This document shows, piece after piece, positions 1 through 64,000 of a DNA stretch of 64,000 nt (position 1 is the first letter of the stretch; each line of letters opens with the position of its first letter). Below the pieces are notes generated by a model. That model was not told where the DNA came from. It was given only the letters and a program-made list of their open reading frames with translations, and ran no database searches. The translations under genes were made by a program, and so were the position numbers. The stretch covers positions 19,658 through 83,657 of the forward strand of contig JAJVHS010000042.1 in NCBI GenBank assembly GCA_022072615.1, given 5' to 3'. The stretch comes from Phycisphaerales bacterium. GTDB lineage: Bacteria; Planctomycetota; Phycisphaerae; Phycisphaerales; UBA1924.

Positions 1-928
1 GACAGCGCGTCGTCCGGTTCAGGCCACGGGCGCCCAGCGCCGCCGCCAGGTCCGTCTCGCGGTACAGCGCGATCTCGGTCACGTTCTGGGCGAGCACCGT
101 GTCGGTCGCCTGGTCGCCCAGGAGCTTCTGCTTGTCCTCGATGGGCAGCAGGCTCTCGGGGGATTCGAGCACGCGCCGCACGACGGACGCGACATCCTCG
201 CCGCGGTTGAACCGGTAGATGCGGTACGGCATCACCGTGCGGAAGGCGTTGGAGGGCGAGGGATCGACGACGAGCACCTGCGTGCGGTCGCCGGTCTTCA
301 CGAGACCGGTGCCGGCTTCGAACCGCACCAGGAACGTCTGGCGGACGCTGAACCCCTGGTCGTCGACTTCGTCGGCCTTCTTCTTGTTGTAGAAACCGGT
401 CTCGGGGAAGACCCAGTTCCACCACGGCCGGTTGGAGCCCCCCATCTCGAACTCGCGGTCGCCGGCGATGGGCTCGTACCAGCCGGAGGGCTGGCCGCCC
501 GCGGATTCGTCGTGGAGCGTGCCGACCGGGGCCAGGCCGCGGATCATCCAACCGGTGGGCAGCGAGAAGAGCTGCATGCCCGAGGGGACGAAGACGTCGC
601 GCCGCACGGGGTTGCCGAACGTGTCGACGTCCTCGAGCTCGCCCGCCTTGCGGAAGACGCCGATGCTGCACTTGCCGCCGGGCGTGAAGAAGAACACGGC
701 CGCGCTGTCCTGGCCGGACTCGGAGACGACGGCCTGCGACCGGGCCGCGGACATGGCGACGTCGAGCTGGTTCTTGGCGGCGGCCTCCTCGGTGGACCGG
801 ATGATGGCGTTGACCGAGGGCGCGGCGATCGCCAGCAGCAGGGCGATCAGCGAGATCACCACCAGCAGCTCCAGCAGCGTGAAGGCGCGGATCAGGGGGA
901 TGTCACGGCGAACGTCAGTGGATCGCAC
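1..928 (-). CDS. Prepilin-like protein with N-terminal methylation motif (RAFTLLELLVVISLIALLLAIAAPS), partial, runs off left edge
   Basis: Minus-strand translation from a GTG at 928 gives VRSTDVRRDIPLIRAFTLLELLVVISLIALLLAIAAPSVNAIIRSTEEAAAKNQLDVA...; open to window start. Confidence 0.85.
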   Translation of the reverse strand, partial: MRSTDVRRDIPLIRAFTLLELLVVISLIALLLAIAAPSVNAIIRSTEEAAAKNQLDVAMSAARSQAVVSESGQDSAAVFFFTPGGKCSIGVFRKAGELEDVDTFGNPVRRDVFVPSGMQLFSLPTGWMIRGLAPVGTLHDESAGGQPSGWYEPIAGDREFEMGGSNRPWWNWVFPETGFYNKKKADEVDDQGFSVRQTFLVRFEAGTGLVKTGDRTQVLVVDPSPSNAFRTVMPYRIYRFNRGEDVASVVRRVLESPESLLPIEDKQKLLGDQATDTVLAQNVTEIALYRETDLAAALGARGLNRTTRC

Positions 929-1904
929 TGCCGACCTCCACCAGGTTGTCCTCCCAGGCGCGGGCCCGGAGAGCGGCCTCGGACGTGCTTTCATCGACGG
1001 AGGCGCCGACGCTGCGCAGCGCCTGGACGAGCACGTCGACCGGCTCGTCACCGAAGACGCGGTTGGGCCCCGCCATCACGAACGCCCAGTTCGCGGCGGT
1101 GATCCGCGGGTCGGGCTGATCCCGCTGGTCGGCGGGGGTCGACGAATGGAACTTGGCATAATCCGGGCCGACCACCATGGGCGGGATGTTCAGATCGTCC
1201 CACGTCGTGACCGTCTTGTTCTTCAGCCACCGGTAGTAGCGGACGGCGACGCCGTTGCGGTCCTGGACCACGGCCGTCGGCATGTCCTTGTCGTCGTTGC
1301 GCACCAGCCTGAGCGACCTCGAATCGGCGTCGATGTACGGGCCGTAGTTGCCCTTCTCGAAACCGCCGGAGAGGTTGGGCCTGCCGATGCCCGGGCCGGC
1401 GACCATGTCGATGGGCACGTCGGCCTTGTCGCTGCGGATCGGCGCCGCCAGCGCGCCCGCCAGGTAGATGCCCAGCGAATTCTCGCTGTAGCGGCGGTCC
1501 CGGTCGGCGTCGAGGGGGTTGTTGAGGTTGAGGGTGAAGTTCGCGCCGCGGAGGAAGTTGGCGTCGGCGGCGGGCGTGTACACGGCGATCGAGTAGAACT
1601 CGTCGCCGCCGACGAGGTTCTTCACGATGGTCTTGGGGTCGTTGAGGCTGCGGTCCTTCACCAGGGGCGGGGCGATGTCGAACGAAGCGCTGAACGCCTC
1701 GAGGCCGGACTTGATCGTGCCCATGATCTGGGTGTCGGCGCCCCGCACCGCCGCGCGGCGCGCGACCGCCATCGCCGCCAGCAGGATGCCCGCGAGCGTC
1801 GCCAGGATCCCCAGCGCCACCAGGAGCTGGATCAGCGAGAAGCCCCGGCGCGACCGGCGGCCGCCGGGGCGCTTCGTCGGGCCGCAACTGTGGTCGGGTC
1901 GCAT
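915..1904 (-). CDS. Prepilin-like protein (RRGFSLIQLLVALGILATLAGILL)
   Basis: ATG at 1904 in the frame of ORF 915..2948; type IV pilin-like N-terminus; overlaps the start of the downstream prepilin. Confidence 0.85.
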   Translation of the reverse strand: MRPDHSCGPTKRPGGRRSRRGFSLIQLLVALGILATLAGILLAAMAVARRAAVRGADTQIMGTIKSGLEAFSASFDIAPPLVKDRSLNDPKTIVKNLVGGDEFYSIAVYTPAADANFLRGANFTLNLNNPLDADRDRRYSENSLGIYLAGALAAPIRSDKADVPIDMVAGPGIGRPNLSGGFEKGNYGPYIDADSRSLRLVRNDDKDMPTAVVQDRNGVAVRYYRWLKNKTVTTWDDLNIPPMVVGPDYAKFHSSTPADQRDQPDPRITAANWAFVMAGPNRVFGDEPVDVLVQALRSVGASVDESTSEAALRARAWEDNLVEVGSAIH

Positions 1905-2011
1905 CGCAAGTTCCTTTCGCGCCGGGCCCGGGGCGGCGTGCCCGCGGGCCCACGTGAATCGTCCGGAGTCACGCCCGCCTCCACGGCGGGCGGGCGCCGA
2001 CCCCGATCGGG

Positions 2012-3310
2012 TCAGTTGCCCTTGTTGCCGCCCTGGAGCGAGTTGATCATCGCCACCATGGGCATGAACATGGCCACGACGATGGTGCCGACCATGCCGC
2101 CCAGCACCACGACCATCAGCGGCTCGAGCAGCGAGACCAGCGCCTCGACCTGCTCGTCGACCTCTTCGTCGTAGTTGTCGGCGATCTTGAGGAGCATGCC
2201 GTCGAGCTCGCCGGTCTCCTCGCCCACGTCGATCATGTTCACGACGATGGCATCGCAGGTCTTGCTCTCGCGCAGCGGCCCGGCGAAGCTCTCGCCCTCG
2301 CGGATCGAGTCGTGCACGTTGCCCAGGGCACGCTCGAAGACGTAGTTGCCCGACGTCTCCTTGGTGATGTTGATGGCCTCGAGGATGGGCACGCCCGCGG
2401 AGATCAGGGTGCCCAGGGTCCGGGTGAACCGGGCGATCGAGGTCTTGCGGAGCAGCTTGCCGAAAATGGGGACGTGGAGGGCGATCCAGTCGGTGACCAT
2501 CCGGCCGACCTCGGCCTTGCGGATGAGCTTGAGGCCGATCCAGATCGCAAAGGGCGAGACGGCGATGAAGACGGCGCCCGGGATGGACTGGCCGGGGATG
2601 TTGCCCGCGACCCAGCGGCTGGTGTTCATCAGCCACAGCGTGATCGCCGGCAGCTTGACGCCGAAGTCGGTGAAGATCTCCTCGAACTTGGGGATGATGA
2701 AGATCATGATGCCCGTGAGGATGAGCACCGCGATGGTGATGACCACGATCGGGTAGATCATGGCGCCGCGGATCTTCCTCTTGAGGCGCTGGCTCTTCTC
2801 CATGAACTCGGCGAGGCGCTGGAGGATGATGTCGAGCACGCCGCCGATCTCGCCGGCGTTGACCATCTTGACGAAGAGGCGGTTGAAGGCCCGGGGGAAC
2901 TTGCTCATCGCCTCCGAGAGGCTCGACCCGCCCTCGACCTCGTCGCACACGCCCTGGAGGATGTTCTTCATCAGGCCGGGCTTCTGCTGGCCCTCGAGGA
3001 TCTGGAGCGAGCGCAGCAGCGGCAGGCCGGCGTCCTGGAGCGTGGAGAGCTGGCGTGTGAAGAGCGTGAGCAGCTTGGGGCTGACGCGGCCGAACCCGCC
3101 GCCGCCGCCGCGCTTCTTCTTGGGCTTCTTGGCGGTCTGCGCGGCCGCGTCCTTCTCGGCCTGCTTCTTGGCCTTCTGCTCGCGGACGGACGTCGGGAAG
3201 AAGCCCTGCGACCGGATCTTCTGGACGGCTTCCTCATTGGTCGTGGCTTCGACGGTGCCCTTCTGGGGCTTGCCCGCCGCGTTCAGTGCCTCGTATGCGA
3301 ACGTTGCCAT
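2012..3310 (-). CDS. pilC: Type IV pilus / type II secretion inner membrane protein, PilC/GspF family
   Basis: MATFAYEALNAAGKPQKGTVEA..., LSEAMSKFPRAFNRLFVKMVNAGE, ARFTRTLGTLISAGVPILEAI, SLLEPLMVVVLGGMVGTIVVAMFMPM. Confidence 0.95.
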   Translation of the reverse strand: MATFAYEALNAAGKPQKGTVEATTNEEAVQKIRSQGFFPTSVREQKAKKQAEKDAAAQTAKKPKKKRGGGGGFGRVSPKLLTLFTRQLSTLQDAGLPLLRSLQILEGQQKPGLMKNILQGVCDEVEGGSSLSEAMSKFPRAFNRLFVKMVNAGEIGGVLDIILQRLAEFMEKSQRLKRKIRGAMIYPIVVITIAVLILTGIMIFIIPKFEEIFTDFGVKLPAITLWLMNTSRWVAGNIPGQSIPGAVFIAVSPFAIWIGLKLIRKAEVGRMVTDWIALHVPIFGKLLRKTSIARFTRTLGTLISAGVPILEAINITKETSGNYVFERALGNVHDSIREGESFAGPLRESKTCDAIVVNMIDVGEETGELDGMLLKIADNYDEEVDEQVEALVSLLEPLMVVVLGGMVGTIVVAMFMPMVAMINSLQGGNKGN

Positions 3311-3349
3311 GCTTCACGCTCCAGCTTCACGCACCAGCTTCACACATCC
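3311..3349 (-). repeat. 3 x 13-bp tandem repeat (gcttcacgctcca gcttcacgcacca gcttcacacatcc)
   Basis: Direct reading; in the pilB-pilC spacer. Confidence 0.8.
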
Positions 3350-3386
3350 CGCTTGACTTCCCCGGTCGCGACTCTTCCCCCTGCTT

Positions 3387-3416
3387 CTTGCCTTGATGCC
3401 TCTTGCCTTGATGCCT
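3387..3416 (-). repeat. 2 x 15-bp perfect direct repeat (cttgccttgatgcct)
   Basis: Direct reading; reverse complement contains AGGCATCA, related to the 8-bp family. Confidence 0.85.
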
Positions 3417-3421
3417 TCCTC

Positions 3422-5158
3422 TTACGCGTCGTCCGAAAGGGTCTCGCGAACGACCTCGTCGATCGTGGTGATGCCCTCGTAGATCGCGAGCAGGCCCGAT
3501 TCGCGCAGCGTGCGCATCCCCTTCTTGCGGGAGGCCTGCCGCAGCACGGCGGTGCTCGCCTCGTGCATGATCATCTCGCGCATCTCGTCGTCGAGGGTCA
3601 TGATCTCAAAGAGGGCCAGGCGGCCCTTGTAGCCCGACCCGTTGCACGCCGTGCAGCCCTTGCCCCGGACGAAGCGCTTGCCGCGCACCTGCTCGGGCGT
3701 GAGGTTCAGCTCGAGCAGCTCCTCCTCGGACGGGGAGTACTGCTCCTTGCAGGAGACGCACACCTTCCTCACGAGGCGCTGGGCGATGATGCCCTCGACC
3801 GTCGCGGTCAGGAGGAACGCCTCGAGGCCGAGGTCGAGCAGACGCACGATCGAGCTGGGCGCGTCGTTGGTGTGCAGGGTGGAGAGCACGAGGTGGCCCG
3901 TCAGCGAGGCCTGCACGGCGATCTGCGCGGTTTCGAGGTCGCGGATCTCACCCACCAGGATGATGTCGGGGTCCTGACGCAGGAAGCTGCGCAGGGCCTT
4001 GGCGAAGGTCAGGCCGACCTCCGCGTTCATCTGGCACTGGCACAGGCCGTCGATGTCGTACTCGACCGGGTCCTCGGCGGTGAGGATCTTGGTCTGGATG
4101 TCGTTCAGCGACGCCAGCGCCGCGTACAGCGTGGTGGTCTTGCCCGAGCCCGTGGGGCCCGTCACGATCACGATGCCGTTGGGCTTGTTGATCAGGCGGT
4201 GGACGGTGGTGAGGTCGTCCTCGCGCAGGCCCAGGCGGTCGAGCGAGAGCTCGACGTTCGACCGGTCGAGGACTCGCATGACCACGCTCTCGCCGTGCAT
4301 GGTGGGGAGCACCGCGACGCGGAGGTCCACGGGGTTGCCGCCGATGGTGAGCTCGATTCGTCCGTCCTGGGGGAGCCGCCGCTCGGCGATGTCGAGGTTG
4401 GACATGACCTTCACGCGGCTGGTGATGGCCGGGCCAAGGTGCTTGGGCGGAGAGTTCATCTCGTAGAGAACGCCGTCGATGCGGTAGCGCATCTTGAACT
4501 CGTTCTCGAAGGGCTCGAAGTGGATGTCCGAGGCGCGGTCCTTGATCGCCTGGAGCAGCACGAGGTTGAGCAGCTTGATGACCTGGTTGTCGTCGGCCAT
4601 CTCCATGATGGCGTCAAGGTCGATGGACTCGCCGCGGTTCTCCAGGGACTTGTACTTCTCGTCCTTGGCGAGCTGCGTCACGACGTCCACGACCGACTCG
4701 CTCTTGGAGTAGTACTTCTTGATGAGCGAATCGATGAGCGCCGAGTCGCCGACCACGGCCTCGACGTTGAAGCCCATGAGCAGGCGGAGGTCGTCGACGG
4801 CCCGGAAGTTGTCCGGGCTCTTCATGGCGATCTTGAGCCGCTTGCTCGTGGGGTTGTACTCGATCGGGATGACCTGGTAGGACTGGACGTTCTCCGACGG
4901 GATCACCGACCGGACGTCCTCGGGGATCTCCTTGCCGGCCAGGTCCACGTACTGCATGCCCGCCTGCCCGGCCAGCGCCTCGGCGACATCCCGGGCCGAC
5001 ACCAGGCCCAGCTCGGTCAGGAGCTGGCCCAGCAGCACCTTGCGGGTCTTCTGGACGGCCAGCGCCTCGTGGACCTGGTCACGGGTGACCTTGCCCATCT
5101 TGGTCAGGATGCGGCCGATCTTCTTGCCTTTGAGTTCAACTGGATCGAGCACCGGCAT
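3422..5158 (-). CDS. pilB: Type IV pilus assembly ATPase PilB/GspE family
   Basis: MPVLDPVELKGKKIGRIL...; GPTGSGKTTTLYAAL Walker A; ILTAEDPVEYDIDG; RSFLRQDPDIILVGEIRDLETAQIAVQASLTGHLVLSTLHTNDA; C-x2-C pairs. Confidence 0.95.
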   Translation of the reverse strand: MPVLDPVELKGKKIGRILTKMGKVTRDQVHEALAVQKTRKVLLGQLLTELGLVSARDVAEALAGQAGMQYVDLAGKEIPEDVRSVIPSENVQSYQVIPIEYNPTSKRLKIAMKSPDNFRAVDDLRLLMGFNVEAVVGDSALIDSLIKKYYSKSESVVDVVTQLAKDEKYKSLENRGESIDLDAIMEMADDNQVIKLLNLVLLQAIKDRASDIHFEPFENEFKMRYRIDGVLYEMNSPPKHLGPAITSRVKVMSNLDIAERRLPQDGRIELTIGGNPVDLRVAVLPTMHGESVVMRVLDRSNVELSLDRLGLREDDLTTVHRLINKPNGIVIVTGPTGSGKTTTLYAALASLNDIQTKILTAEDPVEYDIDGLCQCQMNAEVGLTFAKALRSFLRQDPDIILVGEIRDLETAQIAVQASLTGHLVLSTLHTNDAPSSIVRLLDLGLEAFLLTATVEGIIAQRLVRKVCVSCKEQYSPSEEELLELNLTPEQVRGKRFVRGKGCTACNGSGYKGRLALFEIMTLDDEMREMIMHEASTAVLRQASRKKGMRTLRESGLLAIYEGITTIDEVVRETLSDDA

Positions 5159-5706
5159 TGTCACGTTTCCCTGTTCTGCGGCTCGACCATTCCGGGGTGC
5201 GGGGTCGCGAGCGGAGTTCCGGATGTCGCTTCCCGGATGGCGCCGATCGCACAACCTGCTCGGCGGTCAATCACCCGGGCCTGCGACGTCGGATGGGTTT
5301 CGATCGGATTCTGGATCAGGCTTGTGGTGCACGCGAGGCTCGCGTACCCGGCCGTCCAGCCTCCAGCCGATGCCCCTCACGAAAACCCAACGTTCCGAAC
5401 TCGCACGGGGCCCGATTCGACTGCCCGATCCGTCCGTCACCGCAGACGGGTGGAGCCGAATCGATCAACCGTGGCTGCCATGGCCAGCGCTCGCTCGCGG
5501 ACGCCTCGGAACCGGGCTGGGTAAAAAACCCGTTCCACAAACGTCTGCCGACCGCGTCGCCAGCCGCGCGCTCGTTCCCGGAACCGGTATGCCGTCGCCT
5601 GACTCGCTCCTCGTCTTGACCCCCGCCGGCAGGCGGAAGCGACGATGGCTGGTCACGTGACGGCCCGGGCGGTTCCGAAAACTCGCGCCCGACAGCCTCT
5701 TCGACG

Positions 5707-5735
5707 ATACTAACCGTTCGGTCGAACCAAACCAA
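5707..5735 (-). promoter_or_regulatory. Candidate sigma70-like promoter (TTGGTT-17-TAGTAT) with inverted repeat GTTCG-GT-CGAAC in the spacer
   Basis: Reverse complement of 5707-5712 is TAGTAT and of 5730-5735 is TTGGTT; 17-nt spacer; local AT-rich patch in a high-GC region, upstream of pilB. Confidence 0.35.
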
Positions 5736-5793
5736 GCACAACGAATCACAAAAACACACAAGACAGCTGGAGTTTTGAATTTACTGGCGGCTC

Positions 5794-5813
5794 GCCTCGA
5801 TCCGAAGCGAGGC
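5794..5813 (-). terminator. Possible weak hairpin downstream of pilT
   Basis: GCCTCG (5794-5799) / CGAGGC (5808-5813), 8-nt loop, 20 bp past the pilT stop; no strong U-tract. Confidence 0.25.
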
Positions 5814-5832
5814 TGACGGCCGCTCGGACGTA

Positions 5833-6954
5833 TCATTCCTTCTGCAGATCGAGGTCCTCGTCCCACTCGGCGCGTCCGACCTTCCCGCCTTCCTTGTGAA
5901 CCTTATCAGTAAGGTCAGCTGGATTTTTGCTCTTGTCGATCATCTCCTCGGCGGAGATCATGCCGCGCTTGAAGAGCGACCAGAGGTGGTCATCCAGGAG
6001 CTGCATGCCGAATTTGCGCCCGGTCTGGATCGCCGAGTCGATTCGGAAGGTCTTGGCTTCGCGGATCAGGTTGGCGATCGCCGGGGTAACCACCAGGAAC
6101 TCATACCCGGCGACCATGCCCGGGGTATCGATCCGCGACAGAAGCACCTGGCTGAGGACGCAGATCAGCGCGGTGGAGAGCTGGACGCGGATCTGGTTCT
6201 GCTGGGCCTGGGGGAAGGCGTCGACGAGGCGGTCGATCGTCTTGGCCGCACCGGTGGTGTGGAGGGTTGCGAACACCAGGTGGCCGGTTTCGGCGGCTCG
6301 GACGGCCGCTTCGATGGTTTCCAGGTCTCGCATTTCACCGACGAGGATGACGTCGGGGTCCTGGCGGAGCACGCGGCGGAGGGCCTCGGCGAACGACGGG
6401 ACGTCGTCGTGGATGGCTCGCTGGTTGATGATGGACTTCTTGTGGTAGTGGTAGTACTCGATCGGGTCTTCCATCGTGACGATGTGCCGATCCATGTTCA
6501 TGTTGACGTAGTCAATCATCGTCGCCAGCGAGGTGGTCTTTCCCGAGCCGGTCGGGCCGGTGACGAGGAAGAGGCCGCGGGGTCGGCGGATGAGGTCGCG
6601 GACGATTTCCGGGAGACCGATCTGTTCGAAGGTGAGCAGTTTGTTCGGGATTCGCCGCAGGACCATGGCGAGGTCGCCGCGCTGGCGGAAGACGCTGGTA
6701 CGGAAGCGGGCGGCGTCGCCGTAGGCGAAGCCGAAGTCGGTCCCCCCCACTTCGGCGAGTTCCTGCTGGTTTCGCTCGGGGGTGATGGCCTTCATGAGCG
6801 AGACCATGTCGTCGGAGTCGAGGACCTTGGTCTTGAGGTTCTGAAGGTGGCCGTGGAGGCGGACGGTGGGCGGCCTGCCGACGGTGAGGTGAAGGTCGCT
6901 GGCGCCGGTCTTGACGACGGTGTCCAGCAGGCGGTCGATCTGCATCTGCGACAT
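5833..6954 (-). CDS. pilT: Twitching motility / pilus retraction ATPase PilT
   Basis: MSQMQIDRLLDTVVKTGASDLHLTVGRPPTVRLHG; GPTGSGKTTSLATMIDYVN; VTMEDPIEYYHYHKKSIINQR; LRQDPDVILVGEMRDLETIEAAVRAAETGHLVFATLHTTGA. Confidence 0.95.
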   Translation of the reverse strand: MSQMQIDRLLDTVVKTGASDLHLTVGRPPTVRLHGHLQNLKTKVLDSDDMVSLMKAITPERNQQELAEVGGTDFGFAYGDAARFRTSVFRQRGDLAMVLRRIPNKLLTFEQIGLPEIVRDLIRRPRGLFLVTGPTGSGKTTSLATMIDYVNMNMDRHIVTMEDPIEYYHYHKKSIINQRAIHDDVPSFAEALRRVLRQDPDVILVGEMRDLETIEAAVRAAETGHLVFATLHTTGAAKTIDRLVDAFPQAQQNQIRVQLSTALICVLSQVLLSRIDTPGMVAGYEFLVVTPAIANLIREAKTFRIDSAIQTGRKFGMQLLDDHLWSLFKRGMISAEEMIDKSKNPADLTDKVHKEGGKVGRAEWDEDLDLQKE

Positions 6955-7022
6955 CGTGGGCCCTTGCATCAAACGGCTCGGTCGGAGCGGGTGCTCGTTC
7001 CGAGCGGGGGAACGGACGTGGG

Positions 7023-8762
7023 TTACGCCGCGGCGCCTGCCGAGACGTTGTCGAGGTCAACCTGGGTGGAACGGGCGATTTCTTCGGGGGTGCTCCGGCC
7101 GGTCATGATCTTGATCTTGCCGTCGGCGACGAGGGGCCGCATGCCCGACTGGAGTGCCGCGCGGCGGAGTTCGGAGACGGGGGCGAGCTTGAAGGCCAGG
7201 TCGCGGATCGCCGCGTTCATGACCATCATCTCGAAGATGCCCTGTCGGCCGCGGTAGCCGGTGCGGACGCAGTTGTCGCAGCCGGCGCCCTTCATGACCT
7301 TGCCGACGGCTTCCTCGGGGGTGATGCCGGTGAGCTGGAGGTACTTGTGGTCGGGCTCGGGGTCCACGACCTTGCACTGCTTGCAGATGATGCGGATGAG
7401 CCGCTGGGCGAGGACGGCCTGGATGGAGGAAGCGACGAGGAAGGGCTTGACGCCCATGTCGATGAGTCGGGTGATGGCCGAGGGCGCGTCGTTGGTGTGG
7501 AGGGTGGAGAAGACCAGGTGTCCGGTGAGCGCGGCCTGGATCGCGATTTCGGCGACTTCCTTATCGCGGATTTCGCCCACCAGGATGATGTTGGGCGCCT
7601 GGCGGAGCATGGACTTGAGGATGGCCGAGAAGGTGAGGCCGATGGTCTCGCGGACCTGGCACTGGTTGATGCCCGTGAAGTTGTATTCGACGGGGTCTTC
7701 GGCGGTGATGATCTTCTTGTCGGGGCGGTTGAGGGTGTCGAGCGCGGAGTAGAGGGTGGTGGTCTTGCCCGAACCGGTGGGGCCGGTGACGAGGAAGATG
7801 CCGTTGGGCCGGCGGATGATCTTGTTGAAGGAGGCGAGGGTGTCGGGCTCGAAACCGATGTTGACCAGGCCGATGCGGACGGATTCGGGCCGCAGAATAC
7901 GGAGCACGACGCTCTCGCCGTGGTAGGCCGGACAGGCGGAGACGCGGAAGTCGATCTGGACGTCGTTGACGGGCAGCTTGATGCGGCCGTCCTGCGGGAC
8001 GCGCTTCTCGGCGATGTTCATCGACGACATCAGCTTGACGCGCGAGAGCAGGGCGTTCTGCATGCGCGAGGGCAGGTTGTCGCGCTCGATGCAGACGCCG
8101 TCGATGCGGTAGCGGAGCCGGACGCGGTCGGCCATGGGCTCGATGTGGATGTCGCTTGCCCGCATGTTCACCGCCTCGGTGAGGATGCGGTTGCACAGGC
8201 GGACGATGGGGGCGTCTTCGCTGGCGATGTCGATGGACTTGTCCATCGACCGGTCGACCGAGCGGTCGACGGTGCGGTCCATGGACTCGGAGATGAGGGA
8301 CTCGGTCGGCGCGACCTGCTTCTCGGTCTTGGAGCCGCCGCCGTCGAGGAACTTCTTGATCTGGCTCCGGGGGGCGAGCTTGGGCTCGACCTCGACGTTG
8401 AGCCGGAAGCGGAGCATGTCGAGCATCTCGAGGTCCATCGGGTCATGGATGACCAGCTGGAGCCGCCCGTTGCTCTTGGACATGGGCAGGACGAGGAACT
8501 TCTTGACCAGGTCGTCGGGGACGAGCTTGAGGTCGATCTTGGAGGACATGCCCGGGGCGGCGATGTCCACGTACTCCATGCCGAACTGGTGAGCCAGGGC
8601 CTTGCAGACCTGGTCCTCCTTGGCGAAACCCAGTTCAACGAGGGAATCACCCATCCGCTTGCCGGAGGCCTTGGCGGTCTGGGCGGCCTTGTCGGCCTGA
8701 GCCGTGTTGATGATGCCCCACCCCACGAGGATCTCGCCGAGCTTCTTCTTGGATCGTGCCAT
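7023..8762 (-). CDS. Second PilB/GspE-family ATPase
   Basis: MARSKKKLGEILVGWGIINTAQADKAAQTAK; GPTGSGKTTTLYSAL; AEDPVEYNFTGINQCQV; LRQAPNIILVGEIRDKEVAEIAIQAALTGHLVFSTLHTND. Confidence 0.95.
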   Translation of the reverse strand: MARSKKKLGEILVGWGIINTAQADKAAQTAKASGKRMGDSLVELGFAKEDQVCKALAHQFGMEYVDIAAPGMSSKIDLKLVPDDLVKKFLVLPMSKSNGRLQLVIHDPMDLEMLDMLRFRLNVEVEPKLAPRSQIKKFLDGGGSKTEKQVAPTESLISESMDRTVDRSVDRSMDKSIDIASEDAPIVRLCNRILTEAVNMRASDIHIEPMADRVRLRYRIDGVCIERDNLPSRMQNALLSRVKLMSSMNIAEKRVPQDGRIKLPVNDVQIDFRVSACPAYHGESVVLRILRPESVRIGLVNIGFEPDTLASFNKIIRRPNGIFLVTGPTGSGKTTTLYSALDTLNRPDKKIITAEDPVEYNFTGINQCQVRETIGLTFSAILKSMLRQAPNIILVGEIRDKEVAEIAIQAALTGHLVFSTLHTNDAPSAITRLIDMGVKPFLVASSIQAVLAQRLIRIICKQCKVVDPEPDHKYLQLTGITPEEAVGKVMKGAGCDNCVRTGYRGRQGIFEMMVMNAAIRDLAFKLAPVSELRRAALQSGMRPLVADGKIKIMTGRSTPEEIARSTQVDLDNVSAGAAA

Positions 8763-9220
8763 GCAGTTCTCGCGTGAGCCCTTTTTCTCGATTCGAATCC
8801 ACGAGCGGCGGGGCCGTGAGGCCGTTGCTGCGCGTGTTCAGGCTGGCGGGTCAGTCGATGTCGCGACGCGGGAATCAATGGTTGAAGACCCGAGCGGACG
8901 CCTGACGACCCCAGCCCTTCCTCTTTCAGACCCGCATGGTAGCGGGCCGGAGTGCCTGCTCGCTCCCCGCCCAGCCGACACCCGCAGCCGTCACGGGATC
9001 GACCGGCGGAGCGGTCGACCTTCGTGAACCCACCGGACGCACATCCGGGCCGCCACGGCTTGGAATCAGGGTCGAGCGGGCATTATGACCGCAAACGTCC
9101 CTTCCCGCAATTCGCTCGGCGCGGCCGTCGGGTTCCGTTTCCCGTGGTACGGTGGATGCCCCGGTCTGGATACTGTGCGCTGGTTTCATGGCGTGGACGC
9201 AGATCGGAGGGCCGATTCGC

Positions 9221-9880
9221 ATGCGACCGAGCGTTCTCATCACGGCTGGCCCGACGCACGAGCCGATCGACGCGGTCCGATACATCGGCAACCGCAGTTC
9301 GGGCCGGCTGGGGGTGGCGCTGGCGAACGAGGCGGGACGCCGCGGCTGGCCGGCCACGCTGCTCCTGGGCCCGGTGCAGGTCGGCCCGAGCGAATCGGCG
9401 GTCCGCGTGCGGCGGTTCGTGACGTGCGAGGACCTCCGGGGGCTTCTGGGTGAGGAGGCCCCGCGAGCGGACGTGGTCATCATGGCCGCGGCCGTGGCCG
9501 ACTATCGCCCACAGAGAGATACGGTGCTCGCGGGCGGGAAGTTCAGAAGGACGCAGGGGCCGCTGGCACTGCAGCTCGAACCGACGCCCGACCTGATCGC
9601 CGAGGTTGCGGCGAAGCGGACGTCGGGGCAGTTGCTCGTAGCCTTCGCGCTGGAGCCGGCGGCGGAGGTCGTGAGCTCGGCGAGGGAGAAGCTGGTTCGC
9701 AAAGGCGTGGACCTGGTGATCGGCAACCCTCTCGAAACGATGAATTCGGAGCGGATCGAGGCGGTGGTGGTCGGGCGGGATGGCGGTGAAGTGCGTCCCG
9801 GCGCGATGAGCAAGGTGGAGTTTGCGGGGTGGGTGATGGATCAGATGGCGGCGTGGGTGAACGCGAAGGGGAGCGGGTGA
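9221..9880 (+). CDS. coaB: Phosphopantothenoylcysteine synthetase (CoaB domain only)
   Basis: MRPSVLITAGPTHEPIDAVRYIGNRSSGRLGVALANEA...; VVIMAAAVADYRP; DLVIGNPLE; no CoaC flavoprotein domain. Confidence 0.85.
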   Translation: MRPSVLITAGPTHEPIDAVRYIGNRSSGRLGVALANEAGRRGWPATLLLGPVQVGPSESAVRVRRFVTCEDLRGLLGEEAPRADVVIMAAAVADYRPQRDTVLAGGKFRRTQGPLALQLEPTPDLIAEVAAKRTSGQLLVAFALEPAAEVVSSAREKLVRKGVDLVIGNPLETMNSERIEAVVVGRDGGEVRPGAMSKVEFAGWVMDQMAAWVNAKGSG

Positions 9881-9934
9881 GGGGAAGCGAGTGAGCGAGT
9901 CAGGGAAGCGGTCGTTCGTGGGGACGCTCGGCGC

Positions 9935-10573
9935 TTGTGGTGGGAGGCGGGAATGGGATGGGAGCCTGGGATGATCCGGCGGCTGCTGCGTTGCCCGGTG
10001 CAAAGGCACTTGCGCTGGGGCGTGCTCGGGCTGGTCATCGGGTTCGGGATGTCCGTCCCGGGCTGCGAGCAGGACGCCGGTCCGCCGGTGGCGATGCAGG
10101 ACGGGTGGCGCGAGTTCGAGGGGACGTGGAGCGGGGCCGGCATGCGGCGGACGATCCCGGTCGGCGGCGAACGACGGGCCTCCATCATCGAACTTCGCGG
10201 GACGATGCTGCTCGCCGGCGCGGGGCGCCCGGGGGTTGGATTCCGAGCGGAGATCATCGCCCTGGTTGACAGCGCGTCGGGTCTGGAGGGCCGGGGCGTC
10301 TGGATCGATGAACGCGGCGACGAGGTGTACAGCGAGCTCACGGGCGAGGGCACGCGCGAGAACAACCGGATCGTGGGGACCTTCGTCGGCGGGACGGGCC
10401 GGTACTCCGGCGTGAGCGGGGGTTACGAGTTTGCATGGCAGTACGTCATCGAGTCGGACGATGGTTCGCGGGCGGGTCGGTCATTCGAGGGTGTGCCGAT
10501 CCAGGGACGCGCGGTGGGGCTCAAGGGTCGCTACCGCGTCGAACCCTCGACGGCCCCGGGAGCGGATCAATGA
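9935..10573 (+). CDS. Putative lipoprotein of unknown function
   Basis: Hydrophobic stretch VLGLVIGFGMSVPGC resembling a lipobox; stop overlaps the next ATG (ATGA at 10570). Start uncertain (ATGs at 9953, 9971). Confidence 0.6.
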   Translation: MWWEAGMGWEPGMIRRLLRCPVQRHLRWGVLGLVIGFGMSVPGCEQDAGPPVAMQDGWREFEGTWSGAGMRRTIPVGGERRASIIELRGTMLLAGAGRPGVGFRAEIIALVDSASGLEGRGVWIDERGDEVYSELTGEGTRENNRIVGTFVGGTGRYSGVSGGYEFAWQYVIESDDGSRAGRSFEGVPIQGRAVGLKGRYRVEPSTAPGADQ

Positions 10574-11973
10574 CCGGCGTCGTCCTGCTGGCCAAGCGCG
10601 CGGCGCCGTTCGCGATCGCGGCGGGCGTGTGGTTCTCGCCGGTCCCCGCCGGGCTGACCGCGGAAGCCTGGCACCTGTTTGCGATCTTCGTCGCGGCGAT
10701 CGCGTGCGTGCTGCTGGGGTCGTTCCCGCTGCTCACGGCGTCGATGCTCGCCGTGGCGACCATCGTCCTCACCAGGACGATCACGCCGGCGCAGGCGTTC
10801 GCGGGCTTTGCGAACGCGAGCGTGCTGCTGGTCGTGATCGCGTTCATCGTGGCGCAGGCGGTGGTGAAATCGGGGCTCGGGCGGCGGATCAGCCTGCTCA
10901 TGGTGAGCCGGTTCGGCGGGTCGCCGCTGGGGCTTGCGTACAGCCTTGTCCTGACGGACGCGGCGATTGCGCCCGCGTTCCCGAGCAATACGGCGCGCGG
11001 GGGCGTGCTCTTCCCGATCGTGCTGTCGATCGCCAAGGGCGCGGGGTCGGAACCCGACAGCGCCGAAGGACGGCGGCTGGGCGGGTACCTGATGTTCTGC
11101 TCGATGGCGAGCCTCGCGGTCTCGTCGGCGCTGTGGCTGACGGCGACATCCGCGAACCCGATCGGCGTGCAGATCGCCCAGAACGCCGGGATTGACCTTT
11201 CCTTCGGGTCGTGGCTGCTGGCGTCGTCGGCACCGACGATCGCGGCGATCCTGGTGCTGCCGCCGCTGGTTCGCCGGCTCTTCCCGCCGGGCGTGGGGAA
11301 GACCCCCGAAGCGCCCGCGGCGGCTCGCAGGGACCTGGCCGGCATGGGGCCGATGTCGCGGGCGGAGTGGATCACGGCGGTGACGTTCATCGTGATGGTC
11401 GCGGGGTGGGTGTCGGGCAGCGCGCTGAACCTCAACGGCACCGCGGTGGCGTTCATGGGACTCGGTGTGCTGCTGGTGACGGGCGTGCTGACGGTGGACG
11501 ACATCTGCAAGCAGGGCGACACGCTGGTGACATTCCTGTGGCTGGCGGTGCTGTTTGCGATGAGCGCCCAGTTGAACGAGCTGGGGTTCATGCACTACGT
11601 GGGCGAGCGGCTGGCGTCCCGGCTGGGCGGGCTTCCGTGGCCTGCGCTGTACGTCACGCTGGTGGCGCTCTACGTGGGGCTGCACTACTTCTTCGTGAGC
11701 CAGACGTCGCAGGTGCTCGCGCTGCTGGCCGTGTTCCTGGATGTCGGCGTGCGGGGCGGGGTGCCCGCGCCGCTGATGGCGCCGGGGCTGCTCTTTGCGA
11801 GCAGCTACTTCTCGGTGATCACGCCGCAGGGCGGCAGCCAGAACATCATCTTCGTGGCGAGCGGGTACCTCAAGCAGGGCGAACTGTACCGGCTGGGGCT
11901 GTTTGTGACCCTCGCGTTCATGGTGGTGTACCTGGTGATCGGGACGCCGTGGCTGCTGCTGGTGAATCGGTGA
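10570..11973 (+). CDS. Anion:sodium symporter, DASS/SLC13 family
   Basis: MTGVVLLAKRAAPFAIAAGVWFSPVPAGLTAEAWHLFAIFVAAIACVLLG; IAPAFPSNTARGGVLFPI; SYFSVITPQGGSQNIIFVASGYLKQGELYRLGL; multiple TM segments. Confidence 0.85.
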   Translation: MTGVVLLAKRAAPFAIAAGVWFSPVPAGLTAEAWHLFAIFVAAIACVLLGSFPLLTASMLAVATIVLTRTITPAQAFAGFANASVLLVVIAFIVAQAVVKSGLGRRISLLMVSRFGGSPLGLAYSLVLTDAAIAPAFPSNTARGGVLFPIVLSIAKGAGSEPDSAEGRRLGGYLMFCSMASLAVSSALWLTATSANPIGVQIAQNAGIDLSFGSWLLASSAPTIAAILVLPPLVRRLFPPGVGKTPEAPAAARRDLAGMGPMSRAEWITAVTFIVMVAGWVSGSALNLNGTAVAFMGLGVLLVTGVLTVDDICKQGDTLVTFLWLAVLFAMSAQLNELGFMHYVGERLASRLGGLPWPALYVTLVALYVGLHYFFVSQTSQVLALLAVFLDVGVRGGVPAPLMAPGLLFASSYFSVITPQGGSQNIIFVASGYLKQGELYRLGLFVTLAFMVVYLVIGTPWLLLVNR

Positions 11974-11998
11974 CGGAGCCGCCTTCCTACCGTCAACC

Positions 11999-14056
11999 AT
12001 GGCGAAGCAGGAACGCGGGCCGAGGAAGAACCAGGGGCACGGCGGGCGGGGAACCGGGCCCGGCGCAGGCCGGCGCGGCAGTGACTTTTCCGGTGGGCGG
12101 ACGGGGGGACGGAAGTACCCACTGGCGGGCAAGCCGCCAGTGGCACGGGATGGTCATCCACGGGCGGACAGGCCGCCAGTGGCACGGGGGAATCGGCGAC
12201 CGGTGCGTGACCGCGACGACTTTGCGGACGCAAGCACGGCGGCCCGAGATCCGGCGGACATCGGCCTGGGCGTGCGGCTGGTGTATGAAGATGAAGACGT
12301 CGTGGTCGTGGACAAGCCGTTCGGGCTGGTGACGGCGCCGATGCCGGGCACGCCGGAGCACGAGAACCCGGAACTCCGCGAGCGGAGCGTGTTCGGCGTC
12401 GTGAAGCGGTACGTGAAGGATCAACGGCGCCAGCGCGGGACGCGCGTGTGGATCATCCATCGGCTCGATAAAGAGGCAACGGGGCTGCTGGTGTTCGCGG
12501 TGAGCGACCGGGCGTACGAGCAGCTCAAGGAGGAGTTCCGGACCAAGCGGGCGCACCGACTGTACATGGCGGTGGTTGAAGGGGAGATCACGCAGGACGT
12601 GCCCGTGCTGCCGGGGCGTACACCGCAGCCCGCATCGGGGATCATCAAGAGCGCGCTGGTGGAAGGACCCGACGGGCTGATGAGGTCGGCGGGGGCAGCG
12701 CATGGGGCGCGCGGCAGCGACGAGCGGGGCGATCGGCGGGGGCGGGCGCCGCGTCCGCTCGCACCCGGCGAGGGGCAGAACGCGGTCACACACTGGCGCG
12801 TGGTGGCGACGGGGGCGGGGCGGACGCTGGTGCAGCTCCGGCTCGACACCGGGCGGAAGAACCAGATCCGGGTTCACATGAAGGAGATGGGTCACCCGCT
12901 GGTGGGCGACCTGCGGTACGGGGGCCGATCGAACCCGATCGCTCGGCTGTGCCTGCACGCGACCGAGCTTGGGTTCACTCACCCGGCGACGGGGCAGGTG
13001 GTGCGGTTTTTCTCGCCGCCCGCGCAGGCGTTCTATGGGCTCGTGGATCAGCGGCCGCCGGAGAATTCGCTCGCGGGCGCACGGCCGTCGATCGTGGGCG
13101 AGCCGCCGGCGGTGGCGAGAAGTTCGGCTTTGAAGAAGGAGTCGGCGGGCGCACGGGAGGGTGGCCGCGACGCGTCGGATACATCGTGGGATCACGTGGC
13201 GGAGTGGTACGACAAGCTGATCGACGAGCGGCGGAGCGACCATCACGAGAACGTGATCCTGCCGGGCGTGCTCCGGCTGCTGCGCCCGGTGGCGGGGATG
13301 CGGGTGCTCGACCTTGCGTGCGGGCAGGGCGATTTCTGCCGGCGGCTCAGCGGGCTCGGCGTGCGGGCGGTGGGCGTGGATGCGTCAACGAAGCTGATCG
13401 AAGCGGCGAGGAATGCGAGCGAGGGTTCGGCGGGCGGTGCGGATGAGAACGACGGGGGCGAGGGAAACGCTGAGCCGGTGTTCGTGGTGGGCGATGCTCG
13501 GGAGCTTGGGGCGGTGGCGGGGTTGAGCGCGGGGGGCGACGAGAAGTTCGACGCGGTAACGAGCATCATGGCGCTGATGAACATGGACCCGCTCGGCCCG
13601 GTGCTCGGTGGCGTGGCGGAGGTGCTCAAGCCCGGCGGTTCGCTGGTGTTCGTCATCCTGCATCCGGCGTTCCGGGCGCCCGGGCAGACGTCGTGGGGAT
13701 GGGAAGGCGAGAGGCATCAAGCAAGAAGGCACGCAGGCACGGAGGCACAGAAGCACGGAGGGGAAAGGCAGTACAGGAGGGTGGATGGGTACTTGTCGCC
13801 CGGGCAGATGCCGATCGTGATGAACCCCGGGAAGGCGGCGCACGGGGCCGAGCCGGTGACGACGTGGACGTTCCACAGGCCGATCCAGGCGTACGCGAAG
13901 CTGCTCAGCGAAGCGGGGTTCGTGATCGAGATGATCGAGGAGTGGCCGAGCGCGAGGCGGAGTTCGCCCGGCCCGCGAGCGGCGGAGGAGAACCGCGCGC
14001 GGCGGGAGATCCCGATGTTCCTGGCGGTGCGGGCGAGAAAAGCGGACGCGATGTGA
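11999..14056 (+). CDS. Fusion protein: RluA-family pseudouridine synthase + class I SAM-dependent methyltransferase
   Basis: LVYEDEDVVVVDKPFGLVTAP, WIIHRLDKEATGLLVFA, LRLDTGRKNQIRVHMKEMGHPLVGDLRYGG (RluA) then VLDLACGQGDFCRRLSGLGVRAVGVDAS, SLVFVILHPAFRAPGQTSW, TWTFHRPIQAYAKLLSEAGF (MTase) in one uninterrupted frame. Confidence 0.85.
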   Translation: MAKQERGPRKNQGHGGRGTGPGAGRRGSDFSGGRTGGRKYPLAGKPPVARDGHPRADRPPVARGNRRPVRDRDDFADASTAARDPADIGLGVRLVYEDEDVVVVDKPFGLVTAPMPGTPEHENPELRERSVFGVVKRYVKDQRRQRGTRVWIIHRLDKEATGLLVFAVSDRAYEQLKEEFRTKRAHRLYMAVVEGEITQDVPVLPGRTPQPASGIIKSALVEGPDGLMRSAGAAHGARGSDERGDRRGRAPRPLAPGEGQNAVTHWRVVATGAGRTLVQLRLDTGRKNQIRVHMKEMGHPLVGDLRYGGRSNPIARLCLHATELGFTHPATGQVVRFFSPPAQAFYGLVDQRPPENSLAGARPSIVGEPPAVARSSALKKESAGAREGGRDASDTSWDHVAEWYDKLIDERRSDHHENVILPGVLRLLRPVAGMRVLDLACGQGDFCRRLSGLGVRAVGVDASTKLIEAARNASEGSAGGADENDGGEGNAEPVFVVGDARELGAVAGLSAGGDEKFDAVTSIMALMNMDPLGPVLGGVAEVLKPGGSLVFVILHPAFRAPGQTSWGWEGERHQARRHAGTEAQKHGGERQYRRVDGYLSPGQMPIVMNPGKAAHGAEPVTTWTFHRPIQAYAKLLSEAGFVIEMIEEWPSARRSSPGPRAAEENRARREIPMFLAVRARKADAM
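12119..12149 (+). repeat. Palindromic element, copy A (CCACTGGCGG-gcaag-CCGCCAGTGG + CACGGG)
   Basis: Perfect 10-bp inverted repeat with 5-nt loop, suffix CACGGG. Confidence 0.8.
12158..12188 (+). repeat. Palindromic element, copy B (CCACGGGCGG...CCGCCAGTGG + CACGGG)
   Basis: Second copy 39 bp downstream of copy A, one mismatch in the stem, same suffix. Confidence 0.75.
13711..13765 (+). repeat. 8-bp-period tandem repeat (aaggcacg/caggcacg/gaggcaca/gaagcacg) inside the methyltransferase domain
   Basis: Direct reading; encodes the low-complexity insert ERHQARRHAGTEAQKHGGE between GQTSWGWE and YRRVDGYLSP. Confidence 0.8.
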
Positions 14057-14078
14057 GCGCGAGCGGGACGGCGGAAAA

Positions 14079-14106
14079 TTCAAAGTTGAAAGTTCAAAGT
14101 TCAAAT
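14079..14106 (+). repeat. 7-bp tandem repeat (TTCAAAG TTGAAAG TTCAAAG TTCAAAT)
   Basis: Four consecutive 7-mers, AT-rich island in a high-GC intergenic region. Confidence 0.85.
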
Positions 14107-14122
14107 GGGGAACGGGGTCGAG

Positions 14123-14163
14123 CACTGACCTCGTCGCAGAGCCTCCGAGGTCAGTGGCACGGG
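14123..14163 (+). repeat. Palindromic element, copy C (CACTGACCTCG-N12-CGAGGTCAGTG + GCACGGG)
   Basis: Perfect 11-bp inverted repeat; same CAGTGGCACGGGA 3' suffix as copy A but a different inner stem. Confidence 0.75.
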
Positions 14164-14234
14164 AGAAGAGCTGAAGCGATGGCGGGCGAGCCGCGAGCGG
14201 CACGGGGCCACGCTGGTTGAGCGGAAGGTTCGAA

Positions 14235-15326
14235 TCAGATCGCGAGCGAGCCTGGCGGGATGGGCGTGTCCGCGTCGACGGGCGCGGTGAGCGGTTTGCC
14301 GATCGCATCCTCCAGGCGCCACGGTTCGACGCCTGTGCCCGGACGCTTGATGGTGATGTCGTCGCGGGTGAGCGTTTGCCCGGCTGGCAGGTCACGGGTC
14401 GCGACGAGCGACTGACGCGAGACGCGGCGGACGTCCTGCTCGACTTCGAGGATTCGCTTGACGGGCTCGACCGGTGCTCGTGAGAAGGTCGTGGGCGACC
14501 CGTAACGGGCGTTGGCCCGGAGCTCCCCCACCGCTTCGCGGGCGAGCTGGACGTACTCGCGCATCTGGGCCGGCTCGAGCGAGGCGGCGTGATCAGGGCC
14601 CTTGCCGGCGCGGTCGAGGGTGAAGTGCTTCTCGAGGATGCAGGCGCCGCGGGAGACGGCGTCGCGCCCGGTCTCGACATCGGGCGTGTGGTCGCTGTAG
14701 CCGACGGGCCCGGGGAAGATGTCGGCGATCGCGGCGATGCCGCCGAGCTCGGCGTTTTCCCGCGGCGTCGGGTAGCTGCTGACGCACTGGAGGACGGCGA
14801 CGCGGTCGCGCGAGTCGCGCAGCCATGTGAGGGCCCGGCCGACCTCGGCGAGCGTCGAGGCGCCGGTGCTGATGATCAGGGGCTTGCCGGTGGCGGCCAT
14901 GGCGGCCAGCAGCGGCCGGTTGATGATGTCGGGCGAGGCCGATTTGTACGCGTCCCAGCCGATCTGGTCGGCGAGCGGCACGAGTTCCAGCGAGAACACG
15001 GTGACGATCGCGTGGATCCCGCGGGCGTGCGCGAGCTCGACCACCGCGGCCATCGCGTCGAGCGACAGTTCAAGGCGCGCGAGCATGTCGCGCGGGTCGG
15101 TCTCGCCCGCGGCGGACTGGTACGCGGCGAGGGCGGATGCCCGGCTCATCAGCCGGCGCGACTCGAAATACTGGAGCTTGATCGCGTCGACGCCGCACTC
15201 GGAGGCCGCGTACGCCAGGTCCATGGCCTTCTTCGGCGACCCGTCGTGGTTCACGCCGAGCTCGGCGATGATGTAGGGCGCTGCGCCCGTGGCGGGCGGC
15301 GCGAGGCTTTTCTCTCCGATCTTCAT
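14235..15326 (-). CDS. neuB: N-acetylneuraminate synthase family protein (NeuB + SAF domain)
   Basis: PYIIAELGVNHDGSPKKAMDLAYAASECGVDAIKLQYF; TGASTLAEVGRALTWL; LQCVSSYPTPRENAEL; GYSDHTPDVETG; ILEKHFTLDRAGKGPDHAASLEP; SLVATRDLPAGQTLTRDDITIKRPGTG. Confidence 0.92.
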   Translation of the reverse strand: MKIGEKSLAPPATGAAPYIIAELGVNHDGSPKKAMDLAYAASECGVDAIKLQYFESRRLMSRASALAAYQSAAGETDPRDMLARLELSLDAMAAVVELAHARGIHAIVTVFSLELVPLADQIGWDAYKSASPDIINRPLLAAMAATGKPLIISTGASTLAEVGRALTWLRDSRDRVAVLQCVSSYPTPRENAELGGIAAIADIFPGPVGYSDHTPDVETGRDAVSRGACILEKHFTLDRAGKGPDHAASLEPAQMREYVQLAREAVGELRANARYGSPTTFSRAPVEPVKRILEVEQDVRRVSRQSLVATRDLPAGQTLTRDDITIKRPGTGVEPWRLEDAIGKPLTAPVDADTPIPPGSLAI

Positions 15327-16075
15327 CAGGGGTGCTTTCGGAGAAGAGACTCGGCGACGAGGAAGTCGCTCTCTGAATCGATGTCGAGGACGGATCCTTC
15401 CGCGTTGATCACGCCGCGCCGATCGGCGCCGAAGAACGCGTGCGGACCGGGCAGGACACCCGGGACTTTCAGGAACAGGGCTCGGCGGCGGACGACGAGC
15501 ACGCCGCCATCGGGGATGTAGGCGGGCGGGAGGTCCTGCCGGCGGTAGACGCCGTGGTTCAGCACGTCGCCTTCCCAGGGGCGCACGCGACCGGACTCAT
15601 CCAGGCGAGCGGTCCACCACGGATGGTTTTTTCCCACCGGCGAATAGCTTTGAACGCTGTCGCAGTCGGTTGATTCGCACAGCGCGACGGCCCGGTCGAT
15701 GAGACCGGCGGGGCGGATGGGCACGTTGGCGTACAGGATGACGATGGGGTCGAGCAGGGCGGAGGCGGCTCGGTCGGGCTCCTGCATGCACAGGGCGTGG
15801 TCCAGCGCCATGACGGCGTGGCGGGCGGCGTCGTCGACGGTGGCCGTGTCGGAGGCGAGCGCGGCAGGGCGTTCGATGTGGCGGACCCCGGCTTCGCGGG
15901 CGAGCGACGCGAGGGCCGGGTCATCGGTGGAGAGGGCGATCAGCCCCGCGCAGCCAGCCGCGTTCGCGTGGTCGATCGTCCACTGGGCGCAGGGCCTGCC
16001 CGCGAGGGGCCGGGAGTTCTTCCCGGGCACGCCCTTGCTGCCAGCTCGGCCGAGGATCAGGATGAGCGCGGGCAT
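15326..16075 (-). CDS. neuA: Acylneuraminate cytidylyltransferase family protein (NeuA)
   Basis: MPALILILGRAGSKGVPGKNSRPLAGRPCAQWTIDHA; LYANVPIRPAGLIDRAVALCES; 1-bp overlap with neuB. Confidence 0.85.
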   Translation of the reverse strand: MPALILILGRAGSKGVPGKNSRPLAGRPCAQWTIDHANAAGCAGLIALSTDDPALASLAREAGVRHIERPAALASDTATVDDAARHAVMALDHALCMQEPDRAASALLDPIVILYANVPIRPAGLIDRAVALCESTDCDSVQSYSPVGKNHPWWTARLDESGRVRPWEGDVLNHGVYRRQDLPPAYIPDGGVLVVRRRALFLKVPGVLPGPHAFFGADRRGVINAEGSVLDIDSESDFLVAESLLRKHP

Positions 16076-16084
16076 GGGGCGTGC

Positions 16085-17800
16085 TTACCAGATCAGGCGC
16101 ATGCGGCCGACGTCGAACATCAACGACCGGCCGGAGTGCTGGATTCCGGGGAAATAGACGAAGAACGCCTTGCCGATGAGCAGGTCGCGGTGGACGACGC
16201 CGATGGTGGGATCGATCTCGTGGGCGACCCAGGTTTCGACGCTGTTCCATGCTCGGCCGTCGTGGCTCGCCGGGCTGTTGTCGCCGCAGCAGAAGAAGTG
16301 GTCGGGACCGGTGGTGAGCACGGTCTGGGGCGTGACCGCCAGGCCCGACGGGCCCTGGAGCAGCGCCTTGTTGGTCGCCTGGTAGTGCAGGTCGCGCCAC
16401 ACGCCGACGCGATGGAGGGTGACGGGCGAGCCATCAAAGGCCATGCTCAGGCCTGGCAGGCGGTACTTGGTGCCGTCGATGAGCACGCCGGACTTGTTCG
16501 ATGCGGTCGCGGAATCGGCGATCTGCTGCATGGTGAGGCCGAGCGTGTTCTGGATGCGCTGCGCGGGGCTCCAGTCGTATGAGGCCTCGAGCACGAGTTC
16601 GCCGTCGATCCAGACCTGGCAGGACTGGTCCGCGTGCCAGAACTCGACGTTGGTGATGCGGTCCTTCTCGAAGAGGCCCTCCACTGGCGTGGTGGCGAGC
16701 TGCTTCCACGGCTCGTCGGCGCCCTCGGAGGCGGGCTGCGGACGCATGTTGATGCTGACGGTGTTCTTGCCCAGGCGCGCCTGGAACTGGTGGCCGCGAG
16801 CGACCAGGTTGATCGCCGCTTCGAGGTTCTCCGAACCGGGCTCGATGCCGGCGGCGACGCGGAGGTCGGAGACCGGGTAATAGAAGATCGGCCCGATGAA
16901 CTCGTACGTGGGGCGCCACCAGCCGCCGAGCAGCACCTGGCTCGGGCCGTGAGGCATGCGGAGCCACGCCTCGTTGTACGAATAGCGATCGATGAGGGGC
17001 CAGCGGTCAAGGTCCCAATCAAGGCGCGTGGGCGCCGACTCGGTGTAGACGTAGTCGGGCCGGTTCTCGATCTGCCAGCCGCCGGTGGACGCCTTCCACG
17101 GCGGGAAGAACCACCTGGTGTTCTGGACGGTGTCGCTGCGCGGGGTGTAGGTGCTGTCGAAGACGGGCTGCCAGACGGCTCGCTGCACGAGCTCGGGCTT
17201 GCGGGCGATGGTCCACCCCGGCTGGGACCAGGAGTCGAGGGATTCATCGTTCGCGGCCGATGCCGGGCGGACAAAGACATCGCCATCGACGAGCGCGATC
17301 TGCTCGTTGGGCAGGCCGATGAGCCGCTTGATGAAGTTCTCCTGCGGCTTCTGCGGGTTCTTGAAGACGACGACGTCGAAGCGGGACGGATCGAAGATGG
17401 AGTAGAGGTACTTGAGGACGAAGATGCGGTCGCCGGAGATCGTCTTCATGGAGCTGGGCGTCAGCTCGTAGTTGCTCATCGGGTCGTGAACGACGATGGG
17501 CACGCCCTGTGGACCGAACTTCTGCTCGGGGCGGGGGTTGTCGTAGCTGGCGTCAAGGTACTCCCAGGGCTGGACCGGCCACTCGGTGCCGGTGACGGGG
17601 CTGCGGAAACGCATGTGCGCACCCAGCAGCGTGGGACCCATCGACCCCGTGGGAATCTGGAACGCCTCGACGACAAAGCCGCGGAAGACAAAGGCGAGCA
17701 CGAGCGAGATCAGGACGGAGATGACCGTGTCCTTGACGTTCGAATGCTCAGCGGGCGGCGAGCCCGCGGCGGAGACCACTCCGGAGATCTGCTTGGACAT
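16085..17800 (-). CDS. lepB: Signal peptidase I with large internal insertion
   Basis: VEAFQIPTGSMGPTLLGAH (Ser box), ISGDRIFVLKYLY...VVFKNPQKPQENFIKRLIGLPNEQIAL (Lys box), HFFCCGDNSPASHDGRAW (GDN box); ~570 aa. Confidence 0.88.
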   Translation of the reverse strand: MSKQISGVVSAAGSPPAEHSNVKDTVISVLISLVLAFVFRGFVVEAFQIPTGSMGPTLLGAHMRFRSPVTGTEWPVQPWEYLDASYDNPRPEQKFGPQGVPIVVHDPMSNYELTPSSMKTISGDRIFVLKYLYSIFDPSRFDVVVFKNPQKPQENFIKRLIGLPNEQIALVDGDVFVRPASAANDESLDSWSQPGWTIARKPELVQRAVWQPVFDSTYTPRSDTVQNTRWFFPPWKASTGGWQIENRPDYVYTESAPTRLDWDLDRWPLIDRYSYNEAWLRMPHGPSQVLLGGWWRPTYEFIGPIFYYPVSDLRVAAGIEPGSENLEAAINLVARGHQFQARLGKNTVSINMRPQPASEGADEPWKQLATTPVEGLFEKDRITNVEFWHADQSCQVWIDGELVLEASYDWSPAQRIQNTLGLTMQQIADSATASNKSGVLIDGTKYRLPGLSMAFDGSPVTLHRVGVWRDLHYQATNKALLQGPSGLAVTPQTVLTTGPDHFFCCGDNSPASHDGRAWNSVETWVAHEIDPTIGVVHRDLLIGKAFFVYFPGIQHSGRSLMFDVGRMRLIW

Positions 17801-18061
17801 GGGCGGAGGATAGGTGGGTCGGGAGTGGGCGGTAGGCAGTAGGAGTAGGCACGGAGAGAGAGTCCCTGGAGAGAACGTGCGATCTTCGTTCATGGACTTG
17901 GGAGCGACGCGGCCGGCGGTCCATGGGGATCAAGCGCCCGTTGATCAGACCGACGATAACGCTTGCGGGCCTTCACCCAGTACGCGGACGACACCGTGCT
18001 CGCGACCATGCAGGGTCCGAGGCGGTCAATACGCCCGGGCGGGCCAAGCAGTGCGAGTCGT

Positions 18062-18745
18062 TCAGGTTGGCGCGGGCGAGGGCTTTGGCCCGCCCCGCCA
18101 GGACTGGATCAGCAGGACGCCGATCGCGATGAGCAGGAACAGGTCGGCGACATTGGACACGTACGGCCACACTTCGCGCGAGCCGTTGGGGAGCGTCCAG
18201 CCGAAGGGCAGCTTCACGCCCGGCAGCGGGTGGATGAAGTCGCGCACGCAGGCGTAGACGATGCGGTCGTACAGGTTGCCGACCGCGCCGGCGATCAGCA
18301 GGCCGATGGCCGCATGAGCCCCCCACCGCTCAGGTCGGGTCCAACGGGCGAACATCCAGCCCGCGAAGGCGATCGCCGCGACGGTGACCACGATGAAGAA
18401 CATCCGCTTGCCCGCGCCGATGCCGAAGACGGCGCCGGGATTCAGCACGAGCGTGAACTCGAGCAGGTTGGGGATGACGACCATCGGCTGGTGCGGCGGG
18501 ATCAGCCGGGCGAGCGACGTGGCTTCAAGGACGTCCTGGCGGGAGAACGTGACGGGAACGGGCGCGATCCTGGCGAACGCCCAGTACTTGGAGGCGAGGT
18601 CGGCGGCAAGGCCCAGCACCGTCACGAGGAGGAGGACCGTCCAGGCTCGGCGGCTTCTCAGCGACGTCGGGTGCGGGGCGGCATCGGCACCCGTTGGTGC
18701 AGGCTGCGGCGACGCGGGCGCTTGCTCGTCGGGTGGCGTGGTCAC
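18062..18745 (-). CDS. lspA: Lipoprotein signal peptidase (signal peptidase II)
   Basis: LVLNPGAVFGIGAGKRMFF; LLIAGAVGNLYDRIVYACVRDFIHPLPG; VSNVADLFLLIAIGVLLI. Confidence 0.9.
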   Translation of the reverse strand: MTTPPDEQAPASPQPAPTGADAAPHPTSLRSRRAWTVLLLVTVLGLAADLASKYWAFARIAPVPVTFSRQDVLEATSLARLIPPHQPMVVIPNLLEFTLVLNPGAVFGIGAGKRMFFIVVTVAAIAFAGWMFARWTRPERWGAHAAIGLLIAGAVGNLYDRIVYACVRDFIHPLPGVKLPFGWTLPNGSREVWPYVSNVADLFLLIAIGVLLIQSWRGGPKPSPAPT

Positions 18746-19659
18746 AGGCGCATCTGGCGCCGCTCGAGATCACGAGCGGCTTCGATGGAATGGCGAGCCC
18801 AGGGGAGCTCTTCGAGGCGTTCCATCTTGATGGGCTTGCCGTTGATTTCACAGACGCCGTAGGTGCCGGCGTCGATGCGCTGGAGCGCGTCGTCGATCTC
18901 GCGGATCAGCTTGCGGTCGGCCGCGGCGAGGTCCAGCGAGAGGGACTGGTCGTAGGTTTCCGAGCCCTGCTCGGCGAGGTGCTGGGGGAGACTGGAGAGC
19001 GACCCGCTGCCACCCTTGAGCGCCTCGGACTCCATGGAGGAGACGTCGCGGACGAGCTCGGCTCGCTTCTGGAGGAGGATCTGCCGGAAGTGGGCGAGCT
19101 CTCGCTTGCCGAAGGGGGACTTGAAGTCGTGGCGCGGACCGTCGGCGGCTCCGCCGTGGTAGCCCAGGGGTTGGGTCGGGCTGGCGGCCGGGCCCGAGGG
19201 GATGAGCGGCTTGGCCGACGACCGGCCTCCGTGCATCGAGGGCACGGCGTGAGCGCCGCTCATGGGGGCGCGGGGCTTGGGCTTGGCCTTCTTGACGGGC
19301 TTGGGCTGGACGATCGTGATGCCCTTGCGTCCGCCCTTGCCGTTGGCGGCGGGAGGCGGGGCAGCCTTCCCAGCGGGCGCCTTGCTCGCCTGCGGCTTGG
19401 CGGGCGGTGCCTTGGCCGCGCCCGGCTTGGTCGCGGCCGGCTTGGTGGCGACGGGCTTGGAGGGCGTCCCCTTGGCGACCGGCTTGGCAACCACCTTCGC
19501 CGGCGGTGCCTTGGAGGCGGCCGTCTTGGGAGCAGGCTTTGCCAGCTTGGAAGCCGGCTTCGCCGCGGCCTTTGAAGACTTGGCGGCGGGCTTCGCAGCC
19601 CCCTTCACGGGAGGCTTCGGGGCGGAGTTCTTGACGGGTTTAGAGGGCTTCTTCGCCAC
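18742..19659 (-). CDS. DksA/TraR-like protein with long Lys/Ala/Pro-rich (histone H1-like) N-terminal tail
   Basis: N-term MAKKPSKPVKNSAPKPPVKGAAKPAAKSSKAAAKPASK...; C-term HFRQILLQKRAELVRDV...LIREIDDALQRIDAGTYGVCEINGKPIKMERLEELPWARHSIEAARDLER; ATGA overlap with lspA. Confidence 0.8.
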   Translation of the reverse strand: MAKKPSKPVKNSAPKPPVKGAAKPAAKSSKAAAKPASKLAKPAPKTAASKAPPAKVVAKPVAKGTPSKPVATKPAATKPGAAKAPPAKPQASKAPAGKAAPPPAANGKGGRKGITIVQPKPVKKAKPKPRAPMSGAHAVPSMHGGRSSAKPLIPSGPAASPTQPLGYHGGAADGPRHDFKSPFGKRELAHFRQILLQKRAELVRDVSSMESEALKGGSGSLSSLPQHLAEQGSETYDQSLSLDLAAADRKLIREIDDALQRIDAGTYGVCEINGKPIKMERLEELPWARHSIEAARDLERRQMRL

Positions 19660-19847
19660 AATGCCTGCCCGCTAGATTGCCGGAGAATCGGGATGGCCCG
19701 AGACGGGCTCCCCACACCCTGACGAAAGGGTGCCAACCGTAGGGAGAACGCCGTTCGGAGTCAAAGAACGGCACCTTCAAAGATCAAGACGCACCACGGC
19801 GTTCGGTCGGGAATACGGATTGGATTCGACGACCTGCTCGGGATCCG

Positions 19848-20924
19848 TCAGGCGGGATCGGCCACGGCGGCCGAGGCATCGGGCGTCTGCTCAAGCCACT
19901 GGCCCATGCGCCGGAAGCGGGCGTACCGAGCCGCCATGAGATCGTCCGCGGGGAGCGCGACCAGTTCCTCGAGCGTGTGGACAATCCAGTGGCGGAGGGA
20001 CTCGGCGGCGGCCTTGGGATCCCGATGGGCGCCGCCCACCGGCTCGGGGATGATCGAGTCGATGATGCCCAGCGCGAGGTTGTCCTTGGCGGTGAGCTTG
20101 AGGGACTGGGCGGCCGCGGAGTTGGTCTGCTCGTTGGCTTCCTTCCACAGGATGGCGGCGCAGCCCTCGGGGCTGATGACCGAGTACCAGGAATTGGCGA
20201 GCATGGCGACGCGGTCTGCCACGGCGATGCCCAGCGCACCGCCCGACCCGCCCTCACCGATGATGATGCTGACGATCGGGACGGGCAGGCGCGACATTTC
20301 GCGCATGTTGACGGCGATCGCCTCGGCCTGGCCCCGCTGCTCGGCCCCCAGGCCGGGGTAGGCGCCCGGGGTATCGACGAGCGTGACGATGGGGACGCCG
20401 AACTTGGCGGCGAGCTCCATCTTGGCGAGGGCCTTGCGATACCCCTCGGGGTGGGCGCAGCCGAAGTGGCAGGCGATCTTTTCCGAGGTCTCCTTGCCCT
20501 TCTGGTGGCCGACCACCATGACCTTGAACGGGCCGATGCGGGCAAAGCCGGTGACGATCGCGGGGTCTTCGCCGAAGCGGCGGTCGCCGTGCAGCTCGGC
20601 GAAGTCGCGGGTGATCATGGAGATGTAGTCGCGCGTCTGCGGGCGGGCGGGATGGCGGGCGACGCGGACGGTCTGCCACGGAGTGAGGCGGGAGTAGATC
20701 TCGGTGAGCTGACGCTGGTGCTGTGCCCGGAGGTCAGCGATCTCCGCCTGGAGCCGCTGCGCGGCGGGATCGACGGCCACGGCCTGAAGGTTCGCGATTT
20801 CATCGGGCCCCGGTTCGGTGGCAAGGGCCGGGAAGTCGGACTTGAGCCGTGCCTCGGCGGCGGCGAGACGCTGGGCGAGCTCGGCGAGCGGCTTCTCGAA
20901 GTCGAGCGAATAGAAGGAGGACAT
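19848..20924 (-). CDS. accA: Acetyl-CoA carboxylase carboxyltransferase subunit alpha
   Basis: MSSFYSLDFEKPLAELAQRL; RPQTRDYISMITRDFAELHGDRRFGEDPAIVTGFARIG; VTLVDTPGAYPGLGAEQRGQAEAIAVNMREM; GEGGSGGALGIAVADRVAMLANSWYSVISPEGCAAILWK. Confidence 0.95.
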   Translation of the reverse strand: MSSFYSLDFEKPLAELAQRLAAAEARLKSDFPALATEPGPDEIANLQAVAVDPAAQRLQAEIADLRAQHQRQLTEIYSRLTPWQTVRVARHPARPQTRDYISMITRDFAELHGDRRFGEDPAIVTGFARIGPFKVMVVGHQKGKETSEKIACHFGCAHPEGYRKALAKMELAAKFGVPIVTLVDTPGAYPGLGAEQRGQAEAIAVNMREMSRLPVPIVSIIIGEGGSGGALGIAVADRVAMLANSWYSVISPEGCAAILWKEANEQTNSAAAQSLKLTAKDNLALGIIDSIIPEPVGGAHRDPKAAAESLRHWIVHTLEELVALPADDLMAARYARFRRMGQWLEQTPDASAAVADPA

Positions 20925-20947
20925 GGGCGGGATCGTAGGGAAAGCGA

Positions 20948-20979
20948 GGTGCCGGGGTATCGAGGTGTCAAGGTCCCGG
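20948..20979 (-). repeat. Degenerate 8-bp-period repeat (ggtgccgg ggtatcga ggtgtcaa ggtcccgg) upstream of accA
   Basis: Direct reading; 8-bp phase, same consensus class as 44593-44632 and 56749-56836. Confidence 0.6.
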
Positions 20980-21024
20980 GAAGGGGCTTGACAGGGGTGA
21001 GACAAATCAATAACCTTTTGGTTA

Positions 21025-21372
21025 GTGATTCACGATGACCCATTGGACGGGGTGTTCGAGGCGCTGGCGAGCCGCGACCGGCGGCGCATGCTGGACCTGC
21101 TGCAGGCCCGCCCGGGGATGAGCATCGCGGCGCTCTCGTCGCACTTTGAGATGTCGGCGGTGGGCGTGCTGAAGCACGTGCGTGTGCTGGAGCGATCGGG
21201 TCTGGTGGTCTCGGAGAAACAGGGGCGTGAGCGGCGGCTGTACTTCAACATCGTGCCGATCCAGCAGATTCATGATCGGTGGACGGATCAGTATTCGGAG
21301 TTCTGGGCGACTCGGGTGGTGGACCTGAAGGCTCGTCTTGAGTCCAGGGAAAGGAACGTGAAACATGGCTGA
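21025..21372 (+). CDS. ArsR-family HTH transcriptional regulator
   Basis: DPLDGVFEALASRDRRRMLDLLQARPGMSIAALSSHFEMSAVGVLKHVRVLERSGLVVSEKQGRERRLYFN; overlaps next gene. Confidence 0.85.
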   Translation: MIHDDPLDGVFEALASRDRRRMLDLLQARPGMSIAALSSHFEMSAVGVLKHVRVLERSGLVVSEKQGRERRLYFNIVPIQQIHDRWTDQYSEFWATRVVDLKARLESRERNVKHG

Positions 21373-21889
21373 GGCGACGGCGGGGACGGTGCAGAAGGTG
21401 TTCAAGATCATGATCCGGGCGGATATCCACGACGTGTGGCGCGAGATCACCCGTCGCGACGCGCCGATCAAGTGCTTCTTCAACTCGCGGATGGACACCG
21501 GTGACCTGGCGGCGGGGTCGCGGATGGCGATGCGCACACCCGACGGAAAGTACACGGGCGTGGTCGGCGAGATCCTCGAAGTTCAGCCGCCCAGACGCTT
21601 CGCCCACACGTTCCAGTTCACTCGCCTTGACGACCCGCCGTGCAAGGTGGTGTACGAGCTCACTCCCGTCGAGGGCGGGACGGAGTTCATCATGCGGATC
21701 GAGGACCTCGTGCCCGGTTCCGTGATGGACAAGCAGATGTCGCAGGGCGCCAAGCTGATCATGGGCACGCTCAAGCACGTGATGGAGACCGGACGGCCGA
21801 GCATGGGCGTGCGCATGCTCTTTGTGCTATTCAAGATGCTGCAGCCGATCATGCCAAAGCGGTGCTTGAGCGAGCGCTGGCCGGTGTAA
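21365..21889 (+). CDS. SRPBCC / AHSA1 (Aha1-like) domain protein
   Basis: VQKVFKIMIRADIHDVWREITRRDAPIKCFFNSRMDTGDLAAGSRMAMRTPDGKYTGVVGEILEVQPPRRFAHTFQF; adjacent ArsR. Confidence 0.8.
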   Translation: MAEATAGTVQKVFKIMIRADIHDVWREITRRDAPIKCFFNSRMDTGDLAAGSRMAMRTPDGKYTGVVGEILEVQPPRRFAHTFQFTRLDDPPCKVVYELTPVEGGTEFIMRIEDLVPGSVMDKQMSQGAKLIMGTLKHVMETGRPSMGVRMLFVLFKMLQPIMPKRCLSERWPV

Positions 21890-21950
21890 ACAGCGGCGTC
21901 AAAGTGGCAATAAGGAAGGATTGGAACGAAGGCACAGAGGAGCGTGGTAC

Positions 21951-22325
21951 ATGGGACGCTTGATTCTCGGGGTCGTTGCGGGGTTCGCGGTGTGGAGCGT
22001 GCTGTGGCTGGGCGGGAACGCGGTCGTGCTCGGTGAGGCGGGCCGGAAGGTTCGAGCGGGCGAACCTCTCACGGAGACGGGCCCTCTGGTGACGGCACTG
22101 GTGCTGAGCGTGGTGTGCTCGGTCGCGGCGGGCGCCACCGCGGGCTGGATCGTGAAGGAACGGGCGTTGCTTGCCGGGCGGGTCCTGGGCCTTGTGCTGC
22201 TGCTGGTGGGCCTGGCATTCCAGGCGTCGGCCTGGAATCAGATGCCGGTGTGGTACCACCTGGTGTTCATCGCGCTGCTCGAGCCCGTCACGGCGACCGG
22301 TGCCATGCTGGTGCGGCGGAAGTAA
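21951..22325 (+). CDS. Small membrane protein of unknown function
   Basis: MGRLILGVVAGFAVWSVLWLGGNAVVLG...; several hydrophobic segments. Confidence 0.6.
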   Translation: MGRLILGVVAGFAVWSVLWLGGNAVVLGEAGRKVRAGEPLTETGPLVTALVLSVVCSVAAGATAGWIVKERALLAGRVLGLVLLLVGLAFQASAWNQMPVWYHLVFIALLEPVTATGAMLVRRK

Positions 22326-22350
22326 CGGCGGCGTGAACAGCGGGGCGTGG

Positions 22351-22851
22351 CTACCTCGGCTTGCTGTGCTTGAGCTTGGCGACCTCCCGGGCGGTCATGT
22401 CGCGGACGTACGTCTGGAACTCATCGTGCAGGATCTTCATCTTGCGGTCGTCGATCATTTTCTGGAATGATTCTTCCTGCTCGAGGATCTTCATGCGATC
22501 GACCCAGCTCTGGAAGTAGTCCTCGGGGAGCTGGCGCATGCGGTGGCTGAACCAGACGATCTCGAACACCGAGAGCTGCATCAGGTTGAAGAAGTGCTCG
22601 CGGATCTCGGTGTCGGATTGAAGGTCGACGACGTCGTGCTTGTAGATTCGAGCCAGGGAGGGGTCGTCGACTCGCATGCGCCTGAGCTGCATCTGGAGCT
22701 CAACCAGCTTGGTGAAGTTGGAGACGTAGGCGGCCCTTCGCCAGTGACGGAACTGGAGTCCGGTGTAGAAAAGGCCGGCGGCGAAGACCAGGACCGTGAG
22801 ACCCTGGAGCAGGACTTTGAGCAGTTCGTAGTCTGGCGAGGTCGCGGGCAT
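22351..22851 (-). CDS. Single-pass membrane-anchored protein of unknown function
   Basis: MPATSPDYELLKVLLQGLTVLVFAAGLFYTGLQFRHWRRAAYVSNFTKLVELQMQLRRMRVDDPSLARIYKHD... Confidence 0.65.
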   Translation of the reverse strand: MPATSPDYELLKVLLQGLTVLVFAAGLFYTGLQFRHWRRAAYVSNFTKLVELQMQLRRMRVDDPSLARIYKHDVVDLQSDTEIREHFFNLMQLSVFEIVWFSHRMRQLPEDYFQSWVDRMKILEQEESFQKMIDDRKMKILHDEFQTYVRDMTAREVAKLKHSKPR

Positions 22852-22969
22852 GGGGCGATGGTACGGGGAGCCCTGCCGCCCGGGGATCGTCCCGGTCCGA
22901 GGCGGTCCACGAGCCGTCGGCTCGGTGATCAAACAGCTGGTATGCTCCTGGGTAGTTGGGGGCACCATC

Positions 22970-24973
22970 ATGGCCAGGAAGAAACGCCCGAGTCGTCGCG
23001 CTTCCCGCGGGACTGTTCCGACCGGTACTCGCGGCAGTCCGCGGCGCGCCGCAAGGCTGGTGGATCACCGCCACGCGCAGCCGGCGAAATCGGCGGCACG
23101 GATCCGCAACCTGCGCGTCTTCGCGTACGACCCGAGCCAGAGCCAGAGCCTGGCGATGTGGCGGACCAACGAGGCGGTCATCTCGCTGCCCGACGAAAAG
23201 CTTGAGCCGGGGCCCGTCGGCGAGTACCTCGAAGTCATCGACATCGATCCTGCGAGCGGGCTGGCCTACGCGCCGATCAACCTCACCGACGCGGACGTCG
23301 CTCGCCGGAACGGGTATGCGCCCAGCGAGATCGATTACCGCTTCCACCAGCAGATGGTGTACGCGGTCGCGATGAACACGATCGTGCACTTCGAGCAGTC
23401 GCTGGGCCGGGACGCGTTCTGGAAGCCGCGGTGGGTGGTCCGGGGCGGCAAGTGGAAACCGGTGTTCGTCCAGCGCCTGCGGATTTACCCGCACGCGCTG
23501 CGCGAGGCCAACGCGTACTACAGCCCCGACAAGGTCTCGCTGCTCTTTGGCTACTTCCAGACTCCGATCGACGACTACACGACCCACTTCCCGGGCGGGA
23601 CCGTTTTCACCTGCCTGTCGCACGACGTCATCGCTCATGAGACCACGCACGCGCTGCTGGACGGCCTGCACCCCAAGTTCTCCGACGAGAGCAACCAGGA
23701 CGTGGCCGCGTTCCACGAGGCGTTCTCCGACATCGTGGCCCTGTTCTCGCGGTTCAGCATGCGGGAGGTGGTGATCCAGGAGATCCGCCGGGCTCGCGGC
23801 AGCCTTGATGCCGAGAACCAGCTCGGCGCGCTGGCGGTGCAGATGGGGACCGCGCTGGGCCAGCGCGGCGCGCTGCGCGACGCCATCGGACGGATCAATC
23901 CGACCACGGGGCGCTGGGAGCGGCGGGACCCCGATCCGAGGGAGCTTGCGGAGACGACCGAACCGCACGCCCGGGGGGCGATCCTGGTCGCCGCGGTGTT
24001 CGACGCGTTCCTCTCCATCTATCGGTCGCGCGTCGCGGATCTTCTGCGCATCGCGACGGGCGGGACCGGGGTGCTGCCGCAGGGCGACCTGCACCCGGAC
24101 CTCGTCGGACGCCTCACGGACGAGGCCGTGAAATCGGCCCGCCATATTCTGCACATGTGCATCCGGGCCCTTGACTACTGCCCGCCGGTCGACATCACGT
24201 TCGGCGAGTACCTGCGGGCGCTGGTGACCGCCGACTACGACATGATGCCGGAGGATGAGCGCAATTACCGCGTGGCGGTGGTTGAGTCCTTCAGCCGCTA
24301 CGGCATCTACCCCGAGGCCTCGCGGTCGCTCCTGGCGGACGCGATCCGATGGGAGGAGCCCGTCTTCGGAGATCTCTTCTCCAAGCTCCTGGGCGGTGTG
24401 AACTTCAGGGACCTGGTTCACGGCACGCTCGGCCAGAGCCGGGCGGAACGAATCCGCGCCACCAGCAAGCTGTGCGCGGAGATCCACGGTCGTCTGTCGA
24501 GTTCCATGTGGGCCGAGCAGGTGCTGTGGCAGGCCGGGCTGCAGATCGGCCCGAAGGCCCCGGGGTCGGTGCGCGTGGGGTCGGGCAACGGTCAGCCGTC
24601 GTTCCAGGTGGACGGGCTGCGGCCGGCGCGGCGCCTGGGGCACCGCGGATCGGAGACCGTGGACATCGTGCTCGAGATCACGCAAACGCGAGACGGATAC
24701 CTGGACCCCGACGTGCAGCGCAAGGCGGACCAGCGTCGGCCCGGGCCGACCCGTCCGAAGGATCTGCCCCCGCCCGACTTCACGTTCCGCGGTGGGTGCA
24801 CGCTGTTCATCAACCCGGACGAGAGAAACATCCGGTTCTGCATCGCCAAGAACATCATGAGCGACCCGCGGCTTGAACGCACCCGCCAGCACTGGCTCAA
24901 GGCCGGGCCCATGGGGGCCGCCTTCTACGGCGCCCGGTCCGGCGAACCCTTCGCGGCGCTTCACTGCCACTGA
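22970..24973 (+). CDS. Gluzincin-like zinc metallopeptidase
   Basis: VIAHETTHALLDGLHPKFSDESNQDVAAFHEAFSDIVALFSRF (HExxH + distal Glu-rich helix), from ATG at 22970. Confidence 0.75.
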   Translation: MARKKRPSRRASRGTVPTGTRGSPRRAARLVDHRHAQPAKSAARIRNLRVFAYDPSQSQSLAMWRTNEAVISLPDEKLEPGPVGEYLEVIDIDPASGLAYAPINLTDADVARRNGYAPSEIDYRFHQQMVYAVAMNTIVHFEQSLGRDAFWKPRWVVRGGKWKPVFVQRLRIYPHALREANAYYSPDKVSLLFGYFQTPIDDYTTHFPGGTVFTCLSHDVIAHETTHALLDGLHPKFSDESNQDVAAFHEAFSDIVALFSRFSMREVVIQEIRRARGSLDAENQLGALAVQMGTALGQRGALRDAIGRINPTTGRWERRDPDPRELAETTEPHARGAILVAAVFDAFLSIYRSRVADLLRIATGGTGVLPQGDLHPDLVGRLTDEAVKSARHILHMCIRALDYCPPVDITFGEYLRALVTADYDMMPEDERNYRVAVVESFSRYGIYPEASRSLLADAIRWEEPVFGDLFSKLLGGVNFRDLVHGTLGQSRAERIRATSKLCAEIHGRLSSSMWAEQVLWQAGLQIGPKAPGSVRVGSGNGQPSFQVDGLRPARRLGHRGSETVDIVLEITQTRDGYLDPDVQRKADQRRPGPTRPKDLPPPDFTFRGGCTLFINPDERNIRFCIAKNIMSDPRLERTRQHWLKAGPMGAAFYGARSGEPFAALHCH

Positions 24974-25001
24974 CCAACAACCCCGGCGACGAGTACCACG
25001 C

Positions 25002-26519
25002 ATGGCAAAGCGACCGACCACCTCGACCGACACGCCGGCAGCGCTCAAGGGCCCGCGGGCGACCGTCCGGATGTACCGGGCCGGGTTCGGCGACTGCTTC
25101 CTGGTGAGCATCGAATCACCGTCGCAGCGGCCGTTTCACATGCTGATCGACTGCGGGATATGGCAGTCGGACCGCGCCAACGTGGACCGGCTGGTGAAGG
25201 CCGTCGAGCACGTCAAGGAAGTGACGCGAGGGTTCCTCGACGTGCTGGTCGTCACGCACGAGCACAAGGACCACGTCTCGGGCTTCGGCAAGACGCAGGC
25301 CGCCGGCACGTTCGAGACCCTGGACATCGGCGAGGTGTGGCTGGCGTGGACGGAGAACATGTCCGACCGCCTGGCTCGCCGGCTTCGCCGGTCGTACATG
25401 GAGACTCACAAGAAGCTGACGCGGGCGCTGAAGGGGTTCCGGGCATCGGCGATGGGCATCGACGCCAAGCAGGAGCGCTCGCGGCTGTCACGGCTGGTCG
25501 ACCAGATCGAGGAACTGCTGGGGTGCTCGGCGCTCTCCGAGCGTGCCATGGGCGCGGCACCCGAAGGCGTGCGGTCGCTCGCGGGCATGGACTGGGTGAA
25601 GCAACTGGGCACCCGGACGCCGGCGGTGCCGATCCGCACGTGGAAGCCGGGGCAATCGATCCCGCTTCCGCTTGGCCGGGCGCTGGTGCTCGGGCCGCCG
25701 CGCAGGGAGGCGAGCCTTCGCAAGGAGGAAGCCAACGCCGCGGAGAAGCGCGAGGACGAGGTTTACACGCAGAAGCGGTTGGGCTTCTCCGGATGGGCGC
25801 TGGGCGCCGATTCGCTGCTGTCGGCGCTCGAGGCGCACTCGTCGCCGGATGCGTGGGACCGGGGGATGCCCTTCCGCAACAACGCGCAGGAGGGCGTCTT
25901 CCGCCTGGATCACGCGAGGAACCACCGGTTCTTCCGCGAACGCTACTTCGAGAGCCGGCAGGACTCGCTCGACGGCGGGCAGTGGCGGAGAATCGACGGC
26001 GACTGGCTGGGGTCGGCGGCGGAGATGGCGCTCCGAATGCAGGAGTACACGAACAACACGAGTCTTGTCCTCGCGCTGGAACTGGGGCCGTCGAAGAAGG
26101 TGCTGCTCTTCCCCGGCGACGCGCAGTTCGGCAACTGGGCGTCGTGGGACGACGTGAAGTTCGAGGACGACCCCGATCTCACGGCGGAGGACCTGCTGCG
26201 CCGGACCGTGCTGTACAAGGTCGGGCATCACGGGAGCCACAACGCGACACTGCGCAAGCGCGGGCTGGAGCGCATGACGTCGCACGAACTGACGGCGATG
26301 GTGCCGGTGGACGCGGAATTCGTGAAGGCCCAGAAATGGAACATGCCGTTTCCCCCGATGTTCGCCGATCTCGTGAAACGGACGTACGGCCGCGTGCTCC
26401 GATCGGACCACGGCCGGGGCGAGAGGCCCGCGAGCGTTTCCGAGGCAGAATGGGCCGCGTTCATCGGGAACACGTCGGTCGAAGACGATCGCTACGTCGA
26501 GTGCCGGATCGACCTCTAG
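25002..26519 (+). CDS. MBL-fold (ComEC/Rec2-like) hydrolase
   Basis: VRMYRAGFGDCFLVSIES...MLIDCGIW; FLDVLVVTHEHKDHVSGF (HxHxDH); KKVLLFPGDAQFGNWASW; LYKVGHHGSHNAT. Confidence 0.85.
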   Translation: MAKRPTTSTDTPAALKGPRATVRMYRAGFGDCFLVSIESPSQRPFHMLIDCGIWQSDRANVDRLVKAVEHVKEVTRGFLDVLVVTHEHKDHVSGFGKTQAAGTFETLDIGEVWLAWTENMSDRLARRLRRSYMETHKKLTRALKGFRASAMGIDAKQERSRLSRLVDQIEELLGCSALSERAMGAAPEGVRSLAGMDWVKQLGTRTPAVPIRTWKPGQSIPLPLGRALVLGPPRREASLRKEEANAAEKREDEVYTQKRLGFSGWALGADSLLSALEAHSSPDAWDRGMPFRNNAQEGVFRLDHARNHRFFRERYFESRQDSLDGGQWRRIDGDWLGSAAEMALRMQEYTNNTSLVLALELGPSKKVLLFPGDAQFGNWASWDDVKFEDDPDLTAEDLLRRTVLYKVGHHGSHNATLRKRGLERMTSHELTAMVPVDAEFVKAQKWNMPFPPMFADLVKRTYGRVLRSDHGRGERPASVSEAEWAAFIGNTSVEDDRYVECRIDL

Positions 26520-26585
26520 ACATGCTCATGACCGGGGCAAGGGGTTCTACGATCGGGCTGGACCACCGACAGGGATCGCCGCGCG

Positions 26586-29048
26586 ATGGCAACACCGGCT
26601 CACGCTGATTTCGAGAAACTCGGGTCGTTCTACCTGGGCCGCCGTTACGACCTCGAGCGCCGCCAGCGGACGGGCGACCCGGTGCTGTACGACTCGCGCG
26701 ACCTGGTCACGCACGCCGTCTGCGTCGGGATGACCGGCAGCGGCAAGACAGGGCTGTGCGTCGGCCTGCTCGAGGAAGCGGCCATCGACGGCATCCCCGC
26801 GATCATCATCGACCCCAAGGGCGATCTGGGGAACATGCTGCTCACGTTCGAGCAGCTGCGGCCCGAGGATTTCCGCCCGTGGATCAACACCGACGACGCG
26901 CGCCGGGCCGGCGTGACCGCGGACGAGTTCGCGGCGGCGCAGTCGGCGAGCTGGCGCGCCGGGCTCGCCGAATGGGGGCAGGACGCGTCGCGGATCGGCC
27001 GGCTGCGGTCGTCGGCGGAGTGGTCGATCTACACCCCCGGGTCGAGCGCGGGCGAGGCGGTGAGCGTGCTGCGCTCGTTCGATGCGCCGCCCGCGGCGCT
27101 CCTGGACGACGCCGAGCTGCTCCAGGAGCGGGTCTCGACGACGGTCACGGGGCTGCTGGGGCTGGTCGGGATCACCGCCGACCCGGTGCAGAGCCGCGAG
27201 CACATCCTGATCTCGACGATCCTCGCGCACGCGTGGTCGCGGGGTGAATCGCCGGATCTCTCGACGCTCATCCGCCGCGTGCAGCAGCCGCCGGTGCCCC
27301 GCATCGGCGTGATGGACGTGGACACGTTCTTCCCGGCCGAGCAGCGGTTCGGGCTGGCGCTGCAGATCAACAACCTGATCGCGGCGCCGGGATTCTCACG
27401 ATGGATGGACGGCACCCCGCTGGATCCCGCGAAGCTCCTGTACACGCAGGACGGTCGGCCCCGGCACGCCATCTTCTCGATTTCTCACCTCTCGGACAGC
27501 GAGCGGATGTTCTTCGTTTCGCTCCTGCTCAACCAGGTGCTCGGCTGGGTGCGGGCGCAGCCGGGAACCACCAGCCTGCGGGCGCTGGTGTACATGGACG
27601 AGATCGCGGGCTATTTCCCGCCGGTCGCGCAGCCGCCGAGCAAGCGCCCGCTGCTGACGCTGATGAAGCAGGCCCGCGCGCAGGGCGTCGGCGTGGTGCT
27701 CGCGACGCAGAACCCGGTGGACCTCGACTACAAGGGGCTTTCGAACGCGGGGACCTGGTTCATCGGCCGGTTGCAGACCGACCGGGACAAGCAGCGGGTG
27801 CTCGACGGGCTGGAGGGGGCGTCGCCCGCGGGGATGGATCGGGCGGCGATGGACCGCGTGCTCTCGTCCCTGACGTCTCGGGTCTTCCTGATGCACAACG
27901 TCCACGACGCCGAGCCGACCGTGTTCCAGGCCCGTTGGACGCTGTCGTATCTTCGCGGTCCGATGACGCGCGACGAGATCCGGGCCGTCTCGGCGGCGCA
28001 GCGCAAGGCTGCGACCACGCCGGACACCAGGCCCGACGCCGCATCGCCAACCCGACCCAAGAAGCCTTTCGCTGAAGCGGACACGTCACCCATCGGCCCG
28101 AGGCCCCTGATCGCGGAGGCCGTGCCCGAGTTCTTCGTCGCGGAATCCGACGGCGCGGGCGCGGTGTACACGCCGGTGATCGCGGGCTTTGCCCGGGTGC
28201 ATTACACGGACGCGAAGGCAAAGATCGATGTCGATGAGGCGGTGTCCGTCGCCGCGCCGCTCTCGACCGGGCCGATCGCCCTCGACTGGACCCGGGCCGT
28301 CGCGTGCGGGTTCTCGATGGACGAGTTGTCGAAGCAGCCCGCGGCCGATGCGAAGTTCCACCAACTGCCGGCGGAGGCGTCGAAGGCGCGTTCGTATGAG
28401 ACGTGGGGCAAGTCGCTGGCGACGTACCTGCAGCGAACTCGACCTTTGACACTGATGCGGTGCTCGGCGCTGGGGGTGGTCTCGCGTCGGGGCGAGAGCG
28501 AGGCGGAGTTCCAGGCGCGGGTGCGCCAGGCCGCGCGCGAGGAACGGGACAGGCGCGTCGAGCAGATCCGAGCCAAGTTCGGAGCCCGGGTCAGGATGCT
28601 CCAGGAACGCGTCCGCAAGGCCGAGCAGGTGGTCGATGTGCAGAAGGAGCAGGCGGCGACGGCGAGCGTCTCGGGAGTGCTCTCCATCGGATCGGCGCTG
28701 CTCGGCGCGTTCCTTGGACGCAAGCCGGTGAGCAGTTCAACGGTCGGCCGGGCGGCGACGGCGGCGCGGGGGGCGGGTCGAGCGATGAAGGAGAAATCGG
28801 ACGTCGGCCGGGCGATGGAGGATCTGGCGACGGCGCGGGAGGAACTGAACCGGGTCGAGGAGGAGCTTTCGCAGCAGGTGCAGTCGATCGCCGGTGAGGT
28901 TGAAGCGCAGATGCTCGACGTTGATCGCGTTGAGATCAAGCCCAAGAGAGGGTCCGTGGCGGTGCAGGCGGTGGTGCTGGTGTGGGTGCCGGGCCCGGCG
29001 GAGGTATCATCGTCTGAAGGTGCTGCGCCGAGCGGCGGCCCGGGATGA
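26586..29048 (+). CDS. HerA-like/DUF87-type P-loop ATPase with C-terminal coiled coil
   Basis: DLVTHAVCVGMTGSGKTGLCVGLLEEAAIDGIPAIIIDPKGDLGNMLL (Walker A); LRALVYMDEIAGYFPPVAQPPSKRPLLTLMKQARAQGVGVVLATQNPVDLDYKGLSNAGTWFIGRLQTDRDKQRVLDGL. Confidence 0.85.
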   Translation: MATPAHADFEKLGSFYLGRRYDLERRQRTGDPVLYDSRDLVTHAVCVGMTGSGKTGLCVGLLEEAAIDGIPAIIIDPKGDLGNMLLTFEQLRPEDFRPWINTDDARRAGVTADEFAAAQSASWRAGLAEWGQDASRIGRLRSSAEWSIYTPGSSAGEAVSVLRSFDAPPAALLDDAELLQERVSTTVTGLLGLVGITADPVQSREHILISTILAHAWSRGESPDLSTLIRRVQQPPVPRIGVMDVDTFFPAEQRFGLALQINNLIAAPGFSRWMDGTPLDPAKLLYTQDGRPRHAIFSISHLSDSERMFFVSLLLNQVLGWVRAQPGTTSLRALVYMDEIAGYFPPVAQPPSKRPLLTLMKQARAQGVGVVLATQNPVDLDYKGLSNAGTWFIGRLQTDRDKQRVLDGLEGASPAGMDRAAMDRVLSSLTSRVFLMHNVHDAEPTVFQARWTLSYLRGPMTRDEIRAVSAAQRKAATTPDTRPDAASPTRPKKPFAEADTSPIGPRPLIAEAVPEFFVAESDGAGAVYTPVIAGFARVHYTDAKAKIDVDEAVSVAAPLSTGPIALDWTRAVACGFSMDELSKQPAADAKFHQLPAEASKARSYETWGKSLATYLQRTRPLTLMRCSALGVVSRRGESEAEFQARVRQAAREERDRRVEQIRAKFGARVRMLQERVRKAEQVVDVQKEQAATASVSGVLSIGSALLGAFLGRKPVSSSTVGRAATAARGAGRAMKEKSDVGRAMEDLATAREELNRVEEELSQQVQSIAGEVEAQMLDVDRVEIKPKRGSVAVQAVVLVWVPGPAEVSSSEGAAPSGGPG

Positions 29049-29112
29049 TTGATGTGGCGGCGCCGAATCGACCGAATGGATGGCATCCAGTGACACAAAC
29101 CAGGAGCGACTC

Positions 29113-29916
29113 ATGGCAGCTGGATTGAACCGTCGGCAGGCGATCATTCATGCGATGGCGGTAGGCGGCGGGCTGATCGCCGCGTCCGGGGTGGGGCGTG
29201 CTCGGGGCGGGATGCGGGCCTGGCACGAGGCCGGGCTGAGGATCGCCGCGGCGGGTGAGTTCACGCTGCCGCCGCTCCCCTACGGCTACAAGGACCTGGA
29301 GCCGTCGATCGATGCCGAGACGATGGAGATTCACTATTCGCGCCACCACAAGGCGTACGTGGACAATGCCAACAAGGCGCTGGCGGGAACCCCGTTCACG
29401 GACTGGACGTCCGACCGGATCGTCGCGTCGCTGGACGAGGTGCCCGAGGACAAGCGGACGGCGGTGCGAAACAACCTCGGCGGGCACGTCAACCACTCGA
29501 TGTTCTGGCTGATGATGGCGCCGACCGGCAAGGGAGGCGGCGGCGAGCCCACCGGCGCGCTCGCGGACGCCATCGCCCGGGACTTCGGTTCGTTCGCCGC
29601 GTTCAAGGAGAAGTTCGCCGAGGCCGCGGCCAAGCGCTTCGGATCGGGCTGGGCGTGGCTGGTGTCGCACGATGGCAAGCTCTCGATCGCGTCGACCGCC
29701 AACCAGGACTGCCCGCTGATGACGGCGAAGTATGCGGGCGATGGCGCGACGGGCACGCCGGTGCTCGGCCTGGACGTGTGGGAGCACGCGTACTACCTGA
29801 AGTACCGCAACAAGCGGGCGGACTACGTGACGGCGTGGTGGAACTTGGTCAATTGGACGAAGGTGGCGCAGCTTCACACGGCGACGCTCGGCGACGGCGC
29901 GGAAATCACGAAGTAA
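29113..29916 (+). CDS. sod: Fe/Mn superoxide dismutase with putative Tat-like export signal
   Basis: [107 protein letters not shown]. Confidence 0.92.
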
Positions 29917-30377
29917 CCGCGACCAGACGGGACGCGGCGGGAAACCTGAGCCGGGCACGCGCACGCCACGCTCGCGCGGCGAGCCTGGTTCTTTCGCGTG
30001 CGCGTCGGACCCTCATGGGCGGCTCCGGGCGGACGCCACCTGCTCGCGGCGCGCGCTCGTCTCTCGCATCCAGCCCGACCGGCGTGTGCGACGCCGCCGC
30101 CCGGAGGGTCCTCCCGAATCTGACCGTACCGGGCGACCTCGCCCCGGACGGGCATTGACCCTTCCAGAGACCTGATCTTCCGGCGGGTCCGCGCCGGGAG
30201 GGCCGCGAACACGGGTTTTCTAGGACTCAACGCAACCCGGTTCAACGGATCTCCGTATCTGCTTTCTCAAGAGCCGGGCCCGCATTCGCGGAACCCAGTC
30301 GCGTCGGCATGGGGTCCCCCGGCCATTCCGTCCGCATCACGGGGTGGCGGATCAAGTCGCAGGAGAGAGTGATCATC

Positions 30378-30980
30378 ATGAATCAGAAGCACTTCGCGTC
30401 AGCGCTGTTCGTCCTGGTTGCAGTGGCCGGCGCGGCGGCGGCCGAGTTCACCGTCAACGGCGGGTTCGAAGCCGGCGATCTTTCCGGCTGGACGTCGTTC
30501 CCCACGACCAACTCGACCTTCAAGCTCACCAACGACGCGAACAGCGGCAGCTTCGCGGCGGAAGTGTTCAACAACGACGTCGCCGCCGCGGCCGTCGTCA
30601 AGCAGGCCAACATCGGCAAGGGGATCATCAATGCCGGCGATGAGATCACGATCTCGTTCGCCGTCAAGGGCAGCACGGCCAACGGCGGCGTCGCCTTCGC
30701 GGAGTTCTTCTCCGAGATCGACGGCGGCGGCGTGTCCAAGTCGGAGATTCTCGGCGGCGGGCCGCTCCCCCTGACCGGTTCGTACCAGACCTTCACCTTC
30801 CTGACGACGGCCGGCCCTGATGTCTCCGGCGGCGTCACGCTGCAGTTCGCCGCCGTCACCGGCGCCGACGTCGGCAGCGTCACGGTGCTGTTCATCGACG
30901 ACGCATCGGTGGTTCCGGGCCCCGGCGCGCTGGCGCTGCTCGGCCTGGGCGGCCTTGCCTCGCTCCGTCGCCGCCGCTGA
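30378..30980 (+). CDS. Secreted protein with PEP-CTERM sorting signal
   Basis: Signal peptide MNQKHFASALFVLVAVAGAAAAE; FTVNGGFEAGDLSGWTSF; C-term VVPGPGALALLGLGGLASLRRRR. Confidence 0.85.
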   Translation: MNQKHFASALFVLVAVAGAAAAEFTVNGGFEAGDLSGWTSFPTTNSTFKLTNDANSGSFAAEVFNNDVAAAAVVKQANIGKGIINAGDEITISFAVKGSTANGGVAFAEFFSEIDGGGVSKSEILGGGPLPLTGSYQTFTFLTTAGPDVSGGVTLQFAAVTGADVGSVTVLFIDDASVVPGPGALALLGLGGLASLRRRR

Positions 30981-31031
30981 TCGTGGTGCGGATGTACCGG
31001 TTGCGTGAAGATCGAGCTTGAGTGACCCACC

Positions 31032-31056
31032 AGGGCCGCGTGTGCGGCCCTTTTTT
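31032..31056 (+). terminator. Rho-independent terminator
   Basis: AGGGCCGC-GTGT-GCGGCCC followed by TTTTTT. Confidence 0.85.
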
Positions 31057-31155
31057 CGTTGGCGAGCGGATCGCCGCCCGCTCGCAGATTCCGCGGAGTT
31101 CTTGCGCCAGCCCGCCGCGGGTTGCGGCTGTCTCGGATCGTTCCGGCCCACGCCA

Positions 31156-31977
31156 CTAGCGAACGGCGACGATGTACGCCAGGTGAACCGGGCAGACCTC
31201 GGGGTTGGTCGCCTTGCGGTAGATGCCGTTGCCGCCGCCGTTGTCGTCATCGCCCTCCCAGTAGACGATCGACTTCCGGAACCCCGTTTCCGCGAGGAGC
31301 TCGCGGATCTCGGGGATCTGCCACTGGCGCCACTTGTAGATGAAGGCGTCACGCATCTTCGTGCCGTCGGGGAACTCGAAGTGGATGCGGCAGTCAAAGT
31401 CGAACGTCACGGGCCCGAACCAGCGCTGCTCCCACAGGTACGTGAAGCCCCGGCAGCGCTTGCGATCGGTCTGGGCTCGCATGGCCTGCCAGCCGCCGTA
31501 ATGGTCGAGGAAGAAGACGCCTTTGCTGTTCATCGACCCGTGCACAACCTCGAAGTAGCGGCGCAGGTCGTCGCGGGTCTTGAAGATCCAGTAGCTGAAG
31601 TTCATCGCCAGGACGGCGTCGACGCGGGAAGTCTCCGGCCCGGGGTTCAGCACGTTGCGTTCCAGCAGCGTGACGCGGGAGCGCTGATCCGGCGTGAGCG
31701 GCGCAACGTGCCGTTTCCTGCCCCAGTCGAGGGTTTTCCGGTCAAGGTCTAGGCCCCAGGCGGTGTTCGCCGGGTTGCGCCGGACCCACGTCGCGCTGGT
31801 GTACCCGGTCCCGCAGAAATCCTCGCGGATGGCCTGGGGCGCGCGACCCCGCTCCTGCCGGTACACGCGGGTGACGAAGTCGAGGTCCGCGTCCGGGTTC
31901 TGCACGGCGGCCTCGTAGAGCTCGTGCTTGTCCGCGGTCCGGGCGGTGTAGCGGAGACGTGTGCGGGCCTTCGGCAT
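31156..31977 (-). CDS. Class I SAM-dependent methyltransferase
   Basis: MPKARTRLRYTARTADKHELYEAAVQNPDADLDFV...REDFCGTGYTSATWVRRNPANTAWGLDLDRKTLDWG; VDAVLAMNFSYWIFKTRDDLRRYF. Confidence 0.78.
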   Translation of the reverse strand: MPKARTRLRYTARTADKHELYEAAVQNPDADLDFVTRVYRQERGRAPQAIREDFCGTGYTSATWVRRNPANTAWGLDLDRKTLDWGRKRHVAPLTPDQRSRVTLLERNVLNPGPETSRVDAVLAMNFSYWIFKTRDDLRRYFEVVHGSMNSKGVFFLDHYGGWQAMRAQTDRKRCRGFTYLWEQRWFGPVTFDFDCRIHFEFPDGTKMRDAFIYKWRQWQIPEIRELLAETGFRKSIVYWEGDDDNGGGNGIYRKATNPEVCPVHLAYIVAVR

Positions 31978-32160
31978 AGGGCTCGGAGAATAGGCCGGGC
32001 CAGTTCCGCGACCGGACAACCGAGCGTCGCGAGGGACGGGAACCAAGGCCCAGTCGCCGATGGCCGATGGAAGAGAAGAGCCTGCGGGCGGCGCGGAGGT
32101 CTATCCTCTCGTCCCCGCCGGGCTCGAAGGCGACCGGGCGGTTCGGAAAGGACGGGACAC

Positions 32161-33543
32161 ATGCGTCTGACGATGGTCGGTACGGGTTATGTGGGGCTGG
32201 TGACGGGCGTCTGCCTGGCGAATACCGGCAACACGGTGACGTGCCTGGATGTGGACCCGTCCAAGATCGAGAAGCTCAAGAAGAACATCTGCCCGATCTA
32301 CGAGCCCGGGCTCACCGAGCTGATGGTCCACAACGCCCAGGCGGGCCGGCTGCTGTACACCCTCGACAAGACGGCGGCCTACCGCGACGCCGACTCGATC
32401 TTCATCTGCGTGGGAACGCCCAGCGACGAGCGCGGGCACACGGACCTATCGTACGTGCTGGGCGCGGCCGACGACATCGCCGACGCGCTCAAGCAGCGCA
32501 AGGCGGGGTCCAAGCCGTGCGTGGTGGTCGTCAAGTCGACCGTGCCGGTGGGGACGACGCTGGAAGTCCAGAAGCGGATCCTGTCGAAGCTTGGGATGCC
32601 CCCGGAGGCGGCGCGGGCGCTGTTCCGGATCGCCGACAACCCGGAGTTCCTGAAGGAAGGCGACGCGGTCAACGACTTCAACAAGCCCGACCGCGTGGTG
32701 TGCGGCGTGGAGATCGGCCCCGACGGCAAGCTCGACGAGTTCTCGTCGCAGTTCTTCCGCGACGTGTACGACCCGTTCGTGCGCAACGGTCACCCGATCT
32801 ACATCATGGACATCCTCTCCAGCGAGATGGTGAAGTACGCCAGCAACAACTTCCTGGCGACGAAGATCTCGTTCATCAACGAGATGGCGAACCTGTGCGA
32901 GGCGTACGGGGCGGACATCGCCAAGGTGCGCGAGGGGATGTGCGCCGACAAGCGGATCGGCAACCAGTTCCTGTACCCGGGGCTGGGGTACGGCGGGTCG
33001 TGCTTCCCCAAGGACACGCTCGCGTGCATCATGATGGGCGACAAGGCCGGCATGGAAGCGACGCTGAGCAAGGCGGTCCACCACGTGAACGCCCGGCAGC
33101 GCGAGCGGTTCTTCGACAAGATCCAGGGCCATTTCAAGGGGTCCGGCGGGCTGGCGGGCAAGACGCTGGCGTTCTGGGGACTCTCGTTCAAGCCACGGAC
33201 CGACGACATCCGCGAGGCGCCGGCGCTGACGCTGATCCGCAAGTCGGTGGGCTTCGGCGCGACCGCGAAGGGCTTCGACCCGGTGGCGGCGGAGAACGCG
33301 GCCAAGGAGCTGGGCCCGGCGGCGAAGGTCGTGCCCGACATGTACGAGGCCGCGACCGGCGCCGATGCCCTGGTGGTGTGCACGGACTGGGACGAGTTCA
33401 AGAGCCCGGACTGGGAGCGCCTGGCGTCGGTGATGAAGGGCAAGGTCATCTTCGACGGGCGGAACCTGTACCGCCCGCAGCAGATGCGGGACCTTGGCTT
33501 TGCGTATTACTCGGTGGGACGGGCGCCGGTGAAGGCTCGGTAA
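32161..33543 (+). CDS. ugd: UDP-glucose 6-dehydrogenase family protein
   Basis: MRLTMVGTGYVGLVTGVCLANTGNTVTCLDVDPSKIEKLKKNICPIYEPGLTEL; STVPVGTT; NPEFLKEGDAVNDFNKPDRVVCG; GYGGSCFPKDTLA; LSFKPRTDDIREAPAL. Confidence 0.95.
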   Translation: MRLTMVGTGYVGLVTGVCLANTGNTVTCLDVDPSKIEKLKKNICPIYEPGLTELMVHNAQAGRLLYTLDKTAAYRDADSIFICVGTPSDERGHTDLSYVLGAADDIADALKQRKAGSKPCVVVVKSTVPVGTTLEVQKRILSKLGMPPEAARALFRIADNPEFLKEGDAVNDFNKPDRVVCGVEIGPDGKLDEFSSQFFRDVYDPFVRNGHPIYIMDILSSEMVKYASNNFLATKISFINEMANLCEAYGADIAKVREGMCADKRIGNQFLYPGLGYGGSCFPKDTLACIMMGDKAGMEATLSKAVHHVNARQRERFFDKIQGHFKGSGGLAGKTLAFWGLSFKPRTDDIREAPALTLIRKSVGFGATAKGFDPVAAENAAKELGPAAKVVPDMYEAATGADALVVCTDWDEFKSPDWERLASVMKGKVIFDGRNLYRPQQMRDLGFAYYSVGRAPVKAR

Positions 33544-33547
33544 CAAC

Positions 33548-33889
33548 TCACGCCGGGCTCGTCGGCTCGATGACCACCGCTGTCCCGTAGCACAGGACTT
33601 CGGTCGCCGCGCCGCGCCCGCCGACGTCCGACGCGTCGTAGCGCAGGCCGACAATCGCGTTGGCCCCGACCGCTCGTGCGTGGTCGATGAGCAGTTCGTA
33701 GGCCTGCTGACGGGCCTGATCGCACATCTCGGTGTACGCACCGATCCGCCCGCCGACGATCGACTTGAGACCGCCGACGATGCCCTGTGAAATCGTCGGT
33801 GCTCGGACGATGATGCCGCGGACCACGCCCCGGTACTCGCGGATCCGGTACCCTTCGATCGTGAACGTTGTCGTGACCGGGATGCTCAT
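33548..33889 (-). CDS. YbjQ/UPF0145-like heavy-metal-binding domain protein
   Basis: MSIPVTTTFTIEGYRIREYRGVVRGIIVRAPTISQGIVGGLKSIVGGRIGAYTEMCDQARQQAYELLIDHARAVGANAIVGLRYDAS. Confidence 0.85.
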   Translation of the reverse strand: MSIPVTTTFTIEGYRIREYRGVVRGIIVRAPTISQGIVGGLKSIVGGRIGAYTEMCDQARQQAYELLIDHARAVGANAIVGLRYDASDVGGRGAATEVLCYGTAVVIEPTSPA

Positions 33890-34027
33890 GGTCGGATTCC
33901 CCTCCGCAAAGGCGGTGCCCGCCCGGGCGGGCATGATACCGCAACGCGCAGGGACGGGCCGCTGGCGGCCAGGGCGTCACGCAAACCGGCAGGAGGCAGT
34001 CGCGCCCGCAACCGTGCGGGGGAACCC

Positions 34028-34624
34028 ATGAGCGAATCGTCCACGGAATCGCCGCAGCACTCGAGCCTGGGCATCCCCGTGGTTCCTCCCCGGGTCCACG
34101 GGTCCCCGTCGGACCTGCCCGCGCCGCCGCTCGACGCGCTGAGCCCCGAGTTCGTGACCTTTGATGGGGATGTGCCCTTCTGGCGGCCGGGCGTCACGGA
34201 CATCCTCCGGGGGATCGGGTGGTTCTGGCTGCTCCTGTTCCCGGCGCTGGCGCTGGTCGTGCTGATCCCGGCGTCGCCGCTGATCTTCTGGCGGGGCGGG
34301 CTGCTCGCGCAGTCCATCGGCTGGACGTACAAGCTGTGGATCCTGGCGGTGGGCGTCGTGATCACGATCGTGGTGCGGTCGGTGCGACGGGGTGTGCAGG
34401 TCCGCAAGGACCTGTTCTGCATCCACTGCGGATATTCGCTCGACGGCCTGGCCGAGAGCGGGTCGTGCCCGGAGTGCGGGCGGCCCTATCTGCTCTCGGT
34501 CGCGAGGGAATACAAGAAAGACCCGGGCTTCTTTGTCACCCGGTACAAGGCGTCTCGAAAGGTGCCCGAGCACACGGTTTTCGCGGCCGGTACCGGCCCG
34601 ACTCCGGGCGATGGGACGCGATAA
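34028..34624 (+). CDS. Membrane protein with C-terminal zinc-ribbon motif
   Basis: Two hydrophobic segments and FCIHCGYSLDGLAESGSCPECGRPY. Confidence 0.65.
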   Translation: MSESSTESPQHSSLGIPVVPPRVHGSPSDLPAPPLDALSPEFVTFDGDVPFWRPGVTDILRGIGWFWLLLFPALALVVLIPASPLIFWRGGLLAQSIGWTYKLWILAVGVVITIVVRSVRRGVQVRKDLFCIHCGYSLDGLAESGSCPECGRPYLLSVAREYKKDPGFFVTRYKASRKVPEHTVFAAGTGPTPGDGTR

Positions 34625-34694
34625 CAGGCACCGTTCTTCCGCGGGCGACCCGTCATTGCCGGGTTACCGGTTGACCCGGGAGACCCGGGAACCG

Positions 34695-35162
34695 ATGATG
34701 TCACCGGTGAACCGGGTCACGCTCATTTACACGCTGCTGGCGCTCGCGGCGTCGGTCATGATCGGCCGTGCGTGGGCAGGGCCCCGTGCCGACGCGGTCG
34801 CGCCCCCACCGATGGCCGACGGCTGCTGCGGGCCCTCGGGCTGCTGCTGCTGCGATTCATCCGGCGGCGCCCCCTGCGGCGACGACGGCGAGCTGTCGGC
34901 GGAAGCAGCGTGCAAGGTTCAGTTGACGTGCGGTTTGTGCGAGTGCGACGGCGGACCGCACGAGGATCCCGCGCCCGTGCCATGTCCGGCGCCACGCGTC
35001 AAGTGCCCGCTCGCGCCGATACGAGCCGCGGATTCGATCTGGTGGGCCGAGCAGTTCTTCAACCGAGCCGTGACCGGCGGAAGGATTGATCCGCTGGCTG
35101 CTCGGCTGGCCGAGCGACCTCCCGAGCCGTTGCTCGAAGTCCTGTGTACCCGGCTGGTCTAG
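34695..35162 (+). CDS. Exported cysteine-rich protein of unknown function
   Basis: MMSPVNRVTLIYTLLALAASVMIGRAWAGP...DGCCGPSGCCCCDSSGGAPCG...CKVQLTCGLCECDGG...PCPAPRVKCP. Confidence 0.6.
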   Translation: MMSPVNRVTLIYTLLALAASVMIGRAWAGPRADAVAPPPMADGCCGPSGCCCCDSSGGAPCGDDGELSAEAACKVQLTCGLCECDGGPHEDPAPVPCPAPRVKCPLAPIRAADSIWWAEQFFNRAVTGGRIDPLAARLAERPPEPLLEVLCTRLV

Positions 35163-35292
35163 ACCGCGGAAGACCGACGGCCGCTCGCGCCCCTTTGGTG
35201 GCGAGCGAAATCCATCCAGTCTGAACTGCGCCGGTTGTCTTCCATCCCTCGACACACGCCGAGCGATGCTCGGCCGTATACAGGAACTGATC

Positions 35293-35667
35293 ATGAACAT
35301 TGTCTGGGCCTTTCTGGCCTCGCTGTCGTTGGTTGCCATCTCGGGGTGCGCCGCGTCCAAGGGCGCGTCCGAGGAGAACGCCGTCGTGCACACGGTGAGC
35401 GCCGAGGAGAAAGCGGCGACGCAGAGCAGGACGCCCATCAAGGCCGATTCCGCGGTTCTCTACGTCAACGGGCTGGGCTGCCCGCTATGCGCCACCAACA
35501 TCGACAAGCAGTTGCTGCGGGTGGATGGCGTCGAAACGGCGACCGTCAATCTGGGCGACGGCACCGTGGTGATCACGCTGGCCGGCAAGGCCAGGCCTTC
35601 GCCGTACGACCTGTCGGAGTCGGTGCTCGACGCAGGTTTCACACTGATGAAGATCGAGACCCGCTAA
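35293..35667 (+). CDS. Lipoprotein with heavy-metal-associated (HMA) domain
   Basis: MNIVWAFLASLSLVAISGCAASKG lipobox; VLYVNGLGCPLCATNIDKQLLRVDGVETATVNLGDGTVVITLAGKARPSPYDLSESVLDAGFTL. Confidence 0.8.
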   Translation: MNIVWAFLASLSLVAISGCAASKGASEENAVVHTVSAEEKAATQSRTPIKADSAVLYVNGLGCPLCATNIDKQLLRVDGVETATVNLGDGTVVITLAGKARPSPYDLSESVLDAGFTLMKIETR

Positions 35668-35690
35668 CCCCGCCACCGAGGACGCCATCC

Positions 35691-36536
35691 ATGAACCGAC
35701 CGACAAGCGCGGCGGTCGCCGCGCTGCTGTTGCCCGCTGGCGTCGCCAGCGCCCAGGAAGCCATGTACACCGAGGCCGCGACGATGCCCTCACCCGGTAC
35801 CGTCGTGGTTCGCGAGCAGCTCCACTACACGAAGTTTGGGTACCACCCCGAGCGAGGAACCAGGACCACCGAGGAGATCGAGTGGGAGTCGATGGTCTAT
35901 GTGGGCGTGGCCCGAGCTTGGTCGCTCCGACTGACGCTGCCGGCGGTCTGGCGGACCGACGAGTTCCCCGACTCCACGGGCAGGGAGAACGACTCGGACC
36001 ACGGCGTCGAGGATTTCGACCTGCAGTTCAAGTGGCGGGTGTACCAGTCCGACACCGGCGGCGTCAACACGTTCCGCGCGGCGCTGCTCGGCGGCGCCGA
36101 GATCGCCAGCGGCGACGACAGCGACTTCTCGAGCAAAAGCGTCAACCCGTACATCGGTGGCGTCGTGACGAAGGTGTCGGGCAGGCACGGCTTCAACCAG
36201 GACCTGATCTACCAGTTCAACACCGGCGGCGACAAAGCGGACAATTTCGGCGGCGGAGGACCGGATGATGCGCTGTACTTCAACTCGGCGTACCTGTACC
36301 GGATCGCGCCGGCTCAGTACACGGCGGATTCCACCGGCGCGTGGTACGTGACGGCCGAGATGAACGGCCTGTACGAGACCGGCGGCGACACCGAGCTGCG
36401 CTTCGCGCCAGGCCTCATGTACGAGGGGCGCACGTTCGGCTTTGAGATCATGGCCCAGCTCCCGCTGTGGCACGATCTGGACGAGCGTGCTGAGCTCGAC
36501 CTGTCGATCGGGGTGGGAATCCGGCTCCTTTTCTAG
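35691..36536 (+). CDS. Putative outer-membrane beta-barrel protein of unknown function
   Basis: Signal peptide MNRPTSAAVAALLLPAGVASAQ; alternating pattern; ends in aromatic/Leu (GVGIRLLF). Confidence 0.6.
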   Translation: MNRPTSAAVAALLLPAGVASAQEAMYTEAATMPSPGTVVVREQLHYTKFGYHPERGTRTTEEIEWESMVYVGVARAWSLRLTLPAVWRTDEFPDSTGRENDSDHGVEDFDLQFKWRVYQSDTGGVNTFRAALLGGAEIASGDDSDFSSKSVNPYIGGVVTKVSGRHGFNQDLIYQFNTGGDKADNFGGGGPDDALYFNSAYLYRIAPAQYTADSTGAWYVTAEMNGLYETGGDTELRFAPGLMYEGRTFGFEIMAQLPLWHDLDERAELDLSIGVGIRLLF

Positions 36537-37438
36537 CGGGCCCCGGGCCGGCGGAAGAGCACCGCGAACTGGAGCGCGGTCGCGATCGCGGTCATGGCGA
36601 AGATCACGACGCCGATGGCCGCCGCGTAGCCCAGGCGGCTCTGCTGAAACTCCCGGAACACCGACAGGTTCAGGACGACGGTCGCGTTGGTCTCGGTGCC
36701 GCTGGTCATGGCCCAGATGATGTCGAAGACCTGCAGCGCTCCGATGACGCCGGTGACCAGCAGGAACGCCGTCATCGGTGCCACCTGCGGCCAGGTGATG
36801 TGACGCAGCACGCGCCAGCGGGAGGCCCCGTCCACCTGCGCGGCCTCGTACAGGTTCTCGCTGATGTTCTGCAGCGCGGCCAGGTACAGGACCATGCAGA
36901 ACCCGACTGACCGCCACACCTGCACCGCGATCACCGACACCATCGGCCATTCCAGCCACGCCAGCCATGCTCGGCCCCCGAATGTGAGCACCGGGCCGCC
37001 CTGGAGGAAGTCCGGCGGGTCGATCGAAACCGCCCGCAGCAGACCCGGAACCAGCCCGCCGTGCGGGTCGAGCATCCACCGCCAGACAAAACCGATGGCG
37101 ACGATCGAGACGACCGTGGGAAGGAAGAGCGCCGTGCGCACGACCGTCTTGCCCGCAAACCACCGGGCGTGCACCGCGACCGAGAGCAGGAAGCCGGCGA
37201 TGACCGTCAGCGGGACCGTGCCGACGGTGAACACCAGCGTGTTTCGCACCGCCGGGGTGAATCGCGGGTCGTCGACGAGGCCGCGGAAATTCGATAAGCC
37301 GACAAAACGCGGCGGACCCGACCCGGACCAGTGAAAGAGGCTCAGGCCCAGGCCGAGCACCGTGGGAAGCAGCGTAAAGACAAAGAGCACCGCGAGGGGG
37401 AAGGCAAGGAAGAGATAGGCATTGCGCCGCCCGGGCAT
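36533..37438 (-). CDS. ABC-type sugar transport permease, MalF/UgpA type
   Basis: MPGRRNAYLFLAFPLAVLFVFTLLPTVLGLGLSLFHWSG; NISENLYEAAQVDGASRWRVLRHITWPQVAPMTAFLLVTGVIGALQVFDIIWAMT (EAA loop). Confidence 0.88.
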   Translation of the reverse strand: MPGRRNAYLFLAFPLAVLFVFTLLPTVLGLGLSLFHWSGSGPPRFVGLSNFRGLVDDPRFTPAVRNTLVFTVGTVPLTVIAGFLLSVAVHARWFAGKTVVRTALFLPTVVSIVAIGFVWRWMLDPHGGLVPGLLRAVSIDPPDFLQGGPVLTFGGRAWLAWLEWPMVSVIAVQVWRSVGFCMVLYLAALQNISENLYEAAQVDGASRWRVLRHITWPQVAPMTAFLLVTGVIGALQVFDIIWAMTSGTETNATVVLNLSVFREFQQSRLGYAAAIGVVIFAMTAIATALQFAVLFRRPGAR

Positions 37439-37494
37439 GGTCCTGCGAGTGTACCGGCACCGCCGGCCGGGAGGCACGTGCCCGGCGCGAGCGA

Positions 37495-38106
37495 TCACCG
37501 CGCCGGGGCGTGCATGGCGAGCTTGTCCTGCAGGCGCTGCTTCACCGCGGGCCATTCTGAATCGATGATGCTGTAGAACACCGAGTCGCGGATGTAGCCG
37601 TCCCACATGATGCGGTGGCGCCTGAAGACGCCCTCTTTCACGCCGCCGATCCTCTCGATCGCGGCCTGGGAAGCGAGGTTGCGCAGGTCACACCGCAGTT
37701 GCACGCGGATGCAGCCCATCGTCTCGAAGGCGTACCCCAGCAGCAGCAGCTTGCACTCGGTGTTGATCGACGTGCGCTGCACGCGGCGCGAGTACCACGT
37801 CCAGCCGATCTCGAGGGCCCGGTTGGCGGGGTTGATCTCGAGGTAGCGGGTGGACCCGCACGGGCGGCCGGAAGAAAGGTCGATGACCGCGAAGGGATAC
37901 GCGGCGGGGTCCTTGAGGGCGGCGTCGGTCACCGCTCGCATCTGGTCGACCGTGGTCGGGGTCGCGGCCGGCATGTACCGCCACAGCAGCGGATCATCCA
38001 CGGCCTCGAGCAGACCTTGCGTGTGATCAACGGTGAGCCGTTCCAGTCGTGTTCGCCCGCCCGGGAGTTGCAACCCCGGCGCGAGCCCCTCGGTAGACAT
38101 TGCCAT
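37495..38106 (-). CDS. GNAT-family N-acetyltransferase
   Basis: RLERLTVDHTQGLLEAVDDPLLWRYMPA; YLEINPANRALEIGWTWYSRRVQRTSINTECKLLLLGYAFETMGCIRVQLRCDLRNLASQAAIERIGGVKEGVFRRHRI. Confidence 0.85.
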   Translation of the reverse strand: MAMSTEGLAPGLQLPGGRTRLERLTVDHTQGLLEAVDDPLLWRYMPAATPTTVDQMRAVTDAALKDPAAYPFAVIDLSSGRPCGSTRYLEINPANRALEIGWTWYSRRVQRTSINTECKLLLLGYAFETMGCIRVQLRCDLRNLASQAAIERIGGVKEGVFRRHRIMWDGYIRDSVFYSIIDSEWPAVKQRLQDKLAMHAPAR

Positions 38107-38153
38107 TCAGTATGCTACGTCCAAGTGGCCCATCGCCCGGTGACCCAGGAGTC

Positions 38154-39005
38154 ATGACTCACGCGCCAGTTCCAAGGGTCTGCTGCATCTGCGGCTCGGA
38201 CGCCGGAAGCACGCCGGCGTCGCGCGATGCCGGCGGGCAGGTGGTGTGCGTGCGTTGCAGCGCCCAGGGCCGTCGTCCGGCCCGACCGCAGGCCGCGCCC
38301 GTGGCGGCGGATGACGGCCCGGTGGAGGTCGAGGGGCTGACGCCGGAGCAGCTCGCAAGCCTTCAGAAGGCGGTGGAATCCCCGGTTCCGGCCCCCGCGA
38401 TCCACCCGGCCGAGATGATCGCGACCAGCCGCAAGGCGGCTCGGTGCGCGGCGTGCGGGCATGACATTTCGACAACGGAGGGTGAGGTATGTCCCAAGTG
38501 CGGGAACCTGAGCCGACCGCGCTCGTCGCAGGCCCAGACGGCGGCCGCCAATGCGCGGCAGTACGCGGCGGACGATCGTGTTCGGAACCGGCGGACCATT
38601 GTGTACGCGTCCGCGGGGCTGGCGGTGACCGTCGGGCTGAGGCTTGCCCAGCGGAGCCCGGAGCTGCTCCTTGAGGACGCTCGGTACCTGGTGGTCGGGT
38701 CCGCGTGCGGGATGGCGGTGTACTACCTCTGCTGCCTGATTTTTATCGGGTTTGACCAGCCGCTGTGGGTGCAGCTTCTGCGGCTTCTCTCGGTATACCT
38801 GGTGCTCCTGGCGGTGCTGGGGGTCATCGTGGCGCTGCCGATGTCCGCCTGCATGACGCTGATCATCGCGCCGGCGGTCTTGGTGGTGCTGTATGTCATG
38901 CTGCTGAAGCGGGAGCTGGAGCTTGACCAGCTCGACGCCGGCATCGTGGGAATAGTGTCGGGGGCGGCGGCGTTTGGGGGTATTGTCGCGTCCTATTACG
39001 TGTGA
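38154..39005 (+). CDS. Zinc-ribbon membrane protein (paralog 1)
   Basis: CCICGSDAGSTPASRDAGGQVVCVRC; CAACGHDISTTEGEVCPKCG; C-terminal TM segments. Confidence 0.65.
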   Translation: MTHAPVPRVCCICGSDAGSTPASRDAGGQVVCVRCSAQGRRPARPQAAPVAADDGPVEVEGLTPEQLASLQKAVESPVPAPAIHPAEMIATSRKAARCAACGHDISTTEGEVCPKCGNLSRPRSSQAQTAAANARQYAADDRVRNRRTIVYASAGLAVTVGLRLAQRSPELLLEDARYLVVGSACGMAVYYLCCLIFIGFDQPLWVQLLRLLSVYLVLLAVLGVIVALPMSACMTLIIAPAVLVVLYVMLLKRELELDQLDAGIVGIVSGAAAFGGIVASYYV

Positions 39006-39045
39006 CGCACATGGCCGCGGTCCGCACCGTGGGGGAGGGGTTGAC

Positions 39046-39942
39046 ATGGCCGAGTCGGTGCCGGCGGGCAAGATCTGCATCGTCTGCAAGCAGGATTGTT
39101 CCAGGAAGCCGCGCACGAAGGACGCGCACGGGCGGTACATCTGCGGCCCGTGCGAGTCGGCCGCCGTCGCCCGGCGAAAGTCGCCGCAGACGGGGGTCGG
39201 CGAGGCTCCGCGGACTGCGGCGCCGGCGGTCGAGGAAGACGAGCCGTTCGAGCTCGAGGGCTTTGATCCGGCCGCGATGCAGGACCTGCTGAAGGTCGAG
39301 GCCGGCGCGGCCCCGGTCGGCCCGCCGCCGACCCTGACATTCGAGGAGCCGACCTCCGCCGACGTGGCGGAGCAGGGGCGCAAGTGCCCGAAGTGCGGTT
39401 ACAACCTCCGGGGCCTGAAGGGCCGGACGTGCCCGGAATGCGGGGCGGAGGCCAGGTATAAGTCCGGGCGGACGCACGCGATGGAGTCGATCGAGGAGGA
39501 GCGGCGCACCACGGTCCGGATGGCATACATCCGCCCGATCTCCCTCGCCGTGGGGGGAGTCATCGCGTTGGCGGTGATCCGCGGCGCCCAGGGCCGGGGA
39601 GAGGACCTGCCGGGCGAACTCGTGCTGCTTGGGATCCGAGTCCCGGTCGGGATCGTGGCGTACCTGATCTGCTGCGCGACGTTCCTGGGCTTCAACGCTC
39701 CGGTGCACCTGACGGCGCTGCGTCTGGCGGGGGTTTACGCCGTCATGGCGGCCCTGTGGGCGCTGGTGAGCGGGTTTCCGATCGGGCTTTTCCGGCTCGC
39801 GCTGCTGGCGGTGTACATCATCCTGCTGATGACCGAGCTCGAGCTTGACCGCGGGGACGCGATCATCATGGCGCTGCTGACGGGGGGCGTTTCCATCGGG
39901 ATCACCATCCTGATCGTCGTGATGTTCCCCGGGCTGTTCTGA
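39046..39942 (+). CDS. Zinc-ribbon membrane protein (paralog 2)
   Basis: CIVCKQDCSRKPRTKDAHGRYICGPC; CPKCGYNLRGLKGRTCPECG; same architecture as preceding gene. Confidence 0.65.
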   Translation: MAESVPAGKICIVCKQDCSRKPRTKDAHGRYICGPCESAAVARRKSPQTGVGEAPRTAAPAVEEDEPFELEGFDPAAMQDLLKVEAGAAPVGPPPTLTFEEPTSADVAEQGRKCPKCGYNLRGLKGRTCPECGAEARYKSGRTHAMESIEEERRTTVRMAYIRPISLAVGGVIALAVIRGAQGRGEDLPGELVLLGIRVPVGIVAYLICCATFLGFNAPVHLTALRLAGVYAVMAALWALVSGFPIGLFRLALLAVYIILLMTELELDRGDAIIMALLTGGVSIGITILIVVMFPGLF

Positions 39943-40134
39943 CGCACCCAGGGGGAACTTGCCCCCCGGGGACTTCCGTTTCAGACGGAACAGACGGAAC
40001 GACCGTTCGAGCGGGCCGTGGTCGCCTTTGCATGCTCACAAGTCATTCAAGGTCCGGGCCGATGACCTGTTCGCACCGACAGGGCTGTCGGTCACGCGAG
40101 CCTTCGCTCGTGTGCAAGCGAGCAGGGAGGCCGC

Positions 40135-40386
40135 ATGGGGCCGTCAAACAAGGCGTATAACGAGGTCAAGGCAATTCTGGGCAAGCTCGATCGGTCGATC
40201 GATGATGCTCGAAAGCGTCGCCTGGACACGGGCCCGCGTTCGGTCGCCCCGACGCCGGTTTCGCCGACGTCGATCACCGCCACGCCCTCGACGCTGCTGG
40301 GCTCCGCCTCGGCGACCCCGCCGGTTCCCACTCGCCCGACGTCGGTGTTCGGGCGCGCTCAGCCGCTGCGTCCGTCAGGGAACTGA
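40135..40386 (+). CDS. Small Pro/Thr/Ser-rich protein of unknown function
   Basis: MGPSNKAYNEVKAILGKLDRSIDDARKRRLDTG... ORF overlapping the 3' end of the convergent MFS gene. Confidence 0.35.
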   Translation: MGPSNKAYNEVKAILGKLDRSIDDARKRRLDTGPRSVAPTPVSPTSITATPSTLLGSASATPPVPTRPTSVFGRAQPLRPSGN

Positions 40387-41628
40387 CGGGCGGGGCCGGA
40401 GCGTCGGCAGCAGCGCCAGGCCGAGCGCCGCCGCGACGCCGAGCGCTGCCGGCACCCAGAACGCGGCCTGCGGGGACACCTGATCCCACAGCAGCCCGCC
40501 GATCACGGATGCGGGAAACAACCCGACTCCCTGCAAGGTGCCGTGAAGACCCAGAAGGGTCGCTCGAAGTTCGCTCGGCGCAAGATCGCTCACCAGCGCC
40601 TTCTCCACCCCATCTGTCAGCGCCGGAAAGAGCCCGTAGATCCCGAAGAGCAGCCAGCACGCCCAGGGCGCGGTGTTCACCGCGAAGCCGGCGTAGACGG
40701 CGGCGTACAGCGCGTATCCGGCCACGAGCACGCGCTTGCGGCCGATGCGGTCGCTCAGCCGTCCGAACGGGTATGACCCGGCCGCGTACACCAGGTTGTA
40801 CAGGAGGTAGAGGAGGCACACCTGCGCGGCGGCCTGGGTTTGAGACAACCCGCCCGATGAGAGGACCTGCTGGGCTCGGAGCAGCAGGAACTGGTTCGTG
40901 GAACCCGCGAGGGCGAACACGAACGTGATGATGAGAAATAGCTTCAACCGGCCCGGGAGCATCCGCCAGGGCGTCCGCTGTCCCGGCTGAGCCTGCCGCG
41001 GCCGCTGAACGGCCGGCGCTTCCCGCACGAACGCGAGCACCCCAACCGCCAGCGCCGCGGGGACGAGCGAGAGCCAGAGCACCGAGCGGAGGGGTCCCTC
41101 GCCCCCGCCGGTTGCGGAGGTGAGGATAAAGAACGCCGCGAGCACGCCCAGCGCGGCTCCGGCCGTGTCCATCATGCGGTGAAAACCGAACGCATGGCCG
41201 CGGTGCGACGCCGGGGTCGCATCGGCGATCAGCGCGTCGCGCGGGGCCCCGCGGATGCCTTTCCCGAAGCGGTCGGTCACACGCCCGGCAAAGACGGCGA
41301 GGGGGGCGGTCGCGATTGCGAGCAGGAGCTTGCCGAACGTCGAGCACGCGTACCCGGCGACGGCCAGCGGCTTACGCCTGCCGACCCGGTCCGAGACATG
41401 GCCGGCGAGGACTTTCGTCAGGGCCGGCACCGACTCGGCGAGGCCCTCGATCACCCCGAGCACGGTCACCGACGCGCCCAGCGACCCGACCACGAGCATC
41501 GGGAGGAGCGGGTAGACCATCTCCGAGCTCAGGTCCGTAAGAAAGCTCGTCGTACCTACCAGGACGAGCGTTCTCGAGATCCCCGGTCGGGATGAGGCCG
41601 GCGCCGGGCCGGCGCTGGGTTGGGCCAT
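40375..41628 (-). CDS. MFS transporter
   Basis: GTTSFLTDLSSEMVYPLLPMLVVGSLGASVTVLGVIEGLAESVPALTKVLAGHVSDRVGRRKPLAVAGY; FGKGIRGAPRDALIAD; PFGRLSDRIGRKRVLVAGY. Confidence 0.9.
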   Translation of the reverse strand: MAQPSAGPAPASSRPGISRTLVLVGTTSFLTDLSSEMVYPLLPMLVVGSLGASVTVLGVIEGLAESVPALTKVLAGHVSDRVGRRKPLAVAGYACSTFGKLLLAIATAPLAVFAGRVTDRFGKGIRGAPRDALIADATPASHRGHAFGFHRMMDTAGAALGVLAAFFILTSATGGGEGPLRSVLWLSLVPAALAVGVLAFVREAPAVQRPRQAQPGQRTPWRMLPGRLKLFLIITFVFALAGSTNQFLLLRAQQVLSSGGLSQTQAAAQVCLLYLLYNLVYAAGSYPFGRLSDRIGRKRVLVAGYALYAAVYAGFAVNTAPWACWLLFGIYGLFPALTDGVEKALVSDLAPSELRATLLGLHGTLQGVGLFPASVIGGLLWDQVSPQAAFWVPAALGVAAALGLALLPTLRPRPSVP

Positions 41629-41760
41629 TCACGCCAGTGTACGACCGGCCGGCGCGTGGAGGAAAGGCCCGGCCTGTTTCATGCGCCCGGATGGTTGCAA
41701 AGTGGGTTGGAAGTTGTCACGATGACGTTCCGCGGGTGTTTGCCACGAGGAGTTCATCCA

Positions 41761-43100
41761 TGAGCAGCCGTTCCATGTTTCCCGTTTCCCGCCGGACGTT
41801 CCTGAAGTCGGCGGCGCTTGCCTCACCAATGCTGGCGATGCCCGCCGCGAGCTGGGCTCGGATCGCCGGTTCGCTCGACCGCATCAACATCGGCATGATC
41901 GGGACCGGCGGGATGGGCACCGCGCACATCGAGAGCCTGCTGCGCAAGAGCCAGGCGGAGAACATCCAGCTCACGATGGTGTGCGACGTGTACCGCAAGC
42001 GGCTGAACAACGCGGTGCGGCTCATCGGCGGCAGCGAGTCCAGCGGCGTGATGGAGTACGAGAAGGTTCTGGACAACAAGGACGTGAACGCGGTCCTGAT
42101 CTCCACGCCGGACCACTGGCACACGAAGATCGCCATCGACGCGATGAACGCCGGCAAGGACGTGTACGTCGAGAAGCCGCTCTCGCACACGATCGAGCAG
42201 GCGCTCGAGTGCCGCGACGCGGTGCACAAGACCGGGCGCGTGCTGCAGGTCGGGCCGCAGCGCACGAGCGAGAACCGCTGGTGGGAGGCGGGCAAGGCGA
42301 TCAAGGCCGGCCGCATCGGTCCGGTGGTCTGGTCGCAGGGGTCGTACTGCCGCAACTCGCGCGAGGGGCAGTTCAACTGGACGATCGACAAGGGCGCCGG
42401 GCCGCAGAACCCGCCGACCAGCGACGGGTACATCGACTGGGACCGGTGGCTGGGCGTGAAGTACAACCTCGCCCCGAAGATCCCCTACAACGAGGATCAC
42501 TTCTTCCGCTTCCGCAAGTATTACGCCTACAACGGCGGCGTGGCGACGGATCTCATGTACCACTGGCTCGCGCCGCTGCTGCTCTCGATCCACGGGCCCG
42601 ACGGCGCCTACCCGCGGCGGGTGATGTCCGGCGGCGGCCAGTACATCGAGAAGGACGGGCGTGACATCGCCGACACCATGCTGCTCACGGCCGACTACGA
42701 CACGCACTCGGTCTTCCTGGCGAGCGTGATGGTCAACGACGTGGGCGTCCCGGAGATGATCCGCGGCCAGAAGGGCCAGTTCGAGCCGACCGGCGACGGC
42801 TGGAGGGTCACCGAGCAGGGCACCTGGAAGCAGGAGTTCCGCGAGGCCAACAAGGACATGCTCAAGGGCGAGGTGCCCAAGGACAAGGCGGCGACGTTCA
42901 ACATCAGCGCTCCGGGCAACAAGGACGGACGCGACCACGAGGAGAACTGGATCGACGCGATGCGCGGCAAGGCCAAGCCCAACTGCAACATCGAGCTCGG
43001 CTGCGCGGTCATGGTCGCGATCAAGATGGGCGTCGAGAGCTACCGCCAGAGCAAGGTCTTCACGTGGGACGCCAAGGCGAAGAAGGCGGTCGGCGCGTAA
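41761..43100 (+). CDS. Gfo/Idh/MocA-family oxidoreductase with Tat-like signal
   Basis: VSRRTFLKSAALASPML; INIGMIGTGGMGTAHIESLL; ISTPDHWHTKIAIDAMNAGKDVYVEKPLSHTIEQAL. Confidence 0.92.
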
Positions 43101-43256
43101 TCGACGTGGCAAGGGTCGGTTCGCGTCGCGGCGCTGGTCGCGAGCGTGAAGGTGGTCTTCGGTCGGTACAGGATCCCAATGGGACCGGTCGGGCCCGATC
43201 CCGGAGTTTGAGACGATCTCGGCGGCCGTCTGTGTGTGCCGCCAGTGGAGCTTCCT

Positions 43257-44588
43257 ATGAACGCAAATCGCACTGGGGTTGCGGGCGTCACGCGGCGGGA
43301 ATTCGTGACTTCCACGGCAGGACTGGCGGCGGGCGCCGCTGTCATGGGCGCGGTGGCCCCGTCGGTGGTTGCTCGGATGGCCAACGTCGCGGGATCGGAT
43401 GAGATCAAGGTGGCGCTGATCGGCTGCGGCGGACGCGGCACCGGGGCCGCGGTGGACTCGCTCGCCTCATCGCCCCGCATCCGCATCTGGGCCATGGCCG
43501 ATGCGTTCGCCGACCGGGTCGAGTCGTGCCACGGCTACCTCTCGGGATCGGACGACCTGTCGGAGGACTTCCGCAAGCGCGTGGATGTCCCGGCGGAGCG
43601 GCGCTTCATCGGCTTCGACGGTTTCAAGCCCGCGATCGATTCGGGCGTGCAGATGGTGATCCTGGCGCAGCCCCCCCACTTCCGCCCGGCCCATTTCGCG
43701 GCCGCGGTGAACGCCGGCAAGCACGTATTCATGGAGAAGCCGGTCGGGGTGGACCCGGTGCAGATCCGGCAGGTCATCGAGGCCGCCGCGGTCGCGGACC
43801 AGAAGAAGCTGGGCGTCGTGACGGGGACGCAGCGCCGCCACGAGCAGTGCTACCTCGAGGCGATGAAGCGGGTGCAGGACGGCGCGATCGGGCGCATCGT
43901 CGGGGCCCGGGTCTACTGGAACCAGGGCGGCCTGTGGAGCCACGATCGCAAGCCGGGGTGGTCGGATCTCGAGTACCAGATGCGCAACTGGCTGTACTAC
44001 ACCTGGCTGTCGGGCGATCACATCGTCGAGCAGCACATCCACAACCTGGACGTGATGAACTGGGCGATGGGCGGGCCGCCGGCGAAGGTCTGGGGGACGG
44101 GCGGCCGGCAGGTCCGGACCGAGGTGCCGCGGTACGGCCACATCTTTGATCACTTCGGCCTCGAATATGAGTATCCCAACGGCGTGGTCGGTCACAGCTG
44201 GTGCCGGCAGATCGACGGGACCAAGGGCGACGTCAAGGAAGTCATCATCGGCACCGACGGCGAGCTGCGGACCACCTCCGGGTACGCGGAGATCGTCGGC
44301 AAGAACCCGTGGAAGTTCGCGGGCAAGCAGGCCAACCCGTACCGTCAGGAGCACGTGGACCTGATCCAGAGCATCGAGGCGGGCAAGCCGCTGAACGAGG
44401 CCAAGCGGACGGCCGAATCGACGCTCACCGCGATCATGGGCCGCATGGCGGCGTACACCGGCCAGGAAGTCACGTGGGAGTTCGTGACCAAGCAATCGCA
44501 GCTCAAGCTCGGGCCCGCGAAGTATGAGCTCGGGGCCGCGATCCCCGTGGACGAGGTGGCCATGCCCGGGCGGACGAAGCTCGTTTGA
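43257..44588 (+). CDS. Gfo/Idh/MocA-family oxidoreductase with Tat-like signal
   Basis: VTRREFVTSTAGLAAGAAVMGA; IKVALIGCGGRGTGAAVDSL; ILAQPPHFRPAHFAAAVNAGKHVFMEKPVGVDPVQIRQVIEAA. Confidence 0.92.
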   Translation: MNANRTGVAGVTRREFVTSTAGLAAGAAVMGAVAPSVVARMANVAGSDEIKVALIGCGGRGTGAAVDSLASSPRIRIWAMADAFADRVESCHGYLSGSDDLSEDFRKRVDVPAERRFIGFDGFKPAIDSGVQMVILAQPPHFRPAHFAAAVNAGKHVFMEKPVGVDPVQIRQVIEAAAVADQKKLGVVTGTQRRHEQCYLEAMKRVQDGAIGRIVGARVYWNQGGLWSHDRKPGWSDLEYQMRNWLYYTWLSGDHIVEQHIHNLDVMNWAMGGPPAKVWGTGGRQVRTEVPRYGHIFDHFGLEYEYPNGVVGHSWCRQIDGTKGDVKEVIIGTDGELRTTSGYAEIVGKNPWKFAGKQANPYRQEHVDLIQSIEAGKPLNEAKRTAESTLTAIMGRMAAYTGQEVTWEFVTKQSQLKLGPAKYELGAAIPVDEVAMPGRTKLV

Positions 44589-44592
44589 GGCA

Positions 44593-44632
44593 GGTATCCA
44601 GTTGTCGAGGTGTCGAGGTGTCGAGGGTGCAT
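44593..44632 (+). repeat. 8-bp-period repeat (ggtatcca gttgtcga ggtgtcga ggtgtcga gggtgcat) ending 2 nt before an ATG
   Basis: Direct reading, 8-bp phase. Confidence 0.75.
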
Positions 44633-44634
44633 CC

Positions 44635-45564
44635 ATGATCCGACGTGAATTCATCGCCGCTGCAACCACTGCGGTCGCCGCTTCGGTATCGGTCGCCGCG
44701 AGCCGCAGGCCTGAAGACTCCGGTCAGCCCGCGGGCGGCGGACCGGCGAAGGGCCCGTTCAAGCTTGATTACGCGCCGCACTTCGGGATGTTCCGGCACC
44801 ACGCCGCCGACGACCTTGACCAGATCTCCTTCGCGGCCGACCAGGGCTTCCGGTCGTGGGAAGACAACGGCATGAAGGGCCGCGGTAAGGAGTTCCACGA
44901 GAAGTTCGCGCAGCGCATGGCCAAGCACAACATGCGCATGGGCATCTTCGTCTCGACCTGGATCGACTGGGAGCACCCGATGCTCTCCGACGGTGACCAG
45001 GGCCGGCGCGAGCGATTCGTCAAGGAGATGGGCGAGGCCGTCGAGGTGTGCAAGCGCATCAACGCGACGTGGATGACCACGCCCGTCGGCCGCGTGAGCC
45101 AGCACCTGCCGTGGGGCCACCAGTTCACCAATATCGTCGAGACGCTCCGCCAGGCGGCGGCGGTGTGCGAGCCGGCGGGGAAGGTGATGGTGCTCGAGCC
45201 CTTGAACTGGCGCGACCACCCGGGTCAGTTCACGGCGACCAGCGACACGATCCGCGCGCTGGTGAAGGCGGTCAACAGCCCGGCGTGCAAGATCCTCCAG
45301 GACCTGTACCACCTGCAGGTCACCGAGGGCAACCTGATCGACAACATGAACCGGTCGTGGGATGACATCGCGTACTTCCAGCTCGGCGACAACCCCGGGC
45401 GGATGGAGCCGGGCACCGGCGAGGTCAACCACCGCAACGTGTTCAAGCACATCTACCAGCGCGGTTACAAGGGCATCCTGGGGATGGAGCACGGGATGTC
45501 CGGGCAGGGCAAGGAAGGCGAGATGGCGCTGATCAAGGCGTACCGGGACGCGGACTCGTTCTGA
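44635..45564 (+). CDS. Hydroxypyruvate isomerase-like / sugar phosphate isomerase TIM barrel, exported
   Basis: MIRREFIAAATTAVAAS; LDYAPHFGMFRHHAADDLDQISFAADQGFRSWEDNG; VMVLEPLNWRDHPGQF; LQDLYHLQVTEGNLIDNMNRSWDDIAYFQLGDNPGRMEPGTGEVNHRNVFKHI. Confidence 0.85.
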   Translation: MIRREFIAAATTAVAASVSVAASRRPEDSGQPAGGGPAKGPFKLDYAPHFGMFRHHAADDLDQISFAADQGFRSWEDNGMKGRGKEFHEKFAQRMAKHNMRMGIFVSTWIDWEHPMLSDGDQGRRERFVKEMGEAVEVCKRINATWMTTPVGRVSQHLPWGHQFTNIVETLRQAAAVCEPAGKVMVLEPLNWRDHPGQFTATSDTIRALVKAVNSPACKILQDLYHLQVTEGNLIDNMNRSWDDIAYFQLGDNPGRMEPGTGEVNHRNVFKHIYQRGYKGILGMEHGMSGQGKEGEMALIKAYRDADSF

Positions 45565-45618
45565 TGCCGCGGCATCGCATGGACGGGATTCCCGCCGCCC
45601 GGCGGCCCGTCGGGTATG

Positions 45619-46362
45619 TCACTGGCTGATCTGGGCCTCGAGATCGTTCATCGCGGCGACCACGCTCTGCCGGACCTGGGCGGCGTAGGGGTTGAACCGT
45701 TCGATCGTGAGGAACAGGTCGAGCGAGTCGTTCTGGAGGTCGGCCTTCATCTGGAGGAACCGCTCGTACGCGCGGGTCGCCATCGGCGTCCGCGGCAAGT
45801 CGAGCGACCCCACGGCGCGGCTGACGAAATGGGTCAGGGCCTGGACGTAGGCCATCTGGCGGTCGTGCTCGTCGGGTGTCGTGTCGATCACGCGGAGGCG
45901 CAGGTCGTCACGGAGGAACGCGCGTACCTGATCGACGAGCGTGGCGTCAGCTCGTGCCGGGCACAGCGCGATGGGCAGGTTGCTGATGCCATCCCGCCCG
46001 CTCTGCGGACCGAAGAGCGGGTGCAACCCGATGACCGAGCAGGACGGCGGGAGCAATTCAAGCATCAGCTCGATGGGCGCGAGCTTGACCGAGCACACGT
46101 CGAGCACCGTCGCGTCCGGGCGGACGAGCGGGCCGATGCTCGACAGCAGGCTGCGCAGCGATTGAACCGGGACGGCGAGCACGATGAGGTCGGCGGCGGC
46201 GGCCTGGGCAAGTCTGGCGGAGGTGACACCCAGCTCGCGGGCCTGGTCGGCGGTGTCGTGCTGATCGTGGACGCTCACGTGAAAGTGCGGGCGCAGGTGC
46301 GGCACCATGAAGCGCCCGAAAGCGCCCAGGCCGAAGATCGCGAGCGAGCGGTGGCCGGTCAT
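45619..46362 (-). CDS. Prephenate dehydrogenase-like protein
   Basis: SLAIFGLGAFGRFMVPHLRPHFHVSVHDQ; LIVLAVPVQSLRSLLSSIGPLVRPDATVLDVCSVKLAPIELMLELLPPSCSVIGLHPLFGPQSG. Confidence 0.85.
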   Translation of the reverse strand: MTGHRSLAIFGLGAFGRFMVPHLRPHFHVSVHDQHDTADQARELGVTSARLAQAAAADLIVLAVPVQSLRSLLSSIGPLVRPDATVLDVCSVKLAPIELMLELLPPSCSVIGLHPLFGPQSGRDGISNLPIALCPARADATLVDQVRAFLRDDLRLRVIDTTPDEHDRQMAYVQALTHFVSRAVGSLDLPRTPMATRAYERFLQMKADLQNDSLDLFLTIERFNPYAAQVRQSVVAAMNDLEAQISQ

Positions 46363-46525
46363 CGGCGAGAGTGTACAGCCTGCGATCGTCGGCCCCGCGG
46401 CCCCGGACGGCTCTCGTGACAGTCACCCGCCCAGCCGGGCGAACTTGCGGTGAATCGGGGCTCACAGAGTCGCCGCGGCCGGAGGTTTCAGTCGCGAGGG
46501 TGCGCCGCGCGGGCCGTTGCCGGCG

Positions 46526-47782
46526 TCATTCCGCGTCGGGATCGGCGGGGGAAACGCCGACGATCTCGAGCAGGCGAGGATCGGACCGGACCGGTCCGAA
46601 GAGTAGCGCCGGCGTCGCCGGGTCGGTCGTGCGTCGCACGATGTACGACTCCGCGAGCACCTTGGCTTCCGGGGCGGAATCGACCTTGCCGGGTTCGGGC
46701 TGAGGGACAAAGACCAGGCCGCCCGGCGTCGTGCACAGGAACCCAGGGCGGGAGGCCGACGACCACGGCACCGCGGCGATCGAGGATGGAGCCAGCGGCA
46801 TCAGCGCGCCGGTACGGACGTCGAACGCCGCCATCCGGCCCAGGAGCGGGCTGAAGATCGCGAGCACGCCGTCATCGACGATCGGCCCGGGCGCCGCCGG
46901 CCCGGCGGGGAACGGGGCCTGAAACGGCGCTGCGACCTGGTACGCCGTGGCAATGTCGCGGGCGCTTGAGATGAGCCGCCGTGCCAGCACCGGGCCGAAC
47001 TTCGCGGCGTCGCCGCGCGTGCTGAGCCCGATGGCCTGAAGCTCGATGCCTGATTCGGTCAGCAGCAGCGTGTAGATCGTGGCCGGGTCCTGCGTCGCCA
47101 GCGGCATGGCGTAGGGCCGCGAAGAATCCGACCGGACATCCACCGCGCCCGAGGGCGACTTGACGACCAGGTCGGCTCGGGTGCCGTCGATCGGGCGACG
47201 GGTGTACACGAGCAGGCCCTCGGGCGTCAGCATCCCATGGGCGGACACCGCCTCGTCGCTCGCGAGCCACTGGATGTTCCCCGCCTGCCACGACGCCAGC
47301 CCGATCCAGCGCGCGCCGGTCGGTCGCACCGACTCGATCAGGAACCCCCGGTGATCGGCGGCTCGACCGAGCAGCAACCCGGGTTCGGCCGAGAGTGAGC
47401 TGCCAAGTCGGGTCGGGGGCGAGGTGGAAAGGTCATAGACCGCAAGCGTGTTGCCAAGCGGCGGCTGCGAATCCGGCGCGGCGAGCAGCGTGGACCAGGT
47501 GGGCGGATCGCCTTCCTGGACCGCGCAGAAGCGCCCGTCCGGCGACGTGAGCGGCAGCACGTGCCCGTCGTAGGCGATCCGGCCGACCGGACGCAGGCCG
47601 ATCAGCACCCGGGAGGTGATCGACACGGCCCGTGCGGGTGCGGCGATGGGACCTTCCGGCAGCGTCGCGCCGGTCGTCGAGGTCCGTGTGGGTCGGGGAG
47701 CGTTCTCGGTGACGCAGCCGGCGAGGGCACAGGTGAGGAGCAGGGCGGCGGCGGCCCGGGGATGGACGCGAGCGAGGTTCAC
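46526..47782 (-). CDS. Putative lipoprotein, last gene of the T2SS-like operon
   Basis: MNLARVHPRAAAALLLTCALAGCVTENAP lipobox; 4-bp overlap with the secretin gene. Confidence 0.65.
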   Translation of the reverse strand: MNLARVHPRAAAALLLTCALAGCVTENAPRPTRTSTTGATLPEGPIAAPARAVSITSRVLIGLRPVGRIAYDGHVLPLTSPDGRFCAVQEGDPPTWSTLLAAPDSQPPLGNTLAVYDLSTSPPTRLGSSLSAEPGLLLGRAADHRGFLIESVRPTGARWIGLASWQAGNIQWLASDEAVSAHGMLTPEGLLVYTRRPIDGTRADLVVKSPSGAVDVRSDSSRPYAMPLATQDPATIYTLLLTESGIELQAIGLSTRGDAAKFGPVLARRLISSARDIATAYQVAAPFQAPFPAGPAAPGPIVDDGVLAIFSPLLGRMAAFDVRTGALMPLAPSSIAAVPWSSASRPGFLCTTPGGLVFVPQPEPGKVDSAPEAKVLAESYIVRRTTDPATPALLFGPVRSDPRLLEIVGVSPADPDAE

Positions 47783-50382
47783 GGTGAAGTGTTGGCCGCC
47801 TGGGCGCCATCCGCGGGTTTGCCATCGTCGGGGGCCGGCGGGCGGTCAACGGTCGGGTCCTGGCCTGGCTTGCGCTTGTCGGCGGGGATGGACTCGCCGG
47901 TGGAGGGGTACGGGCCCTTGGGCGCGCCGAGCTCCTCTTCCTGCTCCTTCAGCCACTGGCGGTAGGGCGAGTTCAGTTCCTCGGCGGCCTCGGTGTTGTC
48001 GATCACGATGGGCGTGATGAAGACAAAGAGCTCGGTGGCCTTGTTGGTCTTCTCGCGGCTGGTGAAGAGCAGGCCCAGGAGAGGGATGTCGCCCAGCAGC
48101 GGGACCTTGCGGATGACGTCGGTGAGCTCGTTGCGGATGATGCCCGAGATGACGATCGTCTGGCCGTCCTTGACGATGAGCTGGGTGGTGGTCTGCCGCC
48201 GGTCGACGATGGCGCCGCCGAAGAGGGTCACGCCGGGGACGATGGACGAGAGCTCGACGTTGACGCGGAGGTCGATGTCGCGCTTGACGGTGATCCTCGG
48301 CCGGACGCTGAGGTTCAGGCCGACGGCCTTGTAATCGAACGACTGGAGCAGGTTGCCGTTGTTGTTGGGCTGGCTCTCGGTGATGAACGGGATGTCCTGT
48401 CCATCGAAGAACGTGGCCTCCTGGTTGTCGCTGGTAAACACCGTCGGCCGGCTGAGGACCTTGAAATCCGTGGTCGTGGAAAGCGCCTGGATGAGAACGT
48501 TCAGGTCCGCGTTGACGGTGAGCGTCGAGGTGTCGAAGAGCGAGTCAAGGAAGTTGTTCTTGGTGCCGGTGCTGGTGCTGCCGATGCTGAGCGAGTTCTC
48601 CGCGTTGGTGGGCGTGATCTGCTCGCTGGACCAGCGGATCCCCAGCGCCAGCGCATCATCCGTGGACATCTCGGCGATGATGGCCGAGATGAGCACCTGC
48701 CGGCCCGGGCGGTCCAGGTCGTTGATGAGCTGCACGATCGAGTTCTTGTACTCCGGCGGCGCCAGCACCATCACGGCGTTCTGGCGCCAGATCGGCACGA
48801 TACGGACCATCCCGACAATGTTGGACGGGCCGCGGTTGGCGGTCGGCGGGCGCGACCGCTGCCACCAGAAGGGGATCGTGTCGGAGGACACCTGATCGGT
48901 GGTGGTCTGGCCGTCGTCGGAGGTGGTTGTCGTCTGCGAGAACGGGCTGGCCTGCGACCCGGTCGTCAGCCCGGACTCGGCCCGGCGGATCTGCGCCAGC
49001 GTTCCGTCCTGCGCGAGCAGCGTGTTGAGCTGCTCGGAGAGGTCCTCGCTGTTGGCGTGCTTGAGCTCGACGATCGCGGGCAGCCCGACGGTCTGGGGGG
49101 TGTCCAGGTCGGCGATGAGCTTGTCGAGCACGTCGAAATTGTCGCGGCTCTTGGAGAGCACGACGAGCTTGCCGGAATCGGGCATCGCCTGGAAGGTGAA
49201 CTGCCCGGCAAGGCGGCTCTGCGTCCCGGCGGATGACGACGATGCCCCGCCGGAGGGCTGCTGCTGGCCACCCTGGTTGGCCCGGGCTTGCGTTGCTCCG
49301 GCGCCGGTCGCCGAGCTGCTGAACATCGAGTTGAGCAGATCGCGGACCTTGATCGGATCGCTGTTCTTGAGCTCGTAGGTCTTGGGGACCACGTCCTCGA
49401 CCTTGAGCGGGAGGTCCCACTGGTCCTCGATCTGCTTGGCGATCTGGTCGAGGACGGGCTGCTCGGCAACCACGGTCACCGAGTTCTGCTGGACGTTCGC
49501 CGAGACCCGCATGCCCTCGGAGGTGGCGGCCTCGGCCTGCTGCGGCTGGCCCCACGGGTTGCGGTTCTGGTTCTGCTGGTTCTGGCGACGCGAGGAGGAT
49601 CGCTGACCGGACGGGCCCTCGCCGGCGAACAGGTCCTGGATCTGCTGTGCGATCACCGTGGCGTCGGCGTACTTGAGGCGGTAGGTCTGCGACTTGAACG
49701 CCCCGGCGCTGGGCCGGTCGAGCGCGTCCAGCAGGCGTTCGACCCGCTGGAGCAGCGCGATGTTGCCCATCACGCCGATCTGGTTCGACTCCTTGTCGAC
49801 CGTCAGTTTCGCGTAATCGGGCACCGAGTCCTTGAGCATCTCCCCCACCGCCTCGGCCGTGAGGTTGCGCAGCGTGTAGACCTTCTGGGCCATGGTGCCA
49901 AGGTCGCCGCGCGCCAGCGCGGATTCGTCCGGGCCGATCACCGGCAGATCGGCCTTGGTGAGCTCGGCGATGTCACGGAGCGAGATGATGCCGTTGTTCT
50001 CGACGACGGCGACGCCCACCTGCTGCAGGGCCATCAGCACCAGGTCCAGGGCCTGCTCCCTCGGGACGGGCTTGTCGTTGAGCACCGTCACCTTGCGGGA
50101 CATGACGTCCTGCTGGGGAACGACGACCTTGCCGGTGGATTCCACGATGAACGGCACGATCTGCTCGACCGTCACGTTCTTGAACGCGAGCACCGTCGGC
50201 GGCCCTTCGACGACGCGCCGGCCGCGGTCGTCGAGTTTCTCCGGCGCCGGAGCGGGAGCATCGGGCGCGGGGGCGGGGTCGGCGTCCTGCCTCGCCGACG
50301 CGACGCCGCACGCCAGGGCCAGCGCGAGCGCGGCGCCGGCGGCTCGGAGTGGAAGGTGAGCTCGACGCGTCAATTCTGTCAT
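47779..50382 (-). CDS. gspD: Secretin, GspD/PilQ family
   Basis: Repeated N-domains; VLISAIIAEMSTDDALALGIRW; DFKVLSRPTVFTSDNQEATFFDGQDIPF; VVDRRQTTTQLIVKDGQTIVISGIIRNE...VPLLGDIPLLGLLFTSREKTNKATELFVFITPIVI-type secretin core. Confidence 0.93.
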   Translation of the reverse strand: MTELTRRAHLPLRAAGAALALALACGVASARQDADPAPAPDAPAPAPEKLDDRGRRVVEGPPTVLAFKNVTVEQIVPFIVESTGKVVVPQQDVMSRKVTVLNDKPVPREQALDLVLMALQQVGVAVVENNGIISLRDIAELTKADLPVIGPDESALARGDLGTMAQKVYTLRNLTAEAVGEMLKDSVPDYAKLTVDKESNQIGVMGNIALLQRVERLLDALDRPSAGAFKSQTYRLKYADATVIAQQIQDLFAGEGPSGQRSSSRRQNQQNQNRNPWGQPQQAEAATSEGMRVSANVQQNSVTVVAEQPVLDQIAKQIEDQWDLPLKVEDVVPKTYELKNSDPIKVRDLLNSMFSSSATGAGATQARANQGGQQQPSGGASSSSAGTQSRLAGQFTFQAMPDSGKLVVLSKSRDNFDVLDKLIADLDTPQTVGLPAIVELKHANSEDLSEQLNTLLAQDGTLAQIRRAESGLTTGSQASPFSQTTTTSDDGQTTTDQVSSDTIPFWWQRSRPPTANRGPSNIVGMVRIVPIWRQNAVMVLAPPEYKNSIVQLINDLDRPGRQVLISAIIAEMSTDDALALGIRWSSEQITPTNAENSLSIGSTSTGTKNNFLDSLFDTSTLTVNADLNVLIQALSTTTDFKVLSRPTVFTSDNQEATFFDGQDIPFITESQPNNNGNLLQSFDYKAVGLNLSVRPRITVKRDIDLRVNVELSSIVPGVTLFGGAIVDRRQTTTQLIVKDGQTIVISGIIRNELTDVIRKVPLLGDIPLLGLLFTSREKTNKATELFVFITPIVIDNTEAAEELNSPYRQWLKEQEEELGAPKGPYPSTGESIPADKRKPGQDPTVDRPPAPDDGKPADGAQAANTSP

Positions 50383-51191
50383 CGGGTTCCCTCCCTCACG
50401 GACAACTTCGGCTCTTCTGGCGGTGCGGGCTGGTTCGCGGGCGGGTTCTCGTCCCCTCGGGGCGCTTCATCCGGCGGCGGAGGCGGGGGGCCTCCGGAAT
50501 CGCCGGGCGGAGGCCCGTCGGGCGGCGGCGCCGGCTGATCAGGTGCCGGCGGATCGGTCGCCGGCGGCGTCGGCGTATCGGCGGGCTTGGGCGCTTCGCC
50601 GGCGTCGGCGGGCGGTGGCGGCGGCTCGGCGGTGCTCTCGATGGGCTCGGCCGCGCTACCGGAGCTTCGCTTGGCGAGCACGACGCCGTCGCGCTCGAAG
50701 AACGGGACGACGAACTCCTTGCCCTTCCACTCGAGCGTGGCCTCCCACGGGGCGCGGAGGCTGACAACCTTCACTTCACCGGACTTCTCGCCGACCTTGA
50801 CGCGCGTGCCGTCGTTGAACCAGAGCGTGTCGTTCACCGTCGCGATGATGGAAGGCCCGCCGTAGGTCGCGGGGGGCGGCGCCGGCCCGTCATCGTCCGC
50901 GGGACCTTCCTCGGCCTTGGGTTCGTCCTGCGGAGGGGCCGGAACGTAGAAGACGGTTCGCCCGTTGAACTGCGCGATCTGCTGCGCGAACTTCTCTTCC
51001 AGTTCGGCGAGCCGGCGCTTCTCGTCGGCCTGGGCCGATGCGGTGCTCGCGGCCGGCAGGAGCATCGCCCAGATGAGCGTGCTCAGCCACCAGACCAGGG
51101 CGACCGCGGCGAGAAGCCCCACGACGAGCGCCACACGGCCGCGCACGCCGAGGCGTTCATAGACGGCTCGGGCGGGGTCCGAGCCGGGCAT
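50379..51191 (-). CDS. Inner-membrane GspC-like protein with Pro-rich C-terminal tail
   Basis: N-terminal TM ALVVGLLAAVALVWWLSTLIWAML; ATVNDTLWFNDGTRVKVGEKSGEVKVVSLRAPWEATLEWKGKEFVVPFFER; position next to gspD. Confidence 0.55.
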   Translation of the reverse strand: MPGSDPARAVYERLGVRGRVALVVGLLAAVALVWWLSTLIWAMLLPAASTASAQADEKRRLAELEEKFAQQIAQFNGRTVFYVPAPPQDEPKAEEGPADDDGPAPPPATYGGPSIIATVNDTLWFNDGTRVKVGEKSGEVKVVSLRAPWEATLEWKGKEFVVPFFERDGVVLAKRSSGSAAEPIESTAEPPPPPADAGEAPKPADTPTPPATDPPAPDQPAPPPDGPPPGDSGGPPPPPPDEAPRGDENPPANQPAPPEEPKLSVREGTR

Positions 51192-51214
51192 GATCTGGTT
51201 GGACTGGCTTGGGT

Positions 51215-51841
51215 TCAGCGGACCTTCCCCTTGCGTGCGACGACCCACGTCTCGACGGAGATATCAGCCTTGACCTTGCGTCCCTGGCGCTCGTTCTCCG
51301 TTGGTTTTCGGATCTGCACTTTCGAGACCGTGGTCACGATCGGCAGCCGCTCGAGGTCGGCCAGGAGCTGGATCACCTGCTCGGGCGTGGCGGTGATCTG
51401 GAGTTCCTTGACGATGCGCTCGATGCGCTTATCCGACCCGATGACCCCGGCGAGCGGGCCCGCGCCCAGCGTGGCCGTCCGCGTGGTCGCGTCCTCCTTG
51501 AGGTTGTGCTTGGCGATGATCTCCGAGATCTGTCGGTTGAACTCGACCGACCGCACCTCCGGGTCGCCGGGGAACTCGACGTTTCCGAAGCGGGCGATGC
51601 CCGTCGCGATGGTCTGCTCGGCGCCGGCCCGGGCCTCGCGCTCGGCGTCGAGCCGCTGGAGTCGCAGCGCCATCGAATCGGATTCGATGTTGGTCCGGGT
51701 GACGTAATCCACCGCGGGCTCGACCACGAGGAAGTACGCCGCGAACCCGGCGGCCGCAGCGACCAGCCAGCGCAGCGACCGCGGGAGTGCCTGGAAGCGG
51801 CCCACCAGCGCCGACCCGGATTGGAGGCTGGCGGTGGTCAC
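51215..51841 (-). CDS. PilO/GspM-like inner-membrane protein
   Basis: GTG start overlapping upstream stop; RSLRWLVAAAAGFAAYFLVVEPAVDYVTRTN; periplasmic ferredoxin-like C-terminal region. Confidence 0.6.
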   Translation of the reverse strand: MTTASLQSGSALVGRFQALPRSLRWLVAAAAGFAAYFLVVEPAVDYVTRTNIESDSMALRLQRLDAEREARAGAEQTIATGIARFGNVEFPGDPEVRSVEFNRQISEIIAKHNLKEDATTRTATLGAGPLAGVIGSDKRIERIVKELQITATPEQVIQLLADLERLPIVTTVSKVQIRKPTENERQGRKVKADISVETWVVARKGKVR

Positions 51842-53607
51842 TTGGGCGCTCCACTGGCCGGCGCGGCCTGGGCCTTCTTCATCTGCTCGCTGAGCTTGGT
51901 CGCTTCGCTGTTGAGACGATCCTTGGTTTCGGTGTCGAGCGTCGGGTTCTTCTGGATGTAACTCTTGCGGTTGGCCCACTCGCGCATGGCGGTGTTGCGG
52001 TCCATCTTCGCGATGTCGGCGTCGGTGACCGCGGCGGGCGGGCCCGCATCGGCGGCGCGGCGCGAGGACCCGGATGCTTCCTTGCCGGTGTCGTCTCCGC
52101 GCTCGGCGCGCGACGTCCGGCGGGCGGCGGAATCCGCCAACGGCGCTTCCTTGAGGTTGTCCGCCCCGGGTCCGTGGAGCCGCTCGGCCAGGTTCGTCTT
52201 GGCGAAATCCTCCATGCCCGTCACTTTGTTGTGCGGGCTGGCGATTCGGGCGGTGAGGTCGAACGCGACCTTGCCGCCCTCGAGCGTCTCGGTGCGGCCC
52301 ACCTCAACGTTGCGGAAGAGCTTGGTCGAGTTGAGGTTCGCCTGGAGCATGTTGACCAGGGCCTGTGAATCCGCTCGGCCGGAGAACTTCAACCCCAGCT
52401 CGTTCGAGATAGTGACCGCGTCGGCGCTGACGCCGACGGGCGTGGCAATAGAGACATCTGACAGGAGCTTGGTCACCGGCCAGCGCGATACCTCGAGCTG
52501 CTCGTACAGCGCCGCCACCCGCTGGGATTCCTCGCGGGAGGTCTGCTGCTCGTCCAGTCGCGAGACCTTGGACTTGAGCACCGAGTGCCGGGCGAAGGCG
52601 AAGCCGACGGGTCCGAGCACCAGCAGCGCCAGGCCGGCGGCGATCACGACTCTGGACCGGTTGCCCGTGGTCAGGGCGGTCGCCGCCCGCAGCGCGAGGG
52701 GCTCGCGGACGAGCGGGGCGTGGGGCGCGAGCTGGGCGAGCGGCCTGAGCGTCGCGGGACCCGCGGCGACGATCGCGGCGGCGACGCAGAGCCCGTATTC
52801 CGCGAGCCAGCCGTCGTCGGTCGGCGCGCCGCGCACGGCGCCGCGGAGCTTGGCTCGGAGGCTCGGCGAGGCAAAGAGCCCACGTGCCGAGCCGATGCCG
52901 GCCGCCGGCGACGGGGACGCGTGATCAAACCCGGCCGCGACCGTGGTCTCCGCCGCGGCAACCTCGACCGATGTCGTCCACGCTCGGGACGAGTCGGACT
53001 CTCCCAGGAGCTGGCGGGCGACGGCTCGTTCCGGCCCGTTCGCGAGGAGCGCAATGGTGCGGGCATCGGGGTCGATCCACGCGACCAACCCTTCTCCGGC
53101 GGCGGCGCCGGCGAGCGCTCCGACCTGGGTGATCCATCGGGGCTCACGTGTCCCGGCACGGCGGGACGCTTTTGCCGGAGCCGGGGCGAGCGATGCCTCG
53201 GCCTCACCGATCCACGCTGTGGCGACGACCCGGGAGTCGGTTGACCCCGGGGCGCCGGCGATGACGCCGGCGCCCCGGCGGTGCGCGGGGAGATCCGCGG
53301 GCAGGAGGGCTTCGGCGACCAGCGCCGCGGCGGCGACGGTATCGGCATCGTTCCCCGACGCGACCGTCCCGCTTCGGCAGACCGAGCGCGGGCCGGGCAC
53401 GATGCGCAGTTCGCGGCCGCGCCCATGCTTCTGCCAGAGTTCGTCGAGGGTGCGCTGGACCGGCATGGGCGACGAGGTCGCCGCGACCAGGGTCAGGTCC
53501 GATCCGTCGAGCAGGACCATGAGGATCCGTGCCGACGATTCGCCGGGCTGCACCACCGCGAGGATGCGGTCGGAGAAATTGTCACGGGCTTTCGACGGCA
53601 TCGGCAT
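51838..53607 (-). CDS. GspL/PilM-PilN-like protein
   Basis: VVIAAGLALLVLGPVGFAFARHSVLKSKVSRLDEQQ single TM + coiled coil; PilN-like domain ISNELGLKFSGRADSQALVNMLQANLNSTKLF. Confidence 0.65.
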   Translation of the reverse strand: MPMPSKARDNFSDRILAVVQPGESSARILMVLLDGSDLTLVAATSSPMPVQRTLDELWQKHGRGRELRIVPGPRSVCRSGTVASGNDADTVAAAALVAEALLPADLPAHRRGAGVIAGAPGSTDSRVVATAWIGEAEASLAPAPAKASRRAGTREPRWITQVGALAGAAAGEGLVAWIDPDARTIALLANGPERAVARQLLGESDSSRAWTTSVEVAAAETTVAAGFDHASPSPAAGIGSARGLFASPSLRAKLRGAVRGAPTDDGWLAEYGLCVAAAIVAAGPATLRPLAQLAPHAPLVREPLALRAATALTTGNRSRVVIAAGLALLVLGPVGFAFARHSVLKSKVSRLDEQQTSREESQRVAALYEQLEVSRWPVTKLLSDVSIATPVGVSADAVTISNELGLKFSGRADSQALVNMLQANLNSTKLFRNVEVGRTETLEGGKVAFDLTARIASPHNKVTGMEDFAKTNLAERLHGPGADNLKEAPLADSAARRTSRAERGDDTGKEASGSSRRAADAGPPAAVTDADIAKMDRNTAMREWANRKSYIQKNPTLDTETKDRLNSEATKLSEQMKKAQAAPASGAPK

Positions 53608-53618
53608 TGGGCGGAAGA

Positions 53619-54941
53619 CTAGCGGATCACGACCGACATGATGCGGGCGGGCAGGGTAGATCGGTCGATCGAGGTCGTGATCTCCACCTCGATCCCGGTC
53701 CCAGTGTCCCGGCCGCGAGAAGTTACCACGAACACGTTCGAACGAAGCTCGACGAGGTCGTACAGCGCCGCCAGGCGGTTGTTGTTCATCCCCGGGATCG
53801 AACGCAGGTCCGCGAAGGATACAAAACCCTGGCGGCGGGCGTCACGCTCGGCCATGATGTTGTCCGCCAGGGCCGAATCGATGGACGGCAGGTACTCGAA
53901 AATCTGCGAGTCGCAGGTATTGATGTTGAGCTTCCCCGGCGCGGGCGGGGCCGCCGTGTCGCGGATGATCGTGCACTCGTTGAGCAACGCGCCGAGCTGT
54001 TCGTCGTTGAGAGATTGCACCCGCGGGGCGCCGGGCTGCGCGCCGCCGATGGTCGCCTGGAGCTGGGCCAGGGACCGCCGCACGAAGTCCGACATCACCG
54101 CGTTGGATTCCAGGGTCACGTAATCAACGATGACCTTGGCCTGCTCTGCCGTCACGTTTGTCCTGGCCGCCACGTCCGACTCGCCGGCTTCGGTCAGGTT
54201 GAGACGCTCCTCCCCGGTTGCCGAGAGACCCCCGTCGATGCTGTCGCACGTGATGATCGCCGACCACCCCGCGTCCAGGATGCCGTCGGCGTTGTCGTGC
54301 GGGGGGGATGCGTCGCCGTCGTTCTCGGATGGGTCGAGAATCCCGTTGAGGTTCCAGTCTTCCCCGCGCACGTACCACGGGTCGACCCCGGCGACCAGTT
54401 CGAGCTCCTGGTAGGACTGGATCGGGGCGTTGCGCGGCTCGTACGGGAACGGCAGGCCCTGGTAGTACCCGGCTTCGGCCCCCAGCACGTTGGGGTCTTC
54501 ATCGGCGTCGATCCAGTCCAGGATCGCGTCCGCGACGTCTTCCGTCATGAAGGGCAGCGTCATCAGGTCGTCGAACGTCATCCGGTTGATGTTGATCTTC
54601 GAATGAGCGTCCACCGGGCCGTCGTAGTCGCCGGTCTCGAGGCTGTGCATGATGCTGAACGTCGCGCCGTCGAGATCGCCGGCCGAGGCGGCGTCCAGGT
54701 CCTCGATCAGCGTGAAGGCGTCGTCGGGGTCGGGGTTCTGCGTCCCGGCTTCCATCACCGCGAGCTGGAGCTCGACCCCCGCCCGCGCGGCCCAGTACGC
54801 CCGGACCCTCGCCAGCGCCTCGCGACCCGAGGTCGCCTGGCCGAAGGACGACGCCTGCACGATCGACAGCACGGCGGATGACAGCACGATCACCCAGAGC
54901 ACGACCAGCGTCACGAACGAGCGGCGCGGGCGAGTGGTCAT
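53619..54941 (-). CDS. gspK: General secretion pathway protein K (GspK)-like
   Basis: MTTRPRRSFVTLVVLWVIVLSSAVLSIVQASSFGQAT; KININRMTFDDLMTLPFMTEDVADAILDWIDADEDP; GKLNINTCDSQIFEYLPSI (HhH/SAM-like). Confidence 0.88.
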   Translation of the reverse strand: MTTRPRRSFVTLVVLWVIVLSSAVLSIVQASSFGQATSGREALARVRAYWAARAGVELQLAVMEAGTQNPDPDDAFTLIEDLDAASAGDLDGATFSIMHSLETGDYDGPVDAHSKININRMTFDDLMTLPFMTEDVADAILDWIDADEDPNVLGAEAGYYQGLPFPYEPRNAPIQSYQELELVAGVDPWYVRGEDWNLNGILDPSENDGDASPPHDNADGILDAGWSAIITCDSIDGGLSATGEERLNLTEAGESDVAARTNVTAEQAKVIVDYVTLESNAVMSDFVRRSLAQLQATIGGAQPGAPRVQSLNDEQLGALLNECTIIRDTAAPPAPGKLNINTCDSQIFEYLPSIDSALADNIMAERDARRQGFVSFADLRSIPGMNNNRLAALYDLVELRSNVFVVTSRGRDTGTGIEVEITTSIDRSTLPARIMSVVIR

Positions 54942-55678
54942 GATCCACCCCCCGGACTGCCCGTGCCGCCGCCTGAGTCCGTCGACTCGGTGGTGGCGGC
55001 CGACTCGGTCGAATCGGGCGGGGTGGGCACGCGGTCCACGGCCGCGACTCGGCGCACGACCGCGTCGGCGGTCCCGTCGTCGGATTGGGCCCGGATCTCC
55101 ACGCGGATGGCGTGCGGGATGCCGTCGGAATCAGACTCCCAGGAATCAAACCAGGCGGTGCCGTCGTAGGCCTGCACGCTGAAGGAGACGACGCCCGGCG
55201 CCAGGAGCGTGGCGACCCCGCCGGCGTCGTGGGCGCGGTCGAACCCGGGATCGACCCGCCGCCACAGCCCGGCGGACTGACCGCTGCCGTCCACGCGGTA
55301 CTGGGCCTCGTACTCGCCGCCCTCGGGCATGTCCTCCCGCCCGCGGACCGGCTTGAGCGATCGCATCAGCACCAGCAGGCCGTCCCGTTGGACGGGCCCG
55401 GCGCCGCCGTCGAGCACCTGGAACCGGCAGCCGGCCAGATCGGACGACCGCACCGCGGCGGCGACATCGGACGCGATGCGGGCTCCGGCGGCGTCGGCCC
55501 GGGCGAACGCCTGCTGCCGAGCAACCGACTTGTTCTTGGTCTTCACCATGTTGCTCAGGGCCGAGACGATCGCGCCGCCGATCACGGCGATCACGACGCC
55601 GCCGACGATGAGCTCGACGAGCGTGAACCCGCGGCGGGCCCGGCAACGGACGGGAGTTGGCACGGTCGGTCGGGGCAT
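54938..55678 (-). CDS. Pseudopilin GspJ-like
   Basis: RARRGFTLVELIVGGVVIAVIGGAIVSALSNMVKTKNK; operon position; 4-bp overlap with gspK-like. Confidence 0.75.
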   Translation of the reverse strand: MPRPTVPTPVRCRARRGFTLVELIVGGVVIAVIGGAIVSALSNMVKTKNKSVARQQAFARADAAGARIASDVAAAVRSSDLAGCRFQVLDGGAGPVQRDGLLVLMRSLKPVRGREDMPEGGEYEAQYRVDGSGQSAGLWRRVDPGFDRAHDAGGVATLLAPGVVSFSVQAYDGTAWFDSWESDSDGIPHAIRVEIRAQSDDGTADAVVRRVAAVDRVPTPPDSTESAATTESTDSGGGTGSPGGGS

Positions 55679-56148
55679 CAGAACTCGCGGGTCACGGTTT
55701 CCTCGGGCCGGCGAGGAGGATCGGGATCGTCGCCCAGGCGCGGGGCGATGTACGTCTCGCAGGACACGGCTCGTTCCCGGCCTGCCGAGACCCAGCTCAC
55801 CATCGCCGCCACGCGGTAGGGATCGCCGCCCTGCCCGCCGTCGATCGTGAGCTTGTACCGGTACTGGCTGAACGGCGCGTCGCACGGACCTTCGAGCGGG
55901 TACTGCTTGCCGTAGGAATCCGGTCCGCGGGCGAGCACCAGGTTGAGCTGCTCGTCGATCAGCATCGCCGCCGTCTGCAGCTCCTCGCCCTGCGTCTGCG
56001 AGGAAATCGCCCGACCGAGCATGCCGAGCATCACCGCCAGCGACACGCCCAGCAGGATCGTCCCGACGATGGCATCGACGAGCACCACGCCGCGGCGACG
56101 GGCGACGGGCAAAAGATCAGCGGAGTTCACCGCGCTGGACCTCACCAC
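55678..56148 (-). CDS. Pseudopilin GspI-like
   Basis: VARRRGVVLVDAIVGTILLGVSLAVMLGMLGRAISSQTQGEE; operon position. Confidence 0.7.
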   Translation of the reverse strand: MVRSSAVNSADLLPVARRRGVVLVDAIVGTILLGVSLAVMLGMLGRAISSQTQGEELQTAAMLIDEQLNLVLARGPDSYGKQYPLEGPCDAPFSQYRYKLTIDGGQGGDPYRVAAMVSWVSAGRERAVSCETYIAPRLGDDPDPPRRPEETVTREF

Positions 56149-56753
56149 GGCTCCTCCGCCTTCCCGGCAAGATCAAGGTCAACCGAGGTGATGTCCATGT
56201 CCGCGAAGCGGTCTTCGCCGGAAGTGATGCGAGCGCGGAAGGCACCGGGCGTGAGCGAGACAGTCCAGGACGACGTCCCGGTGGCCTGCGCGAGCACGAT
56301 GACAACGCTCGGCCGCTGGCCCGCCTGGCGGAACTCGATGTGGAATCGCTCGGGGTTCAGCTCCGCCCCGTCCGCGGAGGCGCTGACGATCCTGGCGTTT
56401 TCGAATTCGACCGGCAAGGCGAGCGGGTCCACGACCCACTCCGGCGGCACACCCCTGGCCGCGTCCGCCGCCGATGGCATCTGCAGCTTCATCAGCCGCA
56501 GCGACTGACCGTCGTGATCGATCGCCAGTTGCTGGCTGGTCAGCGTGTCGCGGCGCCCGGCGGCCGAGATGAGTTCGGCGGCCTTGTGCACCTCCGACTC
56601 GGCGGCCCGGGAAGCGCCCGACGCAAGCCGGGGGGCGATGACGCCCGCCATGATGGCGAGGATCACGAGCACCACGATCAGCTCGACGAGCGTGAAGGCA
56701 CGCACGCCCGAACGCGGGAGGGCGGGAGCGGTGATGGGAGCCGGGGGAGGCAT
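56142..56753 (-). CDS. Pseudopilin GspH-like
   Basis: SGVRAFTLVELIVVLVILAIMAGVIAPRLASG; ATG at 56753 lies in the first unit of the flanking 8-bp repeat. Confidence 0.78.
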   Translation of the reverse strand: MPPPAPITAPALPRSGVRAFTLVELIVVLVILAIMAGVIAPRLASGASRAAESEVHKAAELISAAGRRDTLTSQQLAIDHDGQSLRLMKLQMPSAADAARGVPPEWVVDPLALPVEFENARIVSASADGAELNPERFHIEFRQAGQRPSVVIVLAQATGTSSWTVSLTPGAFRARITSGEDRFADMDITSVDLDLAGKAEEPW

Positions 56754-56836
56754 CAAGGCATCCAGACATCAAGGCATCAAGGCATCGAGGCATCGAGGCA
56801 TCGAGGCGTCGAGGCGTCGAGGCGTCAGGGCATAGG
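56749..56836 (-). repeat. 11 x 8-bp tandem repeat (ggcatcRa/ggcgtcga) spanning the gspG-gspH junction
   Basis: ggcatcaa ggcatcca gacatcaa ggcatcaa ggcatcga x3 ggcgtcga x2 ggcgtcag ggcatagg. Confidence 0.9.
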
Positions 56837-56843
56837 GCGGATC

Positions 56844-57293
56844 TCAGGGAGCGATCACATCGGCGTTCTCGCCATCGCCGCCGGGCTGACCATCCGCCCC
56901 GTAACTGATCACGTCAAAGTCGACGTTCTTCTCGCCGGGGATCCGGAGCACGTACTGGTTCCCCCAGGGGTCCAGCAGCTCCTGGGCGTTGTTCACGTAC
57001 GGGCCCTTCCCCGCCCACGCGGAATCCTCGATGTTGCCGGGCTTCTCCCACAGGATCGTGATGGGCGTACCCGCCTCGGGAGGACCGAAGTCGGCCGAGA
57101 AGAGCTTGATCTGGTTGGCGAGCGAGGCCGCGTTGGCCTTGGCCACCGCCTGCTTGGACTGGCCGATGCGGCCGATCAGACGCGGGCCGATCACCGCGGC
57201 GATCACGCCCAGGATCACGACGATGACGATGACTTCGATGATCGTGAAGCCCGGGCGGGAACGGTCGCGGCGGGCACGGGACGAGGGGTTCAT
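56844..57293 (-). CDS. gspG: Major pseudopilin GspG
   Basis: RPGFTIIEVIVIVVILGVIAAVIGPRLIGRIGQSKQAVAKANAASLANQIKLF; DPWGNQYVLRIPGEKNVDFDVISYGADGQPGGDGENADV. Confidence 0.95.
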   Translation of the reverse strand: MNPSSRARRDRSRPGFTIIEVIVIVVILGVIAAVIGPRLIGRIGQSKQAVAKANAASLANQIKLFSADFGPPEAGTPITILWEKPGNIEDSAWAGKGPYVNNAQELLDPWGNQYVLRIPGEKNVDFDVISYGADGQPGGDGENADVIAP

Positions 57294-57337
57294 GGCATTC
57301 TCCGTAAGACTGGGGTCGCGCCGGGGCGCGGAAAGAT

Positions 57338-58576
57338 TCATCGCAGCGAATCCTGCATCTGGAGCATCGGCAACAGAATCGCGAGCACGAGGAACCCGAC
57401 GCAGCACGCCAGGATCACCACGAGGATCGGCGGCAGCGCGGTCGTGAACAGCTTGACGCTCGTTTCCGTGCGCTCCTCGAACGACTTGGCGGCCTGGCGG
57501 AGCATCTCGTCGAGCCGCCCGGAGCGTTCGCCGAGATTGACGATCTGCACGAGCATGGGTGGGAAGTAGCCGCTCTTCTCCATCGGGTCGGCGATCGTGC
57601 GGCCGCCGGCGACCTGCTCGGATACGTCGTCGATCACGCGCTCCATGGCCTTGTTGCCCAGCGTCCCCTTGGTGATGCGGAGCGACTGGAGGATGGGGAC
57701 GCCGGCCGACGTGAGCGTGCCGAGCGTGCGCGTGAACCGCGCCACCGCCACGTCCCGCAGCAGGCGGCCGAGGATCGGGACCTTGAGGATGAACGTGTCG
57801 AAGGACATGCGGAACTCGGGCTGGGCGTACAGCACGCCGGCGCCGTAGACCGCGGCGATGCACCCGGGGATGATCGCCCACCAGTACCCGCCGAAGAACG
57901 CCGCGATTCCCTGGACGATCTGCGTCGGCACCGGCAGCTCGGTGATCTGGCCCTTCACGGTCTCAAGCACGCTGGGCACGATGAACGTCACGATGACGAT
58001 GATGCCGATGACCAGCAGCGCCAGCAGGATGAGGGGGTACAGCGTCGCCGAGAGGATGCTCCGCCGCAGCTTCACGTCCTGATCGAGCAGGTCGGCCGCC
58101 TGGTGCAGGACCTCTTCAAGCTTGCCCGACGCTTCGCCCGCGCGCACCATGTTGATGATCAGATCGCTGAACTCGCGGCCGCACGAGGCGAAGGCGTCGG
58201 CCAGGCTCCGGCCGTGCTCGACCTCGTCGATGATCTTCTGGAGCACTTCCTTCTGCCTGGCGCCGCGGCCCTGACGGGCGATCGTGCGAAGTGCCTGGAC
58301 CAGGGGCAGCCCGGCCTGCACCGCCGTGCCAAGCTCGCGCACGAACGACGCCATCTCGCCACGCGACAGCGCCTTGGACGCAAACGGCGAAGCGGCTAGT
58401 GCCTCGGCCCGGGCGTCGCCCTTCCTCGTGGGGCTGGGGACGGAAACCGCCACCGGCTCGACCGACACAGGCGTGATGCCCCGGCGCATCAGCTCGCGCA
58501 CGGCTGAGGGCCGGTCGGCCGCCTGGATGGTGGCGCCGTTCCCGCCGGAGATGGTCTTGTACGCGAAAGTGGGCAT
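57338..58576 (-). CDS. gspF: Type II secretion inner membrane protein GspF
   Basis: MPTFAYKTISGGNGATIQAADRPSAVRELMRRGITPVSV; ARFTRTLGTLTSAGVPILQSLRITK; FTTALPPILVVILACCVGFLVLAILLPMLQMQDSL. Confidence 0.95.
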   Translation of the reverse strand: MPTFAYKTISGGNGATIQAADRPSAVRELMRRGITPVSVEPVAVSVPSPTRKGDARAEALAASPFASKALSRGEMASFVRELGTAVQAGLPLVQALRTIARQGRGARQKEVLQKIIDEVEHGRSLADAFASCGREFSDLIINMVRAGEASGKLEEVLHQAADLLDQDVKLRRSILSATLYPLILLALLVIGIIVIVTFIVPSVLETVKGQITELPVPTQIVQGIAAFFGGYWWAIIPGCIAAVYGAGVLYAQPEFRMSFDTFILKVPILGRLLRDVAVARFTRTLGTLTSAGVPILQSLRITKGTLGNKAMERVIDDVSEQVAGGRTIADPMEKSGYFPPMLVQIVNLGERSGRLDEMLRQAAKSFEERTETSVKLFTTALPPILVVILACCVGFLVLAILLPMLQMQDSLR

Positions 58577-58634
58577 TGAGAACGTTCAGACTGAAAAGCT
58601 GAGAGACAAACCGAGCCGCAGCGCCGCCGCAGGC

Positions 58635-60230
58635 TCACGCGAGCGGGATCTCCTCCGCGTCCTGCGTGGCCTGGAGCACTTCCTCGACGGTCGTCAGGCC
58701 CTGTGACGCCTTGATGATGCCGTCGCGCCGCATGGTGACGTAGCCCGATCCGACGATCCTTGTGAGCTGCTGCGTGGTGGCTCGTTCCGACACGGCGCGG
58801 CGAAGATCACCCGTCATCGGGGCCATCTCGTAGAAACCCACGCGGCTGCGGAAGCCCGTGCCGTCGCAGCGGTCGCAGCCGGCTCCCTTGAAACCCATCC
58901 CCGAGGGGAACATGGCCGTCTCGGCGGCCGCGAGCCGGTGCCGCGACGCCTCGCCGATGGGCGCGGGGGTCTTGCAGTTCTGGCACAGGCGCCGGCCGAG
59001 GCGCTGCGCCATGATGCCCTCGAGCACGCTCGACAGCAGGAACGGTTCGATCCCCATGTCCAGCAGCCGCCCCACCGCCGAGAGCGCGTTGTTGGTGTGC
59101 AGCGTCGAGAAGAGCAGGTGGCCGGTCAGCGCGGCCCGGACCGCGATCTCGGCGGTCTCGGCGTCGCGGATTTCGCCGACCATGATGACGTCGGGGTCCT
59201 GGCGGAGGATCGACCGCAGGCCGGAGGCGAAGGAGAGGCCCCGCTTGGGATTCACCGGGATCTGGTTCACGCCCGAGAGCTCGTACTCGACCGGGTCCTC
59301 GATCGTGATGATCTTCAGCTTGGGGTCGTAGAGCTTGGTGAGGGCGGCGTAGAGCGTCGTCGTCTTGCCCGACCCGGTCGGACCGGTGACCAGGATCATG
59401 CCGTGGGGCAGGTCGATCCACCGGGCCATGATCTCCCGGTCCGGGGTCCGCATGCCCAGGGTCTCAAGGTCGAGCTTGATGGATTCCTTGTCGAGGATTC
59501 GCATCACGACCGATTCGCCGTAGATCGTCGGCACCGTCGAGACGCGGATGTCGATCTTGCGGCCCTCGAACCGAAGGGTGATGTGGCCGTCCTGCGGGGC
59601 GTACCGCTCGGCGATGTTCATCCCCGCCATGATCTTGATGCGGCTGGTGATCGCGGGCTGGAGGTGCCGCGGGGGAGATTCCTGCGTCACGAGCACGCCG
59701 TCGACGCGGTACTTGACGCTCAGCGACCGTTCGAACGGCTCGACGTGGATGTCGCTGGCCCGGGCGCGGATCGCCTCGAGGATGATCAGGTTGACCAGGT
59801 TGATCAGCGACGGCTGCTCGGCCATCCGGTGCAGGTCGGCCGCCTCGACGGACTCGAGGTTTGCGGACAGGTCGTCGGTGGGTTCGTCGCTGCCGGCCAG
59901 CCGGGCCGCCATCTGGGCGGCGGTGATGCCGTACGCATGGCGGAGCAGGAGTTCGAACACCTCCGCCGTCGCCCCGACCCGCTGCACCGGCCGCCGGGCC
60001 GTGACCGAGATCTCGTCGGCGGCGGAGAAATCCATCGGGTCGAGCATCGCGACCAGGAGCTTGTCGCCGCTGAAGCCGTACGGGACCGCTCGCAGGCGGA
60101 CCGCCTGCTCGGCCGTCGCTGCCTTGGACGCACCGGGGCTGATCTCGGGCAGTTGCTCGAGGATGGTCCGGGTCGGCCCGGACGAGGCGGTAGCGGCGTG
60201 GTCACCGCGATCCTGCGCGAGTGTCGTCAT
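58635..60230 (-). CDS. gspE: Type II secretion ATPase GspE
   Basis: GPTGSGKTTTLYAALTKLYDPKLKIITIEDPVEYELSGVNQIPVN; LRQDPDVIMVGEIRDAETAEIAVRAALTGHLLFSTLHTNNA; CQNC and CDRC pairs. Confidence 0.95.
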   Translation of the reverse strand: MTTLAQDRGDHAATASSGPTRTILEQLPEISPGASKAATAEQAVRLRAVPYGFSGDKLLVAMLDPMDFSAADEISVTARRPVQRVGATAEVFELLLRHAYGITAAQMAARLAGSDEPTDDLSANLESVEAADLHRMAEQPSLINLVNLIILEAIRARASDIHVEPFERSLSVKYRVDGVLVTQESPPRHLQPAITSRIKIMAGMNIAERYAPQDGHITLRFEGRKIDIRVSTVPTIYGESVVMRILDKESIKLDLETLGMRTPDREIMARWIDLPHGMILVTGPTGSGKTTTLYAALTKLYDPKLKIITIEDPVEYELSGVNQIPVNPKRGLSFASGLRSILRQDPDVIMVGEIRDAETAEIAVRAALTGHLLFSTLHTNNALSAVGRLLDMGIEPFLLSSVLEGIMAQRLGRRLCQNCKTPAPIGEASRHRLAAAETAMFPSGMGFKGAGCDRCDGTGFRSRVGFYEMAPMTGDLRRAVSERATTQQLTRIVGSGYVTMRRDGIIKASQGLTTVEEVLQATQDAEEIPLA

Positions 60231-60345
60231 CCGTGAACGCTCCGCACCCCGTCCGAACGCCGCCACGGGGGAGGCCAATTCCCCTCGACCGGCGTGGACC
60301 AACCGTATCCCCGCGTGATCAACGCATCCCCCAACGCGTCATTGC

Positions 60346-61617
60346 CTACTCCTCGCCTTCATCTTCATCGACGGGCATGAAGTCTTCCATGGCGTCCATC
60401 TGCTGGGCGTTGACGCCCTGAGGCACAGAGTCTTCCTTCGGGAGCTGCTGCTTCTGGTCGTCCTTGAGCAGCGCCAGCAGCCGGTCCTTGAACTGGTCGT
60501 CGAGCTCCCGGCGGGCCTTGCGGGCGGCCGTGACCGGGTTGTCCTTCTGCTCGCCCTGCCAGTTCATCATCGCCAGGTACGGGCTGCCTTCCTTGTCCTC
60601 GCGCTCGGTGATGGCCGCCGCCCATTTCTGGTTCAGCGGCGTGGCCTCGCGCTCGTAGCCGGCCCTGAGCTGCTCGATGTCGGCCTTCTGCTGGTCGTCG
60701 AGGCCCTTGATCTTGACGGCGGCGTCCATGGCCCGGACGACATACGGAGTCCGGTAGACGCGCGGGTAGCTGCGGCGCTGCACTTCCTTGTCGAACTTGG
60801 CCCGGGTGTCGTCGGTGAGCAGCGCGGACACGCGCCGGGCGCTGTCGCGGTTGATGTTGCGGATGAGGATCGCCTCGTCGCTGAACTTCTTGAGCATCTC
60901 CTGGATCTTGGCAAAGTCGAAGTTCGCGGCCATGTCGGCGGCCTTGCCCTCGGCGTCCTTGACCATGCGCTCGACGTCGGAAAGCTTGCGATCCAGGGTC
61001 ATCTCGTACTCGTCGAGCGCTTCCTTGACCTCGGCGGGCGCCTTTCCTTCTTCGGGCGCCATGCCGACTCGGCGAGCGCAATCAACGACGTCAACCGAAA
61101 CGCCCGCGACGAACGGCAACCGCAGGTACACCTCGCGCTTGCGCTGCCGCTCGACCGCCGGCCACTTTTCCTCCTGGGCCGGCGTGCACAGCCCCTTGAC
61201 GTCGTTCAGGAACGACGTCTGGGCCGCCTGCATCTGCTTGGCGAACTCCTGTTGCTTCTTGGGGAGTTCCTTCTGCCAGACCGTGAAGTCACGGGTTTCC
61301 TCGAACTCCTCCTGGAGTTTCTTCATGAAGGCCTGCTGCTCGTCGCGGACGCGGTTGTGCTCGGCCTGGTAGCCCTCGTACAGCGTCAGCGCCGTGTCGA
61401 GCTGGTCCTGCTCGAAGCCGAGCAGTTTCGCGTACAGCTGGACGCTGCGCCGCGAGATGAGGCCTTCGTTCCCCGCGGCCTCCATCTGGAACATCTGAGC
61501 GCGGGCAGGCGCGGACGCCCCGATCAGCAACCCGGCCGGCGCCAGCAGCAGGATCGCACCCAGCAGCGCGGTGGCAATGTGCCCGACAACAGCGGCCGCT
61601 CGTCGAATGACGGTCAT
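60346..61617 (-). CDS. Exported Glu/Lys-rich protein of unknown function (paralog 1)
   Basis: Signal-like HIATALLGAILLLAPAGLLIGASAPARAQ; RRSVQLYAKLLGFEQDQLDTALTLYEGYQAEHNRV... Confidence 0.7.
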   Translation of the reverse strand: MTVIRRAAAVVGHIATALLGAILLLAPAGLLIGASAPARAQMFQMEAAGNEGLISRRSVQLYAKLLGFEQDQLDTALTLYEGYQAEHNRVRDEQQAFMKKLQEEFEETRDFTVWQKELPKKQQEFAKQMQAAQTSFLNDVKGLCTPAQEEKWPAVERQRKREVYLRLPFVAGVSVDVVDCARRVGMAPEEGKAPAEVKEALDEYEMTLDRKLSDVERMVKDAEGKAADMAANFDFAKIQEMLKKFSDEAILIRNINRDSARRVSALLTDDTRAKFDKEVQRRSYPRVYRTPYVVRAMDAAVKIKGLDDQQKADIEQLRAGYEREATPLNQKWAAAITEREDKEGSPYLAMMNWQGEQKDNPVTAARKARRELDDQFKDRLLALLKDDQKQQLPKEDSVPQGVNAQQMDAMEDFMPVDEDEGEE

Positions 61618-61734
61618 GACTCGACTCCCCAATGACAGGCGGTCCGGAAGCACGCGCCGCCGTTCCGCCTGCATTGTACTGGGATTCTCCGAAGACCGTT
61701 GCAACTTGCCCGGGTCCGGCGATGCCGGCGCGGA

Positions 61735-63006
61735 TCACCGACTGATGAACACGCCGCGGGGGGCGACCACCACGTCCTCGTCCTCGGTTTCCATCTCGCC
61801 CATCGCGCCCCCGGGGGTCGGCTTGGGCAGCCGCTCACGCTGGGCGGGGGAGAGCGCCGCGTTCAGCCGCTCGCGGGTCTTTTCGTCGAACTCCCGCCGA
61901 GCCTTGCGTGCCTTCGCGAGCGGCGATTCGTCCTCCTCGCCGCCCGGGCCGCCGATCTTGATCTGCATGGACCCGTCGCCCAGCGCCATGTTGTTCGGGT
62001 CCTGCTCGTCTTTCTCGATTGCCGCGGCCCAGGCATCGTTCAGGGGCGAAACCTCGCGCTCGTACGAGTCTCGGAGGCTCCGGAGCGTGTCCTTCTGGCT
62101 GGCGTCCAGGTCGTCAAACTTCAACGCCGAGTCGATCGCCTTGCTCACCTGCGACGGCCGGTAGACGCGGGGGAACGACTGCCGCTTCACCGCCTTGCCG
62201 AACGCCGGGCGGACATCCTCCGGCAGGAGCTGCTCGATCTTGCGGGCATACTCCTCGTTCACGTTCTTGATCTTGCCCCCGGCCTCTTTCGCATCGGCCG
62301 AACGCTTCTGGATATCCGACAGGTCGATCGCGCCGGGCTTGAAATCGAACTCGCCCTGGGCGTCGAGCATGGCCTTCTTGGCCAGGAGCGCACGGTCCAG
62401 GTCGACTTCGTACTGGTTCAGCACCTCGACTACGTCGGCCTCCGGCTCGGAGACGTTCAAACCCTGCACGATCTCGGTGAGATCCACCGACTCCCCGCTG
62501 AGCGTGCCGCCGCGAAGGACCGTCTCTCGGCGGCGAGCCCGTTCGACGCTCGGCCAGGCGGCGAGCTGCGACTCGGTGAGAATCTGCTTCACGTCGTTGA
62601 AGAACTCGGTCTCGGCCTTGGTCGTGCGCTCGCGGAACCGCTGCCTGGCCGCGGGGAACCGCTCCGCGAACACGCTTGCGTCCTCGGTCTCTTCGAAGGC
62701 CTGGCGGGCCTCTTCGAGATCCTTCTGCATGTCGGTGGAAGCGTCGCGGAAGGCGGCCTGGTACCCCTCGTGCAGAGCCTTGACCGTCTCGGCCTGATCC
62801 TCGGTCAGCTTCAGCAGCCTGGCGTACTTCTCGACGCTGCGCGTGCTGATCTGGTTGCTGCCGCCGCCCCCGGGGGCGCCGACAAACGACCTCGCCACGA
62901 CCCGCTGCTGAGCCAGCGCCGTCGTCGAAACCAGCAAGGGGGCCGAGATCGCGCAGGCGATCGCGATCGACCCGACCCGGCCAACAAGGTGCATTGTGCT
63001 GCGCAT
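61735..63006 (-). CDS. Exported Glu/Lys-rich protein of unknown function (paralog 2)
   Basis: MRSTMHLVGRVGSIAIACAISAPLLVSTTALAQQ; TRSVEKYARLLKLTEDQAETVKALHEGYQAAFRDAST... Confidence 0.7.
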   Translation of the reverse strand: MRSTMHLVGRVGSIAIACAISAPLLVSTTALAQQRVVARSFVGAPGGGGSNQISTRSVEKYARLLKLTEDQAETVKALHEGYQAAFRDASTDMQKDLEEARQAFEETEDASVFAERFPAARQRFRERTTKAETEFFNDVKQILTESQLAAWPSVERARRRETVLRGGTLSGESVDLTEIVQGLNVSEPEADVVEVLNQYEVDLDRALLAKKAMLDAQGEFDFKPGAIDLSDIQKRSADAKEAGGKIKNVNEEYARKIEQLLPEDVRPAFGKAVKRQSFPRVYRPSQVSKAIDSALKFDDLDASQKDTLRSLRDSYEREVSPLNDAWAAAIEKDEQDPNNMALGDGSMQIKIGGPGGEEDESPLAKARKARREFDEKTRERLNAALSPAQRERLPKPTPGGAMGEMETEDEDVVVAPRGVFISR

Positions 63007-63099
63007 GACGTGCTCCGTACCGCGTGTCCCCGGTCGAACGCCGGGAATGAACCACAAGGATGCGCCCGCCGCGCCCGTCCGTCAGCCGATCCGGCATCG

Positions 63100-64000
63100 T
63101 TACTGGGACGGAGTGGCGTTCTCCTCGGCGAACATCGCATCAACAAAGGAATCAGGGTCGAACGGCTGCATGTCGTCGGGGGTCTCACCGACGCCGACGA
63201 ATTTGACCGGGATCGAGGTCACATCCTTGATCGCGATCACGATCCCGCCCTTGGCCGTGCCGTCGAGCTTCGCGAGGAAGATGCCAGTCACCCCCCCGCT
63301 GCCGGGCCCACCAGCCTGGCCGCCCGCGGCCACCGCCCGGTCGAACTCCTCGGCCTGGCGGAGCGCGTTCTGGCCGCTGGTCGCGTCGAGGACCAGCAGG
63401 ACCTCGTGCGGCCCTCCCGGAATCTGCTTCGAAACCACCCCCCGGATCTTGGAGAGCTGCCTCATGAGCGGATCCTGCGTGTGCAGGCGACCGGCGGTAT
63501 CGAGGATCAGGAAATCCACCCCGCGGGACTTGGCGGCGGCGCACGCGTCGAACGCGACCGCCGCCGGGTCGCCCCCCTGCTGCCCCTTCACGACGTCCAC
63601 GCCGAGCCGCTCGGACCAGATCTCGAGCTGACGGACCGCGCCCGCCCGGAAGGTATCGCACGCGCCCAGCAGCACCGAGGCGCCCTGGTCGCGGAGGTTC
63701 TTGCAGAGTTTGGCGATGCTCGTGGTCTTGCCGACGCCGTTGACGCCGGTGACCAGGATCACGGTGGGCTTCGAGCCTTCGGGAGCGGTGAGCAGCTTCC
63801 GCTCGGCGGGCGGCCACATCTTCTTGAGTTCCGCCTTCATGTACTCGAGCGCCTGCTCGCCGCGGTCCATCTTGCCGGCTCGGTACGCGTCACGGATCCC
63901 GCTCACCAGGCGGGTGGTGGTCCGGACCCCCACGTCGGCCTCGAGCAGCCGCCGCTCGAGCTGCGCGATGACCTCCTCGTCGAGCCGCTTCCCCAGCAGC
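63100..64000 (-). CDS. ftsY: Signal recognition particle receptor FtsY, partial (runs off right edge)
   Basis: LLGKRLDEEVIAQLERRLLEADVGVRTTTRLV; VILVTGVNGVGKTTSIAKLCKNLRDQGASVLLGACDTFRAGAVRQLEIWSERLGVDVVKG; DFLILDTAGRLHTQ; FVGVGETPDDMQPFDPDSFVDAMF. Confidence 0.95.
   Translation of the reverse strand, partial: LLGKRLDEEVIAQLERRLLEADVGVRTTTRLVSGIRDAYRAGKMDRGEQALEYMKAELKKMWPPAERKLLTAPEGSKPTVILVTGVNGVGKTTSIAKLCKNLRDQGASVLLGACDTFRAGAVRQLEIWSERLGVDVVKGQQGGDPAAVAFDACAAAKSRGVDFLILDTAGRLHTQDPLMRQLSKIRGVVSKQIPGGPHEVLLVLDATSGQNALRQAEEFDRAVAAGGQAGGPGSGGVTGIFLAKLDGTAKGGIVIAIKDVTSIPVKFVGVGETPDDMQPFDPDSFVDAMFAEENATPSQ

What the first reader, a model, noticed from the sequence alone, without database searches (positions are those of the whole stretch)
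22970..29048. Three-gene cassette: gluzincin metallopeptidase + MBL-fold hydrolase + HerA-like ATPase
Seen: three co-directional genes with short gaps (28 and 66 bp) encode a HExxH peptidase, an HxHxDH MBL hydrolase and a Walker A/B ATPase whose C-terminus is a long coiled coil. None has an obvious housekeeping role. Established: HerA-like ATPases, MBL effectors and peptidases recur separately in prokaryotic conflict and DNA-processing systems. Inference: this could be a multicomponent defence or DNA/protein-processing system in which the ATPase drives a peptidase/hydrolase output.
Basis: partly seen in the sequence, partly recalled or inferred. Interest (0 to 1): 0.8.

Follow-up and report, generated by a model that had tools for sequence, protein, structure and literature searches.

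The report
Metalloprotease–nuclease pair beside unrelated ATPase
Two of the three genes (a thermolysin-like protease and a DNA-cutting-type enzyme that looks locked by two loops) travel together across at least five bacterial phyla, often in anti-virus gene clusters, while the third gene, an ATPase, is an unrelated neighbour; the pair looks like a protease-armed suicide nuclease using a protease class not yet described for this job in the papers I could search.

Summary
The three ORFs and both gaps are real. The three-gene system is not supported. The HerA-like ATPase is a separate, widespread family: none of 80 relatives has the other two genes within 8 kb, and both same-genus genomes lack it. 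The first two genes are a true unit. In 35 of 35 relatives with readable downstream DNA (Planctomycetota, Pseudomonadota, Bacteroidota, Deinococcota, Acidobacteriota), the peptidase gene is followed by the MBL gene, and their distances co-vary (r=0.82). The peptidase models as an M4 thermolysin-like fold with no visible signal peptide. The MBL models as the ComEC nuclease domain with two large, partly disordered insertions, and its family matches LmuA, Avs1a and DRT-MBL defence profiles. A third partner varies: patatin phospholipase (14 loci), an N-terminal subtilase fusion (6), an LmuB-like SMC ATPase (2), or none. Several plasmid copies lie in defence islands (Hachiman, CBASS, SIR2). Best explanation: a metallopeptidase-activated gated pro-nuclease, a variant of the trypsin– and caspase–nuclease pairs (PMC12799240). 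Cleavage, DNase activity and defence are inferred. That paper's supplement, which may already list this clade, could not be read.

The parts
22970..24973 (+). M4 (thermolysin)-like metallopeptidase, 667 aa, no visible signal peptide; HETTH at 23636-23650, third-ligand motif HEAFSD at 23714-23731; C-terminal domain of unknown function
   Evidence: ORF; HExxH + HE(A/G/S)xxD kept in the family; AF2 pTM 0.85, the 10 fold matches with E<0.001 are all M4 enzymes
25002..26519 (+). ComEC-type MBL, predicted gated pro-nuclease, 505 aa; HxHxDH at 25257-25274; HHGS at 26226-26237
   Evidence: AF2 pTM 0.83; best solved match is the ComEC MBL domain 9ic4, E 3e-10; all 32 family members match PADLOC LmuA, 27 RTasMBL, 20 Avs1a
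25359..25616 (+). Insertion 1 of the MBL (about residues 120-205), helical, with a disordered loop at 175-190; family motif (L)xFxG in the loop
   Evidence: AF2 confidence; column counts F 25/32, G 29/32
25719..25979 (+). Insertion 2 of the MBL (about residues 240-326), mostly low confidence; near-invariant Pro290-Phe291 in the disordered part
   Evidence: AF2 confidence; P 31/32, F 31/32
26586..29048 (+). HerA/FtsK-like ATPase with C-terminal coiled coil; judged NOT part of the unit (bystander)
   Evidence: Pfam DUF87/HerA_C; 80 relatives without the pair; absent in both sister species

Best explanation
The functional unit is the two-gene pair at 22970-26519: a cytosolic M4-like zinc metallopeptidase followed by a ComEC-type MBL nuclease whose active site is predicted to be gated by two insertions. 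By analogy with the proven trypsin- and caspase-nuclease pairs, a trigger (probably infection) activates the peptidase. The peptidase then cuts the insertions (candidate sites: the conserved Pro-Phe in insertion 2 and the F-x-G loop in insertion 1). The opened nuclease degrades DNA and stops or kills the infected cell. Other loci add a patatin lipase, an N-terminal subtilase or an SMC ATPase, presumably extra effectors, upstream proteases or sensors. The HerA-like ATPase is a separate gene that lies between the pair and superoxide dismutase in this species. Shown: genuine genes, conserved pairing, co-inheritance, predicted folds, insertions, defence-island context of several copies. Inferred: peptidase-to-nuclease activation, DNase activity, phage defence.
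For: Peptidase next to MBL in 35/35 relatives with readable downstream DNA, five phyla. Mirror-tree r=0.82, 0 of 5000 permutations reach it. MBL family matches LmuA 32/32, RTasMBL 27/32, Avs1a 20/32 in PADLOC and Avs1a 28/32, 6A-MBL 21/32 in NCBIfam. AF2 and Foldseek: ComEC MBL domain plus two insertions with disordered loops; the profile match to ComEC leaves 268 profile positions where ComEC has 91 residues. Conserved PF and FxG in those low-confidence loops. Peptidase fold M4. Defence neighbours: Hachiman HamA2/HamB2 directly downstream in Agrobacterium and DUF1837 + helicase in Rhizobium, CBASS, SIR2, LmuB-like SMC ATPase. The pair has diverged faster than its chromosomal flanks in one genus (51-53% and 40-42% versus 63-95%). 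Precedent mechanism: PMC12799240.
Against: No biochemistry or phage data. The window copy lies among housekeeping genes, not in a defence island. The window protein has C175/A177 where the family has F/G, so the insertion-1 motif is not universal. Nuclease activity is inferred from fold only, and active-site occlusion was not measured (no coordinates available). The M4 call is structural; sequence profiles give only E about 0.25-0.5 to thermolysin and neutral protease. Defence-island context was read from annotated records without a matched control. No sensor is evident in two-gene copies.
Confidence: 0.6

Rival explanations
1. Three-gene system: in this species the HerA-like ATPase was recruited beside the pair as sensor or motor and is co-transcribed with it, comparable to NTPase partners in Lamassu, AVAST and Hachiman.
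For: Gap of 66 bp, same strand, no promoter-like or terminator-like site found between the genes; two Hymenobacter copies have an LmuB-like SMC ATPase next to the pair.
Against: Family occurs alone in 80 other loci, 0 with either partner within 8 kb and no fixed neighbours; G001 and G002 keep the pair without it; the ATPase-SOD gap is shorter still (31 bp).
Confidence: 0.12
2. The pair is not a nuclease switch: the peptidase matures or degrades other proteins, and the MBL acts on a small molecule or lipid, with patatin, subtilase and DUF2235 partners marking an offensive or envelope-processing system.
For: Lipase-type partners are common (patatin 14 loci, DUF2235 2); one distant relative has a GDSL lipase beside it; the second-best fold match of the MBL is a phosphorylcholine esterase.
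Against: No visible signal peptides; all MBL homologs match defence nuclease profiles; best fold match is ComEC, by almost four orders of magnitude in E-value.
Confidence: 0.2
3. Peptidase and MBL are linked only by inheritance and have independent housekeeping functions.
For: In one genus the pair sits at one site among housekeeping genes.
Against: Strict pairing across five phyla and plasmids, patchy presence (9 of 298 class genomes for the peptidase, 8 of 298 for the MBL), correlated evolution.
Confidence: 0.05

Closest known systems
Gated pro-nuclease with trypsin-like protease (HamM-HamAB, Avs1a-Avs1b, Lamassu and DRT variants; PMC12799240)
   Same: ComEC-type MBL with two insertions holding disordered loops; adjacent, co-evolving protease gene; matches LmuA/Avs1a/RTasMBL profiles; some copies lie beside Hachiman genes
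   Different: Protease is M4-like zinc metallopeptidase (sometimes fused to subtilase), stands alone rather than fused to a sensor, and lies upstream of the nuclease gene; conserved loop residues are PF and FxG, not isoleucines
Canu (caspase-nuclease, CanABC; PMC12799240)
   Same: Stand-alone protease gene upstream of the gated nuclease gene; variable third gene
   Different: Caspase-like protease with Ig-like fold versus M4-like; no CanB homolog was looked for
M4 peptidases (thermolysin, aureolysin, vibriolysin)
   Same: Fold, HExxH, third-ligand motif resembling NEAxSD
   Different: No visible signal peptide, about 14% identity, long extra C-terminal part, gene pairing with an MBL
HerA/DUF87 ATPases (HerA, MADS8, CedB/CedD)
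   Same: P-loop core, weak profile matches
   Different: Own family of about 820 aa with coiled-coil C-terminus, no conserved partner gene found

Membership tests
Protease-activated gated pro-nuclease (nuclease-protease pairs, PMC12799240) | ComEC-type MBL nuclease fold with metal ligands | tested here: met
   Foldseek best hit ComEC MBL domain 9ic4, E 3e-10; H86, H88, D90, H91, D373, H409, H410 invariant in 32
Protease-activated gated pro-nuclease (nuclease-protease pairs, PMC12799240) | Two insertions with disordered loops relative to ComEC | tested here: met
   Low-confidence segments at 175-190 and within 258-323, inside two insertions; 268 profile positions versus 91 residues in ComEC
Protease-activated gated pro-nuclease (nuclease-protease pairs, PMC12799240) | Insertions block the active site | not testable with these tools
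   No coordinates of the model were available to measure occlusion
Protease-activated gated pro-nuclease (nuclease-protease pairs, PMC12799240) | Conserved cleavage residue in each insertion | tested here: inconclusive
   PF 31/32 in insertion 2; F 25/32 and G 29/32 in insertion 1, but the window copy has C and A there
Protease-activated gated pro-nuclease (nuclease-protease pairs, PMC12799240) | Adjacent co-inherited protease gene | tested here: met
   35/35 loci adjacent; mirror-tree r=0.82
Protease-activated gated pro-nuclease (nuclease-protease pairs, PMC12799240) | Protease is trypsin-like or caspase | tested here: not met
   M4-like fold, HExxH; the paper mentions other protease families without naming them in its main text
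Protease-activated gated pro-nuclease (nuclease-protease pairs, PMC12799240) | Proteolysis switches on DNase activity and phage defence | not testable with these tools
   Needs bench work
Peptidase family M4 | Thermolysin fold, HExxH + third-ligand Glu about 20-25 residues on | tested here: met
   The 10 PDB fold matches with E<0.001 are all M4 enzymes, prob 1.00; HE at 223/224 and HE at 249/250 invariant
Peptidase family M4 | Pfam Peptidase_M4 match | tested here: not met
   Only 1 of 32 members, E 0.007
Lamassu | LmuA effector plus LmuB SMC ATPase in one operon | tested here: not met
   LmuB-like gene only in two Hymenobacter loci; none near the window pair
HerA-NurA or HerA-effector systems | HerA ATPase with a conserved partner gene | tested here: not met
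   No gene cluster recurs in more than 12 of the ATPase loci and none at a fixed adjacent position

The most novel reading that the evidence does not exclude
A third protease class, an intracellular thermolysin-like metallopeptidase that in some loci is chained to a subtilase (a possible two-step cascade), controls gated MBL pro-nucleases and, in about 40% of loci, a patatin lipase: a metalloprotease-run suicide switch spread by plasmids across phyla.
Probability: 0.45. Interest if true: 0.75.

Novelty: new variant of a known kind. Interest (0 to 1): 0.6.

Why it matters
Protease-armed nucleases are a recent theme in bacterial immunity, so far demonstrated with trypsin-like proteases and caspases. 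A strictly paired M4-like metallopeptidase would extend it to a third catalytic class, the subtilase-fused form raises the idea of a protease cascade, and the recurring patatin suggests that one protease may arm two effectors. It also gives a testable role to an unannotated peptidase family found on plasmids of rhizobia and agrobacteria. It further shows that the ATPase, although adjacent, should not be carried into a system model.

Tried and rejected
Three-gene cassette: rejected on synteny. ATPase + MBL link: three ATPase loci have an MBL gene just downstream, but these are beta-CASP RNases, a different branch with no defence-profile match. The DUF6082-like neighbour 22354-22851(-) as a partner: a conserved chromosomal neighbour in the genus, and its relatives in six other genera have no pair beside them. 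PADLOC on the peptidase, patatins, the subtilase part and DUF2235: no hit. Viral contigs: no close match; phage records: one unverified 9.5-kb gut contig with the pair plus one weak match. A count of defence genes among neighbours with a control set was begun and dropped because the home-made gene caller missed annotated genes. Literature for a metallopeptidase-MBL system: nothing found in the held library.

Full report
Observation. The genome is a Phycisphaerales-like planctomycete MAG (inferred from the relatives returned). Pfam gives nothing above threshold for the peptidase, Lactamase_B for the MBL, and DUF87/HerA_C for the ATPase.

The ATPase is a bystander. A scan of one genome per species returned 80 full-length or near full-length ATPase relatives at 46-58% identity from many phyla. 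None has a peptidase or MBL homolog within 8 kb; 53 of the 80 loci have at least 4.5 kb on both sides. Clustering of neighbouring ORFs shows no fixed partner gene. A profile search of nearby ORFs found only three beta-CASP RNases, a different MBL branch. Plasmid records hold only partial, distant ATPase matches. In the window's genus, G001 and G002 carry the DUF6082-like gene, then peptidase, then MBL, but no ATPase. In G002 superoxide dismutase follows the MBL directly; in G001 another gene follows. Of 16 pair-bearing genomes tested, four have the ATPase elsewhere in the genome, so the two features are not strictly exclusive but are not linked.

The pair is a unit. Relatives of the peptidase occur in 9 of 298 genomes of the class, 8 of 399 of Pseudomonadota, 5 of 248 in the Bacteroidota sample and 64 plasmid records. 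In the 35 loci with a clear homolog and DNA downstream, an MBL homolog follows on the same strand in every case (two further contigs of one genome, L127 and L128, look like one pair split by a contig end; the MBL is broken or only partly matched in L135 and L205). Distant peptidase relatives (26-33% identity; L131, L138, L139, L153) lack it, so the broader peptidase family extends beyond the pairing. Distances of peptidase and MBL correlate (r=0.82 over 29 pairs, 0 of 5000 permutations as high). In the one genus the pair is far less conserved (51-53% and 40-42%) than its flanks (63-95%), as expected for arms-race genes or allele replacement.

What the proteins are. The peptidase model (pTM 0.85) matches only M4 enzymes among fold hits with E<0.001 (aureolysin, vibriolysin, thermolysin), and HExxH plus a downstream HE(A/G/S)xxD motif is kept in the family. 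Its N-terminus shows no signal peptide by eye, unlike secreted M4 enzymes. The MBL model (pTM 0.83) matches the ComEC MBL domain best (9ic4, E 3e-10) and holds two insertions with low-confidence loops, at residues 175-190 and within 258-323. By profile alignment, 268 positions stand where ComEC has 91 residues. Inside these poorly conserved loops, Pro290-Phe291 is kept in 31 of 32 and an F-x-G motif in 25 and 29 of 32, though the window copy has C and A there. All 32 MBLs match PADLOC LmuA, 27 RTasMBL and 20 Avs1a; 28 match NCBIfam Avs1a and 21 match 6A-MBL. For the window protein the NCBIfam scores (38 and 33 bits) are far below the equivalog cut-offs (420 and 220), so it is a relative, not a member.

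Variable third partner. Patatin phospholipase is within about 1.5 kb in 14 loci, usually immediately adjacent. A subtilase domain is fused upstream of the peptidase in six. An SMC/Rad50-like ATPase that matches LmuB precedes the pair in two Hymenobacter plasmids. DUF2235 occurs in two. The window copy and its two sister copies have none of these. Several plasmid copies lie beside Hachiman, CBASS, SIR2 or DarT genes; this was read from annotation without a matched control.

Mechanism. [quoted passage not shown] The pair here has the anatomy of such a system with a metallopeptidase. M4 enzymes usually cut before bulky hydrophobic residues (general knowledge), which would fit a conserved Phe in each loop; this is inference. 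Trigger, cleavage, DNase activity and defence are all untested.

Verdict. Ordinary adjacency for the ATPase; a genuine, broadly distributed peptidase-MBL pair that is probably a new variant of the nuclease-protease immune modules. I could not read that paper's supplement, so priority for this clade is uncertain.

Noticed in passing
L106:6556-12345 and L156:6589-12333 (Hymenobacter plasmids): LmuB-like SMC ATPase + peptidase + MBL in one apparent operon, a possible metallopeptidase version of Lamassu.
   Followed up: partly
L107:7809-16081, L155:7836-16181: Patatin + peptidase + MBL directly followed by Hachiman genes (HamA2/HamB2 by PADLOC in L107; DUF1837 + helicase by annotation in L155), about 115-130 bp apart.
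   Followed up: partly
L108, L110, L133, L134, L159, L162: Subtilase (S8) domain fused N-terminally to the M4-like peptidase, giving about 1200-aa two-protease chains.
   Followed up: partly
window 26586-29048 and L007-L086: The ATPase is itself an uncharacterised, strongly conserved (about 50% across phyla), patchy stand-alone HerA-like family with a coiled-coil C-terminus and no fixed partner.
   Followed up: partly
L008, L009, L049 just downstream of the ATPase: Beta-CASP RNase genes follow the ATPase in three planctomycete loci.
   Followed up: yes
L131, L138, L139, L153: Distant relatives of the peptidase without MBL; neighbours include a GDSL lipase (L131) and a tyrosinase-domain protein (L153).
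   Followed up: no
L154 (MT836994.1, human gut, unverified phage contig): Carries the peptidase-MBL pair with peptidoglycan-binding-type genes upstream; may be bacterial DNA.
   Followed up: no
window 30309-30980: Secreted protein with a C-terminal sorting-type end (VPGPGALALLGLGGLASLRRRR), PEP-CTERM-like.
   Followed up: no
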